A DNA stretch of 64,000 nucleotides from Geothrix paludis. Lineage in GTDB: Bacteria > Acidobacteriota > Holophagae > Holophagales > Holophagaceae. The translations under genes were made by a program, and so were the position numbers. Positions 1 to 64,000 of this stretch are shown here, one piece after another. The notes below the pieces were generated by a model that was not told where the DNA came from, searched no databases, and was given only the letters and a program-made list of their open reading frames with translations. Location of the stretch: assembly GCF_022808815.1 (NCBI RefSeq), contig NZ_JAKZLC010000005.1, positions 186,001 to 250,000 of the forward strand, read 5' to 3'. Numbering within the stretch: position 1 is the first letter of the stretch; every line of letters begins with the position of its first letter.

Positions 1-967
1 CCTCCAGGTCCCCGCTGCCCACGCGCTGGGCGGCCTTGGCCAGGGCGCGGATGGGCTCGCTCAGGGACTTGGCCAGGGCCAGGCCCGACCACACGGCGAA
101 GAACAGCGTCAGCAGGGTGAGGAAGAGGAAGGTGCTCTGGGGCAGGGTCTGGAGCGTGGCGCGGGCGGCCCGGATCTGCTGGCTCTCCCGGTAGCGCTGC
201 TCCAGGGCCAGCACCCGCTCGAGGGTCTCCCGCGGCATGAGGATGCCCACGGCCCAGGTCCCGTCGCCCCGGGGCACGGTGCGCAGCAGCCAGAGGCCCG
301 CGCCCGTCTCGCGCGCGCCCTCAGCCCCCAGGCCGGCCAAGTCCGGCGGCTCAAGGCCGGCGCGCAGGTCCATGGCCTTCACGCCGCCCTCGCTCCCCTT
401 CCCGCCTTCGCCGGCCCTGGGCCCGAGGAAGGCCACCAGGTCGAGGTCGGTCGCGGTGCGGAGGGCGGGCGCCTCCGCCGAAGGGGATTCCAGCAGGCGG
501 CCCGCGCCGAAGTCCAAGCGGGCCTCGGCGGCGGCGCGGAGGTCGCCGGCCACCTTCTGGCCGTCGCGGATGGCCACCTCCGTTTCGGGGCTGAACCAGC
601 GCTCCACGTTCTTGTTGATGAAGTTCCGGCCCACCAGGAAGAGGATCAGGCTGGGCACGATGCCCACGATGAAGAGGGTCAGCACCATGCGGGTGCGCAG
701 GCGGGAGCCCAGGATGCCGCTCTTGCGCTCGAAGTAGAGCTTGGCCAGGCTGCGGGCCACGATGAAGAGCAGGGTCCCGATGGCCAGCACGTTGGCCAGG
801 CCCAGGGCGATGAGGGCCCAGCGCGAGGGCGCGTCCAGCCCGCCCTCTGCCACGCGGTTCCCCACGGCCTTGTAGCTGAGGATGATCATGACGATCAGCA
901 CGCCCAGTCCCACCGCCACGTAGAGTCGGGTCAGCTCGGGGTGGCGCTTGGGCGGCTTGGGGACCAT
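1..967 (-). CDS. NtrY-like sensor histidine kinase, N-terminal part (cut by window edge)
   Basis: Reading leftwards from an ATG at 967 the frame stays open to the window edge, giving about 322 residues without a stop. Visible are two adjacent membrane segments (about residues 14-36 and 52-77), a third near 92-112, a poorly conserved extracytoplasmic region of about 170 residues, a fourth membrane segment near 290 (TFLFLTLLTLFFAVWSG), and the start of a HAMP linker (EPIRALAKAAQRVGSGDLE). This four-helix N-terminus followed by HAMP is the NtrY arrangement. The histidine kinase domain should lie beyond position 1. It is divergent from the methyltransferase gene, with 38 bp between start codons. 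Nitrogen sensing is only inferred from the family; the catalytic part is not visible. Confidence 0.75.
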   Translation of the reverse strand, partial: MVPKPPKRHPELTRLYVAVGLGVLIVMIILSYKAVGNRVAEGGLDAPSRWALIALGLANVLAIGTLLFIVARSLAKLYFERKSGILGSRLRTRMVLTLFIVGIVPSLILFLVGRNFINKNVERWFSPETEVAIRDGQKVAGDLRAAAEARLDFGAGRLLESPSAEAPALRTATDLDLVAFLGPRAGEGGKGSEGGVKAMDLRAGLEPPDLAGLGAEGARETGAGLWLLRTVPRGDGTWAVGILMPRETLERVLALEQRYRESQQIRAARATLQTLPQSTFLFLTLLTLFFAVWSGLALAKSLSEPIRALAKAAQRVGSGDLE

Positions 968-1005
968 GCCAGCAGGCTATCCTGGTTGATCAGGGAAGGG
1001 CAGGG

Positions 1006-2229
1006 ATGGAGAAGGAGACAGCCGCGAGCAGGGCCTTCCTGGCCGACCTCGCCCCGGTGGAGGACGCGGCCTGGGACGAGGTGGAGACGGCCTCCGGCCG
1101 GCGTCCCCGCCTTTCGGCCGAGTTCTGGACCTCCCGCCAGCGGCAGGCCGCCAACCTCCACGAGATCTCGTACCGGGCCTGCTACAAGCCCCAGCTGCCC
1201 CGCCACTTCATCGAGCGCCTCACCCTGCCCGGCGAGCGTGTCTACGATCCCTTCAGCGGCCGGGGCACCACCGCGCTGGAGGCGGCCCTCATGGGACGCC
1301 GCGTGGCCGCCAACGACCTCAACCCCCTGTCCCGGATGCTGGCGGAGCCCCGCCTCACGCCACCCGAGCCCGCCGCCGTGGCTGCGCGCCTGGCGGACAT
1401 CCCCCGCGCCGGCGCCTCCGGCGGGCTGGACCTGTCCATGTTCTTCCATGCCGACACCGAGGCCGAGGTCTGCGGCCTGCGGACCTGGTGCCTGGCGCGC
1501 GAGACCGCGGGCGAGCTGGATGCCCTGGACGCCTGGATCCGCATGGTGGCCACCAACCGCCTCACGGGCCACAGCCCCGGCTTCTTCTCCGTCTACACCC
1601 TGCCCCCCAACCAGGCCGTCAGCGCCGAGAAGCAGCGCCAGATCAACGCGAAGCGCCAGCAGGTGCCCCCCTACCGGGACACCCACGCGCTCATCCTGAA
1701 GAAGACGCGGCAGCTCCTCTCCGGCCTCGACACCCTGGCCCTGCGGAACCTCGCCACCGCGGCGCAGGACGCACGGTTCCTCACCGGCGAGGCCCGGTCC
1801 ACGCCGGACCTGGCGGACGGCTCCGTGACCCTCACCGTCACCTCGCCGCCCTTCCTCGATGTGGTCGACTACGTGGGCGACAACTGGCTGCGCTGCTGGT
1901 TCAACGGCCTGGACGCCCAGGCCATCGGCCGGGGCCTCAGCACCCACCGCACGGTGGAGGGCTGGTCGCAGGCCATGGGCGAGGTCTTCGCCGAGCTGTT
2001 CCGCGTCACCCGGCCCGGCGGCTTCGTGGCCTTCGAGGTGGGGGAGGTGCGGGGCGGCAAGCTCAAGCTCGACGAGGTCGCCCTGCCCCTGGGCCTGGCC
2101 GCGGGCTTCCGCGCCCACGGGGTGCTCGTGAACACCCAGGTCTTCACCAAGACCGCCCACATCTGGGGGGTGGACAACAACGACAAAGGCACCAACAGCA
2201 ACCGCATCGTGCTGTTCGAGAAGGCCTGA
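1006..2229 (+). CDS. orphan site-specific DNA methyltransferase
   Basis: This 407-residue protein carries an AdoMet-binding motif I (DPFSGRGTT, about residues 81-89) followed by NDLNP, and a catalytic motif IV TSPPF near residue 279. TSPP-type motifs belong to amino-methyltransferases that make N4-methylcytosine or N6-methyladenine. Motif I precedes motif IV by about 190 residues, so the target-recognition part may lie between them (alpha-like order, inference). The ATG at 1006 follows a purine-rich GGGAAGGGCAGGG stretch. No restriction endonuclease gene flanks it, so it looks like a solitary methyltransferase used for regulation or epigenetic marking. An RNA substrate cannot be excluded from sequence alone. 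Confidence 0.8.
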   Translation: MEKETAASRAFLADLAPVEDAAWDEVETASGRRPRLSAEFWTSRQRQAANLHEISYRACYKPQLPRHFIERLTLPGERVYDPFSGRGTTALEAALMGRRVAANDLNPLSRMLAEPRLTPPEPAAVAARLADIPRAGASGGLDLSMFFHADTEAEVCGLRTWCLARETAGELDALDAWIRMVATNRLTGHSPGFFSVYTLPPNQAVSAEKQRQINAKRQQVPPYRDTHALILKKTRQLLSGLDTLALRNLATAAQDARFLTGEARSTPDLADGSVTLTVTSPPFLDVVDYVGDNWLRCWFNGLDAQAIGRGLSTHRTVEGWSQAMGEVFAELFRVTRPGGFVAFEVGEVRGGKLKLDEVALPLGLAAGFRAHGVLVNTQVFTKTAHIWGVDNNDKGTNSNRIVLFEKA

Positions 2230-2311
2230 TTGGCCCGGCCTATGCAGGTTGGCGCGGTGCCCGGGAAGGACCGACCCTGATCCCGGTTTCTGAATCAGAA
2301 AGGGGGCGTGA

Positions 2312-4063
2312 TTGGGACTCAGAGTCCTGCTGGTCTATCCGGAAATGCCGCCCACCTACTGGAGCATGCGCTACGCCCTGCCCTTCATCGGCAAGAAGGC
2401 GGTCTTCCCGCCCCTGGGCCTGCTCACGGTGGCGGCCCTGCTGCCCGCCGACGTCGAGGTCTCCCTGGTGGACCTGAACGTGGCGCCCCTGCGTGACGCT
2501 GACCTGGCGCGGGCGGACCTCGTCTTCATCTCCGCCATGATCGTGCAGAAGGAATCCATGGCGCAGGTCGTCCGACGCTGCAATGCGCTGGGCAAGCCGG
2601 TGGTGGCGGGCGGGCCCTACCCCACCAGCTGCCATGACCAGATCCAGGGCGTGGCCCACTTCGTGTTGAACGAGGCGGAGGTCACGCTTCCGCTGTTCCT
2701 CCAGGACTACGCCCGGGGCGAGGCCAAGCCCCTGTACGCCAGCGCGGAGAAGCCCGACCTCACGCGCACGCCCGCGCCGCGCTTCGACCTGGTGCGGCGG
2801 AAGGACTACGCGGAGATGGCCTTGCAGTTCTCCCGCGGCTGCCCGTTCGATTGCGAGTTCTGCGACATCATCGAGCTGTTCGGCCGCCGCCCCCGCACCA
2901 AGACCCCGGCGCAGTTCCTCCACGAGCTGGAGCTCCTCCACCGGGAAGGCTGGCGGGGCCCCCTGTTCCTGGTGGACGACAACTTCATCGGGAACCGCCG
3001 GGAGGTGAAGGCCCTGCTCGCCGAGCTGATCCCCTGGCAGCGGAGGCACCACCACCCCTTCTCCTTCTTCACCGAGGCCAGCCTGGATCTGGCCGGCGAC
3101 GAACCCCTGATGGACCAGATGGTGCAGGCGGGCTTCAACATGGTGTTCCTGGGCATCGAGACGCCCGACCTCTGCGCCCTGAAGGCCGCCGGCAAGCAGC
3201 AGAACCTCCGGGCCGACCTGCTGGCCAGCATCCGGACGATCCAGCGCAAGGGCATGGAGGTCTGCGGCGGCTTCATCGTGGGCTTCGACAGCGACCGCGG
3301 CGACATCTTCGAGCGCCAGGCCCGCTTCATCCAGGAGGCCGCCATCCCCACGGCCATGGTGGGCCTGCTCACCGCCCTGCCCCGCACCCGCCTCCACCGG
3401 CGCCTGGCGGCGGAGGGCCGCCTCACGGGCGATTCCGGCGGCGGCAACAACACCCACGACCTGCGCCTCAACTTCCGCCCGACGATGGAGCCCCGCAAGC
3501 TCGTCGACGGCTACAAGCGCCTCCTGGCCGAGATCTACCACCCGGACCACTACTTCGACCGCTGCCTGCGGCTTCTGAAGACCCTGAAGCCCCACCGCAC
3601 CACGCGCCGGAAGCTGCACGCCATGGAGCTCCGGGCCTTCGTCCGGTCCCTCCTCGTCCAGACCTTCTCGCGCTACGGCTGGGCCTACTGGCGCTTCCTG
3701 GTGAAGGGCTTCTTCGCGCGGCCCCTCATGGTGCCCGAGACCGTCACCCTGGCCGTGAAGGGCCACCACTACTTCAAGATCACCCGCAGCCTGCTCGAGT
3801 TGGAGCGGTTCAAGGCCAGCCTGCAGGAGCTGACGCGAGCCTTCGAAGCACGCCTCCAGACCGCCCGCGCCCAGGACGTGCCCCAGCGCCTGGCCGAGCT
3901 CAGGGCCGCCCGCGACCGGGTGCTGGCCCAGGTGCAGGCGCGGTACCGGAGCCTCCCCCAGGACTTCCGCGCCTACGCCGACGACGCGGTGGCCGCCTTC
4001 CGCGCCACCCTGGACGAGCGCCTCGCCCGCGTCGCAGGCGAGGCGCCGATCCCCATCTCCTGA
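2312..4063 (+). CDS. B12-binding domain radical SAM protein
   Basis: The 583-residue protein begins with a cobalamin-binding-like Rossmann domain (residues about 1-140, VLLVYPEMPPTYW and ISAMIVQKES), followed by a radical SAM core with the cluster motif CPFDCEFC (CX3CX2C, near residue 177) and DDNFIGNRREV. The C-terminal 200 residues resemble the DUF4070 region seen in this subfamily. Such enzymes do methylations or rearrangements on unreactive carbons; the substrate is not known here. The start is a TTG at 2312, supported by the AGGGGG Shine-Dalgarno sequence 5-6 bases upstream; no in-frame ATG is better placed. The gene stands alone between the methyltransferase and a convergent barrel gene. 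Confidence 0.85.
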   Translation: MGLRVLLVYPEMPPTYWSMRYALPFIGKKAVFPPLGLLTVAALLPADVEVSLVDLNVAPLRDADLARADLVFISAMIVQKESMAQVVRRCNALGKPVVAGGPYPTSCHDQIQGVAHFVLNEAEVTLPLFLQDYARGEAKPLYASAEKPDLTRTPAPRFDLVRRKDYAEMALQFSRGCPFDCEFCDIIELFGRRPRTKTPAQFLHELELLHREGWRGPLFLVDDNFIGNRREVKALLAELIPWQRRHHHPFSFFTEASLDLAGDEPLMDQMVQAGFNMVFLGIETPDLCALKAAGKQQNLRADLLASIRTIQRKGMEVCGGFIVGFDSDRGDIFERQARFIQEAAIPTAMVGLLTALPRTRLHRRLAAEGRLTGDSGGGNNTHDLRLNFRPTMEPRKLVDGYKRLLAEIYHPDHYFDRCLRLLKTLKPHRTTRRKLHAMELRAFVRSLLVQTFSRYGWAYWRFLVKGFFARPLMVPETVTLAVKGHHYFKITRSLLELERFKASLQELTRAFEARLQTARAQDVPQRLAELRAARDRVLAQVQARYRSLPQDFRAYADDAVAAFRATLDERLARVAGEAPIPIS

Positions 4064-4108
4064 GCTGGTTCCGAGGACTCAGCGTGTAGCCTACGTCCTC
4101 GGACAGCA

Positions 4109-4720
4109 TTAAAACCGGTAGCCGACGCCCACCCCGAACAGGAACGGATCTACCTTCACCGTGGTGACTTTGGCGCCGGCGGTGGTCTTCACGTCGCTGC
4201 GGATCTGCGCGACCTTCGCATCCAGGTTGATGAAGCACTGCTTCGCTACTTTGAAGTCCACGCCCACCTGGGCGGCCAGGCCCACGCTGGTCTTGTCCAG
4301 GTCCAGGGCGCCACCCGCCAGCTTCACGTCAGAGATCAGGGTGAGGTTCAGGCCCAGGCCCACGTAGGGATCCACCGTCTGGCCCGGGAGGAAGTGCCAC
4401 TGGGCCGTGAGGGTGGGCGGCAGCTCCTTGAACGTGCCGATCTTCGTGCCGGACAGGGTGACGTCGTGCTCCTGGGGAACGGTGAGCACCAGTTCCGCGG
4501 CGAGGTTCTTCGTGAAGAAGTAGCTGATGTCCACCTCGGGGATGGTCTTCGAGCTGACGTGGATGGCGTCCGCCGGAAGGCCGGAGGCCCCGTCGGACTT
4601 GTCGGCGGGCTGGAGCGAGACGGCGCGCAGGCGCACCATCCACGGGCCCTCCTGGGCCTGGAGCGGGGCAGAACTCAGCAGCCCGGCGGCCAGAGCCACC
4701 GGCAGGATGAGGGACTTCAT
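4109..4720 (-). CDS. OmpW-like small outer-membrane beta-barrel protein
   Basis: This 203-residue protein has a signal peptide (MKSLILPVALAAGLLSS ending in APLQAQ) and alternating amphipathic strands. It ends in the aromatic residue typical of outer-membrane barrels (GVGVGYRF). The pattern IPEVDISYFFTKNLAAEL plus TAQWHFLP and VDPYVGLGLN is the OmpW family pattern. The ATG at 4720 is chosen over longer upstream readings because AAGGAGAT lies at the right distance and the signal peptide starts there. OmpW-type barrels form narrow hydrophobic channels; the ligand is unknown. It is a single gene, convergent with the radical SAM gene. Confidence 0.82.
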   Translation of the reverse strand: MKSLILPVALAAGLLSSAPLQAQEGPWMVRLRAVSLQPADKSDGASGLPADAIHVSSKTIPEVDISYFFTKNLAAELVLTVPQEHDVTLSGTKIGTFKELPPTLTAQWHFLPGQTVDPYVGLGLNLTLISDVKLAGGALDLDKTSVGLAAQVGVDFKVAKQCFINLDAKVAQIRSDVKTTAGAKVTTVKVDPFLFGVGVGYRF

Positions 4721-5129
4721 GGGACATCTCCTTGGCATCGCCCCGGAAGCGGGGCATGGGACACAAAGGCCCCCCACCCCGCCATGGGGCGGGGAGCTGG
4801 TTCAAACGCGGTGGATCTGGTCAGTTCAGGCAGGACCGAGGGTGAAAAGCCTCCACGAAGCACACGAAGAAGAACTCAAAGGCCACGAAGGCAGGCGCTG
4901 ACGTCCCGTCTAAGGACATCCGGGCCTGCGGCCCCCGGCCGCGCGTGGCGCGGCCGGCTTCACGGGCGGCGGCACCGGGCGGCTTCCAGAGGCCGCCATG
5001 GCCGCCGCCCGCGAAGGGATGTCAGGGATGGGTCGAGCCCCTTTCGCGCCCTTCGTGCGCCCAAAGGGCGCCTTCGCGTCCTTCGTGGTGAGCTTTTCCT
5101 GGCCTGGATTCGCCGATAAACAAGTGGGT
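4721..5129. repeat. gene-free stretch with palindromic CACGAAG-word element
   Basis: No convincing gene lies here. From 4846 to about 4891 there are repeated CACGAAG words (CCACGAAG, CACACGAAG, CCACGAAGGC). From 5044 to 5095 the reverse complement appears (CCTTCGTG, CCTTCGCG, CCTTCGTGG), so the two blocks can pair around a GC-rich core. The right part contains a perfect GCGCCC-AAA-GGGCGC hairpin at about 5061-5075. Positions 5029-5124 align well with 48472-48569, including TGGGTCGAG at the start and GCTTTTCC plus CGCCGATAA near the end. It is therefore one copy of a dispersed element. It lies downstream of cydB and upstream of the barrel gene. Confidence 0.75.
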
Positions 5130-6155
5130 TCAATACGCTGGGCCACGTTCGATGCTCTCGGCGGTCACGGTGTCCCGGAAGGTCAGGTACACCCACAGCT
5201 GGTAGCCGATCACCACGGGCAGGAAGCAGAGCACCACGCCCAGCATGATCTTCAGCGTCAGGGGGCTGGAGGCGGCGTTGAAGGCCGTCACGCTGGCCGC
5301 GGGGTCCAGGCTCGAGGGGAGCAGGTTGGGGAAGAGGCCCGCCACGCCGAAGAGCACGGCGCCGAGGATGAGGGCCGACGAGGCGAACCAGGCCTTCCAC
5401 CACGCGCCCTGCCCTGCGAAGACCCGCGTCAGCAGGAGGCCCGCCACGGCCAGCAGAGGCAGAATCAGCAGCACGGGCTTGGCCAGCACGTTCTGCCAGA
5501 GGCGGGTGCTGAACCAGGTCAGGACCAGGAAGGCCACGGCCACGACGACCTCCATCAGCCAAAGGGACGTCGCCATGCGGCCGGCCCGGGCCTGCAGCTC
5601 GCCTTCGGTGCGCGCGGCCAGCCACAGGGCGCCGTGCACGGCGAAGATCACCACGAAGAGCCCGCCGCCCAGCAGGCCGTAGGGGTTCAGCAGCGTGAGC
5701 AGGTTGCCGTGGAAGAGGCCCGCAGCGTCCAGAGGCAGGCCCTGGAAGATGTTGGCGAAGGCCACGCCCAGCAGCAGCGCGGGCAGGAAGGAACCCACGA
5801 CGAGGCAGGCGTCCCAGGTGGCGCGCCAGCGGGCGCTGTCCACCTTGCCCCGGAACTCGAAGGCCACGCCCCGCAGGATCAGCGCGAAGAGCAGCAGCAT
5901 GAGCGGCGTGTAGAGACCGCTGAACATGATGGCGTAGGCCCGCGGGAAGGCCGCGAAGGTCACGCCGCCCGCGGTGATGAGCCACACCTCGTTGCCGTCC
6001 CAGAAGGGCCCCATGGCGTTCACGAGGATGCGCTTCTCGGTTTCATCGTTGGCCAGAAAGGGGAACAGCGTGCCCAGGCCCAGGTCGAAGCCGTCGAGCA
6101 TGAAGTAGACGGCCCAGGCCACGCCCCAGATCACGAACCAGATGGATTCCAGCAT
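5130..6155 (-). CDS. cydB: cytochrome bd ubiquinol oxidase subunit II
   Basis: This 341-residue membrane protein has the CydB N-terminus (LESIWFVIWGVAWAVYFMLDGFDLG), the conserved GPFWDGNEVWLITAGG motif and about eight to nine hydrophobic helices. It pairs with CydA in the inner membrane to oxidise quinol and reduce oxygen to water with high affinity. The ATG at 6155 is preferred to an upstream codon inside the cydA end because GGGAGG sits just upstream and the family begins at MLES. It starts 11 bp after the cydA stop, so it is in the same operon. No small cydX-like frame follows it. Confidence 0.96.
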   Translation of the reverse strand: MLESIWFVIWGVAWAVYFMLDGFDLGLGTLFPFLANDETEKRILVNAMGPFWDGNEVWLITAGGVTFAAFPRAYAIMFSGLYTPLMLLLFALILRGVAFEFRGKVDSARWRATWDACLVVGSFLPALLLGVAFANIFQGLPLDAAGLFHGNLLTLLNPYGLLGGGLFVVIFAVHGALWLAARTEGELQARAGRMATSLWLMEVVVAVAFLVLTWFSTRLWQNVLAKPVLLILPLLAVAGLLLTRVFAGQGAWWKAWFASSALILGAVLFGVAGLFPNLLPSSLDPAASVTAFNAASSPLTLKIMLGVVLCFLPVVIGYQLWVYLTFRDTVTAESIERGPAY

Positions 6156-6166
6156 GGTCGCCTCCC

Positions 6167-7486
6167 TCACTTCGCGGCCGCGGCGGCGGCGTCAGGGCCC
6201 TTGCGGGCGAACGTGAACAGCAGGTAGATGTCCACGGCGCCCAGCAGCGCGTAGACGAGGAAGAAGGCCGCGAGCGAGGTGCCCACCTGCGAGGTGGCCA
6301 GGGGCGAGACGGCGTCGGAGGTCTTCATCAGGCCGTAGACGATCCACGGCTGGCGGCCCAGCTCCGCGAGGGTCCAGCCCAGCTCGTTGGCCAGGTAGGG
6401 CAGCGGGATGAGCCAGGGCAGCACCTTCAGGAACCGCGACTGCTCCTCGATGCGATCGCGCTTGAGCCAGGCCCAGAGGCCCAGCGCCAGGAAGAGCATG
6501 CCCAGGCCCACCATGGCGCGGAAGCTCAGGAACACGGGCAGCACGGGCGGCCGCTGGTCGGCGGGGTAGTCCTTCAGGCCCTTCACCTCGCCGCCGGTGG
6601 AGTAGGTGGCCAGCAGGCTGAGGCCGCTGGGCACGGAGAGCGACTGCACGGCGTTGCGCTCGTTCGCGGCGTCGGGCCAGGCCAGCAGGTGCATGGGCAC
6701 GTTGCGGCCGGTCTCCCAGTGGGCCTCCATGGCCGCCAGCTTGGTGGGCTGGGCGGTGCTGAGGATCTCGGCATTCATGTGGCCCTGGGCGATCTCGAAC
6801 AGCGCGAAGATCAGCGTCCAGGCCGCCGCCAGGCGGAAGGACTTCTTGAAGAAGGCCGTCTCGTGCTTGCGGATCAGGTGCCAGGCCGAGATGCCCAGCA
6901 CGAAGAAGCCCGCGGTGATGTAGGCGCCGCCCAGGGTGTGGATGAACTCCAGGATGGCGAAGCGCTGGGTGATGACGGCGAAGAAGTCCGCCAGCTCGGC
7001 GCGACCGTTCCGCAGCACGAAGCCCGTGGGGTGCTGCATCCAGGCGTTGGCCACGAGGATCCAGAAGGCCGAGAGGTTCGAGGCGATGGCCACCAGCCAG
7101 ATGGTCACCGCGTGGGCCTTCTTCGACAGCTTGTTCCACCCGAAGTGCCACACGGCGATGAAGGTGGACTCCAGGAAGAAGGCCGCCGTGGCCTCGATGG
7201 CCAGCAGCGAACCGAAGATGTCGCCCACGTAGGCCGAGTAGCGGGACCAGTTCGTGCCGAACTGGAACTCCAGCGTCAGGCCCGTCACCACGCCGATGGC
7301 GAAGTTGATGAGGAAGAGCTTCCCCCAGAACTTGGCCATGCGCTTGTAGTCCTCGTCCCCGCTGCGCACGTACTGCGTCTCCATGAGAGCGACGAGCATC
7401 GAGAGGCCCAGCGTCAGGGGCACGAACAGGAAGTGGAAGTAGGTGGCGACCGCGAATTGCAGGCGCGACAGGGCTAGGACATCCAA
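6167..7486 (-). CDS. cydA: cytochrome bd ubiquinol oxidase subunit I
   Basis: This 439-residue, multi-helix protein starts MDVLALSRLQFAVATYFHFL, with the expected heme-ligand histidine at residue 18. It carries GRQPWIVYG in the conserved quinol-site/heme region. At 439 residues it is clearly shorter than the enterobacterial form of about 520, which points to a short Q-loop (inference). AAAGGAGG lies 9 bases before the ATG. The gene sits between an Rrf2 regulator (36 bp upstream) and cydB, so the three probably form one transcript. Some short-loop oxidases are cyanide-insensitive; that property cannot be read from the sequence. Confidence 0.96.
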   Translation of the reverse strand: MDVLALSRLQFAVATYFHFLFVPLTLGLSMLVALMETQYVRSGDEDYKRMAKFWGKLFLINFAIGVVTGLTLEFQFGTNWSRYSAYVGDIFGSLLAIEATAAFFLESTFIAVWHFGWNKLSKKAHAVTIWLVAIASNLSAFWILVANAWMQHPTGFVLRNGRAELADFFAVITQRFAILEFIHTLGGAYITAGFFVLGISAWHLIRKHETAFFKKSFRLAAAWTLIFALFEIAQGHMNAEILSTAQPTKLAAMEAHWETGRNVPMHLLAWPDAANERNAVQSLSVPSGLSLLATYSTGGEVKGLKDYPADQRPPVLPVFLSFRAMVGLGMLFLALGLWAWLKRDRIEEQSRFLKVLPWLIPLPYLANELGWTLAELGRQPWIVYGLMKTSDAVSPLATSQVGTSLAAFFLVYALLGAVDIYLLFTFARKGPDAAAAAAK

Positions 7487-7521
7487 GGTGTCCTCCTTTC
7501 AGGGGGGGTTGGGTGGGAGCG

Positions 7522-8001
7522 CTAGGAGACGTTACAGGCCGACGCCGCCGTCCGGACGGCGGCGTGGCGGGAGAGGTGGGCGCTGAGGTGCGCCTCGGAA
7601 TCGTGGGCCAGGGCGTCGAAGCGCACGCCCGCCAGGTGATCGCGCAGGGCCTGCGTGGCGGCGGCCCAGGCGCCCTGCACGGGGCAGCCCTTCGACAGGG
7701 GGCAGATGTGCTTGCCGTCGAGGCACTGGTTGAGGACGATGCCGCCCTCCACCGCCTCGATGATGTCGAGCAGCGAGATCTCCGCGGCGGGCCGCGCCAG
7801 GCTGATGCCGCCCCCCGTGCCCCGGGCCGTGCGGAGGATGCCCGCCTTCACGAGGCTGGCGGACAGGCGGCGCACGAAGGCCTCCGGCAGGAGGCGGAGC
7901 TGGGCGATCTCGCCGATGGAGACGCGCGTGCCGGGCTCGAGCGTGGCCAGGTGAAGCACCAGCCGCGCCGCGTAGTCCGTCTGTCTGGAGATGCCGATCA
8001 T
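7522..8001 (-). CDS. Rrf2-family iron-sulfur regulator upstream of cydAB
   Basis: This 159-residue protein begins MIGISRQTDYAARLVLHLA, the Rrf2 winged-helix start, with a recognition region QLRLLPEAFVRRLSASLVKAG and GGGISLARP wing. Three cysteines in CLDGKHICPLSKGC are placed like those that bind an iron-sulfur cluster in IscR/NsrR relatives. The ATG at 8001 is chosen because it aligns with the family start; a longer reading to 8064 would run through the operator. It is the first gene of the transcript that continues into cydA and cydB. Control of the oxidase in response to oxygen or nitric oxide, with self-regulation, is inferred. Confidence 0.88.
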   Translation of the reverse strand: MIGISRQTDYAARLVLHLATLEPGTRVSIGEIAQLRLLPEAFVRRLSASLVKAGILRTARGTGGGISLARPAAEISLLDIIEAVEGGIVLNQCLDGKHICPLSKGCPVQGAWAAATQALRDHLAGVRFDALAHDSEAHLSAHLSRHAAVRTAASACNVS

Positions 8002-8011
8002 GGGGCCCCGG

Positions 8012-8068
8012 AATGTGACTGTTTCACTAACATTACCCAACCAGTCACATTGGTCAATACCCATGGGT
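8012..8068 (-). promoter_or_regulatory. candidate promoter and Rrf2 operator for rrf2-cydA-cydB
   Basis: Upstream of the Rrf2 start there is a perfect 9-base inverted repeat, AATGTGACT (8012-8020) and AGTCACATT (8043-8051), separated by 22 bases. On the minus strand a TTGACC hexamer (8052-8057) adjoins the outer arm and could be the -35 box, with a weak -10 (TAATGT) between the arms. A second perfect palindrome, ACCCATGGGT, lies at 8059-8068. The dyad would overlap the promoter, as expected for an autoregulated repressor. Promoter boxes are weak matches and unproven. Confidence 0.55.
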
Positions 8069-8132
8069 CAACAATTTTGAGGATGATTGAGTCCCCTTCT
8101 CAATGCCTTCGGCGCGTGGGCTTCGCGCCCCC

Positions 8133-10427
8133 CTACAGCTTCACCGACCGCAGCCGTAGCGCGTTCCCAATAACCGACACCGAGGACAGGCTCATGGCGG
8201 CGCTGGCGATCATGGGGCTCAGCAGCAGCCCGAAGACCGGGTACAGCACGCCCGCGGCCAGGGGGATCCCGATCACGTTGTAGATGAAGGCGAGGAACAG
8301 GTTCTGCCGGATGTTGCCCAGGGTGGCGCGGCTCAGCCGGATCGCCCGCAGGATGCCGCGCAGGTCGCCCTTCACCAGGGTGATGCCGGAGCTCTGCATG
8401 GCGGTGTCCGTGCCCGTGCCCATGGCGATGCCCACCTGGGCCAGCGCCAGCGCCGGGGCGTCGTTCACCCCGTCGCCCGCCATGGCGACGACGCGGCCCT
8501 CGGCCTGGAGCCGCTTCACCACGTCCCCCTTGCCCTGAGGGAGGATCTCCGCCTCGAAGGCCTCGATCCCCAGCCGCGCCGCCACGGCCGCCGCCGTGGC
8601 CTGGCTGTCGCCCGTCAGCATGACGATGCGGAGGCCCTCCTTCCGCAGCAGGGCGAGGGCCTCGGGCGTGCTCGGCTTGATGGGGTCCGCCACGCCGATG
8701 AGGCCCGCCGGGCGGCCGTCCAGGGCCACGAGCATCACGGTCTGGCCCTCGCGGCGGAGCGCCTCGGCCTTGGCCTCCAGGGCTTCAGGGTCGACCCCTC
8801 GGTCGCGGAGCAGGCCGGCGTTGCCGAGGAGCACCGCATGGCCCTCGACGGTCCCCGTCACCCCCAGGCCCGTGACGGACTGGAAGCCTTCCGCCGACGG
8901 CAGGACCAGCCTCCGGGCCTCGGCCCCCTCGACGATGGCGGCGGCGAGCGGGTGCTCGCTCCCCCGTTCCAGGGCCGCGGCCAGTCGCAGCAGCGCGGCG
9001 TCGTCCTGGCCTTCGAGAGGCGTCACCGATGCCAGCCGGGGCTTGCCTTCGGTGAGCGTGCCGGTCTTGTCCACCAGGAGGGTGTCCACCTTCTCCATGG
9101 CCTCCAGGGCCTCGGCGTCGCGGATCAGCACCCCCGCACGGGCCCCGGCCCCGGCCCCCACCATGATGGACATGGGCGTGGCGAGGCCCAGGGCGCAGGG
9201 GCAGGCGATGATGAGCACCGCCACGGCGTTGAGCAGCGCGTAGGCCAGGCGGGGCTCGGGCCCCCGGAGAGCCCAGACCAGGGCCGTCGCCGCGGCGGCG
9301 ACCACCACGGCAGGGACGAACCAGGCGGCCACCTGGTCCGCCAGCCGCTGGATGGGCGCGCGGCTGCGCTGGGCCTCGCTCACCTGCTGCACGATCTGGG
9401 CGAGCAGCGTGTCGCGGCCCACGCGCTCGGCGCGGATCAACAGCCCGCCGGTCCCGTTGAGGGTCCCCCCGATCACCTTCGAGGCGGGGGCCTTCTCGGT
9501 GGGGATGGATTCGCCAGTGACCATGGATTCGTCCACGGCGCTCGCGCCCTCCAGCACCACGCCGTCCGCGGGGACCTTCTCGCCGGGGCGCACCCGCAGG
9601 CGGTCCCCCACCTGGACCTCCGCCAGGAGCACGTCATGCTCGGCGCCATCGGCCTCCACCCGCCGGGCGGTCCGGGGGGCGAGCCCCAGCAGCGCCTTGA
9701 TGGCGCTCGACGTGGCGCTGCGGGCCTTCAGCTCCAGCACCTGCCCCAGCAGTACCAGGGTGACGATGACGGCGGCGGCTTCGAAGTACACGGGGACCAT
9801 GCCGCCGTGCCCCCGGAAGCTGTGGGGCAGCGCCTCCGGGAACAGGGCCGCGAACAGGCTGTACACGTAGGCCACGCCCGTGCCCAGGGCGATGAGGGTG
9901 AACATGTTCAGGGAGCGGTTCCGGATGGAGGCCCAGCCGCGCTCGAAGAAGGGCCACCCCGCCCAGAGCACCACGGGCGTCGCCAGCGCCAGCTGGATCC
10001 AGGTGAAGACAGCCGCCCCGAGGCGGGCGCGCACGGGGTCGCCCGGGATCAGCTCGGACATGGCCATGAGGAACACGGGAAGCGTCAGGGCCGCGCCGAT
10101 CCAGAAGCGGCGGGTCATGTCGGCCAGCTCGGGATTCGGCCCCTCCTCCAGGGCCGCGGCGCGGGGCTCCAGCGCCATCCCGCAGATAGGGCAGGTGCCC
10201 GGCCGGTCCCGCACCACCTCCGGGTGCATGGGGCAGACGTACTCCGTCGCGGCTTGCGTCGGGACTTCGGGCTCCAGAGCCATGCCGCACTTGGGGCAGG
10301 TGCCGGGCCGATCCCGGCGGATGTCGGGATGCATGGGGCAGACGTACCAAGACGCGGAGGGCCCCGCCGGGGCAGCCGGGGTGGCGTCAAGCGGAGCCGG
10401 ATGAGGGTGCCCGTGTTCGTGAGCCAT
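8133..10427 (-). CDS. copA: copper-translocating P1B-type ATPase
   Basis: This 764-residue pump has two N-terminal heavy-metal-binding zinc-ribbon-like repeats of the type YVCPMHPD...[10 protein letters not shown] (about residues 27-55 and 62-90), preceded by a His-rich start (AHEHGHPHP). The core shows TGES, the membrane CPC motif ([10 protein letters not shown]), the phosphorylation site [10 protein letters not shown], and [12 protein letters not shown] in helix 7 and MSLSS in helix 8 are the Cu(I)/Ag(I) signatures. It exports cytosolic copper or silver. The ATG at 10427 is used because GGGAGA lies upstream; a TTG six codons earlier is less likely. It follows the sigma/anti-sigma pair at 92 bp, which suggests metal-responsive control. 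Confidence 0.92.
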
Positions 10428-10473
10428 GGAAGTCTCCCGCGGCAAGCGATCCAGGGCACTCTATCCCGTTTCA

Positions 10474-10505
10474 GGGCTTCCGGCCGCCGCCGGTTCCGGA
10501 AGCCC
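10474..10505 (-). terminator. stem-loop between anti-sigma gene and copA
   Basis: A perfect 10-base inverted repeat, GGGCTTCCGG (10474-10483) and CCGGAAGCCC (10496-10505), lies in the 92-bp gap upstream of copA. No T-run follows on the minus strand, so it may be a partial terminator, an attenuator or an RNA-stability element that sets copA expression apart from the upstream genes. Confidence 0.45.
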
Positions 10506-10519
10506 CTCGCGCGGCCTGC

Positions 10520-11128
10520 TCAGCCCTGCCCGCCCCATCCCGGCGGTTCGACGAGGACATAGGCCCGGCCGTTCTCGTTCCAGGCCTGGGCCCGGTGTCC
10601 CTCGGCGGCGATCCGGCGAGGCTGATCCGAATCAAAGGGCAGGCCCCGGAGGGTGCGGTCGAAGACGTAGATGGCGCGGCCATCCTGGAGGTAGTAACAG
10701 ACGGCGCGGCAGGCCTCCATGTCGCACACGCAGCCCCCCTTCATGGCCTGCCCGGCCAGGCACTTCGGCAGCGCGGCGGAGAATCCGGCGGCCTGCGCGG
10801 ACCATCGCCGGCCCTGCTCCCCGGAATCTGGACCGGAGGCCTCCGCGGTGAACGCCATGCGCGGGGCCTCCCTGAACATCTGGATCGCGGCCCGGCCGAG
10901 CCGCGGGCCTTCCTGGCCGCGCCCATGGACCATCCACCCCCAGGTCCCCCCGCCCAGGAGGACCATCAGCAGGGCGGCAATCCCCAGGGCCGGCCATGTC
11001 CAGCGCGAACGCCGCTTCCCGGCCGCGCGCAGCAGGCTGCGCCGCAGGTCGTCGGGGGCGGCGCCGGGGCGCAGGGCGTCCCTGAGTTGCTGGTCGAACC
11101 CAGGGGTGGGGGCCGTGTTTCGGGTCAT
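10520..11128 (-). CDS. anti-sigma-like single-pass membrane protein with Cys-rich outer domain
   Basis: This 202-residue protein has a cytoplasmic N-terminus of about 42 residues (DQQLRDALRPGAAPDDLRRSLLRAAGKRR), one membrane helix (about 44-66, WPALGIAALLMVLLGGGTWGW), and an outer domain with five closely spaced cysteines (CLAGQAMKGGCVCDMEAC then RAVC) ahead of YYLQDGRAIYVFDR. The start overlaps the upstream sigma-factor stop by ATGA, the usual arrangement for a sigma and its anti-sigma. No classical zinc-binding anti-sigma motif is present at the N-terminus, so the anti-sigma role is an inference from topology and position. The Cys cluster could bind metal or respond to redox. Confidence 0.6.
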   Translation of the reverse strand: MTRNTAPTPGFDQQLRDALRPGAAPDDLRRSLLRAAGKRRSRWTWPALGIAALLMVLLGGGTWGWMVHGRGQEGPRLGRAAIQMFREAPRMAFTAEASGPDSGEQGRRWSAQAAGFSAALPKCLAGQAMKGGCVCDMEACRAVCYYLQDGRAIYVFDRTLRGLPFDSDQPRRIAAEGHRAQAWNENGRAYVLVEPPGWGGQG

Positions 11129-11637
11129 ACCACACCTCCCTTCACGGAGATCCCTTCTTCCGCCATGGCTGCCTTCAAGGCCGCCTTGGCCCGGTGGATC
11201 CGGCTCTGGACGGTGCCCAGGGGAAGGTCCAGGAGGCTGCCGATCTGGTCGTAGGGAAGCTCCTGCTGGTATCGCAGGAGCAGGATGGACCGTGCCGCCT
11301 CGGGAAGCCGGTCGAGGGCGGCGGGCAGCGCCGCGAGCAGCGAAGGGTCCACGGTTTCGTCGACCTCGGGGCCCGGAAGGTTCTCGAAGGCCTCGTCGTC
11401 CCAGACCTCGAACCGGGCGCTGGCCCGGAACTCCATGGCGATCTCGTGGCGGAGGATGGACAGCAGCCAGCCGCGGGCCGCCAGGGCGTCCCGAAGCTGG
11501 CTGAGCTTCTCGAAGGCCTTGAGGAAGGTCCGCTGCACGAGCTCCCGGGCGAGATCCTCCTGGCGGAGCTTCGCCCGGGCATAGGCGTACACCGCGTCAA
11601 GATGCGCCTCCACCAGGGATTCCGATGTCAGGTCCAA
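11125..11637 (-). CDS. ECF-type RNA polymerase sigma factor
   Basis: This 170-residue protein contains a region 2 segment (AHLDAVYAYARAKLRQEDLARELVQ, then RTFLKAF and GWLLSILRHE) and a region 4 helix-turn-helix (LPEAARSILLLRYQQEL, PYDQIGSLLDLPLGTVQSRI). Both are typical of extracytoplasmic-function sigma factors. The frame opens with a TTG at 11637; no in-frame ATG is available, and the Shine-Dalgarno match is weak, so the exact start is uncertain. It sits between the WYLP-repeat protein gene upstream and the anti-sigma-like gene downstream (ATGA overlap). Copper or envelope-stress control is inferred from copA downstream. Confidence 0.88.
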   Translation of the reverse strand: MDLTSESLVEAHLDAVYAYARAKLRQEDLARELVQRTFLKAFEKLSQLRDALAARGWLLSILRHEIAMEFRASARFEVWDDEAFENLPGPEVDETVDPSLLAALPAALDRLPEAARSILLLRYQQELPYDQIGSLLDLPLGTVQSRIHRAKAALKAAMAEEGISVKGGVV

Positions 11638-11756
11638 GGGATGTCCTGCATGCCGTCCTCGACGCGCCTGCCCTGGGCATCAACCCCGCGCGGCGCCCCC
11701 GCAAGGGCGACCGGAACGGTGGCGGAGCGGGCCATTCCACCAAAGCACGGGACGGA

Positions 11757-12215
11757 TCAGGACGGCAAGTACCAGGCGTCGACGGGATTTTCGGCAGGGG
11801 CGGACTTGGCGTGGCTGGACTGCTCCCCGGCCTGCTCCCCGGCCTGTTCCATGGTGCACGGCGTCTCGCAGCAGGCCATGGTTGCCACCGCCGCGCTGGC
11901 GCCTTCCTCCGCAGTCGGCAGGTACCAGGAGGCGGCTGCGCCGTCCTGCTTCGCCGGGGCCGCGGTGCTTTGCGTCTCATCGCAGGCCATGGTGCCGTTC
12001 GACGCGGCGTTCGCCTCCTCCCAGGTCGGCAGGTACCAGGATCCGGTCGCCTCCGGAGCGGGCGCGTCGTGGACGGCTTTCGCCATGTCCATGGTGCACT
12101 GGGATGCCTGGCAGGCCGTGGCCTGATGGGCGGGCAGCGTTCCGGCATCTCCGGCGAAGGCGGTGGTGAATGCGGCAAGCGCCAGCATGGCAAGCGGGGT
12201 TCGAGTGATCGTCAT
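11757..12215 (-). CDS. secreted Cys/Met-rich protein with three WYLP repeats, function unknown
   Basis: This 152-residue protein has a signal peptide (MTITRTPLAMLALAAFTTAFA) and is not a family I recognise. Three copies of a short motif occur: SWYLPTWEEANAA (near residue 59), SWYLPTAEEGASA (near 96) and AWYLPS as the last residues. Each of the first two is followed or preceded by cysteine/methionine clusters: ACQASQCTMDM, TMACDE and TMACCETPCTMEQ. GGAG lies a few bases before the ATG. It is the first gene of a same-strand run leading to the sigma factor, its partner and copA. Periplasmic copper binding or sensing is a reasonable inference, not shown. Confidence 0.7.
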   Translation of the reverse strand: MTITRTPLAMLALAAFTTAFAGDAGTLPAHQATACQASQCTMDMAKAVHDAPAPEATGSWYLPTWEEANAASNGTMACDETQSTAAPAKQDGAAASWYLPTAEEGASAAVATMACCETPCTMEQAGEQAGEQSSHAKSAPAENPVDAWYLPS

Positions 12216-12261
12216 GGCATCTCCAGTGAGACCGGCCGATTCAGCGGCTCACAGGAAGGGA

Positions 12262-12286
12262 TGCACGAAGGGACGCTTTGTTCCCT
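12262..12286 (-). promoter_or_regulatory. possible ECF-type promoter element upstream of the WYLP gene
   Basis: On the minus strand the sequence GGGAAC (plus-strand GTTCCC at 12280-12285) resembles the GGAAC -35 box of many ECF promoters. It lies about 65 bp upstream of the WYLP gene and is followed by a CGTG within about 12-16 bases. The spacing is not ideal, so this is tentative. Confidence 0.25.
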
Positions 12287-12321
12287 CCCATTTTGCCGGC
12301 CTGCGGTCCCGGCGGCCCGGT

Positions 12322-12744
12322 TCAGCCCAGGCGCTGGTACAGCAGCGCGTCCTCGCCGTCGGCGTAGTAGCGGGGGCGCCGGCCGCAGGGCGACCAGCCG
12401 CAGGCCTCGTAGAGCCGCACGGCGGCCTCGTTCGAGGGGCGCACCTCCAGGTACAGGCAGTCCATCCCGTCCGCCGCCAGCTCCCGCTGGCTGGTCATCA
12501 GCAGGGCCCGGCCCAGGCCGCGGCCCCGGGCCGCCGGGGCCACGACGATCCGCACCAGCTCGGCCTCCCCCGCCCGGGGCGCCCGCGACCACAGGGCGAA
12601 GCCCACCTCCGGCACCATCCACAGGGCCTCGTGGCCAGCCAGGTCGCCCCAGGGCTCCCCGAAGGCCTGGCGGTCCAGGGCCACCACCCAGGGCGGCAGC
12701 GGGGCCCCCTCCAGGAGCCGGTGGACCGCGTGGGGCCGGGTCAT
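12322..12744 (-). CDS. rimI: GNAT N-acetyltransferase, RimI-like
   Basis: This 140-residue GNAT protein has the acetyl-CoA pyrophosphate-binding motif RGRGLGRALL (about 73-82) and the downstream LEVRPSNEAAVRLYEACGW, the ribosomal-protein-alanine acetyltransferase pattern. The ATG at 12744 overlaps the tsaB stop (ATGA). Pairing with tsaB is the usual context of RimI-type enzymes, which acetylate ribosomal protein S18 in Escherichia coli. Substrate identity is inferred from family and neighbour. Longer upstream readings of the frame lie inside tsaB and are rejected. Confidence 0.83.
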   Translation of the reverse strand: MTRPHAVHRLLEGAPLPPWVVALDRQAFGEPWGDLAGHEALWMVPEVGFALWSRAPRAGEAELVRIVVAPAARGRGLGRALLMTSQRELAADGMDCLYLEVRPSNEAAVRLYEACGWSPCGRRPRYYADGEDALLYQRLG

Positions 12745-13439
12745 CGCGCCACGCCCCTCCGCAGGGCTTCCGGCAGGTGGGCGGCGGCGTGGGGAAAGTT
12801 CACCTCGGCGTCGGTCTCCCGCAGGTAGAAGGGCTTGAGGGGCGCTTCCGGCGCGCCCTGGGACACCCGCCGGGCCAGCGCCACCAGGCCCGCCAGGGTG
12901 GCCGCGCCCTCGTCGGCCAGCGCGATGCGGTGGTCCGGCAGCACGGCCGCCACCTTCGGCGCGAAGGCCTCCGGCGCCCACCAGGCCTCATCGCCCACGC
13001 GCCCGGGCAGGTCCGCCAGGGGATGCTTGGCGGCGGGCTCCGTGGGGCCGTCCGCCCCCCAGCGCTGGTGGAAGGCTTCGCCTCGCTGGCCGTCCAGGAG
13101 GATCCACAGGGGCCCGGTCACGCTGGCTTGACGCAGCGCCTCGGCCCGCAGCGCGAAGGCGGAGAAGCCCCAGGTGGGCAGGCCCGTGAGGCCGAAGCCC
13201 TCGGCCGTGGCCACGCCGATGCGCAGGCTCGTGAAGCCCCCAGGGCCCAGGCAGGCGGCCACGCCGGCGAGGTCGCCCGGGGCGGCGCCGGCCTCGGCCA
13301 TGAGCTCGTCCAGCGTGGGGATCAGGCGCTCGCTGTGCCCCCGTCCCACGCCCGAGACCACCCGTCGCGTCCACGCGTGGTCCCCCCGGATCAGCGCCAG
13401 GTGCAGGATTTCCGTGGTGGTGTCGAGGGCGAGCAGCAT
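12741..13439 (-). CDS. tsaB: tRNA threonylcarbamoyladenosine biosynthesis protein TsaB
   Basis: The 232-residue protein starts MLLALDTTTEILHLALI and carries GRGHSERLIPTLDELM and CLGPGGFTSLRIGVATAEG, the landmarks of the TsaB/YeaZ ASKHA fold. TsaB works with TsaD and TsaE to place the t6A modification at position 37 of ANN-decoding tRNAs in the cytoplasm. The start at 13439 matches the family N-terminus; longer readings would run into the rpmB terminator region. The stop overlaps the start of the rimI-like gene. Confidence 0.93.
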   Translation of the reverse strand: MLLALDTTTEILHLALIRGDHAWTRRVVSGVGRGHSERLIPTLDELMAEAGAAPGDLAGVAACLGPGGFTSLRIGVATAEGFGLTGLPTWGFSAFALRAEALRQASVTGPLWILLDGQRGEAFHQRWGADGPTEPAAKHPLADLPGRVGDEAWWAPEAFAPKVAAVLPDHRIALADEGAATLAGLVALARRVSQGAPEAPLKPFYLRETDAEVNFPHAAAHLPEALRRGVAR

Positions 13440-13468
13440 GGGATCAGTCTGACAGGCGCGCCGCGCCC

Positions 13469-13508
13469 ATACGCGAAGCGGCGGCCGGTCGGCCGCCGCT
13501 TCGCGTAT
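13469..13508 (-). terminator. perfect 18-bp stem-loop after rpmB
   Basis: An 18-base arm (13469-13486, beginning ATACGCGAAGCGG) and its exact reverse complement (13491-13508) enclose a four-base loop, GGTC. It lies 11 bp after the rpmB stop and 29 bp before the tsaB start, both on the minus strand. No T-tract follows, so it may act as a strong mRNA-end hairpin or a Rho-assisted terminator for rpmB. Confidence 0.7.
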
Positions 13509-13519
13509 CGAGAAAAGCC

Positions 13520-13711
13520 CTAGACCGCCTTCAGGACCTTGCCGGCCTGGATGCAGGAGGTGCAGACGCGCAGGCGCTTGGGGGCGCCGCCCACCAGGGC
13601 GCGCACGCGCTGGATGTTCGGATTCCAGCGGCGCTTGGTGACGTTGTTGGAATGGGAGACGTTGTTCCCGAACTGGGGCTTCTTGCCACAGACTTCGCAC
13701 TGACGGGACAT
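13520..13711 (-). CDS. rpmB: 50S ribosomal protein L28
   Basis: This 63-residue basic protein reads [20 protein letters not shown] at the start, then [16 protein letters not shown] and [13 protein letters not shown]. Cysteine pairs (CEVC and CTSC) indicate the zinc-binding form of L28. GAGG precedes the ATG at 13711. The AT-richer leader and the downstream hairpin suggest that it forms its own transcription unit. Confidence 0.96.
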
Positions 13712-13843
13712 GGGAACCTCACGGGCCGGAAAGGGAAATAGCCAAGAGACCCAGTGTAATCGGATGTCTGGGAAATGCAAGGGGAAAGGGCTTGCACCGC
13801 GCGCCCCGCCCCATCCAGGATAGCCTCCACGCCCGGGAATCCC

Positions 13844-14701
13844 ATGGACCTCGCCCTCTGGGCCCTAGCCTTCACGGTTCTGGACTGGCCCGAGCGCCAG
13901 AAGGCCGAAGCCTGGGCGGCGGTCCAGGCCGGGGTCGAGCCAGCCTTGTCCCCCGACCAGGTCACGGCCCTGGTCCGCCTGGAGGCCAGCCTGCCCCGGC
14001 GGCGCCAGGAGGCCCTCAACCGCGGCGCCCGCCTGCTGCTGCCGGGCGACGAGGGCGCCGACGCCCTGCTGGCGCCCCTGCCCTACCCCGTGGCCCTGTG
14101 GGTGCGGGGGAACCTGCCTCCGCCGGTGCCCGGCGGGACGCATAGCCTGGCCATCGTGGGCAGCCGCCAGGCCAGCCGGCACGGCCGGGACCGCGCCCGG
14201 AGCTGGGCCAAGGTGCTGGCCGAGGCAGGCGTGGCGGTGATCTCCGGCCTGGCGCGGGGCATCGACGTCGCCGCGCACCTGGGGGCGCTGGACGCGGGCC
14301 CGGGCGGCGCGGGCACCTGGGGCGTCCTGGGCTCGGGCCTGGACCATCCCTACCCGCCGGAGCACGCCCCCCTCATGGACCGCATGGTGGCCGCCGGAGG
14401 CGGCGTCATCACCCCCTTCCCGCCCGAGGCCCCGCCCCGGAAGTGGCACTTCCCCCGCCGGAACTGGCTGCTGGCGGCCTGGTCCGAGGGCGTCCTGGTG
14501 GTAGAGGCCCGGTGGCAGTCCGGGTCCATGGTCACCGCCCGCCTCGCCCTGGACCTGGGCAAGGACCTCTGGGTGTGCCCCGGGTCTCCGGAGGATCCTT
14601 CCGCCGAAGGTCCGAACTTTTTATTAAGGGAAGGCGCTGCACGGGTTTGCCTATCCCCGGAGGGCCTGTTGCAGGACCTGGGCCTCCCCCCCCGCACTTG
14701 A
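13844..14701 (+). CDS. dprA: DNA-processing protein DprA
   Basis: This 285-residue protein has the DprA Rossmann core: [51 protein letters not shown] and [16 protein letters not shown]. DprA binds incoming single-stranded DNA and loads RecA during transformation. It is short for the family: the C-terminal winged-helix domain is missing and the N-terminal helical part is reduced. The ATG at 13844 is the natural start; upstream in-frame codons overlap the rpmB leader. topA follows 148 bp later on the same strand, a common pairing. Confidence 0.92.
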
Positions 14702-14821
14702 CAAACCGGCAGGGCCAGGATCCATCCTTAGGGGCCGTTCGGGGCGGATGGCGTTTTTCGGGCGGCCCCGGGGCGGGCCCTGCGCCCCCTGGCTTTTGAG
14801 AATGTCCAAGTGCTGTGAATG

Positions 14822-14842
14822 GGAGGCCTGGCCTCCAAGGAG
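14822..14842 (+). promoter_or_regulatory. hairpin abutting the topA Shine-Dalgarno sequence
   Basis: A perfect palindrome GGAGGCC-T-GGCCTCC (14822-14836) runs directly into AAGGAG (14837-14842), which is 7 bases from the GTG start of topA. Such a hairpin could tune ribosome access. It also explains why GTG at 14850, rather than an upstream ATG within the hairpin region, is taken as the start. Confidence 0.45.
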
Positions 14843-14849
14843 AAGTGCC

Positions 14850-17396
14850 GTGACCAGAAAGCCGAACCACGACGATTCGAGTTCGCTGCCAAGTTCTGGT
14901 TCTGCGAAGCAGGGCCAGAAACTCGTGATCGTCGAAAGCCCGTCGAAGGCGAAGACCATCACCAAGTACCTCGGCAAGGGGTACAAGGTCATGGCCTCCG
15001 TGGGCCACATCCGGGACCTCCCGCGCAAGCTGGGGGTCGACATCGAGAACGGCTTCCAGGAGGAATACGAGATCAGCCCGGCCAAGGAGAAGGTGGTCAA
15101 GGAGCTGAGGGCCGCCGCCAAGACCGCCGACGAGCTGGTGCTCGCCACCGACCCCGACCGCGAGGGGGAGGCCATTTCCTGGCACCTGCTGGAGGCCATC
15201 AAGCCGCCCAAGAGCCTGCCCGTCAGCCGCGTCCTCTTCAACGAGATCACCCCGGCGGGCATCCAGAAGGCCATGGCCGCGCCCACCTCCATTAATAAGA
15301 AGCTGGTGGACGCCCAGCGGGCCCGCCGCGTGCTGGACCGCCTCGTGGGCTACAAGGTGAGCCAGGTGCTCTGGGACAAGGTGCGCCGCGGCCTCAGCGC
15401 CGGGCGCGTCCAGAGCGTGGCCGTGCGCATCATCGTGGACCGCGAGAAGGAGATCCAGGCCTTCAACCCCGTCGAGTACTGGGTGCTGAAGGGCAAGTTC
15501 GCCGCCAAGCTGCCGCCATCCTTCTGGATGAAGCTGGTGAAGGTGGGGGGTGAGGCCCTGCAGCTCGGCAACAAGGAGGCCAAGCGCCGGGTGGCGGACG
15601 CCGCCCAGGCCAAGGACCTGAAGACGAAGCTCGAAAAGGCCGCCTACAAGGTCACCAGCCTGGAAACGAAAGAGAAGAAGCGGAACCCCGCCGCCCCCTT
15701 CACCACCGCCAAGCTCCAGCAGGAGTCGGCCCAGAAGCTCAAGATGAGCGTCAGCCGCACCATGCAGAACGCCCAGCGGCTCTATGAAGGCGTGGACTTC
15801 GGCGAAGGCCCCGTGGGCCTCATCACCTACATGCGCACCGACTCGCCCCGCATGGCCCCCGAGGCCGTGGAGGCCACCCGCGAGCTCATCGCCAAGAAAT
15901 ACGGCAAGGAATACCTGCCCGCCAAAGCCCGCGTGTACACGGGCAAGGCCGGGGCCCAGGACGCGCACGAGGCCATCCGCCCCACGGATGTCGCCCGCAC
16001 CCCCGAGAGCCTGCGCGGGCACCTGGAGCCCGACCAGTTCCGCCTCTACGCCCTCATCTGGCGGCGCACCATGGCCTCGCAGATGGAGGCCGCGCGCTTC
16101 GACGAGACGGTGGTGCAGACCGAGGCGGAAGTGGGCAAGGAGACGGCCCTCTTCGAAGCCAAGGGCGAGATCGAGCGCTTCCCCGGCTGGCTGGCGGTCT
16201 ACCGCGCCGAGAAGACGGAAACCGAGGCCGAGTCCATCGCCGACGCCACCAAGGATGGCACCCGGGATGGCGAGGAGGACGAGGACGAGGAGCAGCTTCC
16301 GGCCCTGAAGCTGGGCGAGGCCCTGAAGCTGGAGCAGCTCGACGCCGACCAGTCCTTCACCAAGCCCCCGGCGCGCTTCAACGAAGCCACGCTGGTGAAG
16401 GAGCTGGAGGAGGACGGCATCGGCCGGCCCTCCACCTACGCCAGCATCATCAGCACCATCCAGGACCGGGACTACGTGAAGAAGCACGAGGGCCGCTTCA
16501 AGCCCACGGAGCTGGGCATGGTGGTCACCGAGCTGCTCATCCAGGGCTTCCCGCGCCTGCTGGACAGCAAGTACACCTCGGGCATGGAAGGCAACCTTGA
16601 TCTCATCGAGGACGGCAAGCTCACCTTCAAGAAGGCCATGACCGACTTCTACGGCCCCTTCGAAAAGGCCCTGGCCGCCGCCGGCACGGACATGCAGAAC
16701 CTCAAGGCCGGCGTGCCCACGGGCGGGAAGTGCCCCAAGTGCGGCGACCGGAAGAAGCACCCGGGCGTGCTGCTCAAGCGCATCGGCCGCAACGGGCTCT
16801 TCGTGGGCTGCACCAACTACAGCGCCGAGAATGAAAAGGACAAGTGCGACTACACGGCGGACCTCGAGAAGATGGAGGAGCCCGAGGACGCGCCCGAGTG
16901 CCCGCTCTGCGGCACCACGCCCATGAACCTGCGCAAGGGCCAGTGGGGCCCCTTCTGGGCCTGCCCCAACTACCCCAAGTGCAAGGGCATCGTGAAGGCC
17001 GATCCCAAGGGCATCCCCGTGCCGCCGGACGAGCCCATCGGCGAGAAGTGCCCCAACTGCGGCAAGGACTTCGTCAAGCGCCACGGCCGCTACGGCGAGT
17101 TCATCTGCTGCATCGACTACCCCACCTGCAAGACCGTGAAGAAGGAGATCCTGGCCGTCCCCTGCCCCAAGTGCGGCGGCGGCCTCAGCCCCCGCAAGAC
17201 CCGCTTCGGCAAGGTCTTCTACGGCTGCGTGAACTACCCCAAGTGCGACTTCACCGCCTGGGACAAGCCCGTCCCCGTCACCTGCCCCGCCTGCAAGAAC
17301 CCCAGCATGGGCGAGAAGACCCGGAAGCCGCGGGGCAAGGATCCCATCCAGGTGCTGCTCTGCCCCAAGTGCGGGCATGAGGAGATGATGGGGTGA
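14850..17396 (+). CDS. topA: DNA topoisomerase I
   Basis: The 848-residue enzyme relaxes negative supercoils. It has a TOPRIM domain (KLVIVESPSKAKTITKYLG, then ATDPDREGEAISWHL), the catalytic tyrosine in LITYMRTDSPRM, and a C-terminal array of cysteine zinc ribbons. The ribbons begin CPKCGDRKKHPG, CPLCGTTPM, CPNCGKDFVKRHG, CPKCGGGLSP and CPACKNPSM, so five ribbon-like units, more than the three in Escherichia coli. The GTG start at 14850 has AAGGAG at 7 bases. Its last codons overlap the GTG start of an AT-rich gene, an unusual neighbour for a housekeeping gene. Confidence 0.97.
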   Translation: MTRKPNHDDSSSLPSSGSAKQGQKLVIVESPSKAKTITKYLGKGYKVMASVGHIRDLPRKLGVDIENGFQEEYEISPAKEKVVKELRAAAKTADELVLATDPDREGEAISWHLLEAIKPPKSLPVSRVLFNEITPAGIQKAMAAPTSINKKLVDAQRARRVLDRLVGYKVSQVLWDKVRRGLSAGRVQSVAVRIIVDREKEIQAFNPVEYWVLKGKFAAKLPPSFWMKLVKVGGEALQLGNKEAKRRVADAAQAKDLKTKLEKAAYKVTSLETKEKKRNPAAPFTTAKLQQESAQKLKMSVSRTMQNAQRLYEGVDFGEGPVGLITYMRTDSPRMAPEAVEATRELIAKKYGKEYLPAKARVYTGKAGAQDAHEAIRPTDVARTPESLRGHLEPDQFRLYALIWRRTMASQMEAARFDETVVQTEAEVGKETALFEAKGEIERFPGWLAVYRAEKTETEAESIADATKDGTRDGEEDEDEEQLPALKLGEALKLEQLDADQSFTKPPARFNEATLVKELEEDGIGRPSTYASIISTIQDRDYVKKHEGRFKPTELGMVVTELLIQGFPRLLDSKYTSGMEGNLDLIEDGKLTFKKAMTDFYGPFEKALAAAGTDMQNLKAGVPTGGKCPKCGDRKKHPGVLLKRIGRNGLFVGCTNYSAENEKDKCDYTADLEKMEEPEDAPECPLCGTTPMNLRKGQWGPFWACPNYPKCKGIVKADPKGIPVPPDEPIGEKCPNCGKDFVKRHGRYGEFICCIDYPTCKTVKKEILAVPCPKCGGGLSPRKTRFGKVFYGCVNYPKCDFTAWDKPVPVTCPACKNPSMGEKTRKPRGKDPIQVLLCPKCGHEEMMG

Positions 17397-17890
17397 GCAC
17401 CTATTGGCTCATTGAGAATTTCCTCAATCAACATGTTAATCCCTATGTTGCAATTATTGCAATAATTGGTTTTATTATCCAAATTAATCAATTCAGAAAA
17501 CTCAAGAAAACAGCCGAAACACACCAAAATGCTGTTAATAAAACAATTTCCTTCACCAAAGAACAATTGCTTCATGACCATCTATCTAACATCAAAAACT
17601 ATTTTGATTATCTTTTCAAATGTATCCAAAACAAAGAATTTGAAGCCGCGAGATTTGCCTGTTTGATTATTTTAGAAAAACTCATTCATTCCAAGCACTA
17701 TTACCCCACAAAATTAGAACAAGTTCAGATGTTAATTGATAAAATTAATACAATAAAAGACATGATCGATCAAAAAGTAATCAACAAAAAATATGATTTT
17801 GATTTTTCCCTAATGGCTAAAATTATTAATGAAATTCAATTAAAAATTTTAGAGCTTACCAACCCCATCTCGCGATTGGAGGAATCATGA
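17393..17890 (+). CDS. AT-rich island gene A: membrane-anchored helical protein, unknown
   Basis: This 165-residue protein is not a family I recognise. A single hydrophobic helix lies at about residues 18-33 (YVAIIAIIGFIIQI), followed by a basic, coiled, mostly helical cytoplasmic domain (QFRKLKKTAETHQNAVNK, EAARFACLIILEKLIH). It starts with GTG inside the topA stop region (GTGA overlap), using GAGGAG within the topA end as Shine-Dalgarno. Lines I counted are only about 22-27% GC, against roughly 70% in the neighbours, and codons end in A/T. This marks recent acquisition from a low-GC source. The next gene starts at an ATGA overlap, so the pair is translated together. Confidence 0.75.
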   Translation: MSTYWLIENFLNQHVNPYVAIIAIIGFIIQINQFRKLKKTAETHQNAVNKTISFTKEQLLHDHLSNIKNYFDYLFKCIQNKEFEAARFACLIILEKLIHSKHYYPTKLEQVQMLIDKINTIKDMIDQKVINKKYDFDFSLMAKIINEIQLKILELTNPISRLEES

Positions 17891-18228
17891 TTAATGGCGA
17901 ACTATTAGCCCTAATACCTGCCTTAGCCGAAAATACAAAAAATGGTCAGATTACATGGAAATTAGCAAACAATAGGACCGCATTTATTTCAAATTTTGGA
18001 GAATACTCCGTTGTTGTAGATTATCAAGATAATGCAGGACCAATTTCTCCAATAGCATTCGGACTATTGAACAATAAACTTGAATTTATCGAGAAAATTG
18101 AAATAAATTCATTAACAAACCCCAAAGAGTTCAGATTAATTCTTAATTTGTATCAACAAGCAAAAAACTCAGCCACAGACATAGGCAAAGCAATTCTATC
18201 CATCAAATCCAAATTAAAGCTTGAATAA
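17887..18228 (+). CDS. AT-rich island gene B: small soluble protein, unknown
   Basis: This 113-residue protein reads MINGELLALIPALAENTKNG, then QITWKLANNRTAFISNFGEY and SVVVDYQDN. A helical first 20 residues, a beta-rich middle and a helical end (NLYQQAKNSATDIGKAIL) are apparent. It has no signal peptide or membrane helix. The style (helix, then ..NGxIxWK.., then a strand-rich stretch) is one I associate with small uncharacterised proteins of low-GC accessory regions, but I cannot name a family. It is co-translated with gene A (ATGA overlap) and shares its AT-rich composition. GGAGG precedes the start. A two-component accessory or defence role is speculative. Confidence 0.72.
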   Translation: MINGELLALIPALAENTKNGQITWKLANNRTAFISNFGEYSVVVDYQDNAGPISPIAFGLLNNKLEFIEKIEINSLTNPKEFRLILNLYQQAKNSATDIGKAILSIKSKLKLE

Positions 18229-18362
18229 TCAATCAGTGAGGAATGGTGAACAAACAGACCCTTCCTACTGTTACTCATAGATCCCCTTAGCGTTCCCATC
18301 CGTGGTTACCCCAGGCGAATCCAGTTCTTCGGCTGGTTGCTCGCTTCCTGGGATACTGGTCC

Positions 18363-18557
18363 ATGCTCCAAGTCACCCCCTCTTTCCTCGCCCACTTGCG
18401 CAATGCCCGGCCCCGCACGGTGCGGGTGCTGTAGGCGCTGGCGCCCGAGGATCTGGAGTGGGCGCCGGCGCCGGGGGCCTTCAACTTTGGCGACCTGTTC
18501 CGCCACTTGGCGGGGCTGGAGCGCTTCATGTACACAGAGAACGTACAGGGCCTTTGA
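18363..18557 (+). pseudogene. truncated DinB-family paralog (N-terminal fragment with internal stop)
   Basis: Translating from the ATG at 18363 gives MLQVTPSFLAHLRNARPRTV, then RVL, a TAG stop, and then ALAPEDLEWAPAPGAFNFGD and LFRHLAGLERFMYTENVQG before TGA. This matches the intact DinB gene at 18807 almost residue for residue. The TAG replaces GAG (Glu) of the intact copy. Similarity ends at ENVQG, after which the palindromic repeat begins, so the copy lost its C-terminal two-thirds. It is a dead duplicate. Confidence 0.88.
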
Positions 18558-18582
18558 TTCCAACTCTTAGGGTATGAAAAGC

Positions 18583-18699
18583 GGAACACCGATGAGCACC
18601 GATAAATGCTGATAAACACCGATAAAGACAAAGCATGGCTTCAGGTCGCTCTGCTTTATCGGTGTTCAACATTCAGTTCTCGGTGTTCATCGGTGTTCT
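18583..18699. repeat. palindromic element with ACACCGATAA words
   Basis: The left half carries repeated words (GAACACCGATGAGC, ACCGATAAATGC, TGATAAACACCGATAAAG). The right half carries their reverse complements (CTTTATCGGTGTTC, TCGGTGTTCATCGGTGTTC). The central spacer is about 20 bases. It sits directly after the truncated DinB copy. Confidence 0.8.
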
Positions 18700-18706
18700 T
18701 CTTTTA

Positions 18707-18783
18707 CCAGTGATGCACGGTGATGAACAGTGATGGGCACCACCCTTCTTTTCATCACCGTCTATCGCTGTTCATCACCGGTT
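18707..18783. repeat. palindromic element with GGTGATGAACAGTGATG words
   Basis: Left words ACCAGTGATGCACGGTGATG and AACAGTGATGGG face right words TTCATCACCGTC and GCTGTTCATCACCGG. It adjoins the ACACCGATAA element and ends about 20 bp before the intact DinB start, so it probably lies in that gene's leader. Confidence 0.75.
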
Positions 18784-18806
18784 TCTCTGTCTTGAGATAA
18801 TCCTCC

Positions 18807-19346
18807 ATGCTCCCGGACACGCCCTCCTTCCTCGCCTACTGGCGCAACGCCCGGTCCCGCACGGTTCGGGTGCTGGAGGCGCTGACGCCGGAGGACCTGG
18901 AATGGGCGCCCGTGCCGGGGGCCTTCACCTTCGGCGACCTGTTCCGCCACCTGGCGGGACTGGAGCGCTTCATGTATGCGGAGAACGTGCAGGGCCGCCC
19001 CAGCGCCTACCCGGGCCACGACTCTGATCTGGCCGCAGGGCTCGACGGCGTGCGCGCCTACGTGGACCGCTGCCACGCCGAGTCCCTGGCCATCTTCGGC
19101 ACCCTCACGGACGCGGACCTGCTGGCCCCCTGCGTGAACCCGGCCGGGGCTTCTATGGCCACATGGAAATGGCTCCGCGCCATGGCCGAGCACGAGGCCC
19201 ACCACCGCGGCCAGCTCTACCTCATGGCCAGCCTCCGCGGCCGCCCCGTCGCCCCCCTCTTCGGCCTCACCGAAGAACAGCTCGCCGCCGCATCCACGTC
19301 CGGGGAAGGCAAGAACAGAACACCGATAAAGACTGATAAACACTGA
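18807..19346 (+). CDS. DinB-family putative metal-dependent protein
   Basis: This 179-residue protein has the DinB four-helix signature: LFRHLAGLERFMYAENVQG in the first half and EHEAHHRGQLYLMASLRGRP near residue 140. The three histidines at the two sites are the expected metal ligands. Family members include bacillithiol/mycothiol-type thiol transferases and many uncharacterised proteins; the substrate here is unknown. The last 13 or so residues (GEGKNRTPIKTDKH) are encoded by the start of the next palindromic repeat, so the native C-terminus has been replaced by repeat-derived sequence. A pseudogene copy lies just upstream. Confidence 0.85.
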   Translation: MLPDTPSFLAYWRNARSRTVRVLEALTPEDLEWAPVPGAFTFGDLFRHLAGLERFMYAENVQGRPSAYPGHDSDLAAGLDGVRAYVDRCHAESLAIFGTLTDADLLAPCVNPAGASMATWKWLRAMAEHEAHHRGQLYLMASLRGRPVAPLFGLTEEQLAAASTSGEGKNRTPIKTDKH

Positions 19347-19438
19347 TCAAGACAAAAAACTGAATGAACCGGTGATGGACAGTGATGAACGGTGATCAGA
19401 CCCATTCCATCACTGTTCATCACCGTTCATCACTGGTT
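19309..19438. repeat. palindromic element overlapping the DinB 3' end
   Basis: ACACCGATAAAGACTGATAA words begin inside the DinB coding end. A 30-base arm at 19367-19396 (AACCGGTGATGGACAGTGAT and on) pairs with 19409-19438 (ending TTCATCACTGGTT) with about four mismatches. The same GTGATGAACAG word is used in the elements at 18707 and 19466. Confidence 0.8.
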
Positions 19439-19465
19439 CCCTTGCCTTTCTAGCCCGGCCACACC

Positions 19466-19568
19466 CGGGGAAGGCAAGAACAGAACACCGATAAAAGCTG
19501 AATGAACCGGTGATGAACAGTGATGGACGGTGATGAAAGAAGTCCTATCACCGTTCATCACTGGTTTC
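19466..19568. repeat. second copy of the GTGATGAACAG palindromic element
   Basis: The stretch CCGGGGAAGGCAAGAACAG at about 19466-19484, continuing into ACACCGATAAA, duplicates 19302 onward. It is followed by a left arm GAACCGGTGATGAACAGTG (from 19505) and a right arm TATCACCGTTCATCACTGG (from 19547). The element has been copied together with a few tens of bases of the DinB 3' end. Confidence 0.78.
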
Positions 19569-19604
19569 CATGCTTTCCAGCCCTGGATCCGTGTTCCTCC
19601 GCAG

Positions 19605-20132
19605 CTACACGATGGCCATGAGCAGCCGCTGGAGCTGGTCCAGGTGCAGGAGGTCGTGGCCCGCGAGCATGGGCAGGAGCTGGCCCAGGGACTCGGGGCC
19701 GCGCTCGCTGTGCCGGCCGGCGCGCGCGAGCTCCTGCGGTGTCAGGCTCCGCCAGAGGCGCAGGTTGTGGGGGCGCAAGGCACGGAACGTCTCGACGAGC
19801 TCCCGGGGATCGCGCTCGTTGTAGCGCTGCCCCACCACCCACTGATCCTGGTCCATGACCTGCATGGGCGGGTTCTCCTCGCAAAGGATGAGCCGGGTGC
19901 GGTAGCCGTAGACCCACTCGCAGTCGCAGAGGTGGCCGATGACCTCGCAGGGCGTCCACTTCCCGGCGATGGGCCGGGTCTGCAGCCGCTTCCCGGCGTG
20001 GTCCCGCACCAGGCCGGCCAGCACATCGCCCGTCGAGCCGAGCACCTCCAGCGGATCCCGGTCCCCCAGGAAGCCCAGGATTCTCGCCCGGTAGGCGGCT
20101 GTGGCGTCCTGCGGTTCCGGGGTGGTCGCCAT
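19605..20132 (-). CDS. DinB-family protein (DinB_2 type)
   Basis: This 175-residue protein has GKWTPCEVIGHLCDCEWVYG and, near the C-terminus, MLAGHDLLHLDQLQRLLMAIV. These two histidine regions bind the metal in DinB-fold proteins. ATG 20132 is preceded by GGAGG. It is convergent with the other DinB gene and lies amid the same repeats. Function is unknown; it may be a thiol transferase or detoxification enzyme by family analogy. Confidence 0.83.
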   Translation of the reverse strand: MATTPEPQDATAAYRARILGFLGDRDPLEVLGSTGDVLAGLVRDHAGKRLQTRPIAGKWTPCEVIGHLCDCEWVYGYRTRLILCEENPPMQVMDQDQWVVGQRYNERDPRELVETFRALRPHNLRLWRSLTPQELARAGRHSERGPESLGQLLPMLAGHDLLHLDQLQRLLMAIV

Positions 20133-20203
20133 GGGGTCCTCCGTGGGGGTGGGGAGAGAGCCTACCCAGGAACGGGGACTCGCGAAAGGGGCCCCGCCTG
20201 CGA

Positions 20204-20311
20204 CGCCTGCCCCTCGTCGGCCTCACCGAAGAACGGCTCACCGCCCACGTCCAAGCCGAAAGGCTGAATCAGCCGCCGATTGAAAAGACCTTTAGCCACC
20301 GATTTCGCTGA
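20204..20311 (+). pseudogene. C-terminal remnant of a DinB gene running into a repeat
   Basis: The frame reads RLPLVGLTEERLTAHVQAER and ends at a TGA inside the following repeat. It mirrors the C-terminus of the intact DinB gene at 18807 (APLFGLTEEQLAA). The DNA TCGGCCTCACCGAAGAAC is identical in both. There is no start, so it is a remnant. With the N-terminal fragment at 18363 it may be what is left of one or two further DinB copies. Confidence 0.75.
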
Positions 20312-20501
20312 TTTCAGTGATTCCCCGCGACCAAGCAGCGTGGGCGGAGCCGGGGGGGGGGGGGGGGGGGCCCGGGGGGGGGGGGGGGCCCCCCCCCCCC
20401 CCCCCCCCCGACTCCCTTCCGGCCACGCCGGAAGCCGTCTCCGGCGGGCCCATGCGGAAAATTCGCGGCGCGAAATCAGCGTCATCGGCGAAATCGGTGG
20501 C
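20295..20501. repeat. palindromic element with CACCGATTTCGC words around a G/C homopolymer core
   Basis: The left arm GCCACCGATTTCGCTGATTT (20295 on) pairs with the right block 20464-20501, whose reverse complement reads GCCACCGATTTCGCCGATG then CGCTGATTTCGCG. The interior contains runs of 19 G (20352-20370), 3 C, 15 G (20374-20388) and 21 C (20389-20409). The runs can pair with each other or form G-quadruplexes. They may also be an assembly or sequencing artefact. Confidence 0.7.
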
Positions 20502-20653
20502 GAAAAAGGCCCTTGTAGATGCAGTTACAACGGGGTTCCGATCCGAGGCGGATGGCGATGACTTCATCCTCAATTCACCCCAAGTCAGCAGTTAGTCTGG
20601 CAGGTTACAGCTTGTTTACAGAAGCCCGTCGTTGCTGAATACAACTATTAAAA
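20312..20653. other. rest of the 595-bp gap between DinB and lipoprotein genes
   Basis: Apart from the palindromic element and the homopolymer core I see no gene. Glycine/proline-rich open frames here are translations of the G/C runs and are not credible. Positions 20510-20653 become AT-richer towards the promoter of the lipoprotein gene. Confidence 0.6.
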
Positions 20654-20700
20654 AATGATCATTCATCGTCTTGACATACGCCAATGGATCTAGGAAGAAT
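20654..20700 (+). promoter_or_regulatory. promoter of the lipoprotein/collagen-like gene pair
   Basis: TTGACA at 20671-20676 is a consensus -35 box. With an 18-base spacer, AAGAAT at 20695-20700 matches four of six -10 positions. A perfect palindrome AATGATCATT (20654-20663) lies just upstream and could bind a regulator. The local AT-richness is typical of a promoter. Confidence 0.55.
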
Positions 20701-20727
20701 AAGACCTTCCACTGCTGAAAGATTTCT

Positions 20728-21318
20728 ATGCGCATACGCCATCGACTCGCGGGCGCCGGTCTGGTTGCCGGTCTGCTCCTCCCCCTCCTGGCCTGCTTCG
20801 GCAACGGCCGACCGGCCGCCACGGCCGGCGGGGCCTTCCTGGCGCAGGTGAGCCCGGGGAGCCTGAGCATCCCCGCCGGCGGCGGCGGCTACGTCTCGGT
20901 GACCACGGCCCGCGCCCTGCCCCACTTCCCCAACCTCCAGGGCCCCCTGACGCTCAGCCTGGACCAGGCCCCCGCCGGCGTGACCGGCAGCGGGACCATC
21001 CCGGCGGACCGGGCCACGGGGACCTTGTCGCTCTGGGTGGACGCGTCCGTGTCGCCCCAGGCGCTCCAGGGCCTCCGGGTGAAGGTCACCGCGCCGGGCC
21101 TGGCCACCGTGGCCACCTTCGACCTGACCGTGACCGCGCCCCTGCCCCCGGGCCAGCTCCGCGCCGACCTGGTGCAGGCCAGCGGCCAGGCCCAGCAGGG
21201 CGGCACCTACGCGAACACGCCGGTGGTCCAGGAGCCCGTGGCCGCCCGGCCCGCCTCGGACGCCGCCCAGGTCCAGACCCTGCGCCACGGGTTCCACCCC
21301 GCCGCGCCCGCCAACTGA
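20728..21318 (+). CDS. predicted lipoprotein, function unknown
   Basis: This 196-residue protein has a lipoprotein signal peptide with lipobox LLAC (cysteine 23), so it should be lipid-anchored. The mature part is Ala/Gly/Pro/Thr-rich and probably beta-sandwich in nature: LSIPAGGGGYVSVTTARAL, LTLSLDQAPAGVTGSGTIP, GLATVATFDLTVTAP. This alternating style resembles Ig-like or invasin-type folds, but no catalytic motif is visible. It lies 30 bp upstream of the collagen-like gene on the same strand, so the two may be co-expressed surface proteins. Confidence 0.7.
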   Translation: MRIRHRLAGAGLVAGLLLPLLACFGNGRPAATAGGAFLAQVSPGSLSIPAGGGGYVSVTTARALPHFPNLQGPLTLSLDQAPAGVTGSGTIPADRATGTLSLWVDASVSPQALQGLRVKVTAPGLATVATFDLTVTAPLPPGQLRADLVQASGQAQQGGTYANTPVVQEPVAARPASDAAQVQTLRHGFHPAAPAN

Positions 21319-21348
21319 TCCCTTCCACCCCCTTCCCTGCGAGCCGCC

Positions 21349-23022
21349 ATGCCCTTCCGCCCCTTCCTTCTCACCCTGGCGCTGACCGTCGGCCTGGCCC
21401 CCAGCCTGATTCCGGGCCTCCACGGCCAGGGGACGCCCGCCCCCACCGTCGCGGCCCCGGCCCCCCAGGTGGCCTACCAGGGCCGTCTGACGGAAGCCGG
21501 CCTGGCCGTCACCGGCACCCGCAGCTTCACCTTCGCCATCCTCGACGCCCAGGGGACGGAGCTGTGGACCTCGGGCCCGCAGGACGTTTCCGTGAACAAC
21601 GGCCTCTACGCCGCGGTGCTGGGCGGCACGGGCCAGCCCACCATCCCCGCCGCCCTGCTGGGCACGCCGAACCTCAAGCTGCGCGTGGCCATCAACGGCG
21701 TGGCGCTCACCCCGGACACGGACCTGGTCCCCGCCCTCCAGGCGCGCAGCGCCTTCGAGTTCTCCGGCCCCCTGGCCGGCGATGTCACCGGCACCCAGAA
21801 CGCCACGGTGGTGCTGCGCCTTAACGGCATCCCCCTCGACGCCGCGGCCCCCGCCGCGGGCCAGGGCCTGGTGTTCAATGGCACGGCCTGGACACCCGGC
21901 ACCGTGGCGGGCGTGCCTGGCCCCGCGGGACCCGCCGGCCCGGTGGGTCCCGCGGGCCTCACCGGTCCGCAGGGCCTGCCCGGCATCCAGGGCGCCACCG
22001 GCCCCGCAGGTGCCATGGGCCCCATGGGCCCCGCCGGCGCCACCGGAGCCACGGGCGCGGCCGGTCCCACCGGACCCATGGGCCCCCAGGGCCTTCAGGG
22101 CTTCCAGGGACTCACCGGCCCCGCAGGCCCGACGGGACCCATGGGTCCGTTCGGCCCCGCCGGACCGCAGGGCGCCACCGGCCCCCAGGGCCCCATCGGG
22201 CCCCCCGTCTCCTTCAAGAACGCCTGGAGCGGCAGCACCGTCTACGCCATCGGCGACACCGTGGCGGAAAACGGGTCGAGCTACATCGCCCTCACGGCCA
22301 ACCTCAATGTGGATCCCGCCCTCGACGTGGCCGGGTCCGGCACCACCTGGGCGCTGCTGGCAGCCCGGGGCGCGGTGGGCCCCGCGGGCCCGCAGGGTGC
22401 GACCGGCGCCACCGGTGCCACCGGCCCTCAAGGCCTCCAGGGACCGCAGGGACTCACGGGCCCCGCCGGGGCCACCGGTGCAACTGGCGCCACAGGCGCG
22501 ACCGGCGCCACCGGGCCGATGGGCCTCCAGGGTCCCATGGGACCGATGGGGCCGACGGGCGCCCAGGGTCCCACCGGCCCCGCGGGCACGGTCACCGTTG
22601 GCACCACCACCACCGGCGCGCCCGGGGCCGCCGCTTCGGTGACCAACTCGGGCACCTCCACCGCGGCGATCCTGAACTTCACGATCCCCCAGCCCCCGCT
22701 CATCTCGACCATCCCCCTCGGCGCCCAGCAGATCGGCACGGTCAAGGCGGTGGGACTCAACTACATCATCGCGCTGGTGGGGATCTTCCCGCCCAACTCC
22801 GGCAGCGGCAGCACCAGCTACTCGGAGCAGATCATCGGGGAAGTCCGGCTCTTCGCCGGCAACTTCGCGCCGGACGGATGGGCCTTCTGCAATGGACAGA
22901 TCCTGTCCATCGCCCAGAACACCGCCCTGTTCTCCATCCTGGGCACCACCTACGGGGGTAACGGGTCCACCACCTTCGCCCTGCCCGACCTGAGGGCCGC
23001 CGTGCCCATGGGCCCCAAGTAG
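21349..23022 (+). CDS. secreted collagen-like repeat protein with tail-collar-like C-terminus
   Basis: This 557-residue protein has a signal peptide ([20 protein letters not shown]), a beta-rich N-domain (about 40-160), a first collagen-like G-X-Y block (about 188-286), a short non-collagen insert with W..G..Y..GD.V...G..Y (about 287-340, like carbohydrate-binding modules), a second G-X-Y block (about 341-413, rich in GAT triplets), a linker, and a C-terminal phage tail-collar-like segment ([20 protein letters not shown] to [15 protein letters not shown]). The collar is cut short compared with phage tail fibres. Trimeric surface stalks used for adhesion are the likely role. The partner lipoprotein upstream may help anchor it. 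Confidence 0.85.
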
Positions 23023-23146
23023 CGGCCTCCGACCCGCCCCCTTCCTCCGGGAGGCCCGTCGACAACCCCACCTGTGATGCCTCCGGCGGCTCCGCTAGCG
23101 GCTGGCTGCTGAAGACCGTCACCAGCGCTCCGCTGGGCCTCCGCCC

Positions 23147-23193
23147 TTGACAGGATCCCAAATCGAAACCATCATGGTTACGATTTGGGATCC
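23147..23193 (+). promoter_or_regulatory. promoter with overlapping operator palindrome of the Rrf2 gene
   Basis: TTGACA (23147-23152) is followed after 17 bases by CATCAT (23170-23175). The same stretch holds an 18-base-arm palindrome, GGATCCCAAATCGAAACC (23153-23170) and GGTTACGATTTGGGATCC (23176-23193), with one mismatch and a five-base centre. The palindrome covers the -10 box and ends 3 bp before the start codon. This is a strong candidate autoregulatory operator. The transcript leader would be very short. Confidence 0.75.
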
Positions 23194-23195
23194 GC

Positions 23196-23618
23196 ATGAC
23201 CAACACCCGCTACACCGTCGCCATCCACGTGCTCACCCTGCTGGCCTACGCGGGGCCCGAGGCCCTCACTTCGGAATTCATCGCCGGCAGCGTGAACACC
23301 AACCCCGTGGTCATCCGCCGCATCCTGGCGGGCCTGCGGGAGGCTGGCCTGGTGCGCAGCCAGGGCGGCCCCGGGGGCGGCTGGCAGCTGCTCCGGGCCC
23401 CGGAGGCCGTGAGCCTCCTGGACGTGCTTCGGGCCGTGGACACGGAAGCCTCCTTCCCCCTGCACGCCACGCCCCCGAACCTGGCCTGCCCCGTGGGCCG
23501 GTCCATCCAGGCCATCCTCACGGGCCACTTCCGCACCGCCCAGGCCGCCATGGAACGGGAGCTGGCCCGCGTCAGCCTCCGCGACCTGCTGGAGGACGTG
23601 AAGGCCCAGCCCGCCTGA
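23196..23618 (+). CDS. Rrf2-family transcription regulator (probable thiol-type)
   Basis: This 140-residue protein has the Rrf2 winged helix (TRYTVAIHVLTLLAYAG, then NTNPVVIRRILAGLREAGLV and GGPGGGWQLLRAPE). Only one cysteine is clearly placed in the sensor region (LACPVGRSIQ), so it lacks the three-cysteine cluster site of the cyd-linked regulator. It resembles the YwnA/HypR branch, which senses disulfide or electrophile stress through a single cysteine; this is an inference. It lies directly upstream of qorB, whose promoter carries a related palindrome. Confidence 0.85.
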   Translation: MTNTRYTVAIHVLTLLAYAGPEALTSEFIAGSVNTNPVVIRRILAGLREAGLVRSQGGPGGGWQLLRAPEAVSLLDVLRAVDTEASFPLHATPPNLACPVGRSIQAILTGHFRTAQAAMERELARVSLRDLLEDVKAQPA

Positions 23619-23637
23619 TTTTTTTGTGTTCAAATCC

Positions 23638-23654
23638 GCAACCGATTCGGTTGC
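23638..23654 (+). promoter_or_regulatory. second Rrf2 operator, upstream of qorB
   Basis: GCAACCGA-T-TCGGTTGC is a perfect 8-base palindrome 20 bp before the qorB start. Its AACC-N5-GGTT core, flanked by AAATC, matches the operator at 23153-23193. The same Rrf2 protein probably binds both. A run of seven T at 23619-23626 just upstream could help end the rrf2 message. Confidence 0.6.
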
Positions 23655-23673
23655 ATTATCCACAGGAGATCTC

Positions 23674-24537
23674 ATGCCCGCCCCCCTCGTCGTCACCGGC
23701 GCCACCGGCCAGCTCGGCCGCCTCGTCCTCCAGTCCCTCCTGAAGCAGGTTCCCGCGGGCCAGCTCGTGGCCGCCGTGCGGAGCCCAGAAAAGGCGCAGG
23801 ACCTGGCCGCCCTGGGAATCCAGGTGCGCCGCGCCGACTACGGCCGCCCCGAGACCCTGCTTGAAGCCTTCCGCGGGGCCGAGAAGGTGCTGCTCATCTC
23901 CTCCAGCGAGCTGGGCCAGCGCTTCACCCAGCACCGCGCGGCCATCGACGCGGCCAAGGCCGCCGGCGTGCCGTTCCTGGCCTACACGAGCCTGCTGCGC
24001 GCCGACACCTCGCCCCTGCCCGTGGGTCTGGAGCACCGCCAGACGGAGGACTACCTCAAGGCCTCGGGCCTGCCCTTCGCGCTGCTGCGGAACGGCTGGT
24101 ACACGGAGAACTACATGGCCAGCATCCCCCCCGCCCTGCAGCACGGGGTCTTCCTGGGGAGCGCCGGGGAGGGGAAGATCGCGTCGGCCGCCCGGGCCGA
24201 CTACGCCGAAGCCGCCGCCGCCATCCTGCTGAAGCCCGATCAGGCGGGCCGCGTCTACGAGCTGGCGGGGGACTCGGCCTACACGCTGGCCGACCTGGCC
24301 GCCGAGGTTGCCCGCCAGGCCGGGAAGCCCGTGGCCTACCAGAACCTGCCCGAGGCCGAGTTCATGGCCATCCTGACCGGCGCGGGCCTGCCGGAGCCCA
24401 TCGCCCGCCTCCTGGCCGAATCGGACACGGGCGCGGCCAAGGGCGGCCTCTTCGACGACTCCCGCACCCTGAGCCGCCTCATCGGCCGGCCCACCACGCC
24501 CATGGCCGCCTCGGTGGCCGCGGCGCTCAAGGGCTGA
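23674..24537 (+). CDS. qorB: NAD(P)H:quinone oxidoreductase 2 (QorB/YtfG type)
   Basis: The 287-residue protein starts MPAPLVVTGATGQLGRLVLQ with the NAD(P)-binding TGATGQLG motif. It follows the Escherichia coli YtfG sequence closely from memory: LLISSSELGQRFTQHRAAID, AYTSLLRADTSPL, LLRNGWYTENYMASIP and GDSAYTLADLAAE. The enzyme reduces quinones in the cytosol, protecting against oxidative or electrophile stress. AGGAGAT precedes the ATG at 23674. The upstream Rrf2 regulator and palindrome suggest induction by quinones or thiol stress. Confidence 0.92.
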   Translation: MPAPLVVTGATGQLGRLVLQSLLKQVPAGQLVAAVRSPEKAQDLAALGIQVRRADYGRPETLLEAFRGAEKVLLISSSELGQRFTQHRAAIDAAKAAGVPFLAYTSLLRADTSPLPVGLEHRQTEDYLKASGLPFALLRNGWYTENYMASIPPALQHGVFLGSAGEGKIASAARADYAEAAAAILLKPDQAGRVYELAGDSAYTLADLAAEVARQAGKPVAYQNLPEAEFMAILTGAGLPEPIARLLAESDTGAAKGGLFDDSRTLSRLIGRPTTPMAASVAAALKG

Positions 24538-24628
24538 ATCACGCGGGCCTCCCGCCTGGTAGCTCTCCGGTGGCCCCCCGCCGCGTTCCGCCCATCCTTG
24601 GGGGTGCGCTGTGTCGAAGGAGGCTGCC

Positions 24629-25084
24629 ATGGCCACGACGAAGCTGGAGGAATTCCTCAACCAGAACGGGGTGGTCCACCAGATCATCCATCATCCGCTG
24701 GCCTTCACAGCCACTTCGGTGGCAGGGGCCGCCCACATCAAAGGCAAGGAGATGGCCAAGACCGTCATGGTGAGCCTGGACGGCCACCTGGCCATGGCGG
24801 TGCTGCCCGCCGACCGCAAGGTGGACCTGGAGCGGCTGCGGCAGGCCACCGGGGCCGTCAACGTCGAGCTGGCCGACGAGCGGGAGTTCATCGGCGACTT
24901 CCCCGAGTGCGAGCCCGGCGCCATGCCACCCTTCGGGAACCTGTACGGCATGGATGTCTACGTGGAGCCGCACCTGGCGGCCGACCCGGAGATCGCCTTC
25001 AACGCCGGCTCCCACACCGAGCTGATCCGCATGGCCTACAAGGACTTCGAGCGCCTGACCCACCCGAAGCTCGTGGACATGTAG
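24629..25084 (+). CDS. YbaK/EbsC-domain aminoacyl-tRNA deacylase-like protein
   Basis: This 151-residue protein has the YbaK fold landmarks: ATTKLEEFLNQNGVVHQIIH, FTATSVAGAAHIKGKEMAKT, MPPFGNLYGMDVYVEPHLA and FNAGSHTELIRMAY. Relatives hydrolyse mischarged tRNAs (for example Cys-tRNA-Pro). AAGGAGG lies 5-6 bases before the ATG at 24629, so this start is preferred over one six codons earlier. The catalytic lysine is probably within KGKEMAK. The substrate is not determined. Confidence 0.86.
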   Translation: MATTKLEEFLNQNGVVHQIIHHPLAFTATSVAGAAHIKGKEMAKTVMVSLDGHLAMAVLPADRKVDLERLRQATGAVNVELADEREFIGDFPECEPGAMPPFGNLYGMDVYVEPHLAADPEIAFNAGSHTELIRMAYKDFERLTHPKLVDM

Positions 25085-25114
25085 ATCCGCAAAGATCGGC
25101 CTTTCCCGGGCGGC

Positions 25115-25130
25115 GCCCGGCGCGCCGGGC
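25115..25130. other. perfect 16-bp palindrome upstream of the SDR gene
   Basis: GCCCGGCGCGCCGGGC reads the same on both strands and lies just before the GAGGAGG of the SDR gene. It could be the end hairpin of the YbaK message or a protein-binding site. No T-run follows. Confidence 0.4.
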
Positions 25131-25147
25131 CCTGTGAGGAGGTTCCC

Positions 25148-25900
25148 ATGCGCCTGAAGGGCAAGTCCATCCTCATCACCGGCGGCGCCAGCGGCATCGG
25201 GCTGGCCACGGCGGGGCGCTGCCTGGAGGAGGGCGCCGGCGTCGTCCTCGCGGACCTTCCCACCTCCCAGGGCGTGGCTCACGCCAAGGACCTGAACGGC
25301 CGTCACGCGGGCCGCTGCCTGTTCCTGCCCTGCGATGTCACCGCCACGGACCAGGTGGACCGGCTCATCGCCGACACCGTCAAGGAGTTGGGCCGCCTGG
25401 ACGGCGTGTTCAACAACGCGGGCATCGGCGGCATGAGCCTGGCCCACGCCTACAGCGACGAGGACTTCCTGCGGGTGATCGACATCAACCTCATCGGCGT
25501 GTTCCGCGTGGCCCGGGCCGCGCTGCGCCAGATGTACCCGCAGGGCAGCGGCAGCATCGTGAACTGCGCGTCCATCCTGGGCGTGTTCGGCCAGACCATG
25601 GTGGCGGCCTACTCGGCGGCCAAGGGCGGGGTGGTGAACCTCACGCGCACGCTGGCGCTGGAGGCCGCCGGCAAGGGCGTGCGGGTGAACGCCGTGGGGC
25701 CGGGCTACATCGACACGCCCCTGCTCTCGGGCCTGGACCCCGACGTGCGCCAGGCGCTCATCGACCTGCACCCCCTGGGCCGCATGGGCCGCCCGGAAGA
25801 GGTCGCCCACGCCGTGGCCTTCCTGCTGAGCGACGAGGCCAGCTTCACCACCGGCTCCCTCCTGATGGTGGATGGCGGCTTCACGGCCGGGAAGTCCTGA
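25148..25900 (+). CDS. short-chain dehydrogenase/reductase
   Basis: This 250-residue classical SDR carries the cofactor motif TGGASGIG (about 11-18), NNAG, the catalytic serine in NCASILG, and YSAAK. The C-terminus (GSLLMVDGGFTAGKS) is typical. The acidic ALADLP-type residue after the second strand suggests NAD rather than NADP (inference). GAGGAGG precedes the start. The substrate is unknown. The 3' end overlaps the convergent monooxygenase gene by 20 bp. Confidence 0.92.
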   Translation: MRLKGKSILITGGASGIGLATAGRCLEEGAGVVLADLPTSQGVAHAKDLNGRHAGRCLFLPCDVTATDQVDRLIADTVKELGRLDGVFNNAGIGGMSLAHAYSDEDFLRVIDINLIGVFRVARAALRQMYPQGSGSIVNCASILGVFGQTMVAAYSAAKGGVVNLTRTLALEAAGKGVRVNAVGPGYIDTPLLSGLDPDVRQALIDLHPLGRMGRPEEVAHAVAFLLSDEASFTTGSLLMVDGGFTAGKS

Positions 25901-26246
25901 CCTCGGCGGCCTGGTAGATCCCCCGCACCATCTCGACGCCCCAGCCCTTCAGGGCCGCGGGCAGGTCGAACCCGAGCCGCTGGTAATGGGCGCGGACCTC
26001 GCGGCCCGCCGCTTCATAGGCTTCGCGGCTGGCCCAGGCGGCGAGGGTCACGAGGTTGAAGGCGGACGCCCCGTCCCGCTGTTCGAGGACCAGATGGCCC
26101 CGGAAGCCGGGCAGGGTGCGGATGAAGGCCAGGTTCTGCTGCATCCGGTCCGTGAACGCCGCCCGGTCGGCCTCGGGCACCGTGAAGGCGTCGTGCAGGA
26201 AGTAGAGCCCGGGCTCGCGGTCGAGGTCGATGGAGAAGGTGGACAT
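25881..26246 (-). CDS. antibiotic biosynthesis monooxygenase (ABM) domain protein
   Basis: This 121-residue protein has the ABM dimeric alpha/beta barrel pattern: GLYFLHDAFTVPEADRAAFT, MQQNLAFIRTLPGFRGHLVL and FNLVTLAAWASREAYEAA. Such small enzymes oxidise quinol-like substrates without cofactor, though many are uncharacterised. AGGAGA precedes the ATG at 26246. It is divergent from an AraC-type regulator, separated by 114 bp, so the regulator may control it. Confidence 0.82.
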   Translation of the reverse strand: MSTFSIDLDREPGLYFLHDAFTVPEADRAAFTDRMQQNLAFIRTLPGFRGHLVLEQRDGASAFNLVTLAAWASREAYEAAGREVRAHYQRLGFDLPAALKGWGVEMVRGIYQAAEVRTSRP

Positions 26247-26360
26247 GGGGGTCTCCTGGGGAATGGCGGAACGGATCGTACCGCTCCCTGAATGCTTGTC
26301 GCGACGGTCATCTGGAACTTGTATGAATTCAGGAACTCCAGGCAGGAGTAGGATCACCCC

Positions 26361-27140
26361 ATGCAGGTCCACGCCTTCGCCCCGACCGAGGCGCTTGCCC
26401 TCTTCGTCCGCGCCTTCGAGATCATCGAGGCGGACGGCGCCATGGAGAAGCTGCTCATTCCGGAGACGGGGCTGATCCTCGGCTTCCGCTACGCGGGCTC
26501 GTCGAGCCTGGTGGAAGGCGCCACGCGGCTCGAGGTCCCGGACCACGTCGTGACGGGCCTGCGGGCCACGGCCCGCCGCATGGTCACCGCCGCCGGCAGC
26601 GGGATCGTCCTCGCGAAGTTCCGGGACGGCGCGGCCGGAGCCTTCTTCGATCCGCCGCTGCATCAGCTCTTCGGGGCCACCCTGCCCCTGGAGGAGCTGG
26701 TGGACCCCCGGGCCGTGGAGGCGGCCTCCGCCAGCATCCGGGCCGCCCGCGACCACCGGGCGCGCGTGGACGCCCTCGAGCGGTTCCTGCTGGCGCAGAG
26801 GGCGCGCCGGGACTGGCCCGGGGACCCGGTGGTGGGCGCCGCGCTCCGGGCCATCCGCGCCGACCCATCCCTGCGCGTCGCGCCCCTCGCGGGGGACCTC
26901 GGCCTGAGCGTGGATGGGCTGGAGAAGCGTTTCCGCCGCAGCGTCGGGGCCTCCCCCAAGCAGGTGGCCTCCATCCTCCGCCTGCGGCGGGCCCTCGGCG
27001 CCCATCGCCCGGGGACGCCCCTGACCAGGCTGGCCCTGGACGCGGGGTACTACGATCAGGCCCACTTCATCCGCCAGGTCGTGGCCGCCGTGGGCGTGGC
27101 GCCGAGAGCCTTCCTGCAGGCCGCGGCGTTCTGCCTCTGA
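26361..27140 (+). CDS. AraC-family transcription regulator
   Basis: This 259-residue protein has an N-terminal cupin-like sensor region (about 1-110) and a C-terminal double helix-turn-helix (about 160-255): LRVAPLAGDLGLSVDGLEKR, FRRSVGASPKQVASILRLRR and AGYYDQAHFIRQV. The YDQAHF segment is the hallmark of AraC-type second helices. It is divergent from the ABM monooxygenase gene, an arrangement that suggests direct control. The inducer is unknown. Confidence 0.9.
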   Translation: MQVHAFAPTEALALFVRAFEIIEADGAMEKLLIPETGLILGFRYAGSSSLVEGATRLEVPDHVVTGLRATARRMVTAAGSGIVLAKFRDGAAGAFFDPPLHQLFGATLPLEELVDPRAVEAASASIRAARDHRARVDALERFLLAQRARRDWPGDPVVGAALRAIRADPSLRVAPLAGDLGLSVDGLEKRFRRSVGASPKQVASILRLRRALGAHRPGTPLTRLALDAGYYDQAHFIRQVVAAVGVAPRAFLQAAAFCL

Positions 27141-27173
27141 GGCGCTCCCGCGCGAAGCTGGGATACTGCCCCC

Positions 27174-27911
27174 ATGTCCCTCCCAGGTCCCGATCCTTCG
27201 CCGGCCCCCGCTGAGCGCCCGCTCCTGGTGCTCCTGCCCGGCCTGGACGGCACGGGGCTCATGTTCGGACCCTTCGTGGCGGCCCTGGAGGCCGCGGGCT
27301 TCGAGGCGCGGGTGGTGCGCTATCCGCCCGCCCTCGTGTCCTACCCCGCCTGCGCCCACTTCGCGCACACGCTGCTGCCCCGGGACCGGCCCTTCCTGCT
27401 GCTGGGGGAATCCTTCTCGGGCCCCGTGGCCCTGGCCCTGGCGGCGGAGGCGCCGGAGTACCTGGTGGGCGTGGTGCTCTGCGGCACCTTCGCGAAGAAC
27501 CCCCGGCCCGGCCTGGGCCGGCTGGCGCCCCTGCTGCCCATCCTGCCCAACCGCCTGCCGCCGGCGGTGATCCGCTTCTTGCTCCTGGGCCGCTGGGCCA
27601 CGGCGCCGCTCCTGGACCTGCTGCGCGCCCTGGTCCCGCAGGTGCCACCCGCCACGGTGAAGGCCCGCCTGCGCGCCGTGGTGGCCGTGGACCAGACGCC
27701 GCTGCTGGGCCGCCTCCGCGTGCCCGTCCTGGCTCTCGTCGCCGCCCGGGACCGCCTGGTGCCCCCTTCTGCCACCGCCTGGCTCCGCGCCCGCCTGCCC
27801 AACCTGGACATCGTGCGCCTGCAGGGCCCGCACTGGCTCCTGCAGACGCGCCCCGATGCCTGCGTCCAGGCCATCGAGGCCTTTCTGGGCCGCCTGCCGA
27901 AGCCCGGCTGA
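27174..27911 (+). CDS. alpha/beta-hydrolase
   Basis: This 245-residue protein shows the alpha/beta-hydrolase pattern: LLVLLPGLDGTGLMF with the oxyanion turn, the nucleophile elbow LLGESFSGPVA (serine near residue 83), an acidic residue in VAARDRLVP and the catalytic histidine in QGPHWLLQ. The substrate is unknown; many such enzymes are esterases or lipases. The gene precedes a small membrane protein gene by 15 bp, so the two may be co-transcribed. Confidence 0.85.
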   Translation: MSLPGPDPSPAPAERPLLVLLPGLDGTGLMFGPFVAALEAAGFEARVVRYPPALVSYPACAHFAHTLLPRDRPFLLLGESFSGPVALALAAEAPEYLVGVVLCGTFAKNPRPGLGRLAPLLPILPNRLPPAVIRFLLLGRWATAPLLDLLRALVPQVPPATVKARLRAVVAVDQTPLLGRLRVPVLALVAARDRLVPPSATAWLRARLPNLDIVRLQGPHWLLQTRPDACVQAIEAFLGRLPKPG

Positions 27912-27926
27912 TGGGATACTCGCCCC

Positions 27927-28466
27927 ATGCCCTTCCTCGCCCGCCCCGCGATCCGCTGGTCCGTCCTCATCGCCCTCTGGGCGGTGGTGGGCGCGGTGCT
28001 GTGGATCCTGCTGGTGCAGGTCTTCCTGCTGGCGCTGAATCCCTTCTGCCACGCGCAGCGGCCCGGCGTGGCCCATGTGGAGGTGCGCAGCGTGGACCGG
28101 GATCTCGACAGCCAGATCACGGACTTCGTGACGGTGAAGCACGGGGACTCGGAGCAGGTGCTCAAGATGGCCAAGGCCGAGGCCGCGGAGCTGCGCCCGG
28201 ACGACGAGGTGTGGATCCTCGACGCCTGGTACGCCGACGGCCTGCGCCCCACCCAGTTCCGCCTGACGCCCCTGCGCGTGCTGCTGGAATACCCGGTGCT
28301 GCTGCTGCTGCCCGCTGCCTGGGGCCTGTGGCGGGTGCGGAAGGCGAAGCGGGTGGCCGACGCCGCCCCGCCCCCGCCCGTGCGCCGCGTCTTCACGGAC
28401 GACTTCCACCTCCGCGCCCAGCGCTTCGCGAAGCCGGCTGAAGAGAAGAAGGAAGATCAGCCATGA
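27927..28466 (+). CDS. two-helix membrane protein, unknown
   Basis: This 179-residue protein is not a recognised family. It has an N-terminal membrane helix (about 12-37, VLIALWAVVGAVLWILLVQV), an outer or loop domain of about 85 residues with a regular fold (HVEVRSVDRDLDSQITDFVT), a second helix (about 118-140) and a basic, proline-containing tail ending KPAEEKKEDQP. It lies 15 bp behind the hydrolase gene. The palindromic element begins at its stop codon. Confidence 0.65.
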   Translation: MPFLARPAIRWSVLIALWAVVGAVLWILLVQVFLLALNPFCHAQRPGVAHVEVRSVDRDLDSQITDFVTVKHGDSEQVLKMAKAEAAELRPDDEVWILDAWYADGLRPTQFRLTPLRVLLEYPVLLLLPAAWGLWRVRKAKRVADAAPPPPVRRVFTDDFHLRAQRFAKPAEEKKEDQP

Positions 28467-28519
28467 ATGAACACGGATGAACACGGATGAGGTGGACCTG
28501 CGCTCATCCGTGTCATTCC
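28465..28519. repeat. palindromic element with ACACGGATGA words
   Basis: GAATGAACACGGATGAACA plus CGGATGAG (28465-28491) faces CTCATCCGTGTCATTCC (28503-28519). It is a short member of the word-repeat family, placed between two convergent genes, so it may also act as a bidirectional terminator. Confidence 0.7.
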
Positions 28520-28562
28520 GGGGCTTCCGTCGCTTTTCGACTCAGAATGACGAGTTTCCCGC

Positions 28563-29405
28563 CTACTTCGTGGCCGCCGGCGGCTTGACGGTCCAGAAGG
28601 CGGGGTCGCTGGCGATGACGCCGGGACCGGGGTAGCTCAGCTTGGGGCTGAAGGCGAAGAGCTGGTTCTCCACCCCGTTGACCGTATCCACGAACGCCTT
28701 CTGCATGGCCTTCTGGCCCTCGTCGCCCAGGGCGTCCATGAAGGCCTTGTTGGCGGCATCCATCACATCCATGTCCGCCAGGGACTTCATGGGCCGCAGC
28801 ACCACGTAGGTGGGCGACCAGGTACCGGCCTCGACTTCATAGAAGGCGAAGGACGCCGGGAAGTGGCTCTTCTCGTAGGCGGCGAGGGCCGTCTTCACGC
28901 CATCCTCGAAGACCTTCCCCATGCCCTGCTTGATGCGGAAGGTGCGCACCCGCATGTAGCGCATCTTGCCGATCTCCACCGGAGGCCCGAAGCTCAGGTC
29001 CTTGCGGAGGGTGCCCAGGAAGCTGCGCGTCTCGCTCAGGTGCTCGCCATCCTTCTGTGCGATGGCGTCCACCTCCTTCTTCAGGGCCGGATTCTTGTCC
29101 GCCTCGTCCTGCTTGGCCTCCCAGTCCGCGTAGGAACCGTAGCCCATGATGAACCAGGCCTCCGAGGGCCCCGTGAGCGAGCTCATGCCCAGGTAGTGGT
29201 CCGTGGACTTGCCCTTGGTGAGGATGTGGCCCCAGGAGGCTTCCGTGGCGGCATGGGCCGCGCCGTGGCCCGGCTTGACCGCCTCGCGGTAGAACATCAT
29301 GAGCGGGGGCGGCGGCTGGGGACCGCTCTGGGCCCGCAGGGTCGCGAAGGATGGGGCCAGGAGGGCCGGGACCGCGAGGACGAGGGAGAGGAAGGAACGC
29401 TTCAT
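28563..29405 (-). CDS. secreted protein of unknown function
   Basis: This 280-residue protein has a signal peptide (MKRSFLSLVLAVPALLAPSF, cleaved around LRAQSG). The rest is soluble, with aromatic-rich stretches: LMMFYREAVKPGHGAAHAAT, EAWFIMGYGSYADWEAKQ, MRYMRVRTFRIKQGMGKVFE. The pattern of two repeated ferredoxin-like halves recalls NIPSNAP/ABM-type dimeric barrels, but I cannot assign it. The ATG at 29405 has GGAGG upstream. It is a single gene. Confidence 0.65.
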   Translation of the reverse strand: MKRSFLSLVLAVPALLAPSFATLRAQSGPQPPPPLMMFYREAVKPGHGAAHAATEASWGHILTKGKSTDHYLGMSSLTGPSEAWFIMGYGSYADWEAKQDEADKNPALKKEVDAIAQKDGEHLSETRSFLGTLRKDLSFGPPVEIGKMRYMRVRTFRIKQGMGKVFEDGVKTALAAYEKSHFPASFAFYEVEAGTWSPTYVVLRPMKSLADMDVMDAANKAFMDALGDEGQKAMQKAFVDTVNGVENQLFAFSPKLSYPGPGVIASDPAFWTVKPPAATK

Positions 29406-29520
29406 GGGAGCCCACCTCCAGAGGGCGGACCCGAGAGTAGCCCCCATTCATTGCTCCTATCTAGTATTTTTTATGTATCAACATGGATATTGAATCGTTT
29501 TAATCCTATCCCCTTTGCGA

Positions 29521-30147
29521 TCACGAACCTGGAGGCCGGTGACCGGAAGCCTCCCAGGCCCGCCGAAGCCGGCTCCTGAAACGTTGGACGGCAGCGGGGT
29601 AGGCGACCTTGTCGCCGTAGAGGTGGTACTCCGCGGCGGGCGTGGGCGCCAGGTCGCGCAGGCGGGAGCCGTACTTCGCCTGCAGCAGGGCCAGGACCTG
29701 CTCGTAGCGCCAGAGGGCCTCGTAGCGGACCGGCTCGCGCCAGATCTTGCGCTCACCCAGGCGGATCACCACCTCCTCGCCCTCCTGGTCCCAGGCCAGG
29801 TCCAACACCGGCTCCGTCAGGTCGGGCAGCTGGCTGGCGAACCGCAGCTTCATGCGGTTGAAGCGCTCCCGGCCGTTCTCGATCTGCCCGATGTAGGTCC
29901 GCTCGCCGGGGGAGAGCTGCGCGGCGTGGGCCTGCCATTCCTCCAGGGTCGGATAGGGCAGCACGGCCAGCATGGGTGCGCTCGCGGAGCCGTGCTCGCC
30001 GGGGCACTGGCAGTCCTGCAGGGAATCGTAGAGTTCCGTCAGACCCTCCTCGAAGGTGCCAGTCCACCCGCAGGCGGGGCAGGTGAGGCGGCGGGTCTTC
30101 CAGTCGCCGAAGTAGTCCAGGATGATCGCGACCACGGGTGCCTCCAT
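29521..30147 (-). CDS. zinc-finger-containing hypothetical protein
   Basis: This 208-residue protein has a cysteine pair in LTCPACGWTGTFEEG (about residues 22-25) and CQCPGEHG further on, suggesting a zinc ribbon. The remainder is soluble and charged, with YIGQIENGRERFNRMKLRF and WREPVRYEALWRYEQVLAL. No enzyme motif is seen. The start is uncertain: an ATG at 30147 is used, but 30180 is possible; neither has a clear Shine-Dalgarno sequence. It follows the MFS gene on the same strand. Confidence 0.6.
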   Translation of the reverse strand: MEAPVVAIILDYFGDWKTRRLTCPACGWTGTFEEGLTELYDSLQDCQCPGEHGSASAPMLAVLPYPTLEEWQAHAAQLSPGERTYIGQIENGRERFNRMKLRFASQLPDLTEPVLDLAWDQEGEEVVIRLGERKIWREPVRYEALWRYEQVLALLQAKYGSRLRDLAPTPAAEYHLYGDKVAYPAAVQRFRSRLRRAWEASGHRPPGS

Positions 30148-30198
30148 GGATGGGCAGATTCCAGTCTTCCGCCACGCCATGGACACCAGCTGTCCAGT

Positions 30199-31428
30199 TC
30201 ACGCCCCTTCGGACTTCCCCACATCCGAAGCCTTGAAGCTCCGGTAGAGCAGCAGGTCGTAGAGGATCTTCAGGCCGCCGGCGATGAGGAAGGGAACCCC
30301 GGCCAGGGCGGGGACGGCCAGCAGGTGGCCCGCCAGGACGGGCGAGACGGCGGCGCCGGTGGTGCGGGCGATGCCGGTGACGCCGGCGGCGGCGGAGCGC
30401 TCGTCCGGCGCCACCACGGCCATGGTGTAGGCCTGGCGTGTGGGCACGTCCATCTGGGAGATGCTGAAGCGCAGCAGCAGCATGGCCACGGCCAGGGGCA
30501 GGTTCGGCATGAGCGGCACGAGGATCAGCAGCACGTTCGAGGGGACGTGGGTGAACACCATGGTGCGGACGAAGCCGATCCTCCCCGCCAGCTTCACGGC
30601 GTAGAGGCTGGAGAGGCCCGCCAGGATGTTGGCCGCGAAGAAGATCGATCCCAGGGTCCCCGGCGCCACCCCGAACTTCACGTGGAACCAGTAGGCCATG
30701 ATGCTCTGGATGACGAAGCCCCCGGCGAACGCGTCCAGCGAGAACAGGGCCGAGAGGCGCAGCACCACGCCCTTGGAGGCATGCAGGCCCCAGCGGCTGG
30801 CGTGGGCCGCGGCGGGCGGCGCCTCCACGGCCGCGGACATCCGCGTGAACAGCACGGCGAGGAGCAGCCCCACGGCGGCGTAGGCGAAGACCAACACGCG
30901 GTAGCTGGCCACGGGGGTGTGGCCCGCGGCCTGGAGGGCCTGGGCGGACCAGCCCCCGGCCAGGGCCCCGAGGGCGGTGGCGAAGGAGCCTGTGAGGTTG
31001 TACCAGGCGAAGACGCCGGTGCGGCGTTCCCCGGGCAGCACCTGGGAGAGGGCGGCCTGCTCGATGGCCAGGAAGGGCCCCACCTCGTTGCCGGAAGGGC
31101 TGATGACGCCGAAGGTGGCCGCCAGCACCAGCACCGTGAAATCGCCGCTGAGGGCGAAGGGGATGCCCGCGGCCACCATGAGGGCCGCGCCCACCATCAG
31201 CATCTTCTTCCGGCCCAGGCGGTCGGCGTGGAGGGTGATCCAGAGCGAGATGAGCGTGTCGCCCACCAGGGTCAGCGTGAGCAGCAGGCCGATGCGCCCC
31301 TCGCTGAAGCCCAGGCCCGCCAGGTAGAGCACCAGCACCACGGACAGGAAGCCGTACGAGAACATCCGCGCCGCGCGGGTGAGGAAGAGGAGGCGGCCGT
31401 CGGCGTCCAGGCGGGCATTCGAGGGCAT
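30199..31428 (-). CDS. major facilitator superfamily transporter
   Basis: This 409-residue protein has about twelve hydrophobic helices and the MFS loop motif DRLGRKKMLMVG between helices 2 and 3. The middle loop (AAVEAPPAAAHASRWG) separates two six-helix halves. The transported compound is unknown; drug or metabolite export is most common for this kind. GGGAGG lies just before the ATG at 31428. It is divergent from the DUF2164 gene. Confidence 0.87.
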   Translation of the reverse strand: MPSNARLDADGRLLFLTRAARMFSYGFLSVVLVLYLAGLGFSEGRIGLLLTLTLVGDTLISLWITLHADRLGRKKMLMVGAALMVAAGIPFALSGDFTVLVLAATFGVISPSGNEVGPFLAIEQAALSQVLPGERRTGVFAWYNLTGSFATALGALAGGWSAQALQAAGHTPVASYRVLVFAYAAVGLLLAVLFTRMSAAVEAPPAAAHASRWGLHASKGVVLRLSALFSLDAFAGGFVIQSIMAYWFHVKFGVAPGTLGSIFFAANILAGLSSLYAVKLAGRIGFVRTMVFTHVPSNVLLILVPLMPNLPLAVAMLLLRFSISQMDVPTRQAYTMAVVAPDERSAAAGVTGIARTTGAAVSPVLAGHLLAVPALAGVPFLIAGGLKILYDLLLYRSFKASDVGKSEGA

Positions 31429-31490
31429 GGGACCTCCCGGAGAGTCCCCACTGTACACTTGCCCGGCCGCCCGTCGGCAGAAGGTCGCCC

Positions 31491-31796
31491 ATGGACATCA
31501 AGCTCTCCCCCGACATCGAGAAGCGCCTGCGCGGCCCCATCCAGCGCTTCGTGAACGAGGAATACGGCGTGAGCCTCGGCGACCTGGGAGCGGACACCTT
31601 CCTGCGCTTCTGCCTGGTGGAGCTCGGCCCGGCCATCTACAACCAGGCGGTGGCCGATGCCCAGGCCTGCGTGCAGGAGCGCGTGAGCGAGCTGTCGGAC
31701 ATCTGCTTCGCCGACGAGTCCGACTACTGGGACAAGGGCGCGAAGAAGAAGGTGGCGCGCAAGCCCCTGGCGGGAAGGCCCCTCGGGGGAAGGTAG
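31491..31796 (+). CDS. DUF2164-family protein
   Basis: This 101-residue protein has the DUF2164 pattern: IKLSPDIEKRLRGPIQRFVN at the start and VELGPAIYNQAVADAQACVQ in the middle. The family is small, cytoplasmic and of unknown role. It is followed within 9 bp by the CHMI-like isomerase, so the two are probably in one transcript with the next small gene. Confidence 0.75.
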   Translation: MDIKLSPDIEKRLRGPIQRFVNEEYGVSLGDLGADTFLRFCLVELGPAIYNQAVADAQACVQERVSELSDICFADESDYWDKGAKKKVARKPLAGRPLGGR

Positions 31797-31805
31797 GAGC
31801 CGGCC

Positions 31806-32174
31806 ATGCCCCACTGCATCCTCGAAGCCTCGGACAACCTGCTGGACGCACCGGACTGGGCGGGCCTGCTGGAGCGGCTCCATGGAACCCTGACGGCCAC
31901 GGGCCTCTTCCGGGAGGAGGACCTCAAGAGTCGGGTCATCCTGCACCGGACCTTCCGAGTGGGGGACGGCGCGCCCGACCGCGCCTTCGTCACCCTGGAC
32001 CTGCAGATCATGGAAGGCCGCGAGGACGCGGTGAAGGCACAGCTCAGCGAAGCTCTGATGGCCCTCCTGGCCAATGCCTTCCCCCGCACCTCGGCGGCCA
32101 TGCGCCTGAACCTCACCGTGCAGGTCAGCGAGCTGCACCGCGCCAGCTACCGCCGGCAGACCAGCGAACCCTAG
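31806..32174 (+). CDS. 5-carboxymethyl-2-hydroxymuconate isomerase-like protein
   Basis: This 122-residue protein starts MPHCILEASDNL, with the N-terminal proline that acts as catalytic base in the tautomerase superfamily once Met is removed. FVTLDLQIMEGREDAVKAQL and VQVSELHRASYRR fit the CHMI (HpaF) family. CHMI works in homoprotocatechuate breakdown, but no other genes of that pathway are near, so the natural substrate may differ. Confidence 0.85.
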   Translation: MPHCILEASDNLLDAPDWAGLLERLHGTLTATGLFREEDLKSRVILHRTFRVGDGAPDRAFVTLDLQIMEGREDAVKAQLSEALMALLANAFPRTSAAMRLNLTVQVSELHRASYRRQTSEP

Positions 32175-32182
32175 GAGCCCCT

Positions 32183-32386
32183 GTGGCCGAACCCATCACG
32201 CCCCGCCAGAAGATGCTGCTGCAGCTGGTGGCCCAGCACCCCGACGTGGCCCGGGACCACCTGCTGAAGGCCGGGGCGGCGGAGGCCGACCTGGCCTACC
32301 TGGAGCGCCAGGACCTCATCCGCGAGCGTCCGGTCGGGCACTACCGCGTGTCCCACCTGGGGCAGCAGGTGCTCAAGCGGATGTAG
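32183..32386 (+). CDS. small winged-helix-like protein, unknown
   Basis: A 67-residue frame starts with GTG at 32183, preceded by AGGAG at a good distance, and reads VAEPITPRQKMLLQLVAQHP to GHYRVSHLGQQVLKRM. The helical first half and the LIRERPVGHYRVSHLG hairpin suggest a small winged helix of the DNA-binding type. It follows the isomerase by 8 bp. No function can be assigned. Confidence 0.6.
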   Translation: MAEPITPRQKMLLQLVAQHPDVARDHLLKAGAAEADLAYLERQDLIRERPVGHYRVSHLGQQVLKRM

Positions 32387-32487
32387 GCCTGGCGGCCTTC
32401 TGCGGGAATGCCCGACCCCGGACGGGCCCTCCCGATGGACGCCGGCTGGCCGGGGCGTGAGAATACCCCTCCACTCCCGGAGCCCCC

Positions 32488-34032
32488 ATGTCCCTGCCCA
32501 GCACGCCGCTCACCCGGGCCGAAGCCACCCGCTACGAAGAGACCAGCCGTCACGCGGACGTGATGGCCTTCATCGCGGGCCTCCAGGCCAAGGGCGACAA
32601 GCGCCTGCACGTCACCAGCTTCGGCACGAGCCCCCAGGGCCGTGAGCTGCCCCTGCTGGTGCTCTCGGCCCACGGCGCGACGACGCCCGAGCAGGCCCGC
32701 AGCCTGGGCCTTCCCGTGGTGCTGGTCATCAGCGGCATCCACGCCGGGGAGGTGGAGGGCAAGGAGGGCTGCCTCATGCTGGTGCGCGACCTGCTGGACG
32801 GCAAGCCGGGCCTGGACGCGGGCCAGCTCCTGGAGAGCCTCACGCTGGTGGTGGTGCCGCTCTTCAACCCCGATGGCAACGACGCCATCGACCCCGGCAA
32901 CCGGAAGCTGCACCTGCCCAAGCTCACGGGCCAGCTCGGGCCCGACAGCGGCGTGGGCACCCGCGTGAACGCCGCCAAGATCAACCTGAACCGCGACTAC
33001 CTGAAATACGAGGGCGCGGAGATGCGCCTGCTGCAGACCCGCGTGTGCCAGCCCTGGGCCGCGGACCTCACCATCGACAACCATGCGACGAACGGCTCGG
33101 TCCACCGCTTCTCCATGACCTACGACATCCCCCACACCGTGGAGAGCGGCAGAGGCGAGCCCATCGAGTACATGCGGAACCGCCTACTGCCCCCCGTCAC
33201 GGCGGCCCTGAAGGCCAACCACGGCCTGGACGCGGGCTGGTACGGCAACTTCGTGGAGGACGAGCGCGCCCTGGACGCGGACCGCGACGCCGAGCCAGGC
33301 GCCCCCGTGCGCGAGGGCTGGATGACCTACCCGCACCACCCGCGCTTCGGCAGCAACTACCGGGGCCTCACCAGCCGCATGGACCTGCTGCTGGAGTGCT
33401 ACAGCTACATCCCCTTCTCCGAGCGCGTCCGCACGGCCTACGCCTTCATGCTGGAGACCTTCAAGTACGTGGCGGCCCACCGGGACGAGGTGGTGCAGAC
33501 CGTGGCGGAGAGCCGCGCGCCCCGGAACCGCATCGCCGTGCGCTACGACCTGAAGACCTTCCAGCAGCCCGTGGAGATCCTCACGCGCACCCCCCGCACC
33601 CTGGAGGGCGCGCCCAGCGCTGTGACGATCCCCCACCTGGGCCGCTTCGTGGGTAGCCTGGTGGTGGACCGCCCGGCGGCCTACCTGGTGCCCCCGCCCG
33701 TGGCCGCCCACCTGCGCCTGCACGGGCTCGCGCTCCAGGAGGCCCTGGGCACCTTCGATGTGGAAGTCCCCGTGGTGGAGGCCCTGGAGACCGAAGGCGG
33801 GCGGGCTATCCTGGAGGCCGCCGCCGTGGGCGAGCTGTCCGTGTCCTGGCGGCGCGGCCCGCGGAAGGCCCCGGTCGGCTGGTCCCTGGTGCCCACGGAC
33901 CAGCCCCTGGGCGCCATCGCCGCCTACCTCTGCGAGGCCGAGAGCGATGACGGCGCCGTGGAGAACGGCCTCCTGCCCGCGCCCACCCCCGGCGACGAGC
34001 TGGCCCTCTGGCGCGTGCCCGATCTGGGCTGA
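32488..34032 (+). CDS. M14-family zinc carboxypeptidase-like protein
   Basis: This 514-residue protein has the M14 metal-binding motif in SGIHAGEVEGKEG (HxxE, near residue 92), the substrate-binding NLNRDY, and a later DNHATNGSVH (a histidine that may be the third ligand). The fold extends about 200 residues past the usual peptidase domain, with strands near the C-terminus. No signal peptide is visible, so it seems cytoplasmic. Family members trim C-terminal residues or remodel peptidoglycan; the substrate is unknown. Confidence 0.85.
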   Translation: MSLPSTPLTRAEATRYEETSRHADVMAFIAGLQAKGDKRLHVTSFGTSPQGRELPLLVLSAHGATTPEQARSLGLPVVLVISGIHAGEVEGKEGCLMLVRDLLDGKPGLDAGQLLESLTLVVVPLFNPDGNDAIDPGNRKLHLPKLTGQLGPDSGVGTRVNAAKINLNRDYLKYEGAEMRLLQTRVCQPWAADLTIDNHATNGSVHRFSMTYDIPHTVESGRGEPIEYMRNRLLPPVTAALKANHGLDAGWYGNFVEDERALDADRDAEPGAPVREGWMTYPHHPRFGSNYRGLTSRMDLLLECYSYIPFSERVRTAYAFMLETFKYVAAHRDEVVQTVAESRAPRNRIAVRYDLKTFQQPVEILTRTPRTLEGAPSAVTIPHLGRFVGSLVVDRPAAYLVPPPVAAHLRLHGLALQEALGTFDVEVPVVEALETEGGRAILEAAAVGELSVSWRRGPRKAPVGWSLVPTDQPLGAIAAYLCEAESDDGAVENGLLPAPTPGDELALWRVPDLG

Positions 34033-34268
34033 ACGCCTCCCTCCTCCCTTCCGGGAAGGCGAATGAATGGCTCCGGCTTAAGCCGGCCGGAGAATCCATG
34101 TGTTTATTTGCATCAAATAAATGGCTTAACAATTAATCTCAAAAAAGTTTCAAAGCCTGTCGATTCCGCCGCCTCCCGTTCGTCGCATGAGTAGAATCCG
34201 GGATCTGCCGCCATCCGTGCGGAAGCCACCCCGCGGTTCCCACCTGAAGCGCGTCCAGCGGAGGCCCC
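34033..34268. promoter_or_regulatory. intergenic region with palindromes and AT-rich promoter patch
   Basis: A perfect CCGGCTTAAGCCGG palindrome (34073-34086) is followed by TTTATTTG-CAT-CAAATAAA (34103-34121). A -35-like TTGCAT and a weak -10-like TTAAT near 34130 lie in this patch. The first palindrome may end the peptidase message; the second and the AT-rich tract may drive the ECF42/DGPF cluster. Confidence 0.45.
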
Positions 34269-34688
34269 ATGACCACCAGTACCCCACCCGTCCCCACCCC
34301 GGCCCCCACCCTGGCCCGATGGCTCTGGACGGGCCGCATTCTCAGCGCCTTGCCTGTCCTGCTCCTGGCCTTCGACGGCGTCGCCAAAATGATGCGGCTC
34401 CCGCCGGTCCTCGAGGGCTGCGCCAAGCTCGGCTACTCGGAAAACGTCGCGGGTCCCCTCGGCATCACCCTGCTCGCCTGCGTCGTCCTCTACGCCGTCC
34501 CCAGGACGTCCGTGCTCGGAGCCATCCTGCTCACGGGCTACCTGGGCGGCGCGGTGGCCACCCATGTGCGGGTCGGCGATCCCCTGTTCTCCCACATCCT
34601 CTTCCCGACCTATGTGGCCGCGCTGGTGTGGGGAGGGCTGTACCTGCGCGAGGCGCGGCTCGGGGCGCTCCTCCCGCTCCGGAAGTAG
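34269..34688 (+). CDS. DoxX-like membrane protein
   Basis: This 139-residue protein has four hydrophobic helices, with LPVLLLAFDGVAKMMRLPPV early and LGITLLACVVLYAVPRTSVL later, the DoxX-like family pattern. GGAGG precedes the ATG. It opens the cluster of DGPF, VOC and sigma genes. Members are linked to membrane redox or thiol stress, but the mechanism is unclear. Confidence 0.8.
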   Translation: MTTSTPPVPTPAPTLARWLWTGRILSALPVLLLAFDGVAKMMRLPPVLEGCAKLGYSENVAGPLGITLLACVVLYAVPRTSVLGAILLTGYLGGAVATHVRVGDPLFSHILFPTYVAALVWGGLYLREARLGALLPLRK

Positions 34689-34756
34689 CTCCGCGCCAGG
34701 CACCCCGCGCGAGGCATCCCGCCCCCGAATCCCACCCCGAATCCGGGAGACCCACC

Positions 34757-35095
34757 ATGCGATTTCTCTGCCTCTACAAACCCAGGCGACCGGAAGGCAC
34801 CCCACCCAGCGACCAGGAAATGGCCGGGATGGGCGCCTTGATCAAGGACATGCAGGCCTCAGGCGTCCTGCTCGCCACCGAAGGCTGCATGCCGAGCGCC
34901 CTGGGCGTGCGCGTCCGCCTCTCGAACGGAGCGTTCTCCGTCACCGACGGCCCCTTCACGGAGTCCAAGGAGCTGGTGGGGGGCTTCGCGCTGATCCAAG
35001 TGAAAACCAAAGAAGAGGCGATCGAACATACCAAGCGATTCCTGCGGACGGCGGGCGACGGTGAGAGCGAGATCCGCCAGGTCTGGGAACCCTGA
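34757..35095 (+). CDS. DGPF/YCII-domain protein (first of three)
   Basis: This 112-residue protein starts MRFLCLYKPRRPEGTPPSDQ and contains VTDGPFTESKELVGGFALIQ, the DGPF box of YCII-related proteins. These small dimeric proteins are regularly linked to ECF42 sigma factors. The ATG at 34757 is the natural start. Function may be an enzyme or sensor in the sigma pathway; no catalytic test is available. Confidence 0.88.
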   Translation: MRFLCLYKPRRPEGTPPSDQEMAGMGALIKDMQASGVLLATEGCMPSALGVRVRLSNGAFSVTDGPFTESKELVGGFALIQVKTKEEAIEHTKRFLRTAGDGESEIRQVWEP

Positions 35096-35157
35096 TTCCC
35101 GTCCATGCCCCAGACGATCGACTTCCCCAACCTCAACCTTTCCAAGGAGGAATGAAC

Positions 35158-35583
35158 ATGCGCGTCATGGTCATGATCAAGGCGACCCAGCACACGGAGG
35201 CGGGCGTCCTCCCCGACGAGAAGCTGCTGGCCGACATGGGCCGCTACAACGACGAGCTGGTGAAGGCAGGCGTGATGCTGGCGGGGGAAGGGCTCCACCC
35301 CAGCTCGAAGGGCGTGCGGGTGCGGTTCTCCGGCGCGGCGCGGACCGTGATCGACGGGCCCTTCACGGAGACGAAGGAGCTGATCGCCGGCTTCTGGCTC
35401 TGGCAGGTCCGGTCGATGGCGGAGGCCGTGGAATGGATCAAGCGCTGCCCGAATCCCACGGGGGAGACGGCCGAGATCGAGCTCCGCCAGGTCTTCGAAG
35501 CCGAGGACTTCGGTCCCGAGTTCACGCCCGAGCTGCGGGAGCAGGAGGAACGCCTGCGCGCCCAGATCGCCGGGAAAGCCTAG
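35158..35583 (+). CDS. DGPF/YCII-domain protein (second of three)
   Basis: This 141-residue protein starts MRVMVMIKATQHTEAGVLPD, then VIDGPFTETKELIAGFWLWQ. AAGGAGG lies about 7 bases before the ATG at 35158, while the ATG at 35152 is too close to it, so the shorter form is chosen. It has a helical C-terminal extension (EFTPELREQEERLRAQIAG) not present in the first DGPF protein. Confidence 0.88.
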   Translation: MRVMVMIKATQHTEAGVLPDEKLLADMGRYNDELVKAGVMLAGEGLHPSSKGVRVRFSGAARTVIDGPFTETKELIAGFWLWQVRSMAEAVEWIKRCPNPTGETAEIELRQVFEAEDFGPEFTPELREQEERLRAQIAGKA

Positions 35584-35627
35584 TCGCACCAGCCCCACCT
35601 CCGCCACGCCACCAGGGAGAGCCTCCG

Positions 35628-36047
35628 ATGCCAAAGATGATCTTCGTGAACCTGCCCGTCGCCGACCTCAAGACGTCGATGGCGTTCTACACCGCCCTCG
35701 GCTTCACCAACAATCCCGCGTTCTCGGACGAGACGGCGGCCTGCATGGTCTGGAGCGAGGCCATCTACGTGATGCTCCTGACCCATGCCAAGTGGCGCAC
35801 GTTCACCACCCGGGCCATTCCTCCAGCCACCTCCAGCGAAGTGATGCTCTCCCTCTCCTGCGAGAGCCGGGAGGCCGTGAATGCCATGAACGCCGCCGCG
35901 GCCGCGCATGGTGGAAAGGCCGACATCAACCCCATTCAGGACCTCGGCTTCATGTACGGCCGCGATTTCGCCGACCCGGACGGGCACGCCTGGGGGCCGG
36001 TGTGGATGGATCCGTCGGCGATCCCCCATGACCAGCAGGCCGGTTGA
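35628..36047 (+). CDS. VOC-superfamily (glyoxalase-like) protein
   Basis: This 139-residue protein starts MPKMIFVNLPVADLKTSMAF, then YTALGFTNNPAFSDETAACM and DFADPDGHAWGPVWMDP, typical of VOC/glyoxalase folds. The usual metal histidine/glutamate positions are not all obvious. It is in the ECF42/DGPF cluster. Detoxification or ring-cleavage-type activity is possible, with the substrate unknown. Confidence 0.82.
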   Translation: MPKMIFVNLPVADLKTSMAFYTALGFTNNPAFSDETAACMVWSEAIYVMLLTHAKWRTFTTRAIPPATSSEVMLSLSCESREAVNAMNAAAAAHGGKADINPIQDLGFMYGRDFADPDGHAWGPVWMDPSAIPHDQQAG

Positions 36048-36057
36048 AGGGGCTCCC

Positions 36058-36636
36058 ATGAGAAAGCTCAAGATCATCGAACACATCTCGCTGGACGGCG
36101 TGATCCAGCATTCCGCCGATGACGACGGTTTCCGCCACAGCGACTGGACCGTGCCGTACCGGTCACCCGCGGGCCGAGATGCCATGCTGGCGGCGTATGG
36201 CGGGAGCTTCGATCTGTTGCTTGGCCGCCGCACCTACGACCTCTGGTCGCGCTACTGGCCGAAGGCGCCGAGCAGCCCCATGGCCGACGGCCTCAATGCG
36301 GCCACCAAATATGTGGCGACCCACCGTCCGAAGAGCCTTGAATGGGGCCCGTTCGAGGGCCTTGGGCCGGACGTCGTGGAGGGCATTCGCCGCATCAAGG
36401 CCCAGGACGGCCCGGACCTCATCCTCTCGGGCAGCTCCACGCTGACCTCGGCGCTGCTTGAACATGGGCTTGCGGATGAAGTCCTGCTGGCCGTCTATCC
36501 GGTCCTGCTGGGCACGGGAAAGCGCTTCTTCGCGGCGGGAACCCCACCCCGTTCATTCGAGCTCGCCAGCACGAAGGCCTTCCAGTCCGGCATCATCTTC
36601 AACACGTACAAGACCGCTGGACCCTTGAAGACCTAA
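36058..36636 (+). CDS. dihydrofolate reductase-like (RibD C-terminal type) reductase
   Basis: This 192-residue protein shows KIIEHISLDGVIQ, LLLGRRTYDLWSRYWP and LILSGSSTLTSALLEHGLAD, the RibD/DHFR-like pattern with an NADPH-binding GSSTL. It starts 10 bp after the VOC gene. These stand-alone domains are common in bacterial stress clusters; the substrate is not known. Confidence 0.85.
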   Translation: MRKLKIIEHISLDGVIQHSADDDGFRHSDWTVPYRSPAGRDAMLAAYGGSFDLLLGRRTYDLWSRYWPKAPSSPMADGLNAATKYVATHRPKSLEWGPFEGLGPDVVEGIRRIKAQDGPDLILSGSSTLTSALLEHGLADEVLLAVYPVLLGTGKRFFAAGTPPRSFELASTKAFQSGIIFNTYKTAGPLKT

Positions 36637-36669
36637 CCCCCGATCGTCACGATCCAAAGAGGCTGCCAC

Positions 36670-37143
36670 ATGAGCAAGAACACGATCTGCATATGGTTCG
36701 AGCGCGACGCCGAAGAGGCCGCCCGCTTCTACACAGAGACCTTCCCGCAGAGCCGTCTCGGAGCCATCCACAAGGCCCCGTCTGACTATCCGGATGGAAA
36801 AGCCGGCGACACCCTGGTCGTGGAATTCGTCGTCGCCGGCATCCCGTGCATCGGATTGAACGGCGGGCCCCAGTTCAAGCACAGCGAGGCCTTTTCCTTC
36901 CAGATCGCCACGGAAGACCAGGCGGAGACGGATCGGTACTGGAACGCGATCGTCGGGAACGGCGGCCAGGAAAGTCAATGTGGCTGGTGCAAGGACAAGT
37001 GGGGCATCAGCTGGCAGATCACGCCTCGCATCCTGACCGACGCGATGGCCAAGGGCGGCCCAGCCGCGAAGCGTGCCTTCGAAGCCATGATGCCCATGAC
37101 GAAAATCGACATCGCTGCCATTGAAGCGGCCCTCCGGGGTTGA
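36670..37143 (+). CDS. PhnB-like VOC protein
   Basis: This 157-residue protein has ICIWFERDAEEAARFYTETF, VVEFVVAGIPCIGLNGGPQF, and DKWGISWQITPRILTDAM, the 3-demethylubiquinone methyltransferase-like (PhnB) subgroup of VOC proteins. The cysteine-containing CGWCKDKWG motif is typical. It is the last metabolic gene before the sigma factor of the cluster. Confidence 0.85.
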   Translation: MSKNTICIWFERDAEEAARFYTETFPQSRLGAIHKAPSDYPDGKAGDTLVVEFVVAGIPCIGLNGGPQFKHSEAFSFQIATEDQAETDRYWNAIVGNGGQESQCGWCKDKWGISWQITPRILTDAMAKGGPAAKRAFEAMMPMTKIDIAAIEAALRG

Positions 37144-37218
37144 TTCCCACCCCTCGGAAAGGTTGAGGCGCCCCGGGAGGTTGCGGCCCGCCGAGGAAGC
37201 TGGTCTGATTCCCGTGTG

Positions 37219-38493
37219 ATGACATCCGACGTCCATCGAGCCATCGACGCCGTCTGGCGGATGGAATCCGCGCGGCTCATCGGGGGGCTCCTGCGGATGG
37301 TGCGCGACCTGGACCTGGCGGAGGAGCTCGCCCAGGACGCCCTCGTCGCCGCCCTCGAGCAGTGGCCCGGGACGGGGGTCCCGGAGAATCCCGGGGCCTG
37401 GCTCATGGCCACGGCCAAGCGTCGGGCCATCGACCGGCTGCGGCGGATCAAACTGATGGAGCGGAAGCACGAGGCCCTGGGCCGGGAGCTCGAGGCCCAG
37501 CAGGAGACGGCCATGGAGGCCTTCGACGCCGAGCTGGACGATCCCATCGGGGACGACCTGCTGCGGCTCATGTTCATCGCCTGCCATCCGCGCCTCTCGC
37601 CCGAGGCCAGGACCGCGCTCACCCTGCGGCTGCTGGGGGGCCTGACCACCGGGGAGATCGCCCGCGCCTTCCTTGTGCCGGAGCCCACCGTCGCGCAGCG
37701 CATCGTCCGGGCCAAGCGGACCCTGGCCGAGGCGCGGGTTCCCTTCGAAGGGCCCCGCGGGGCCGAGCTCCGCGACCGCCTGGACTCGGTGTTGGAGGTG
37801 ATCTACCTCATCTTCAACGAAGGCTATTCCGCCACCGCCGGCGAGGATTGGGTCCGCCCCGGGCTCTGCGAGGAAGCCCTGCGGCTCGGCCGCATCCTGG
37901 CCGGGCTGGCCCCGCAGGAGCCGGAGGTCCACGGCCTGGTCGCCCTCCTGGAGATCCAGGCCTCCCGGCTGCGGGCGCGGGTGGGGCCCGAGGGCGAACC
38001 CATCCTCCTGCTCGACCAGGACCGCGGGCGATGGGATCAGCTCCTCATCCGGCGCGGCCTGGAAGCCCTGGAGCGGGCCCTGGCCCAGGCCGTGAAGTTG
38101 GGCGAGCCCCCGGGGCCCTTCACGCTGCAGGCGGCTATCGCCGGCTGCCACGCGCGCGCCCGCACGGCCGCCGACACGGACTGGGCGCGCATCGCCGCCC
38201 TCTATGGCGAGCTCGCCCATGTCACCCCCTCTCCCGTGGTGGAACTCAACCGCGCCGTGGCCCTCGGCATGGCCTTCGGCCCCGCCGTCGGGCTCGAGGC
38301 CGTGGAGGCGCTGGCCGCCGAGCCTTCGCTCAAGGGCTACCACCTGCTCCCGAGCGTCCGCGGAGATCTGCTCGCCAAGCTCGGCCGCGCGGAGGAGGCG
38401 AAGGCGGCCTTCGAGCAAGCCGCCGCGCTCACCCGCAACGCCCGGGAACGCGGCTTCCTGCTCGAGCGGGCGGCGGCCTGCGGCGACGCGTGA
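37219..38493 (+). CDS. ECF42-type RNA polymerase sigma factor with C-terminal TPR-like extension
   Basis: This 424-residue protein has sigma region 2 (LRMVRDLDLAEELAQDALVA, then WLMATAKRRAIDRLR), region 4 (LTLRLLGGLTTGEIARAFLV with EPTVAQRIVRAKRTL) and a long helical extension (about 190-420) rich in TPR-like repeats (LERALAQAVKLGEPPGPFTL, AKLGRAEEAKAAFEQAAALT). This extension is the hallmark of ECF42, which has no membrane anti-sigma. DGPF proteins flank it on both sides, as is usual for this group. The ATG at 37219 follows two GTG codons; the exact start is not critical. Confidence 0.92.
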   Translation: MTSDVHRAIDAVWRMESARLIGGLLRMVRDLDLAEELAQDALVAALEQWPGTGVPENPGAWLMATAKRRAIDRLRRIKLMERKHEALGRELEAQQETAMEAFDAELDDPIGDDLLRLMFIACHPRLSPEARTALTLRLLGGLTTGEIARAFLVPEPTVAQRIVRAKRTLAEARVPFEGPRGAELRDRLDSVLEVIYLIFNEGYSATAGEDWVRPGLCEEALRLGRILAGLAPQEPEVHGLVALLEIQASRLRARVGPEGEPILLLDQDRGRWDQLLIRRGLEALERALAQAVKLGEPPGPFTLQAAIAGCHARARTAADTDWARIAALYGELAHVTPSPVVELNRAVALGMAFGPAVGLEAVEALAAEPSLKGYHLLPSVRGDLLAKLGRAEEAKAAFEQAAALTRNARERGFLLERAAACGDA

Positions 38494-38536
38494 CCCCCCG
38501 GCCCGGATTCCGGACCCAACCAACCAGGAGCCTCCG

Positions 38537-38896
38537 ATGCCCTACATGCTGCTGATCATGGAACCCCGAGGACAACGCGCCGCCCGCGGCGAAGAGGCGG
38601 GCCGCGCCGTCTACGACCGGATGCTGCGGTTTGCCGAGGATCTCCAGGGCCGGGGCCTGCTCAAGCTCACCAGTTCGCTCCACTCCGATCACGATGGGGT
38701 TCGCGTGGAGGTGCGGAACGGGAGGCCCTCCCTGCTCGACGGCCCCTTTGCCGAGTCCAAGGAGATGGTCGGCGGCTTCTTCTACCTCACCTGCCAGACC
38801 CGGGAGGAGGCGGTGGCCATCGCCCTGGCCTGCCCCGCCGCCGAGTGGGCCACCGTCGAGGTGCGCGAGACCGGGCCCTGCTACGAAGGCCCCTGA
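38537..38896 (+). CDS. DGPF/YCII-domain protein (third of three)
   Basis: This 119-residue protein starts MPYMLLIMEPRGQRAARGEE, then SLLDGPFAESKEMVGGFFYL. AGGAG precedes the ATG at 38537. It follows the ECF42 gene by 43 bp and probably shares its transcript. The protein resembles the first two DGPF proteins but is not identical, so the three are paralogs. Confidence 0.88.
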   Translation: MPYMLLIMEPRGQRAARGEEAGRAVYDRMLRFAEDLQGRGLLKLTSSLHSDHDGVRVEVRNGRPSLLDGPFAESKEMVGGFFYLTCQTREEAVAIALACPAAEWATVEVRETGPCYEGP

Positions 38897-39000
38897 CGGC
38901 CGCGGTCCCCGGTCCTTCGCCGGCCCGGACCCGCGGTTCGCCGGTTCGCTCCCCGGCAGGGGGGAACTCTCCCTAGATTGGAGACACCCCGGGAGATCCC

Positions 39001-39642
39001 ATGCCCCTGCAGTCCCCTCCCCACCCTGGTTTCTTCGAGGTCCTGGCCACGCGCCGGGCCTACACGACCCTGCTCTACCTGCTGCTCACCCTCGTCACGG
39101 GCATCTTCGCCTTCACCTACGCGGTGACGGGGCTGTCCCTGAGCCTGGGGCTGGCCATTCTGATCATCGGCATCCCGGTGGCGTTGGCCTTCCTGGCGGG
39201 CGCCCGCCTGCTCTCCGTGGCGGAGCTGCGCCTGCTGGGGGCGCTCGTGGGCGAGGGAACCCCCGAGGCCCCGGACCTGCTGCCGGCGGGCGAAGGGTGG
39301 CTGGCCCGCACGAAAGCCCTGGTGGGCGACCCCCGCACCTGGACCAGCCTGCTCTACTTCGTGCTGCTCCTGCCCCTGGGCACCGCCTACTTCACGCTGC
39401 TGGTCAGCCTCCTGACCACGAGCCTGGCCCTCCTGGCCATACCGGTGCTGCATCTGCTGCATGTGGGCGGCAGCTTCACCGGCGATGTGGGCGGGGTGGT
39501 CTGGATCTCCGCCCACCCGGGCCTGGCGGTGGTCCTCTGCGGCTTGGCGGGGCTGGCCCTCCTACCCCTCACCCTCCACCTGGCCCTGCTCCTGGGCCGC
39601 TTCCAGATCTGGCTGGCCCGCCACCTGCTGGTCAAGCCCTGA
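39001..39642 (+). CDS. membrane protein with putative sensor domain
   Basis: This 213-residue protein has four or five hydrophobic helices: LLYLLLTLVTGIFAFTYAVT, LGLAILIIGIPVALAFLAGA and LLYFVLLLPLGTAYFTLLVS. The arrangement and GVVWISAHPG match the stand-alone putative sensor domain (PF13796 type) found at the N-terminus of some histidine kinases. No kinase is attached here. The DUF4342 gene follows by 10 bp and is probably co-transcribed. Confidence 0.72.
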   Translation: MPLQSPPHPGFFEVLATRRAYTTLLYLLLTLVTGIFAFTYAVTGLSLSLGLAILIIGIPVALAFLAGARLLSVAELRLLGALVGEGTPEAPDLLPAGEGWLARTKALVGDPRTWTSLLYFVLLLPLGTAYFTLLVSLLTTSLALLAIPVLHLLHVGGSFTGDVGGVVWISAHPGLAVVLCGLAGLALLPLTLHLALLLGRFQIWLARHLLVKP

Positions 39643-39652
39643 AGGAGATCCC

Positions 39653-39901
39653 ATGGCCACGCGCACCGAGGAATTCAAGCTCGAGGGCGGCAAGATCCTC
39701 GACAAGATCAAGGAGCTCATCCACCAGGGCAACATCCGGCGGATCACCCTGAAGAACGAGGAGGGGAAGACCCTCATCGAGATCCCGCTCACGGTGGGTG
39801 TGGTGGGCGCGGCCCTGCTGCCGGTGTTCGCCGCCGTGGGCGCCCTGGCCGCGGTGGTCACCCGCATGGTGATCGTGATCGAGAAGACCGGGGACGATTG
39901 A
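39653..39901 (+). CDS. DUF4342 protein
   Basis: This 82-residue protein has an N-terminal helix-strand region (EEFKLEGGKILDKIKELIHQ, then RRITLKNEEGKTLIEIPL) and a hydrophobic C-terminus (VGVVGAALLPVFAAVGALAA). It matches the DUF4342 pattern, a small membrane-associated family of unknown role often placed with PspC or sensor-domain genes. AAGGAGAT precedes the ATG. It is convergent with the phosphatase gene. Confidence 0.85.
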   Translation: MATRTEEFKLEGGKILDKIKELIHQGNIRRITLKNEEGKTLIEIPLTVGVVGAALLPVFAAVGALAAVVTRMVIVIEKTGDD

Positions 39902-39904
39902 CGC

Positions 39905-40882
39905 TTAGGCCGCCCGCCGGACCGCCACCAGGGTGAGGTCGTCGCCGTGGGGGGCACCGGCCAGGTAGCGGTCCAGGTCCGCCCGGCAGGCCGTCAGCAG
40001 GTCGGGGAGGGGGAGGCCGGCGCTTCGGCGCAGGGAGGCGGCCGCCCGCCCGATGCCGAACTCGCGCTCGCCGCGGGCGGCCTCGGTCCACCCGTCCGTG
40101 TAGAGCAGCAGGGTCTGGCCCGGGCCCAGCGCCAGCTCCCGCTCGGTGTAGACGGAATCGCCGAACAGCCCCAGCGGCAGGCCGCCCCCTTCGAGGGGCC
40201 GCACGCCGCGGCCGTCCGCCAGCAGCGGCCGGGGATGCCCCGCGTTGGCGATGAAGAAGCGCCCGTCCGATTCCAACCTCAGGGCGGCCAGGGTCGCGTA
40301 GCTGACCGAGGAGGTGGCCTCAGCGAAGAGCTCGTTGGCCCGCTTGAACAGGTCCGGAAGCGGCTGGCCCGTGGGCACCAGGGCCCGGAACAGGGCGTGC
40401 AGGTGGGACTGGAGCAGGGCCGCCGCCACGCCCTTCCCCGACACGTCCCCCAGCACCAGGTGGAGGGAGGATCCGGGCGCGGAGGGCGGAATGAGGTCCA
40501 CGTGATCGCCGGAGACCACGCCGCGAGGCTCCCAGTGGTAGGCCACCTCCCACCCGGCCTGGACCAGGTGCGTGGGCGGCAGGAGGGTGCGCTGCACCTT
40601 CCCGGCAGCCTGGAGGTCCCGCTCCAGGCCCCGGCGCTCGGCTTCCGACAGGCATTCCAGGCAGACCGTGACCAGGGGATCCTCGGCCAGGCGCTCCGAG
40701 CCCATGGGGTCGTGGCAGACCGCGCAGAAGCCCCAGGTCCCCACCTCGAGGGAGCCGATGGCCGCGTCCACCCGCCGCATCAGGTCCACCCACCGGTGCT
40801 CGTTCCGGGAGGCGGTCAGGCGGGCCAGGTGGTCCCGCCGGGCGGTGAGCCGCTCGAGGGTCCGGGCTTCGAGGGGCGTCAT
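39905..40882 (-). CDS. SpoIIE-type protein phosphatase with N-terminal DksA-like zinc finger
   Basis: This 325-residue protein has a helical N-terminus, a four-cysteine zinc finger (CAVCHDPM...CLEC, about residues 53-78) like that of DksA/TraR proteins, a short linker (QAAGKVQRTLLPP) and a PP2C/SpoIIE phosphatase domain: VSGDHVDLIP, LVLGDVSGKGVAAALLQSH, FIANAGHPRPLL, LLLYTDGWTEA and GDDLTLVAVR. The aspartates for two metals are present. It should dephosphorylate an anti-sigma-factor antagonist or similar protein. It overlaps the DinB gene by ATGA, so both are in one operon. Confidence 0.9.
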   Translation of the reverse strand: MTPLEARTLERLTARRDHLARLTASRNEHRWVDLMRRVDAAIGSLEVGTWGFCAVCHDPMGSERLAEDPLVTVCLECLSEAERRGLERDLQAAGKVQRTLLPPTHLVQAGWEVAYHWEPRGVVSGDHVDLIPPSAPGSSLHLVLGDVSGKGVAAALLQSHLHALFRALVPTGQPLPDLFKRANELFAEATSSVSYATLAALRLESDGRFFIANAGHPRPLLADGRGVRPLEGGGLPLGLFGDSVYTERELALGPGQTLLLYTDGWTEAARGEREFGIGRAAASLRRSAGLPLPDLLTACRADLDRYLAGAPHGDDLTLVAVRRAA

Positions 40883-41379
40883 GGCAGCTTCCCCAGGGCG
40901 GCCTCGGACAGCTTGCGGAGGAGGCCGATCTGGCCCGCATGATAGGCGTTGTGCTGCAGGGTGCCCAGGAGGAGCCCCCGGAGCGTGGTGTCGGAGCCCG
41001 GCCTGGCCTCGTCCAGGCGGGCCTCCTCCAGCGCGCGCACCGCGTCCCGCAGGCCGCAGTGCGCCGCCTCCAGGGCCTGGCAGAGGGCCTGCCAGGCGGC
41101 GTCGGACCCGGGGGCCGCGGCTTCCCAGTCCCCGCCGGCCTCCGGGGAGGTGCGGGCCTCGCCGAGGATCTGGCGCCGGGCGTCCTCCATCCAGTAGGCC
41201 AGGTGTCCCGCGAGCTCGGCGATGGAATGGCCCGAGGGCCCCGGCCGCCAGCGCGCGCGGGCTGCATCGACGCCCGCCAGCAGCTCCATCACCGCGGGGC
41301 CGTGCCAGGCACCGCCCCGGAAGGCGCGCTCCAGCTGGTCCGCCAGGCGTGTGGGGGCCGTGTCGCAGGGTTCGGACAT
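40879..41379 (-). CDS. DinB-family protein upstream of the phosphatase
   Basis: This 166-residue protein has HSIAELAGHLAYWMEDARRQ and GTLQHNAYHAGQIGLLRKLS, the DinB histidine regions. AGGAGG precedes the ATG at 41379. It is the first gene of a two-gene operon with the phosphatase. Family analogy suggests a metal-dependent small-molecule or thiol enzyme. The operator upstream is shared with the CGNR regulator. Confidence 0.87.
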   Translation of the reverse strand: MSEPCDTAPTRLADQLERAFRGGAWHGPAVMELLAGVDAARARWRPGPSGHSIAELAGHLAYWMEDARRQILGEARTSPEAGGDWEAAAPGSDAAWQALCQALEAAHCGLRDAVRALEEARLDEARPGSDTTLRGLLLGTLQHNAYHAGQIGLLRKLSEAALGKLP

Positions 41380-41407
41380 GACTAACCTCCTTGATGCTTG
41401 ATGTGGG

Positions 41408-41457
41408 TTAATATGGACCGATCTTTTAACCTGTCAAGCGTCCAAGACAGGTTAGTC
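41408..41457. promoter_or_regulatory. CGNR operator and divergent promoter
   Basis: A perfect palindrome TAACCTGTC-N10-GACAGGTTA spans 41427-41454. On the minus strand, TTGACA (41432-41437) and TATTAA (41408-41413), 18 bp apart, form a promoter for the DinB/phosphatase operon, and the palindrome covers its -35 box. GACTAACCT at 41380-41388 and AGGTTAGTC at 41449-41457 form a second, wider repeat next to the two start codons. The palindrome lies 10 bp before the CGNR start. A regulator bound here would switch both directions. Confidence 0.75.
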
Positions 41458-41464
41458 TTCTCCC

Positions 41465-42142
41465 ATGGAACCTTCCCCCAATCTGGCCCCCAACCTGGCC
41501 CCCGAGCCGGCCCCGTCCGCCCCCTTCGAACTCTCCGGAGGCGACCTCAGCCTGGATTTCGCGAACACCTGGGGGGACCGGGGCCGTCCCGAGACCGACG
41601 ACCTGGGATCCTACCCGCGGCTCCTGGCCTTCGCCCGGCAGACGGACCTGGTGGCCGCCGATGTGGCGGAAGCTCTGGCCGCCCAGGCCCAGGCGGACCC
41701 GGCCGCCGCCGAGGCCGCCCTCCAGGCCGCCCGGGCCCTCCGGGAGGCCCTGTACGGCCTCTTCTCGGCCCGGGCCCATGGGCGGGCGGTGCCCCCCGGG
41801 GACCTGGCCACCCTGAACCGGGCCCTCCGGGAAGCCCTGCCCCACCTCTGCCTCGCCTGCGAGGCGGCCTCCCCCGCCTGGCGCTGGGGGGAGATGGAAC
41901 GGCAGCTCACGGCCCCCCTCTGGCCCATCGCCCGGGCCGCGGCGGACCTGCTGACCGCGGAGAAGCCGGTCCCAGTCCGGGAGTGCGGTGGCTCCCAGTG
42001 CACCTGGCTGTTCCTGGACCTCAGCCGCGGCCGCTCCCGGCGTTGGTGCTCGATGACCAGCTGCGGCAACCGGGAGAAGGCCCGCCGCCACTACCATCGC
42101 GTCCGGAAGCAGAAAGCGGGGCCCGGGGGCGCCCCAGATTGA
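41465..42142 (+). CDS. CGNR zinc-finger regulator (ABATE domain)
   Basis: This 225-residue protein has an N-terminal ABATE-type ligand domain (FELSGGDLSLDFANTWGDRG) and a C-terminal zinc finger CGNR motif: ECGGSQCTWLFLDLSRGRSR, then RWCSMTSCGNREKARRHYHR. Relatives are small transcription regulators. No Shine-Dalgarno sequence is seen; the operator ends just before the start, so the message may be almost leaderless. It is divergent from the DinB/phosphatase operon and probably controls it. Confidence 0.9.
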   Translation: MEPSPNLAPNLAPEPAPSAPFELSGGDLSLDFANTWGDRGRPETDDLGSYPRLLAFARQTDLVAADVAEALAAQAQADPAAAEAALQAARALREALYGLFSARAHGRAVPPGDLATLNRALREALPHLCLACEAASPAWRWGEMERQLTAPLWPIARAAADLLTAEKPVPVRECGGSQCTWLFLDLSRGRSRRWCSMTSCGNREKARRHYHRVRKQKAGPGGAPD

Positions 42143-42221
42143 TGACACCTCAATCTTCTTGATTTCCGGAAGGGGCGATGGAAGGATGGGCCGCCTTCCC
42201 CTTTTCCATCAGGAGACAACC

Positions 42222-42836
42222 ATGAAAAAGACCCTCGCGCCCGCCTTGCTCCTCGGCGCCCTGCTCCTCGGCGCCCCCCTCGCGGCACAGTCCTTCGAGG
42301 TGGGTCTCTTCGTCGGGCAGCAGCAGTACCCCTCGCCCCACATGGACGTAGCGCCCGGCACCACGCTGAAGGTGGAGGCGGACAACAAGACCGTCGTCGG
42401 CGCCCGCTTCGGCTACTCGGTGGTGGACTTCGGCCCCGTCCTGCTCCAGCTCACCGCCGGCTACCAGCCGGAATCCAAGTCGACCCTCAAGGCCAGCCTC
42501 GGCGGCGCGCCCATGGCCGAGAGCGAGCTGAAGCAGAGCCACTGGTCCGCCGGGGCCATGTTCAACTTCAAGGCCGTCATCGCCGTGGGCGCGGGCCTGG
42601 AGTTCCGCTCCGAATCCCTGAAGGAGACCACCGGGGACAGCACCACCTACAACCGCGTGTGGGCCCGCGTGAACGCCGGGTACGCCTTCCCCAGCCCCCT
42701 GGTGAAGCCCTTCATCGGTGTCGAGGCGGCCTTCCCCCTCAGCTCCAAGAGCAACGACTTCGCCTCCGCGGCGGACCTGCTGAAGAGCCTCGCCCCCAAG
42801 AGCCAGATCGGCATCTACGCCGGCATCCGGTTCTGA
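42222..42836 (+). CDS. small outer-membrane beta-barrel protein
   Basis: This 204-residue protein has a signal peptide (MKKTLAPALLLGALLLGAPL, cleaved after AAQ) and alternating strands ending in GIYAGIRF, with a terminal Phe. LVKPFIGVEAAFPL and VWARVNAGYAF are barrel strands. It resembles the barrel at 4109 in length but is a different protein. AGGAGA precedes the ATG at 42222. A clear terminator follows. Confidence 0.8.
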   Translation: MKKTLAPALLLGALLLGAPLAAQSFEVGLFVGQQQYPSPHMDVAPGTTLKVEADNKTVVGARFGYSVVDFGPVLLQLTAGYQPESKSTLKASLGGAPMAESELKQSHWSAGAMFNFKAVIAVGAGLEFRSESLKETTGDSTTYNRVWARVNAGYAFPSPLVKPFIGVEAAFPLSSKSNDFASAADLLKSLAPKSQIGIYAGIRF

Positions 42837-42855
42837 CCGCGTCCGAGTCGCCTGG

Positions 42856-42883
42856 GCCCGGCGGCGCTCCCGCCGGGCCTGTT
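42856..42883 (+). terminator. terminator-like hairpin after the barrel gene
   Basis: GCCCGGCGG (42856-42864) and CCGCCGGGC (42870-42878) form a perfect 9-base stem with a five-base loop, followed by CTGTTT. This fits an intrinsic terminator with a short T-run. Confidence 0.65.
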
Positions 42884-42888
42884 TCGCG

Positions 42889-42942
42889 ATGCTGGGGCCG
42901 GGAGACACCCCGGCTATGCTGGGGCCCGGAGACACCCCAGCC
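42889..42942 (+). repeat. 27-bp tandem duplication in the VOC gene leader
   Basis: Two copies (42889-42915 and 42916-42942), each starting ATGCTGGGGC, differ at three positions. Each carries a GGAGA or GGGAGA stretch and an in-frame ATG, so the duplication repeats the ribosome site and could extend the VOC protein by 18 residues (MLGPGDTPAMLGPGDTPA). The true start is probably the ATG at 42943. Confidence 0.8.
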
Positions 42943-43347
42943 ATGCGCATCCTCGCCCTCGACCACCTGGTCCTCCGCGTCACCGACCTGGAGGCCATGA
43001 CCGACTTCTACACGCGGGTGCTCGGCCTGGCGCTCGACCGGCAGGTGCCCCACCTGGGCCTCGTCCACCTCCGGGCGGGACGCTCCATGCTCGACCTGAT
43101 CTCCGTGGGTGGGAAACTGGGCGCGTCCGGAGGCGCGGCGCCGGGCGCGGAAGGGCGCAACCAGGACCACTTCTGCCTGCGCATCGAGCCCTTCGACGAG
43201 GCCGCCCTGCGGGCCCGCTTCGCCGCCCTTGGCATCGAGCTGAGCGAGGCGCATGACAACTACGGGGCCGAGGGCACCGGCCCGTCCGTCTACCTCCGGG
43301 ACCCGGAGGGCAACGTGATCGAGCTGAAGGGGCCCTCGGCGGACTGA
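42943..43347 (+). CDS. VOC-superfamily (glyoxalase-like) protein
   Basis: This 134-residue protein starts MRILALDHLVLRVTDLEAMT, then FYTRVLGLALDRQVPHLG, with histidine 8 and the C-terminal YLRDPEGNVIELKG (glutamate) as expected metal ligands, and QDHFCLRIEPFD. GGAGA sits upstream of the ATG at 42943. The substrate is unknown. It is convergent with the acyl-CoA synthetase gene. Confidence 0.87.
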   Translation: MRILALDHLVLRVTDLEAMTDFYTRVLGLALDRQVPHLGLVHLRAGRSMLDLISVGGKLGASGGAAPGAEGRNQDHFCLRIEPFDEAALRARFAALGIELSEAHDNYGAEGTGPSVYLRDPEGNVIELKGPSAD

Positions 43348-43360
43348 GCGCGGGCGGGGT

Positions 43361-45160
43361 TCAGGCGCCCTTGTAGAGCGACTCGATGAGGGTGGCGTAC
43401 ATCTCGTTCACCACCCGGCGCTTCACCTTGAGGCTGGGAGTGAGCTGGCCGCTCTCCAGGCTCAGCTCGTGGTCGAGGATGGCCACCTTCTTGACCTGCT
43501 CGAAGTTGGAGAGGTGCTGGTTGACGGTCTCCACCCGCTCCATCATCAGCTCGTGCACCTCGGGGCGGGCCACCAGATCGCGGTTGTTGGAGAAGTGGAT
43601 CTTCTTCTGGTGGGCCCAGCGATGCAGGCTGTCGAAGTTGGGGATGAGCAGGGCGGAGATGTAGTTCCGCTTGTCGCCCAGCAGCACGGCCTGGGTGATG
43701 AACTTGTCCGTCTTGAGCAGCTCCTCGATGGGCTGGGGCGCCACCTTCTTGCCGCCGCTGGTGACGATGATCTCCTTCTTGCGGTCCGTGATCTTGAGGA
43801 GGCCACGGGCGCTCAGCTCGCCGATGTCGCCGGTGCGGAAGTAGCCGTCCGCATCGAAGGCCTCCGCCGTGCCCTCGGGGTTCTTCCAGTAGCCCTTCAT
43901 CACGTTCGGGCCCTTGACGAGGATCTCGCCGTCCTCCGCGATCTTCACGTAGGGCTTGCCGTCCCACGCGTCGTAGATGGGGCGCCCCACCTTGCCGGGC
44001 ACAACCTCACCGAAGCGGTTGAAGGAGACCACGGGGCTCGTCTCCGTGAGGCCGTAGCCCTCGGTGATGGGCAGGCCCACGGCCCAGAAGAAGGCCATGA
44101 CCTTGGGCGCCAGGGGCGCGCCGCCGCTGATGGCGAAGCGGATGTTCCCGCCGGTGCGGGCCAGGATCTTGTGGAAGACCAGGTGGCGGCTCCACCAGAG
44201 CTGGAACTGGATCCAGATCGGGATGTTCTGCTTCTCGTACAGGTAGGGCACGGACATGTCGCCGGCCCACATGGCCCAGTGGAAGATGAAGCGCTTCACG
44301 AGGCTGCTGGAGGCCACGTTCTCCCGCACCCGGGCGTAGATCTTCTCGTAGATGCGGGGCACGCTGATGATGATGGTGGGCTTGGTGGCCTGGAGGTCGT
44401 CGGCCACGGTGGCGATGCTCTCCGCGTAGTAGATGCTGGCGCCGATGCGGAAGGTGGAGTAGTGCCCCGCCATCCGCTCCAGGATGTGGGAGAGGGGCAG
44501 GAAGGAGAGGCAGCGGTCCCCCTTCTTGAGCTGCAGCAGCTGGAGCGTGCGCTCCACGTTGGACACCAGGTTCCCGTGGGTGAGCATGGCGCCCTTGGGA
44601 TCGCCCGTGGTGCCGGACGTGTAGATGAGGGTCAGCAGGTCCTCCGCCTTCCGCGCCTTGGCCCAGGCCCGCACCTCGGCACGGCGGGCCTCCAGACCCT
44701 CGCCCTCGGCCATGAGGGTGGAGAAGGGGATCACGCTTGAATCGGCGGGGATGCCGTCCATCTGCACCACCCACTGCAGGGCGGAGCCGGGCCCCTGCGC
44801 GGTCAGGGCCTTCCGAGCCTGATCCGCCGTGGAGCAGAAGACGATGCGCGCTTCGGAGTGCTTGAGGATGAAGGCGCTCTGGGGTGCGTTCAAGGTGGGG
44901 TAGACCGGCACGGTGGGCAGACCGGAGATGGCGCAGGCGTAGTCCACCACCGCCCACTCGGGCCGGTTCTCGCAGATCAGGGCCACGGGCTCGCCCGCCT
45001 TGAGGCCGCGGGCCTCCAGGGCCAGGGCCAGGCGCTCCACCCGGGCCTGCAGGTCCTGGTGGGAGATCGGCACGTAGCCGCCGCCCTTCCGGTAGGCCAG
45101 GGCATCCGGCGACTGGAAGGCACAGGCCTGGTAGAACAGATCGGCGATGGTTTGGACCAT
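43361..45160 (-). CDS. long-chain acyl-CoA synthetase (AMP-forming)
   Basis: This 599-residue enzyme has the adenylate-forming signature TLIYTSGTTGDPKGAMLTHG (about residues 176-195), GYGLTETSPVV, the GYFRTGDIG motif and the KEIIVTSGGKKVAPQPIE C-terminal loop. It activates fatty acids to acyl-CoA with ATP. It resembles FadD15-like long forms that have IFHWAMWAGDM and VSVPRIYEKIYARV-type segments. A DUF4388 gene starts just upstream on the same strand (23 bp), so the two are probably co-transcribed. Confidence 0.93.
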   Translation of the reverse strand: MVQTIADLFYQACAFQSPDALAYRKGGGYVPISHQDLQARVERLALALEARGLKAGEPVALICENRPEWAVVDYACAISGLPTVPVYPTLNAPQSAFILKHSEARIVFCSTADQARKALTAQGPGSALQWVVQMDGIPADSSVIPFSTLMAEGEGLEARRAEVRAWAKARKAEDLLTLIYTSGTTGDPKGAMLTHGNLVSNVERTLQLLQLKKGDRCLSFLPLSHILERMAGHYSTFRIGASIYYAESIATVADDLQATKPTIIISVPRIYEKIYARVRENVASSSLVKRFIFHWAMWAGDMSVPYLYEKQNIPIWIQFQLWWSRHLVFHKILARTGGNIRFAISGGAPLAPKVMAFFWAVGLPITEGYGLTETSPVVSFNRFGEVVPGKVGRPIYDAWDGKPYVKIAEDGEILVKGPNVMKGYWKNPEGTAEAFDADGYFRTGDIGELSARGLLKITDRKKEIIVTSGGKKVAPQPIEELLKTDKFITQAVLLGDKRNYISALLIPNFDSLHRWAHQKKIHFSNNRDLVARPEVHELMMERVETVNQHLSNFEQVKKVAILDHELSLESGQLTPSLKVKRRVVNEMYATLIESLYKGA

Positions 45161-45183
45161 GGTCTTGCTCCGGAAGAAGATCG

Positions 45184-48343
<3,160 letters not shown>

Positions 48344-48673
48344 TAATCATTCACCGCAGAGAACGCGGAGAGCGCAGAGGAAAAGATCTCCTGCTTATCG
48401 GCGAGCCTCAGCCTGGAAGTCTGAAACCGCAGATGGGCGCAGAAAAGGCATCCATAAGCGGATGTCCGCGGTGGGTCGAGTCTTTTCTGCGCCCTCCGTG
48501 TGCGCCCAACGGGCGCTTCTGTGCCTTCCGTGTCCCTGCTTTTCCGGCCGAGGCTCGCCGATAAGCAGGAAAGATCTTCTTCGCGGGTCTCATGGTCCGG
48601 CATCCTGGAATCGGTTTCCTTTCTCTGCGCTCTCCGCGTCCTCTGCGGTTGGCGGTTCTTCTCTGGGTGATCC
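48344..48673. repeat. nested palindromic element with CCGCAGAG words
   Basis: Outer arms of CCGCAGAG words (48352-48380, CACCGCAGAGAACGCGGAG and on) face CTCTCCGCGTCCTCTGCGG (about 48631-48649). Inside, a perfect 19-base pair CCTGCTTATCGGCGAGCCT (48390-48408) faces AGGCTCGCCGATAAGCAGG (48551-48569). The core has GCGCCC-AAC-GGGCGC. The right half (48472-48569) aligns with 5029-5124. The whole element spans about 300 bp and ends only some 25 bp before the AlkX start. Confidence 0.85.
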
Positions 48674-49858
48674 GTGATTCCCACCGTTTCCGCCTCCGCC
48701 GCGCGGCACCTGTTCCTGGGCGCCCAGGGCCTGCTGGACGACCCGGCTCGCCGGGCGACGGTGCCATCGCTCCAGGCGCTCATCGAGAAGCTGGGCTTCG
48801 TGCAAATGGACACCATCAACGTGGTGGCCCGGGCCCACGACCTCACGCTCTTCAGCCGCCTGGACGGCTACCGGCCCGAGCAGCTGCGGAAGCTGCTGGA
48901 GGACCGGCGCAGCCTCTTCGAGGGGTTCACCCACGACGCCTCCGCCATTCCCACGGCCTGGTTCGGGCACTGGAAGCCGCGCTTCGCACGGGACCGGGAG
49001 CGCATCCACGCTCACGCCTGGTGGCAGAACCACTTCCGCGGGACGGATGGCGCCCGGGTGGTGGGGGATGTGAAGGCCCGCATCGAGCGCGAGGGCCCGC
49101 TGAAATCCTCGGACTTCGAGCACCCGGAGAAGCGTGGCCCATGGTGGGGCTGGAAGCCGCAGAAGGCCGCCCTGGATTTCCTCTGGCGCAGCGGTGAGCT
49201 GATGATCCCGCGGCGCGAGGGCTTCCAGAAGCTGTACGACCTGACCGAGCGGGTGCTGCCGGACCATCACGCCCTGCCCTGCCCGGACCCCGAGGCGCAC
49301 GTGGAGTGGGCCTGTGCCAGCGCCGCCGAGCGGCTCGTGATCTTCACGCCGAAGGAACTGGCGGAGTTCTGGGCCTCCATCGAGGCTGCCGAGGCCAAGG
49401 CCTGGTGCGACCGCGCGGCGAAGGCCGGCCGCATTCTCCCCTTGGCCGTGGAGGGCGCCGACGGCGAAGCCCGCCCCGCCTTCGCACTGACGGACTGGGA
49501 GAAGCGCCTGGCGAAGCTGCCCGAGCCCCCGGAGCGCACGCGGCTGCTCTGCCCCTTCGACCCCATCCTCCGCGACCGGACGCGCGCCCTGCGCCGCTTC
49601 GGCTTCGACTACCGCTTCGAGGCCTTCGTGCCCGAGCCCAAGCGCCAGTACGGCTACTTCGTGCTGCCCATCCTCGAGGGCGAGCGCTTCGTGGGCCGCC
49701 TCGATCCCAAGCTGCACCGCGACCGCGGCCTGCTGGAGGTCCGGGGGCTCTGGTGGGAATCCGGAATCAAGGCCACGAAAGCCCGGAAGCGCGGCCTGGA
49801 CGATGCCCTGGAACGCCTGGCCACCTTCGTGGGCGCCGAGGAGATCCTGCTCCCATGA
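48674..49858 (+). CDS. YcaQ/AlkX-type DNA glycosylase (interstrand crosslink repair family)
   Basis: This 394-residue protein starts with GTG (V I P) at 48674 and reads TVSASAARHLFLGAQGLLDD, then QALIEKLGFVQMDTINVVAR. The QMD segment fits the QxD catalytic motif of the AlkX/YcaQ branch of the HTH_42 family, which unhooks DNA crosslinks. LLCPFDPILRDRTRALRRFG and YGYFVLPILEGERFVGRLDP are also family landmarks. The start sits just after a palindromic element, without a clear Shine-Dalgarno sequence. The next gene overlaps its stop. Confidence 0.87.
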   Translation: MIPTVSASAARHLFLGAQGLLDDPARRATVPSLQALIEKLGFVQMDTINVVARAHDLTLFSRLDGYRPEQLRKLLEDRRSLFEGFTHDASAIPTAWFGHWKPRFARDRERIHAHAWWQNHFRGTDGARVVGDVKARIEREGPLKSSDFEHPEKRGPWWGWKPQKAALDFLWRSGELMIPRREGFQKLYDLTERVLPDHHALPCPDPEAHVEWACASAAERLVIFTPKELAEFWASIEAAEAKAWCDRAAKAGRILPLAVEGADGEARPAFALTDWEKRLAKLPEPPERTRLLCPFDPILRDRTRALRRFGFDYRFEAFVPEPKRQYGYFVLPILEGERFVGRLDPKLHRDRGLLEVRGLWWESGIKATKARKRGLDDALERLATFVGAEEILLP

Positions 49859-50451
49859 CCGCCCACCCCGACTACTGGAATGCCTTCTACGACGATGATG
49901 CCCGGCCCGGCTGGGACATGGCGCGACCCACGCCCGTGCTGGCGGAGGCCCTGACGCACGCCTCCGCCGCGGGACTGGCGCCGGGCGCCTCCGTCGTCGT
50001 GCCGGGCTGCGGCTTCGGCCACGATGCCGCCGGACTGGAGGCCGAGGGCTTCCTGGTCACGGGCCTGGACTTCGCGCCCCGGGCCCTCCAGGGTGCCCGG
50101 GCGCGCTACGGCGACCGGATCATCTGGTCGTCGGCGGACTGGTTCTCTCCCGCGCTCGGACCCTGGGACGCCATCTTCGATCACACCTGCTTCGTGGCCA
50201 TGGACCCGGAGCGGCGCCGGGACTACGTGGAGGCCTGCGCGCGCCACCTGAGGCCCGGCGGCCTGTGGATGGCCGTGGTCTTCGATGAAGTCCAGGGACG
50301 TCCCGGCCCGCCCCATGCCATCCCGCTGGAGACTTGCCGCGAGCTCGCCCTCCCGCGCTTCGAAATCCTCCACCTCGCGCGAGCGTCCGCCAGCCATCCC
50401 CGCCGGGCGGGGCGCGAGCTGCTGATGGTGGCCAGGCGCCGGCAGGATTGA
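49855..50451 (+). CDS. TPMT-family SAM-dependent methyltransferase
   Basis: This 198-residue protein has PDYWNAFYDDDARPGWDMAR at the start and the AdoMet-binding motif VVVPGCGFGHDAAGLEAEG, then VTGLDFAPRALQGAR, typical of thiopurine methyltransferase-like proteins. It overlaps the AlkX stop by ATGA and is translationally coupled to it. It may methylate a thiol or thiol-like small molecule. A link to DNA-damaging toxins is possible but speculative. Confidence 0.87.
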   Translation: MTAHPDYWNAFYDDDARPGWDMARPTPVLAEALTHASAAGLAPGASVVVPGCGFGHDAAGLEAEGFLVTGLDFAPRALQGARARYGDRIIWSSADWFSPALGPWDAIFDHTCFVAMDPERRRDYVEACARHLRPGGLWMAVVFDEVQGRPGPPHAIPLETCRELALPRFEILHLARASASHPRRAGRELLMVARRRQD

Positions 50452-50507
50452 CCGGTGCCCCTCCGGGAATCCTTGGCCTAGAATGGTCCAAACCCCCGGA
50501 GCGCCCC

Positions 50508-51524
50508 ATGCGAATGAAGCCCTTGGCTTTCCTTCTCTCGCTATCCACGCTGGGCCTGCTGGCCCAGGACGTGGTGCGTCTGGGCAACCTGAAGTTCGCC
50601 CACTACGGCGCCGTGTCCTACATGAAGGAGATCGCGCCGAAGTACAACCTGAAGATCGATGAGCGGATGTTCGCCAAGGGCATCGACATCAACCCGGCCA
50701 TCGTGGCCGGGGAGATCGACGCCAGCGCCGCGGCCCTGGACGCCGCCATCGCGGGCCGGGCCCAGGGCGTGCCCATCTGCGTGGTGGCCGGCTTCGCCAA
50801 GGGCGGCGCCCGCATCGTGGTGAACGCCGCCACGGGCATCAAATCGCTGAAGGATCTCAAGGGCAGGAAAGTGGGCGTGGCCCGGGGCGGAGCCCAAGAA
50901 TTACTGCTGCTGGCGGAGCTGGCGGAGGCCGGCCTGACCTGGTCGGACAAGCCCGGCAAGGATGTGCTGGTGCTCTACATGCCCTTCGCGGACCTGAACC
51001 AGGCCCTCATGGCCAAGAACATCGACGCCATGTGCCAGAGCGAGCCCTACAGCTCCCAGGCCATCAACCGGAAGTTCGGCGTGGAGCTCCTGAAGCCCTA
51101 CGACACGCCCCTCGGCGAGCCCATCCGCGCCCTGGTCATCACGGAAAAGCTCTACAAGGAGCGCCGCGACGTGGCCCGCCGCTTCCTGCTCTGCTTCGTG
51201 GAAGCCACCAAGAAGTTCATCGACGATCCCAAGCTGGCCGAGAAATACGTCCGCGAGAACATGTTCAAGAGCCAGATCAGCGCCGAGGACTACCAGGACG
51301 CCATCGGCAACTCCCCCTTCAGCTATGACATCACCACGGAGCATGTGCAGATCACCACGGACCTGATGGCCAAGTACGGCGTGGGCAAGATGGCCGCACC
51401 GCCCAAGGCGTCCGATTGGGTGAAGCTCGACCTCCTGGCCGAGGCCAAGAAACAGCTGAAGATCGACCAGCCGGCGGCGGCTCCCAAGAAGGCGGCCCCC
51501 GCCAAGAAGGTGAAGAAGGGATGA
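50508..51524 (+). CDS. ABC transporter substrate-binding protein (NMT1/SsuA-like)
   Basis: This 338-residue protein has a signal peptide (MRMKPLAFLLSLSTLGLLAQ), then VVRLGNLKFAHYGAVSYMKE, VAGEIDASAAALDAAIAGRA, and LKGRKVGVARGGAQELLLLA, the fold of nitrate/sulfonate/taurine-binding proteins. It should capture a small anion or aromatic acid in the periplasm. The C-terminus is a Lys/Ala/Pro-rich tail (AAAPKKAAPAKKVKKG), unusual for a binding protein. It is followed by permease and ATPase genes with ATGA overlaps. Confidence 0.9.
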   Translation: MRMKPLAFLLSLSTLGLLAQDVVRLGNLKFAHYGAVSYMKEIAPKYNLKIDERMFAKGIDINPAIVAGEIDASAAALDAAIAGRAQGVPICVVAGFAKGGARIVVNAATGIKSLKDLKGRKVGVARGGAQELLLLAELAEAGLTWSDKPGKDVLVLYMPFADLNQALMAKNIDAMCQSEPYSSQAINRKFGVELLKPYDTPLGEPIRALVITEKLYKERRDVARRFLLCFVEATKKFIDDPKLAEKYVRENMFKSQISAEDYQDAIGNSPFSYDITTEHVQITTDLMAKYGVGKMAAPPKASDWVKLDLLAEAKKQLKIDQPAAAPKKAAPAKKVKKG

Positions 51525-52339
51525 AGCGCTACAGGCACGCCGCCTCCGGCATCCTCGTCCCGCTGGCGGCCCTGGCCCTCTGGCAGCTGCTGTCCGCCAA
51601 GGGCTGGGTGAACGCCACCATCCTGCCGTCTCCCATGCAGGTGCTCACCAAGTGGTGGGCCTACCTGCGGCCCCTGGAGGCCTTCGATCCGGCCCAGGGC
51701 TCGTACCTCAAGTGGTGCTTCTCCGGCGAGCTGCCGCAGGACGCCATGGGGAGCCTCTACCGCGTGCTCGTGGGCTTCCTCATCGGCACGGGCCTGGCCC
51801 TGCCCCTGGGCCTGGGCATGGGGTACAGCAAGGTGGTCTACGCCCTCTTCAACCCGCTCATCCAGGTGCTGCGGCCCATCCCGCCCATCGCCTACATCCC
51901 GCTGTCCATCCTGTGGTTCGGCCTGGGTAACCCGCCGGCCATCTTCCTCATCAGCATCGGGGCCTTCTTCCCCGTCCTGATGAACACCGTCACTGGCGTG
52001 CAGAACGTGGACAGCATCTACCTTCGCGTGGGCCGCAACCTGGGGGCCTCGGGGTTCACCCAGTTCACGCGCATCATCCTGCCGGCCGCCACGCCCTACA
52101 TCTTCACCGGCGCGCGCATCGGCATGGGCACGGCCTTCATCGTGGTGATCGTCTCCGAGATGATCGCCGTGAACAACGGCCTGGGCTACCGCATCCTGGA
52201 GGCCCGCGAATACCTCTGGTCCGACAAGATCATCGCCGGCATGTTCACCATCGGCCTGCTGGGCCTGGGCATCGACACGGTCATGAGCCGCCTCAGCTCG
52301 CGCATGCTGCGCTGGCACCGCGGCCTGGAGCAGGGATGA
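51521..52339 (+). CDS. ABC transporter permease (SsuC-like)
   Basis: This 272-residue protein has about six membrane helices and the EAA-like loop GRNLGASGFTQFTRIILPAA, with ILPSPMQVLTKW near the start. It is the inner-membrane part of the importer, overlapping the binding protein and ATPase genes. No substrate preference can be read from it. Confidence 0.92.
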   Translation: MKRYRHAASGILVPLAALALWQLLSAKGWVNATILPSPMQVLTKWWAYLRPLEAFDPAQGSYLKWCFSGELPQDAMGSLYRVLVGFLIGTGLALPLGLGMGYSKVVYALFNPLIQVLRPIPPIAYIPLSILWFGLGNPPAIFLISIGAFFPVLMNTVTGVQNVDSIYLRVGRNLGASGFTQFTRIILPAATPYIFTGARIGMGTAFIVVIVSEMIAVNNGLGYRILEAREYLWSDKIIAGMFTIGLLGLGIDTVMSRLSSRMLRWHRGLEQG

Positions 52340-53139
52340 GCGCCATGGACAGCCACATCTCCGTCCAGGGCGTCCACAAGGTCTTCCAGAGCGGAGGCCA
52401 GGACGTGTACGCCCTCAAGGCCATCGACCTGGAGATCGCCCGCGGCGAGTTCGTCTGCCTGCTGGGGCCCTCGGGCTGCGGAAAATCCACGCTGCTCAAC
52501 GCCGTCGCGGGCTTCAGCCTGCCCAGTTCCGGGCACATCCAGGTCGACGGGGCGCCCATCACCGCCCCCGGCCCCGACCGCGGCATGGTGTTCCAGGAGT
52601 ACGCCCTGTTCCCCTGGATGACCGTGGAGCAGAACATCGCCTTCGGCCTCCAGATCAAGGGGCAGCCGAAGGCCGCCATCCAGTCCAAGGTGGACAACCT
52701 GCTGGAGCTCCTGCACCTCCAGGATTTCCGGAAGCGCTACCCCAAGGACCTGAGCGGCGGCATGCGGCAGCGCGTGGCCATCGCCCGGGTGCTGGCGCTG
52801 GACTCGCCCATCATGCTCATGGACGAACCCTTCGGCGCCCTGGACGCCCTCACGCGGCGCAACCTGCAGGACGAGCTGCTGCGTCTGTGGACCGAGCTGA
52901 AGAAGACCATCCTCTTCGTCACCCACAGCATCGAGGAGGCCCTCTACCTGGCGGACCGCACCGTGGTGATGACCTACCGCCCCGGCACCATCAAGCGCGA
53001 CCTGCGCGTGGACCTGCCGCGCCCCCGCGACGTGGCCAGCCCCGCCTTCAACGCCCTGAAGAAGGAGCTGAGCCTGCTCCTCATGGAAGAGCAGAACCGG
53101 CACGAGCAGGACGAGTTCCGCGGCGCGGCGGTGGACTGA
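52336..53139 (+). CDS. ABC transporter ATP-binding protein (SsuB-like)
   Basis: This 267-residue ATPase has Walker A (GPSGCGKST), the signature LSGGMRQRV, Walker B (IMLMDEPFG) and the switch histidine in FVTHSIEEA. It belongs to the nitrate/sulfonate/taurine importer class. The start overlaps the permease stop by ATGA; an ATG at 52345 is an alternative. Confidence 0.93.
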   Translation: MSAMDSHISVQGVHKVFQSGGQDVYALKAIDLEIARGEFVCLLGPSGCGKSTLLNAVAGFSLPSSGHIQVDGAPITAPGPDRGMVFQEYALFPWMTVEQNIAFGLQIKGQPKAAIQSKVDNLLELLHLQDFRKRYPKDLSGGMRQRVAIARVLALDSPIMLMDEPFGALDALTRRNLQDELLRLWTELKKTILFVTHSIEEALYLADRTVVMTYRPGTIKRDLRVDLPRPRDVASPAFNALKKELSLLLMEEQNRHEQDEFRGAAVD

Positions 53140-53146
53140 GGGCCGG

Positions 53147-53488
53147 TCACTCCCCGGGGTTGATCACCTTGATGGGGGGCTTGGCTTCCTCCGAAGCCGG
53201 AGGCTGGGGAAGGGCCTCCCCGCCCCGGCCCCGGGTGGCCAGGGCCACGGCCAGGGTCCAAAGGGGGGCCAGGTTCAGCCAGGGCACGGCCTCGGTGACG
53301 AAGGAGGGTAGGAAGGCCCAGTGGAAGCCCACCAGGATCCACATCACGACCATGGTGACGAGATCCAGGCCCGCCCCCAGGAACCAGCCCATGGGCCCGC
53401 TGAAGTCCGCTGGGACCTGGATGGCGTCCACCGCGAGGGCGATGGCCCAGGCCACGCGGATGCGGGTCTTGCTGAGGGGAGGGATCAT
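53147..53488 (-). CDS. small membrane protein, unknown
   Basis: This 113-residue protein has two or three hydrophobic segments (VAWAIALAVDAIQVPADFSG, LDLVTMVVMWILVGFHWAFL, LAPLWTLAVALATRG) and a proline/lysine-rich tail. It has no known family that I recognise and no clear ribosome site. It is convergent with the ABC ATPase gene. Confidence 0.6.
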   Translation of the reverse strand: MIPPLSKTRIRVAWAIALAVDAIQVPADFSGPMGWFLGAGLDLVTMVVMWILVGFHWAFLPSFVTEAVPWLNLAPLWTLAVALATRGRGGEALPQPPASEEAKPPIKVINPGE

Positions 53489-53550
53489 GGAGGAAGTCTA
53501 CGCCCGGTCGCCCGGAATGCGAGGATGGAGGCTCTGCCTCCGGACGCCCC

Positions 53551-54180
53551 ATGCCCCTTGCGCCTCCCGCCCCATCCGCCATCCGGGCCGTGATCTTCGA
53601 CTTCGGCCAGGTGGTCTGCACCTTCGACAACCGCCGCATGTACCGCGCCCTCTCGGCCCTCTGCGGCCTGTCGGGGGAAGACCTGGGCCGGCGCGTGGCC
53701 CGCTCGGACCTACCCCGGGCCTATGAATCCGGCGAGATCCCCTCGTCAGCCTTCCTGGAGGGGCTGTCCACCCTGTGCGGCTTCGCCTTTTCCGAGGCCA
53801 CCTTCATCCGCGCCTTCACGGACATCTTCACGCCCATTCCCTCCACCTTCGACCTGATCCGGCGCCTGAAGCCCCGCTACCGCCTGGGTCTGCTCTCCAA
53901 CACCAGCCCCTGGCACGCGGAGCACGGCATCCGGACCACCAAGGTGTTCCCCCTCTTCGACGCCGCGACCTTCTCCTACGAGGTGGGCGCCATGAAGCCC
54001 GATCCCCGCATCTACCGGGACCTGCTGGTCAAGCTCCGCCTCCCGCCCGAGGCCTGCGTCTTCATCGATGACCTCCCGGAGAACGTCGAAGGCGCCCGGG
54101 CCATTGGAATGCACGGGATCACCTACCCGGGGCCGACGGCTCTCCTGGCGGCCCTCCAAGCACTTGGCGTCGAGCCCTGA
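53551..54180 (+). CDS. HAD-superfamily phosphatase (YihX-like)
   Basis: This 209-residue protein has motif I as IRAVIFDFGQVVCTFDNR (the second aspartate replaced by glycine, as in the YihX-like HAD-IA subgroup), LGLLSNTSPWH (motif II), GAMKPDPRIY (motif III lysine) and VFIDDLPENVEGAR (motif IV). It should be a small-molecule phosphatase acting on sugar or nucleotide phosphates. It is convergent with the NimA-like gene. Confidence 0.87.
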   Translation: MPLAPPAPSAIRAVIFDFGQVVCTFDNRRMYRALSALCGLSGEDLGRRVARSDLPRAYESGEIPSSAFLEGLSTLCGFAFSEATFIRAFTDIFTPIPSTFDLIRRLKPRYRLGLLSNTSPWHAEHGIRTTKVFPLFDAATFSYEVGAMKPDPRIYRDLLVKLRLPPEACVFIDDLPENVEGARAIGMHGITYPGPTALLAALQALGVEP

Positions 54181-54657
54181 TCAGCGGCGGGCCTTGCCCG
54201 TGGCCCGCTCGATGCGGATGCGGATGACCGCCGTGCGGAAGAGATCCTTGCCGAGCTCCCGATCCACCACGTCCGCATGGTCCGGCGCGAAGCGCAGGCC
54301 CAGCGCCCGCAGGGCCGCCCGCTTCTCCGCTTCGTCCTCGACCAGCTCCGCGTGACCGAAGACGATGACACTGGCATAGCGGGTGGCCAGCTCCTCCGGA
54401 ATGGGCTCCGCGAGAGTCACGGCGCAGTACGAGACCTTCGAGTTGACGGCCAGGTTGTCCAGCTTGTGGCCCTTCGTGGCGCAGTGGAGGATCAGGTGGC
54501 CGTCCACCACCGCGTGGTTCACGGGCACCGCATAGGGCCATCCGTCGGCATCCACCGTGGCCAGCACGCCCCACTCCGCGTCCTCGAGCAGGCGCAGGGT
54601 CTCGGCCTCGTCCAGGGCGCGGTCGCGGCGGCGGATGGGGTGGCTCGGGGCGCTCAT
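54181..54657 (-). CDS. NimA-like pyridoxamine 5'-phosphate oxidase-fold protein
   Basis: This 158-residue protein has RRDRALDEAETLRLLEDAEW, VDADGWPYAVPVNHAVVDGH, and HCATKGHKLDNLAVNSKVSY, the pattern of NimA/FMN-binding split-barrel proteins. These reduce nitroimidazoles or act as flavin reductases. The start overlaps the mutS stop by ATGA, so it may be co-expressed with mutS. The substrate is unknown. Confidence 0.88.
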   Translation of the reverse strand: MSAPSHPIRRRDRALDEAETLRLLEDAEWGVLATVDADGWPYAVPVNHAVVDGHLILHCATKGHKLDNLAVNSKVSYCAVTLAEPIPEELATRYASVIVFGHAELVEDEAEKRAALRALGLRFAPDHADVVDRELGKDLFRTAVIRIRIERATGKARR

Positions 54658-57182
54658 GAACGGTCCTTCTGCTTCATCGCCAGCCAGTTCAGCGCCTCCA
54701 GAGGTGTCATGCGGCTGAGGTCCAGGGCCTCCAGCTCGGCGCGGAGGGGATCGGCCTCGGCTTCGAACAACGGCAGAGCGGGCTGAAGGACCGTGGGCGC
54801 CTTCAGGGGTGTCTCAGGGGCCTGGGCCATCAGGCGCTGGGCCTTCTGGATGACGGCCTTCGGCAGGCCCGCCAGGCGCGCCACCTGGATGCCGTAGCTG
54901 CGGTCCGCCGGGCCCTGGGCCACGCGGTGGAGGAAATGCAGCTGCTCCTCCCACTCCTGCACCTCCACGTGGAGGTTCTGGATGCGGGCGTCGTCCGCCA
55001 GCTTGGTCATCTCGAAGTAGTGCGTGGCAAACAGGGTTCGGGGCGCACCGCCCTTGAGGTCGCGGAGGAACACGGCGATGGCCTCGGCCAGGGCCAGGCC
55101 GTCACGCGTGGAGGTGCCGCGGCCGATCTCGTCGAGGATCACCAGGCTGGCGGCCGTGGCCTGGTTGAGGATCCGCGCGGTCTCCGTCATCTCCACCATG
55201 AAGGTGGACTGGCCCTTGGCCAGCTGGTCCGAGGCACCGATGCGCGTGAAGATGCGGTCCACCAGGCCGAAGCGCATGAGCTCCGCAGGCACGAAGGAGC
55301 CCGCCTGGGCCAGCACCGCCAGCAGGGCCGCCGTGCGCAGGAAGGTGGACTTGCCGCCCATGTTGGGGCCCGTCACCACGGCCATGGGCTGCGTGGCGGT
55401 GAACTGCAGGTCGTTGGGGATGCACTCGCGACCGAGGCGCGCTTCCAGCATGGGATGCCGTGCGGAGGCCAGCACCAGCTCCCGGTCCTCGCCCAGCTCC
55501 GGCCGCGTCCAGCCGGAGAGCCGCGCCCGCTCCGCCAGGGCCGCCAGCACATCCAGGGCGGCCACGGCCCGGGCCAGGCGCGTGAGGTCCGCGCGGTGCT
55601 CCAGCACCAGCGCCAGCAGCCGCTGGAACTGCAGGGCCTCCAGGCGGACCTGGTCGCTCTCGGCGCTCAGCAGCCGCTGCTCGAAGGCCACCAGCTTCTC
55701 CGTGGTGAAGCGCTCGGCGTTGGCCAGCGTCTGCTTGCGCAGGAAGTGCGCCGGCACCGCGCCCAGGTTGGCCTTCGTGATCTCGAAGTAGTAGCCGAAC
55801 ACCCGGTTGTACTTGATCTTCAGGCTCTGGATGCCCGAGGCCGCGCGCTCCTCCTCCTCCAGCTCCAGCATCACCTGCTTGGCGTCCCGGGCCAGACGGC
55901 GCACGGCGTCCAGCTCCGCGTCCACCCCCTCGCGGATGGCGCCGCCCTTGTCCAGGTCCAGGGGCGGAACTTCCGCGAGGACTCGCTGAAGCTCCGATAG
56001 CAACGGTGTGCAAAGCGGAGTCTCCGCCGGCCAGAGCCCCAGTTCCGCAACCTCGGAGGCCCAGCCTTCGTCGTGGATGCGGGCGGGTAGTTTCTGGAGA
56101 ACGGCCAGGCCCTCGCGCAGCTGGGCCAACTCCAGAGCCGTGGCGAGGCCCAGGGCCACGCGGCCCAGCAGGCGGTCCAGGTCCGGCACCTGATCCAGCA
56201 GGCCCTGGATGGGTGTGCGGCGGCGGTCCTCCGTGAGCCAGGCCACCTGCGACCAGCGGCGCTCCAGGGCGGTGCGATCGCGCAGGGGCTGCTCCAGCCA
56301 GGCCTTCAGCAGGCGCGAGCCCAGCCGCGTACGGCACTGGTCCAGCAGGGCCAGCAGCGAGCCCGCGCGGCCGCCGTCGAGGCCATTGGCCAGCACTTCC
56401 AGATGCCGGGCGCTGGTGGCGTCCAGCAGGGGGCCCGCCGCGCCCAGCTCCAGGGACACGCCCTGCAGGTGCGCGGGACGGCCCTTCTGCGTGGCCTCCA
56501 CATGGTCCAGCAGGGCCGCCAGGGCGCCCACCGACGCCGGATAGGGGTCGAGGCCCACGCCTTCCAGGTGCTGCCAGCCAAAAAAAGCCAGCACCTGCTG
56601 CTTCGCGCGGGAAGCCTCGAAGCGCCAGGCGGGCAGGCGCGTGCGGGCGGCCTCCAGGTCGGGAAGGTCCTCGGCACCTTCGGCCAGGATCAGCTCCTGG
56701 GGGCCCAGGCGCTCCAGCGTGGCCCGCAGGGCCTCTTCGCCCTCGCCAGGCAGCACCCGCAGGGCGCCGGAAGCCAGCTGCAGCAGGGCCAGGCCCCAGG
56801 CGCTCCCCGAACGATGAAGCGCGCAGAGCCACCGGGCGTCGTCGTCCAGCCAGGTGCCGGGGGTGATGATGCGCTTGATGGCGCGGGGCAGCAGGCCCTT
56901 CACCTCCTCGGCCTTGGCCGTGGGCTCGGCAATGGCCGCGGAAAAGCCCGCCGCCAGCAGCTTGGGCAGGTACGAATCCAGCGCGAAATGGGGCACGCCG
57001 CACATGGGGGTTTCCGATTCCGTGCCCTTGCCGCGCATGGTGAGCGCGATCTCCAGCACCGGCGCCGCCCGCACGGCGTCCTCGCCCAGGATCTCGTAGA
57101 AGTCCCCCATCCGCGTGAGCAGCACCGCGTCCCCCGCCTCGCGCTTGAGGGCGGCGATCTGCTGCATCATCGGCGTGGACAT
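54654..57182 (-). CDS. mutS: DNA mismatch repair protein MutS
   Basis: This 842-residue protein has the mismatch-binding F-x-E motif in LTRMGDFYEILGEDAV (residues about 30), VTGPNMGGKSTFLRTAALL (Walker A), VILDEIGRGTSTRDGLALAE (Walker B) and LFATHYFEMTKLADDAR. It recognises mismatched bases and recruits MutL (not in this window). The ATG at 57182 aligns with the family start; Shine-Dalgarno support is weak. The NimA-like gene follows with ATGA overlap. Confidence 0.97.
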   Translation of the reverse strand: MSTPMMQQIAALKREAGDAVLLTRMGDFYEILGEDAVRAAPVLEIALTMRGKGTESETPMCGVPHFALDSYLPKLLAAGFSAAIAEPTAKAEEVKGLLPRAIKRIITPGTWLDDDARWLCALHRSGSAWGLALLQLASGALRVLPGEGEEALRATLERLGPQELILAEGAEDLPDLEAARTRLPAWRFEASRAKQQVLAFFGWQHLEGVGLDPYPASVGALAALLDHVEATQKGRPAHLQGVSLELGAAGPLLDATSARHLEVLANGLDGGRAGSLLALLDQCRTRLGSRLLKAWLEQPLRDRTALERRWSQVAWLTEDRRRTPIQGLLDQVPDLDRLLGRVALGLATALELAQLREGLAVLQKLPARIHDEGWASEVAELGLWPAETPLCTPLLSELQRVLAEVPPLDLDKGGAIREGVDAELDAVRRLARDAKQVMLELEEEERAASGIQSLKIKYNRVFGYYFEITKANLGAVPAHFLRKQTLANAERFTTEKLVAFEQRLLSAESDQVRLEALQFQRLLALVLEHRADLTRLARAVAALDVLAALAERARLSGWTRPELGEDRELVLASARHPMLEARLGRECIPNDLQFTATQPMAVVTGPNMGGKSTFLRTAALLAVLAQAGSFVPAELMRFGLVDRIFTRIGASDQLAKGQSTFMVEMTETARILNQATAASLVILDEIGRGTSTRDGLALAEAIAVFLRDLKGGAPRTLFATHYFEMTKLADDARIQNLHVEVQEWEEQLHFLHRVAQGPADRSYGIQVARLAGLPKAVIQKAQRLMAQAPETPLKAPTVLQPALPLFEAEADPLRAELEALDLSRMTPLEALNWLAMKQKDRS

Positions 57183-57207
57183 GGGGACTCGGCGAAAAGA
57201 AAAAGGC

Positions 57208-57309
57208 GGAATCCACAGATTACACAGATGACACAGATTCAGCGCTGGACGGGCCTGCGTCTGGGATCCCCTTTCTGCTTTCCATCTGTGCCATCTGTGG
57301 AATCGGTGG
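57208..57309. repeat. palindromic element with ACACAGAT words
   Basis: GGAATCCACAGATTACACAG and ATGACACAGATTC (57208-57240) face CATCTGTGCCATCTGTGGAA and TCGGTGG (57283-57309). It lies in the divergent gap between mutS and the FAD oxidoreductase, so it may also lie within their promoter region. Confidence 0.78.
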
Positions 57310-57354
57310 ACCAAATCCTTCCCCACCTCCTCCACGAGCGGGGATGATGGGGCC

Positions 57355-58446
57355 ATGGAACGGGTGGAGTGCATCGTCATCGGCGCGGGGGTCGTGGGGT
57401 TGGCCCTGGCGCGCGAGCTGGCTCTCCGGGGCCGCGAGGTGGTGCTGTTGGAGGCGGAGGACCGCATCGGCACCGGCATCAGCTCGCGCAACAGCGAGGT
57501 CATCCACGCGGGGATCTACTACCCGACGGATTCCCTCAAGGCCCGCCTCTGCGTGGCCGGGAACCGGGCCCTCTACGCCTACTGCGCCGCCCGCGGCGTG
57601 GCGCACCGTCGCTGCGGGAAGCTCATCGTCGCCACGGAGCCCGGCCAGGTGGAGGCCCTGCGGGGACTCCGGGCCAAGGCCGAAGCCAACGGTGTGCGGG
57701 ACCTCCAGTGGCTGGAGGCGGACGAAGCCCGCGCCCTGGAACCCCGGCTCCGCTGCGCCGCCGCCCTGCTGTCCCCCAGCACGGGCATCGTGGACAGCCA
57801 CGGCCTCATGCGGGCCCTGCGCGTGGACGCGGAGGCCGCGGGCGCGGCCGTGGTGCTGAAGAGCCCCGTCCTCGGCGGCCTGGACACGCCGGAAGGCCTG
57901 CGGGTGGACGTGGGCGGGGCCGAGCCCATGAGCCTCGTGGCGGCGCGCGTGTTCAACTGCGCGGGCCTGGGCGCCCAAGCTGTGGCGCGGGGCTTCGCGG
58001 GCGCCCGCCCCGGCAGCGTGCCGCCCCTGCACCTCTCGAAGGGCAGCTACTTCTCCCTCTCGGGCGTGGCGCCCTTTTCGCGGCTGGTCTATCCCGTGCC
58101 CGACGGCAGCCACCTGGGCGTACACCTCACGCTGGATCTCGCCGGGCAGGCCCGGTTCGGACCGGACATGGAGTGGGTGGACCGCGAGAGTTACGACGTC
58201 GACATCCGCCGGGCGGATGGCTTCTACGCCGAGGTCCGCAAGTACTGGCCCGACCTCCCCGACGACGCCCTCCAGCCCGCGTACGCGGGCATGCGGCCCA
58301 AGCTCCATGGCCCCGGCGAACCCGCCCCCGACTTCGTCATCCAGCGGGAGGACAGCCACGGGATCCCCGGCCTGGTGAACCTGTTCGGCATCGAATCCCC
58401 GGGCCTCACCGCCAGCCTGGCCCTGGCCGTGGAAGTGGCGGGCTAG
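57355..58446 (+). CDS. FAD-dependent oxidoreductase (L-2-hydroxyglutarate oxidase-like)
   Basis: This 363-residue protein has the FAD-binding motif [40 protein letters not shown] (typical of LhgO-type enzymes), and [20 protein letters not shown]. The C-terminus [20 protein letters not shown] also fits. It oxidises a 2-hydroxy acid using FAD; the physiological acceptor may be the quinone pool. The start ATG lies 46 bp behind the palindromic element. Confidence 0.87.
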
Positions 58447-58575
58447 GCCGCCGCTTCACGCCGGACCACTGGACCTTCAAGGCCGAGGTTCTCTACGTGG
58501 ACTTCGGCAAGGTCTCCCACGCGGATGCCGGGTTTTCTGAGACACGGTGGGCCCGAGGGTCGATAATCCTGAGAC
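58447..58575 (+). pseudogene. remnant of an outer-membrane beta-barrel gene
   Basis: Just after the oxidoreductase stop, the frame reads RFTPDHWTFKAEVLYVDFGK and VSHADAGFSETRWARGS. The pattern W-T-x-K-A-E-x-L-Y-V-D-x-G is the common C-terminal hairpin of small porin-like barrel proteins (the NWTxKxEYLYVDLG motif). No start or other barrel strands are present, so it is a short leftover of a deleted gene. Confidence 0.6.
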
Positions 58576-58581
58576 TCGTCC

Positions 58582-61596
<3,015 letters not shown>

Positions 61597-61774
61597 TCAG
61601 GCGGGAGGTCCAAGTCATCCTCCAGGCGGTCGGCGTGCCTCCCGGAACTGCCGATACTGGGCGAGCCAGCCGGAGGCCTCGCTCTGGGGCTTCGCCTCCA
61701 GTCGGCAGGCTCATGGGGAAGGGTTCGGCCAGAGCCTTGACAGGCGGGTGGAATCTTCGGGGGTGACGAAGGTG

Positions 61775-61803
61775 GTGCCAAGGAGGTTCAGGGTTCATAT
61801 AAT
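61775..61803 (+). promoter_or_regulatory. clpB promoter
   Basis: TATAAT at 61798-61803 is a perfect -10 box. GTGCCA (61775-61780), 17 bp upstream, is a partial -35. The following AT-rich leader contains a TGCAA-N11-TTGCA dyad at about 61823-61843. No sigma-32 or CIRCE site is evident. Confidence 0.6.
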
Positions 61804-61867
61804 TTTTGGAAGAAAATTTTAGTGCAATCAAATCATATTTGCATCACCATGGAACCCGAGGTGGTCC

Positions 61868-64000
<2,133 letters not shown>

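Follow-up and report, generated by a model that had tools for sequence, protein, structure and literature searches.

A putative autoregulated ECF sigma/anti-sigma operon with a secreted cysteine-rich protein in Geothrix, a candidate switch for thiophilic-metal or thiol stress

Geothrix is a metal reducer, and one strand of the Geothrix paludis DNA that we analysed (64,000 nucleotides, the window) carries four successive genes that raise the question of whether this organism uses an ECF sigma factor with a cysteine-bearing membrane partner as a sensor of metal outside the cytoplasm. The original prediction read all four as one possible copper-responsive regulon. Here we consider which of these genes belong together, what is likely to control them and how far copper can be regarded as the signal.

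Results

A conserved triad within a four-gene locus

Open reading frames and their translations confirm four genes on the minus strand of this Geothrix genome (12215-8133), in the order first given: a secreted Cys/Met-rich protein, an ECF sigma factor, a putative membrane anti-sigma factor and a copper-type ATPase (Table 1). The interval originally delimited runs from the ATPase stop (8133) to position 12285, next to the promoter start (12284). Because three other Geothrix genomes keep the first three genes as a triad (anti-sigma 51-90% identical, sigma factor 71-93%), the locus is more than a chance arrangement.

The identity of the ECF sigma factor is borne out by profile matches. It consists of regions 2 and 4 only, both over cut-off in Pfam (PF04542, Sigma70_r2, 40.2 bits; PF08281, Sigma70_r4_2, 58.8 bits), and also matches TIGR02937. 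Among 37 genomes searched, strong matches to the sigma profile (E 1e-103 or better) were confined to the four Geothrix genomes that carry the anti-sigma, with one weaker match (3e-21) in G016.

Table 1. Coordinates of the features discussed, as positions in the window
Feature	Position	Strand	Details
ECF-type promoter	12256..12284	-	GGAACAAA-N11-TGCATCCCTT (GGAAC-N16-CATCC), operon start
Secreted Cys/Met-rich protein	12215-11757	-	152 aa, 6 Cys, 7 Met, signal peptide by eye
WYLP motif 1	12027..12038	-	residues 60-63, from the translation
WYLP motif 2	11916..11927	-	residues 97-100, from the translation
WYLP motif 3	11763..11774	-	residues 148-151, from the translation
ECF sigma factor	11637-11125	-	170 aa, TTG start, 0 Cys
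Putative single-pass membrane anti-sigma	11128-10520	-	202 aa, overlaps the sigma stop by ATGA
Outer (periplasmic) domain, predicted	10544..10867	-	residues 88-195, RseB C-terminal-domain-like fold
Intergenic hairpin	10474..10505	-	GGGCTTCCGG/CCGGAAGCCC, anti-sigma/ATPase gap, without T run
P1B copper-type ATPase	10427-8133	-	CPC in translation; two N-terminal HMBD repeats (PF19335 x2)

Of 77 genomes in the family, 11 encode a full-length relative of the anti-sigma. A twelfth hit (G012) was set aside, as it comprises two short pieces that do not share a frame, close to the end of a 7.2-kb contig and next to a transporter; no sigma gene was found on that contig. Weak matches (E 5e-6 to 9e-4) occur in about 20 other Geothrix genomes; four of these loci were examined (L014, L034-L036) and rejected, with no sigma gene beside any of them and with the matches at L014 and L034 falling in a different membrane protein. 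A scan of genome contigs with a 4-row profile returned only Geothrix sp. SG200 and G. fermentans DSM 14018, and no plasmid record carrying the anti-sigma was found. No description of this operon was found in a literature search that covered few subscription journals.

A promoter dedicated to the operon

Footprinting of four Geothrix upstream regions identified an ECF-type promoter at the start of the operon. In the form GGAACAAA-N12-GCATCC it opens the operon in 7 of the 10 loci with a long enough contig, and across 8 sites from 7 genomes and 4 genera 15 of its 29 columns are invariant, with a variable spacer. Perfect matches are expected at about 0.008 per genome. A scan of this whole genome found exactly one; across 11 genomes the perfect site is present once each in six, twice in G379 and not at all in G372, G429, G430 and G431, and every match lies at or beside this operon. 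The second gene with this promoter in G379 encodes a secreted protein without cysteines, which speaks against a switch for metal stress. Conservation of the promoter upholds the notion of a shared regulatory unit, and genome comparison supports a genuine sigma/anti-sigma operon that would be autoregulated, the promoter presumably being recognized by the sigma factor that it serves.

Short cysteine-rich proteins at the first position

In all ten loci with a long enough contig, the gene before the sigma gene encodes a short protein with a signal-peptide-like start and 3-8 cysteines. In our locus this is indeed the Cys/Met-rich secreted protein of the original prediction, which has no Pfam match, no significant NCBIfam or PDB match and no solved relative (best E 0.33). 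Its WYLP repeats, proposed as the defining feature, turn out to be a local trait: orthologues are present in G006 and G008 and a diverged one in G002, the repeats are limited to three close relatives, with WYLQ in a fourth, and other genera encode a different short Cys-rich secreted protein at the same position. In three genomes the first gene encodes a metallothionein-like 8-Cys protein (CCK..CDKC..CK). Three first-gene products were scanned, and no family was assigned to any of them.

The ATPase as a probable facultative fourth gene

The last gene encodes, as predicted, a CPC-type copper ATPase with two metal-binding N-terminal repeats (TIGR01511, Cu-type, 594.6 bits against a cut-off of 397; PF19335 twice), and its start is likelier to be the ATG at 10427 than the TTG at 10445 in the open reading frame list. 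Its place as an integral member of the regulon is not supported. The ATPase adjoins the triad at two of 11 loci only (G000, this genome, and G006; 93% identity between the two ATPases). G. fermentans (G008), G002 and all 7 loci from other genera lack this arrangement, and G019 and G017 have the ATPase (80% and 68%) but not the triad. The pump might then be an unrelated neighbour with a promoter of its own and the triad might have no tie to copper, a reading favoured by the nine loci without an adjacent ATPase, by the stand-alone ATPases and by the 92-nt gap, which contains a hairpin and in which no close match to the sigma site precedes the ATPase. We find this explanation doubtful, however, given that the two genes share a strand across a short gap, that a search of 7400-12800 gave no terminator-like site with a T run, that two species have kept the adjacency with ATPases so similar, and that the triad of G002 lies in a metal region. 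The hairpin is present in G000 and in G006, where one pair has changed in a compensatory way and two are G-T pairs (by eye); it was rejected as a terminator between the anti-sigma and ATPase genes since it has no T run and is not exceptionally stable (z -0.87 for the folding energy of the region). We retain the ATPase as a likely facultative fourth gene, which may be cotranscribed with the triad where it adjoins.

Homologues of the triad do occur near metal genes elsewhere in the family. In G002 a P1B ATPase is encoded about 5.6 kb from the triad, and the same region has CusB/HMBD, RND, CopZ-type, MerT-like and MerR genes; a Cation_efflux protein is encoded about 2 kb from the operon in G372, and in G430 the first gene is about 1.2 kb from one for a CusB/HlyD-type protein. 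Around the operon, the stretches examined in G008, G199 and G160 and the short G429 and G431 contigs showed no metal gene that we recognized. With a copper-type pump adjoining two of 11 loci and a metal island at one more, these neighbourhoods hint at metal as the signal; the designation of copper in particular is not supported as it was made, and copper stays as one candidate. In favour of metal, CsoR was not found in 36 of the 37 genomes searched, this one included. Against it, other candidate metal regulators adjoin the other pumps of this genome, so copper sensing is not short of a regulator here.

A membrane protein with a predicted RseB-like outer domain

In the product of the third gene, a single hydrophobic segment (about residues 48-66, by eye) precedes C123, C133, C135, C140 and C144. 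The NF052375 anti-sigma model matches residues 6-96 (E 1.6e-4; 21.7 bits against a cut-off of 100), and the same N-terminal match, far below cut-off, recurs in all eight relatives scanned. Together with the conserved ATGA overlap, these below-cut-off matches support the pairing originally proposed, in which the protein would act as the anti-sigma factor. The five outer cysteines were also proposed as a sensor; they are present, but as a conserved set they reduce to one, as C135 alone is invariant across 11 sequences, which have five outer cysteines in eight cases and four in three, with most positions shifting.

An AlphaFold model of residues 88-202 has a pLDDT of 85.2 and a pTM of 0.81; in the model of the whole protein the N-terminal half falls below a pLDDT of 50. 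RseB and MucB are the best PDB matches of the outer domain, filling the top six rows (VIA Z 6.5-5.4 against 4.6 for the next), with rmsd 3.5-4.7 over 78-88 residues, although a Z below 8 may reflect only a common arrangement. Foldseek gives E 0.029 and probability 1.00 for RseB/MucB, and the whole-protein model returns the same top matches. By sequence, hhalign against E. coli RseB detected no relation and the anti-sigma has no solved relative (best E 0.35).

Searching with an 11-row profile at 1e-4 yielded 13 genomes outside the family, of which the loci of the six best were read. A thioredoxin-fold gene adjoins the anti-sigma in four of the six (thioredoxin, DUF255/DsbH twice, AhpC-TSA), no recognized copper gene lies beside it in any of them, and all six have G-x-x-x-C, mostly GG-x-x-C, at the place of C135 (by eye). 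With distant relatives so often beside thioredoxin-fold genes, thiol stress becomes a serious rival to metal. The switch would then sense periplasmic thiol oxidation or disulfide stress, C135 and its neighbours would make and break disulfides, the secreted protein would be a thiol buffer or redox target, and the copper pump would be a later local addition; the five Holophagaceae loci without a recognized metal gene (G008, G199, G160, G429, G431) accord with this. However, the distant relatives differ in their first genes and partly in their N-termini (zf-HC2 in one), so their signal need not match, the Holophagaceae first products, the 8-Cys proteins above all, resemble metal-binding proteins more than redox enzymes, and P1B pumps lie close by in two separate contexts (G000/G006 and G002). 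On this evidence we consider thiol sensing unlikely. It is quite improbable that the domain senses misfolded envelope components with its cysteines as structural disulfides, as likeness to RseB and MucB could suggest, for that likeness carries the reservations given above, odd numbers and moving positions of cysteines fit conserved structural disulfides poorly, and no protease or chaperone gene was recognized in the operon.

Discussion

We lean, by a little, towards reading the three genes at 12215-10520 as an autoregulated ECF sigma/anti-sigma switch for periplasmic thiophilic metal stress. The order of the operon, the gene overlap, the conserved promoter, the signal-peptide-like Cys-rich first gene and the cysteines of the putative outer domain can all be read from the sequence; that metal is the signal and that the first product binds it is what we infer. 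At rest, the anti-sigma would tether the sigma factor to the membrane through its cytoplasmic N-terminus. When the cysteines of the RseB-like outer domain engage soft metal ions (Cu(I), perhaps Ag(I) or Hg(II)), the sigma factor would be released through a change of shape or proteolysis to transcribe from GGAACAAA-N12-GCATCC. One product of the operon, the short secreted Cys-rich protein, would soak up metal outside the cytoplasm, and the same transcription would raise the supply of sigma and anti-sigma and might, here and in one relative, extend to the downstream Cu(I)-exporting ATPase.

This putative circuit resembles known metal-stress switches and appears to be built from different parts. 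RpoE-RseA-RseB and AlgU-MucA-MucB are envelope-stress systems, in the first of which RseB senses misfolded envelope components for E. coli sigma E. They share with our operon an ECF factor and a single-pass anti-sigma, putative in our case, and the predicted outer domain may resemble the C-terminal domain of RseB/MucB. Here, by contrast, the domain is part of the anti-sigma itself and has cysteines, and we recognized no separate gene for RseB in the operon. CnrYXH of Cupriavidus, a nickel/cobalt-sensing ECF system with the separate periplasmic sensor CnrX, is a comparable metal-sensing arrangement, whereas our operon lacks a CnrX-like third regulatory gene.

Caulobacter SigF-NrsF is metal-responsive with two periplasmic cysteines in NrsF (PMC3511200), which has six membrane segments and in which these cysteines are conserved, and SigF uses a GTAACC-N16-CGAA promoter and is reported not to be strongly autoregulated (PMC3511200, PMC12452194). 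As there described, the likeness extends to an ECF sigma, a membrane anti-sigma (putative in our operon) with periplasmic cysteines and a dedicated promoter class, and to the related bufferin (DUF2282) clusters with their small secreted Cys proteins that sequester copper (PMC3511200, PMC12452194). Compared with NrsF, our anti-sigma has one hydrophobic segment (by eye) and an RseB-like domain rather than six segments, and no NrsF-type family is among its Pfam or NCBIfam matches; our first products match no DUF2282 model; and our promoter is a different one. MNIO modification of the first product was rejected, as PF05114 is present in 8 of 11 genomes at sites other than the operon and was not found in G429, G430 and G431 (76-93% complete). 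Myxococcus CorE/CorE2 are described as copper- or metal-dependent ECF factors that are, like ours, linked to copper ATPases; CorE itself carries a Cys-rich C-terminal domain and a CxC linker and is regulated without an anti-sigma (PMC8999054, PMC10141476). Unlike CorE as described there (ECF238, former ECF44), the sigma factor here has no cysteine and no Cys-rich extension.

The best overall reading is a thiophilic-metal or thiol stress switch that would work like SigF-NrsF-bufferin with an unrelated RseB-like sensor. If it holds, it would provide a compact means of sensing metal or thiol stress in the periplasm, together with a promoter specific enough to mark its operon in an entire genome and a set of Cys-rich secreted proteins, the three that were scanned having no family. 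It would also suggest that the combination of ECF switch and secreted metal buffer has more than one origin. A bolder and more tentative proposal is that the Holophagaceae have a class of soft-metal sensors, anti-sigmas whose fused Cys-bearing RseB-like domain would bind Cu(I) or similar ions directly, with the private promoter driving fast-evolving, unmodified secreted metallothionein-like chelators, the WYLP proteins included; such a class would imply a separate origin of the SigF-NrsF-bufferin logic.

Promoter-like sites elsewhere

In four genomes scanned for the promoter with three mismatches, one further site was found in each; that common to G000 and G006, where a malate-synthase-like gene starts on the opposite strand, was rejected. 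With one mismatch, the 11 genomes gave six further sites against three in a reversed-pattern control. All six were read (L115, L117-L119, L121 and L122), and five were discarded for want of a convincing target; the sixth, in G372, is kept as a lead.

A probable sigma/anti-sigma pair with its own promoter

The window, bases 186001-250000 of contig 5 in a genome of 3.4 Mb, carries all four genes of the locus that the original prediction had described as possibly copper-responsive, in the order stated and on one strand: reading along the minus strand, a secreted protein, an ECF sigma factor, a membrane protein and a P1B ATPase. An Rrf2 regulator and cydAB-like genes lie on the 3' side, and genes that by eye resemble rimI, tsaB, rpmB, dprA and topA on the 5' side. 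The nearest named relatives in our collection, within the family Holophagaceae, are Geothrix sp. SG200 and Geothrix fermentans.

Table. Genes of the locus, in window coordinates
Feature	Position	Strand
Secreted protein, 152 aa, three WYLP motifs	12215-11757	minus
ECF sigma factor	11637-11125	minus
Membrane protein, ATG overlapping the sigma stop	11128-10520	minus
P1B ATPase, two HMBD repeats and CPC motif	10427-8133	minus

A four-row profile of the membrane protein matched 8 of 396 phylum genomes at 1e-8, and an eight-row profile matched 12 of 77 family genomes at 1e-6. One of the 12 (G012) is represented by fragments only, leaving 11 full-length cases: four Geothrix (the window genome G000, G006, G. 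fermentans G008 and G002) and seven from other genera (G379, G372, G199, G160, G429, G430 and G431). These loci were fetched with their surroundings as far as the contigs reach, and each has an ECF sigma gene ahead of the membrane-protein gene, the copy in G372 being cut by the contig end. The sigma factors of the three Geothrix relatives are 93, 90 and 71% identical to the window protein; a sigma profile searched against 37 genomes recovered the same four Geothrix genomes and one weaker match (G016). The NCBI anti-sigma model NF052375 was matched by all eight members scanned, far below its cut-off (best E 1.1e-4), over residues 6-96 of the window protein. In G012 (L048:6697-7000, plus strand), the anti-sigma outer domain is represented by a remnant split over two frames close to a contig end, with no accompanying sigma gene; this may be a decayed copy or an assembly error.

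Alignment of the four Geothrix genomes revealed two conserved blocks 5' of the first gene, GGAACAAA and TGCATCCCTT, 11 bases apart. They have a layout of the GGAAC-N16-CATC kind, which is typical of ECF promoters. A script located the site, with zero to three mismatches, in the fetched loci L089, L090 and L091 too; in each of them it closely precedes a short gene whose product has a signal-like start. Of the site's positions, 15 of 29 columns are invariant over eight sites, and positions between the blocks vary. Assuming independent bases, about 0.008 perfect matches to GGAACAAA-N12-GCATCC are expected per genome. Whole-genome scans of 11 genomes found it once each in G000, G006, G008, G002, G199 and G160 and twice in G379, in every case at or next to the operon of first gene, sigma and anti-sigma (the triad), and in none of the remaining four. 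One-mismatch sites numbered six more across the 11 genomes; for a reversed control, three matches were obtained when up to one mismatch was allowed. G429, G430 and G431 instead conserve GGAATAAAA...CGTCTACT 5' of the first gene; G372, whose contig begins inside the sigma gene, lies outside this comparison. We are highly confident that the two proteins are a genuine sigma/anti-sigma pair and that the promoter is autoregulatory.

On another contig of G372 (L115, reverse strand, from about 1485), a one-mismatch ECF site, GGAATAAAATTAGGACTGGCGCATCC, precedes the gene of a secreted-looking 143-aa protein with six cysteines, a possible second promoter target; by eye, a TolC-like gene is next.

The secreted product and the outer domain

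The WYLP repeats proved to be a local form of the first product. They occur in G000, G006 and G008 only, with WYLQ in G002, and each of these four proteins has six cysteines. In G379, G199 and G160, the product encoded between the promoter and the sigma gene is 57-81 residues long, with a signal-like start and three or four cysteines in motifs such as CEQCKSC, CTPSGCC and CKEKECCKDKAAC. The products of G429, G430 and G431 (68-71 residues) have eight cysteines in a CCK...CDKCKD..CK...CK pattern that appears metallothionein-like. Because a short secreted cysteine-rich product, with signal peptides judged by eye, is present at 10 of 10 testable loci, we regard it as the constant feature. In G379 the same perfect promoter also stands before another gene (L089:12044-12283, minus strand), whose small secreted product has two SRWFAGKYRPA repeats and no cysteine; a metal-based reading does not explain it.

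The five outer cysteines of the membrane protein, likewise predicted, are invariant across the four Geothrix anti-sigmas, but among all 11 only C135 is kept and the other positions shift, the total being five in eight proteins and four in three. The whole-protein model was poor (pLDDT 58, most of the N-terminal half below 50). Modelled alone, the outer domain reached pLDDT 85.2 and pTM 0.81, and its best solved matches were RseB and MucB (Foldseek E 0.029), which are periplasmic regulators of sigma E. These two fill the first six VIA rows (at best Z 6.5, with rmsd 3.6 over 80 residues), with the next row at Z 4.6, values below 8 being no proof; hhalign found no sequence relation to E. coli RseB.

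Metal and thiol neighbourhoods

The ATPase belongs to the predicted locus in part: it lies immediately downstream of the triad in G000 and G006, but elsewhere the triad has no adjoining ATPase (in G. fermentans, Rrf2 is directly 3'), and G019 and G017 carry the ATPase without the triad. The 92-base gap between anti-sigma and ATPase yielded no T-run terminator. It contains a hairpin (10474-10505, minus strand), also lacking a T run and kept in G006 by a compensatory pair change, which could act as an attenuator or processing site. Cotranscription of the ATPase with the triad is possible in these two species.

In G002 the triad is located elsewhere in the genome. A P1B ATPase lies about 5.6 kb away, and the same region encodes a CusB-like HMBD protein, an RND pump, TRASH and FtrD-like proteins, a CopZ-type Fe-S chaperone, a MerT/P-like protein and a MerR regulator. 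On the other side, resolvase, MobC/NikA and integrase genes are found within about 17 kb (L047, L075), which suggests that this triad can move with metal islands. The G379 region has FtsX/ABC and two-component genes in common with that of G002, and also ResB; the 18 kb read there showed no P1B ATPase. A Cation_efflux protein lies about 2 kb away in G372 and a CusB/HlyD-type protein about 1.2 kb from the first gene in G430, both kinds serving non-metal purposes too. No metal gene was recognised in the stretches read of G199, G160, G429 and G431, the contigs of G429 and G431 being short.

More distant relatives may point to another signal. At 1e-4, an 11-row profile matched 21 of the 396 phylum genomes, of which 13 lie outside the family, and loci were fetched from the best six of these 13. 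By eye, a G-x-x-x-C stretch, mostly GG-x-x-C, takes the place of C135 in the six membrane proteins. Since four of the six loci adjoin thioredoxin-fold genes (thioredoxin, DUF255/DsbH twice, AhpC-TSA), the older signal may be thiol state rather than metal; by eye, the other two lie beside an RND-like pump and a small secreted protein. The anti-sigmas beside thioredoxin-fold genes in these distant Acidobacteriota (L134, L136, L137 and L139) have the same kind of outer domain and possibly form a wider thiol-sensing ECF group.

For the triad itself, soft-metal sensing is somewhat more likely than not, and copper as its natural signal is a tentative proposal. The anti-sigma N-terminus would sequester sigma until soft metals inactivate the anti-sigma through its outer cysteines; transcription from the operon's private promoter would then yield a secreted cysteine-rich buffer, sigma and anti-sigma. 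We lean slightly towards this scheme as a whole.

Comparison with known systems

The same logic is found in Caulobacter SigF-NrsF, in which two probably periplasmic cysteines of an anti-sigma with six membrane segments are reported to be important for the metal response (PMC3511200). Sigma and NrsF genes are also found in clusters of bufferins, secreted copper binders, according to passages of PMC12452194. The Geothrix anti-sigma, in contrast to NrsF, has one membrane segment and an RseB-like domain, and its operon has no MNIO gene and a different promoter. CorE-type factors, as excerpts from PMC8999054 and PMC10141476 describe them, sense copper in sigma itself, which does not fit the triad because its sigma has no cysteine. 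No description of the triad operon was found in the literature searched.

CsoR was present in one of 37 genomes, that of G. fermentans. The window genome carries at least two further P1B ATPases, one adjoining a MerR-type regulator (L079), the other CopZ and an ECF factor (L080:11805-12383, minus strand; contig 2 near base 383000). This 192-aa factor, with a Cys-rich tail, CRTCAAHGCLDCRC, and a best NCBIfam match to SigZ below cut-off, is encoded directly before the CopZ-like and P1B ATPase genes; it is a second copper-linked ECF of the genome, CorE-like in logic. On contig 6 near base 157000 (L108, just upstream of 1501, plus strand), an MNIO gene is preceded by that of a secreted protein that carries DGSCGKGSCG repeats and resembles a Buf_EGKCG/oxazolin-type copper-binding RiPP precursor.
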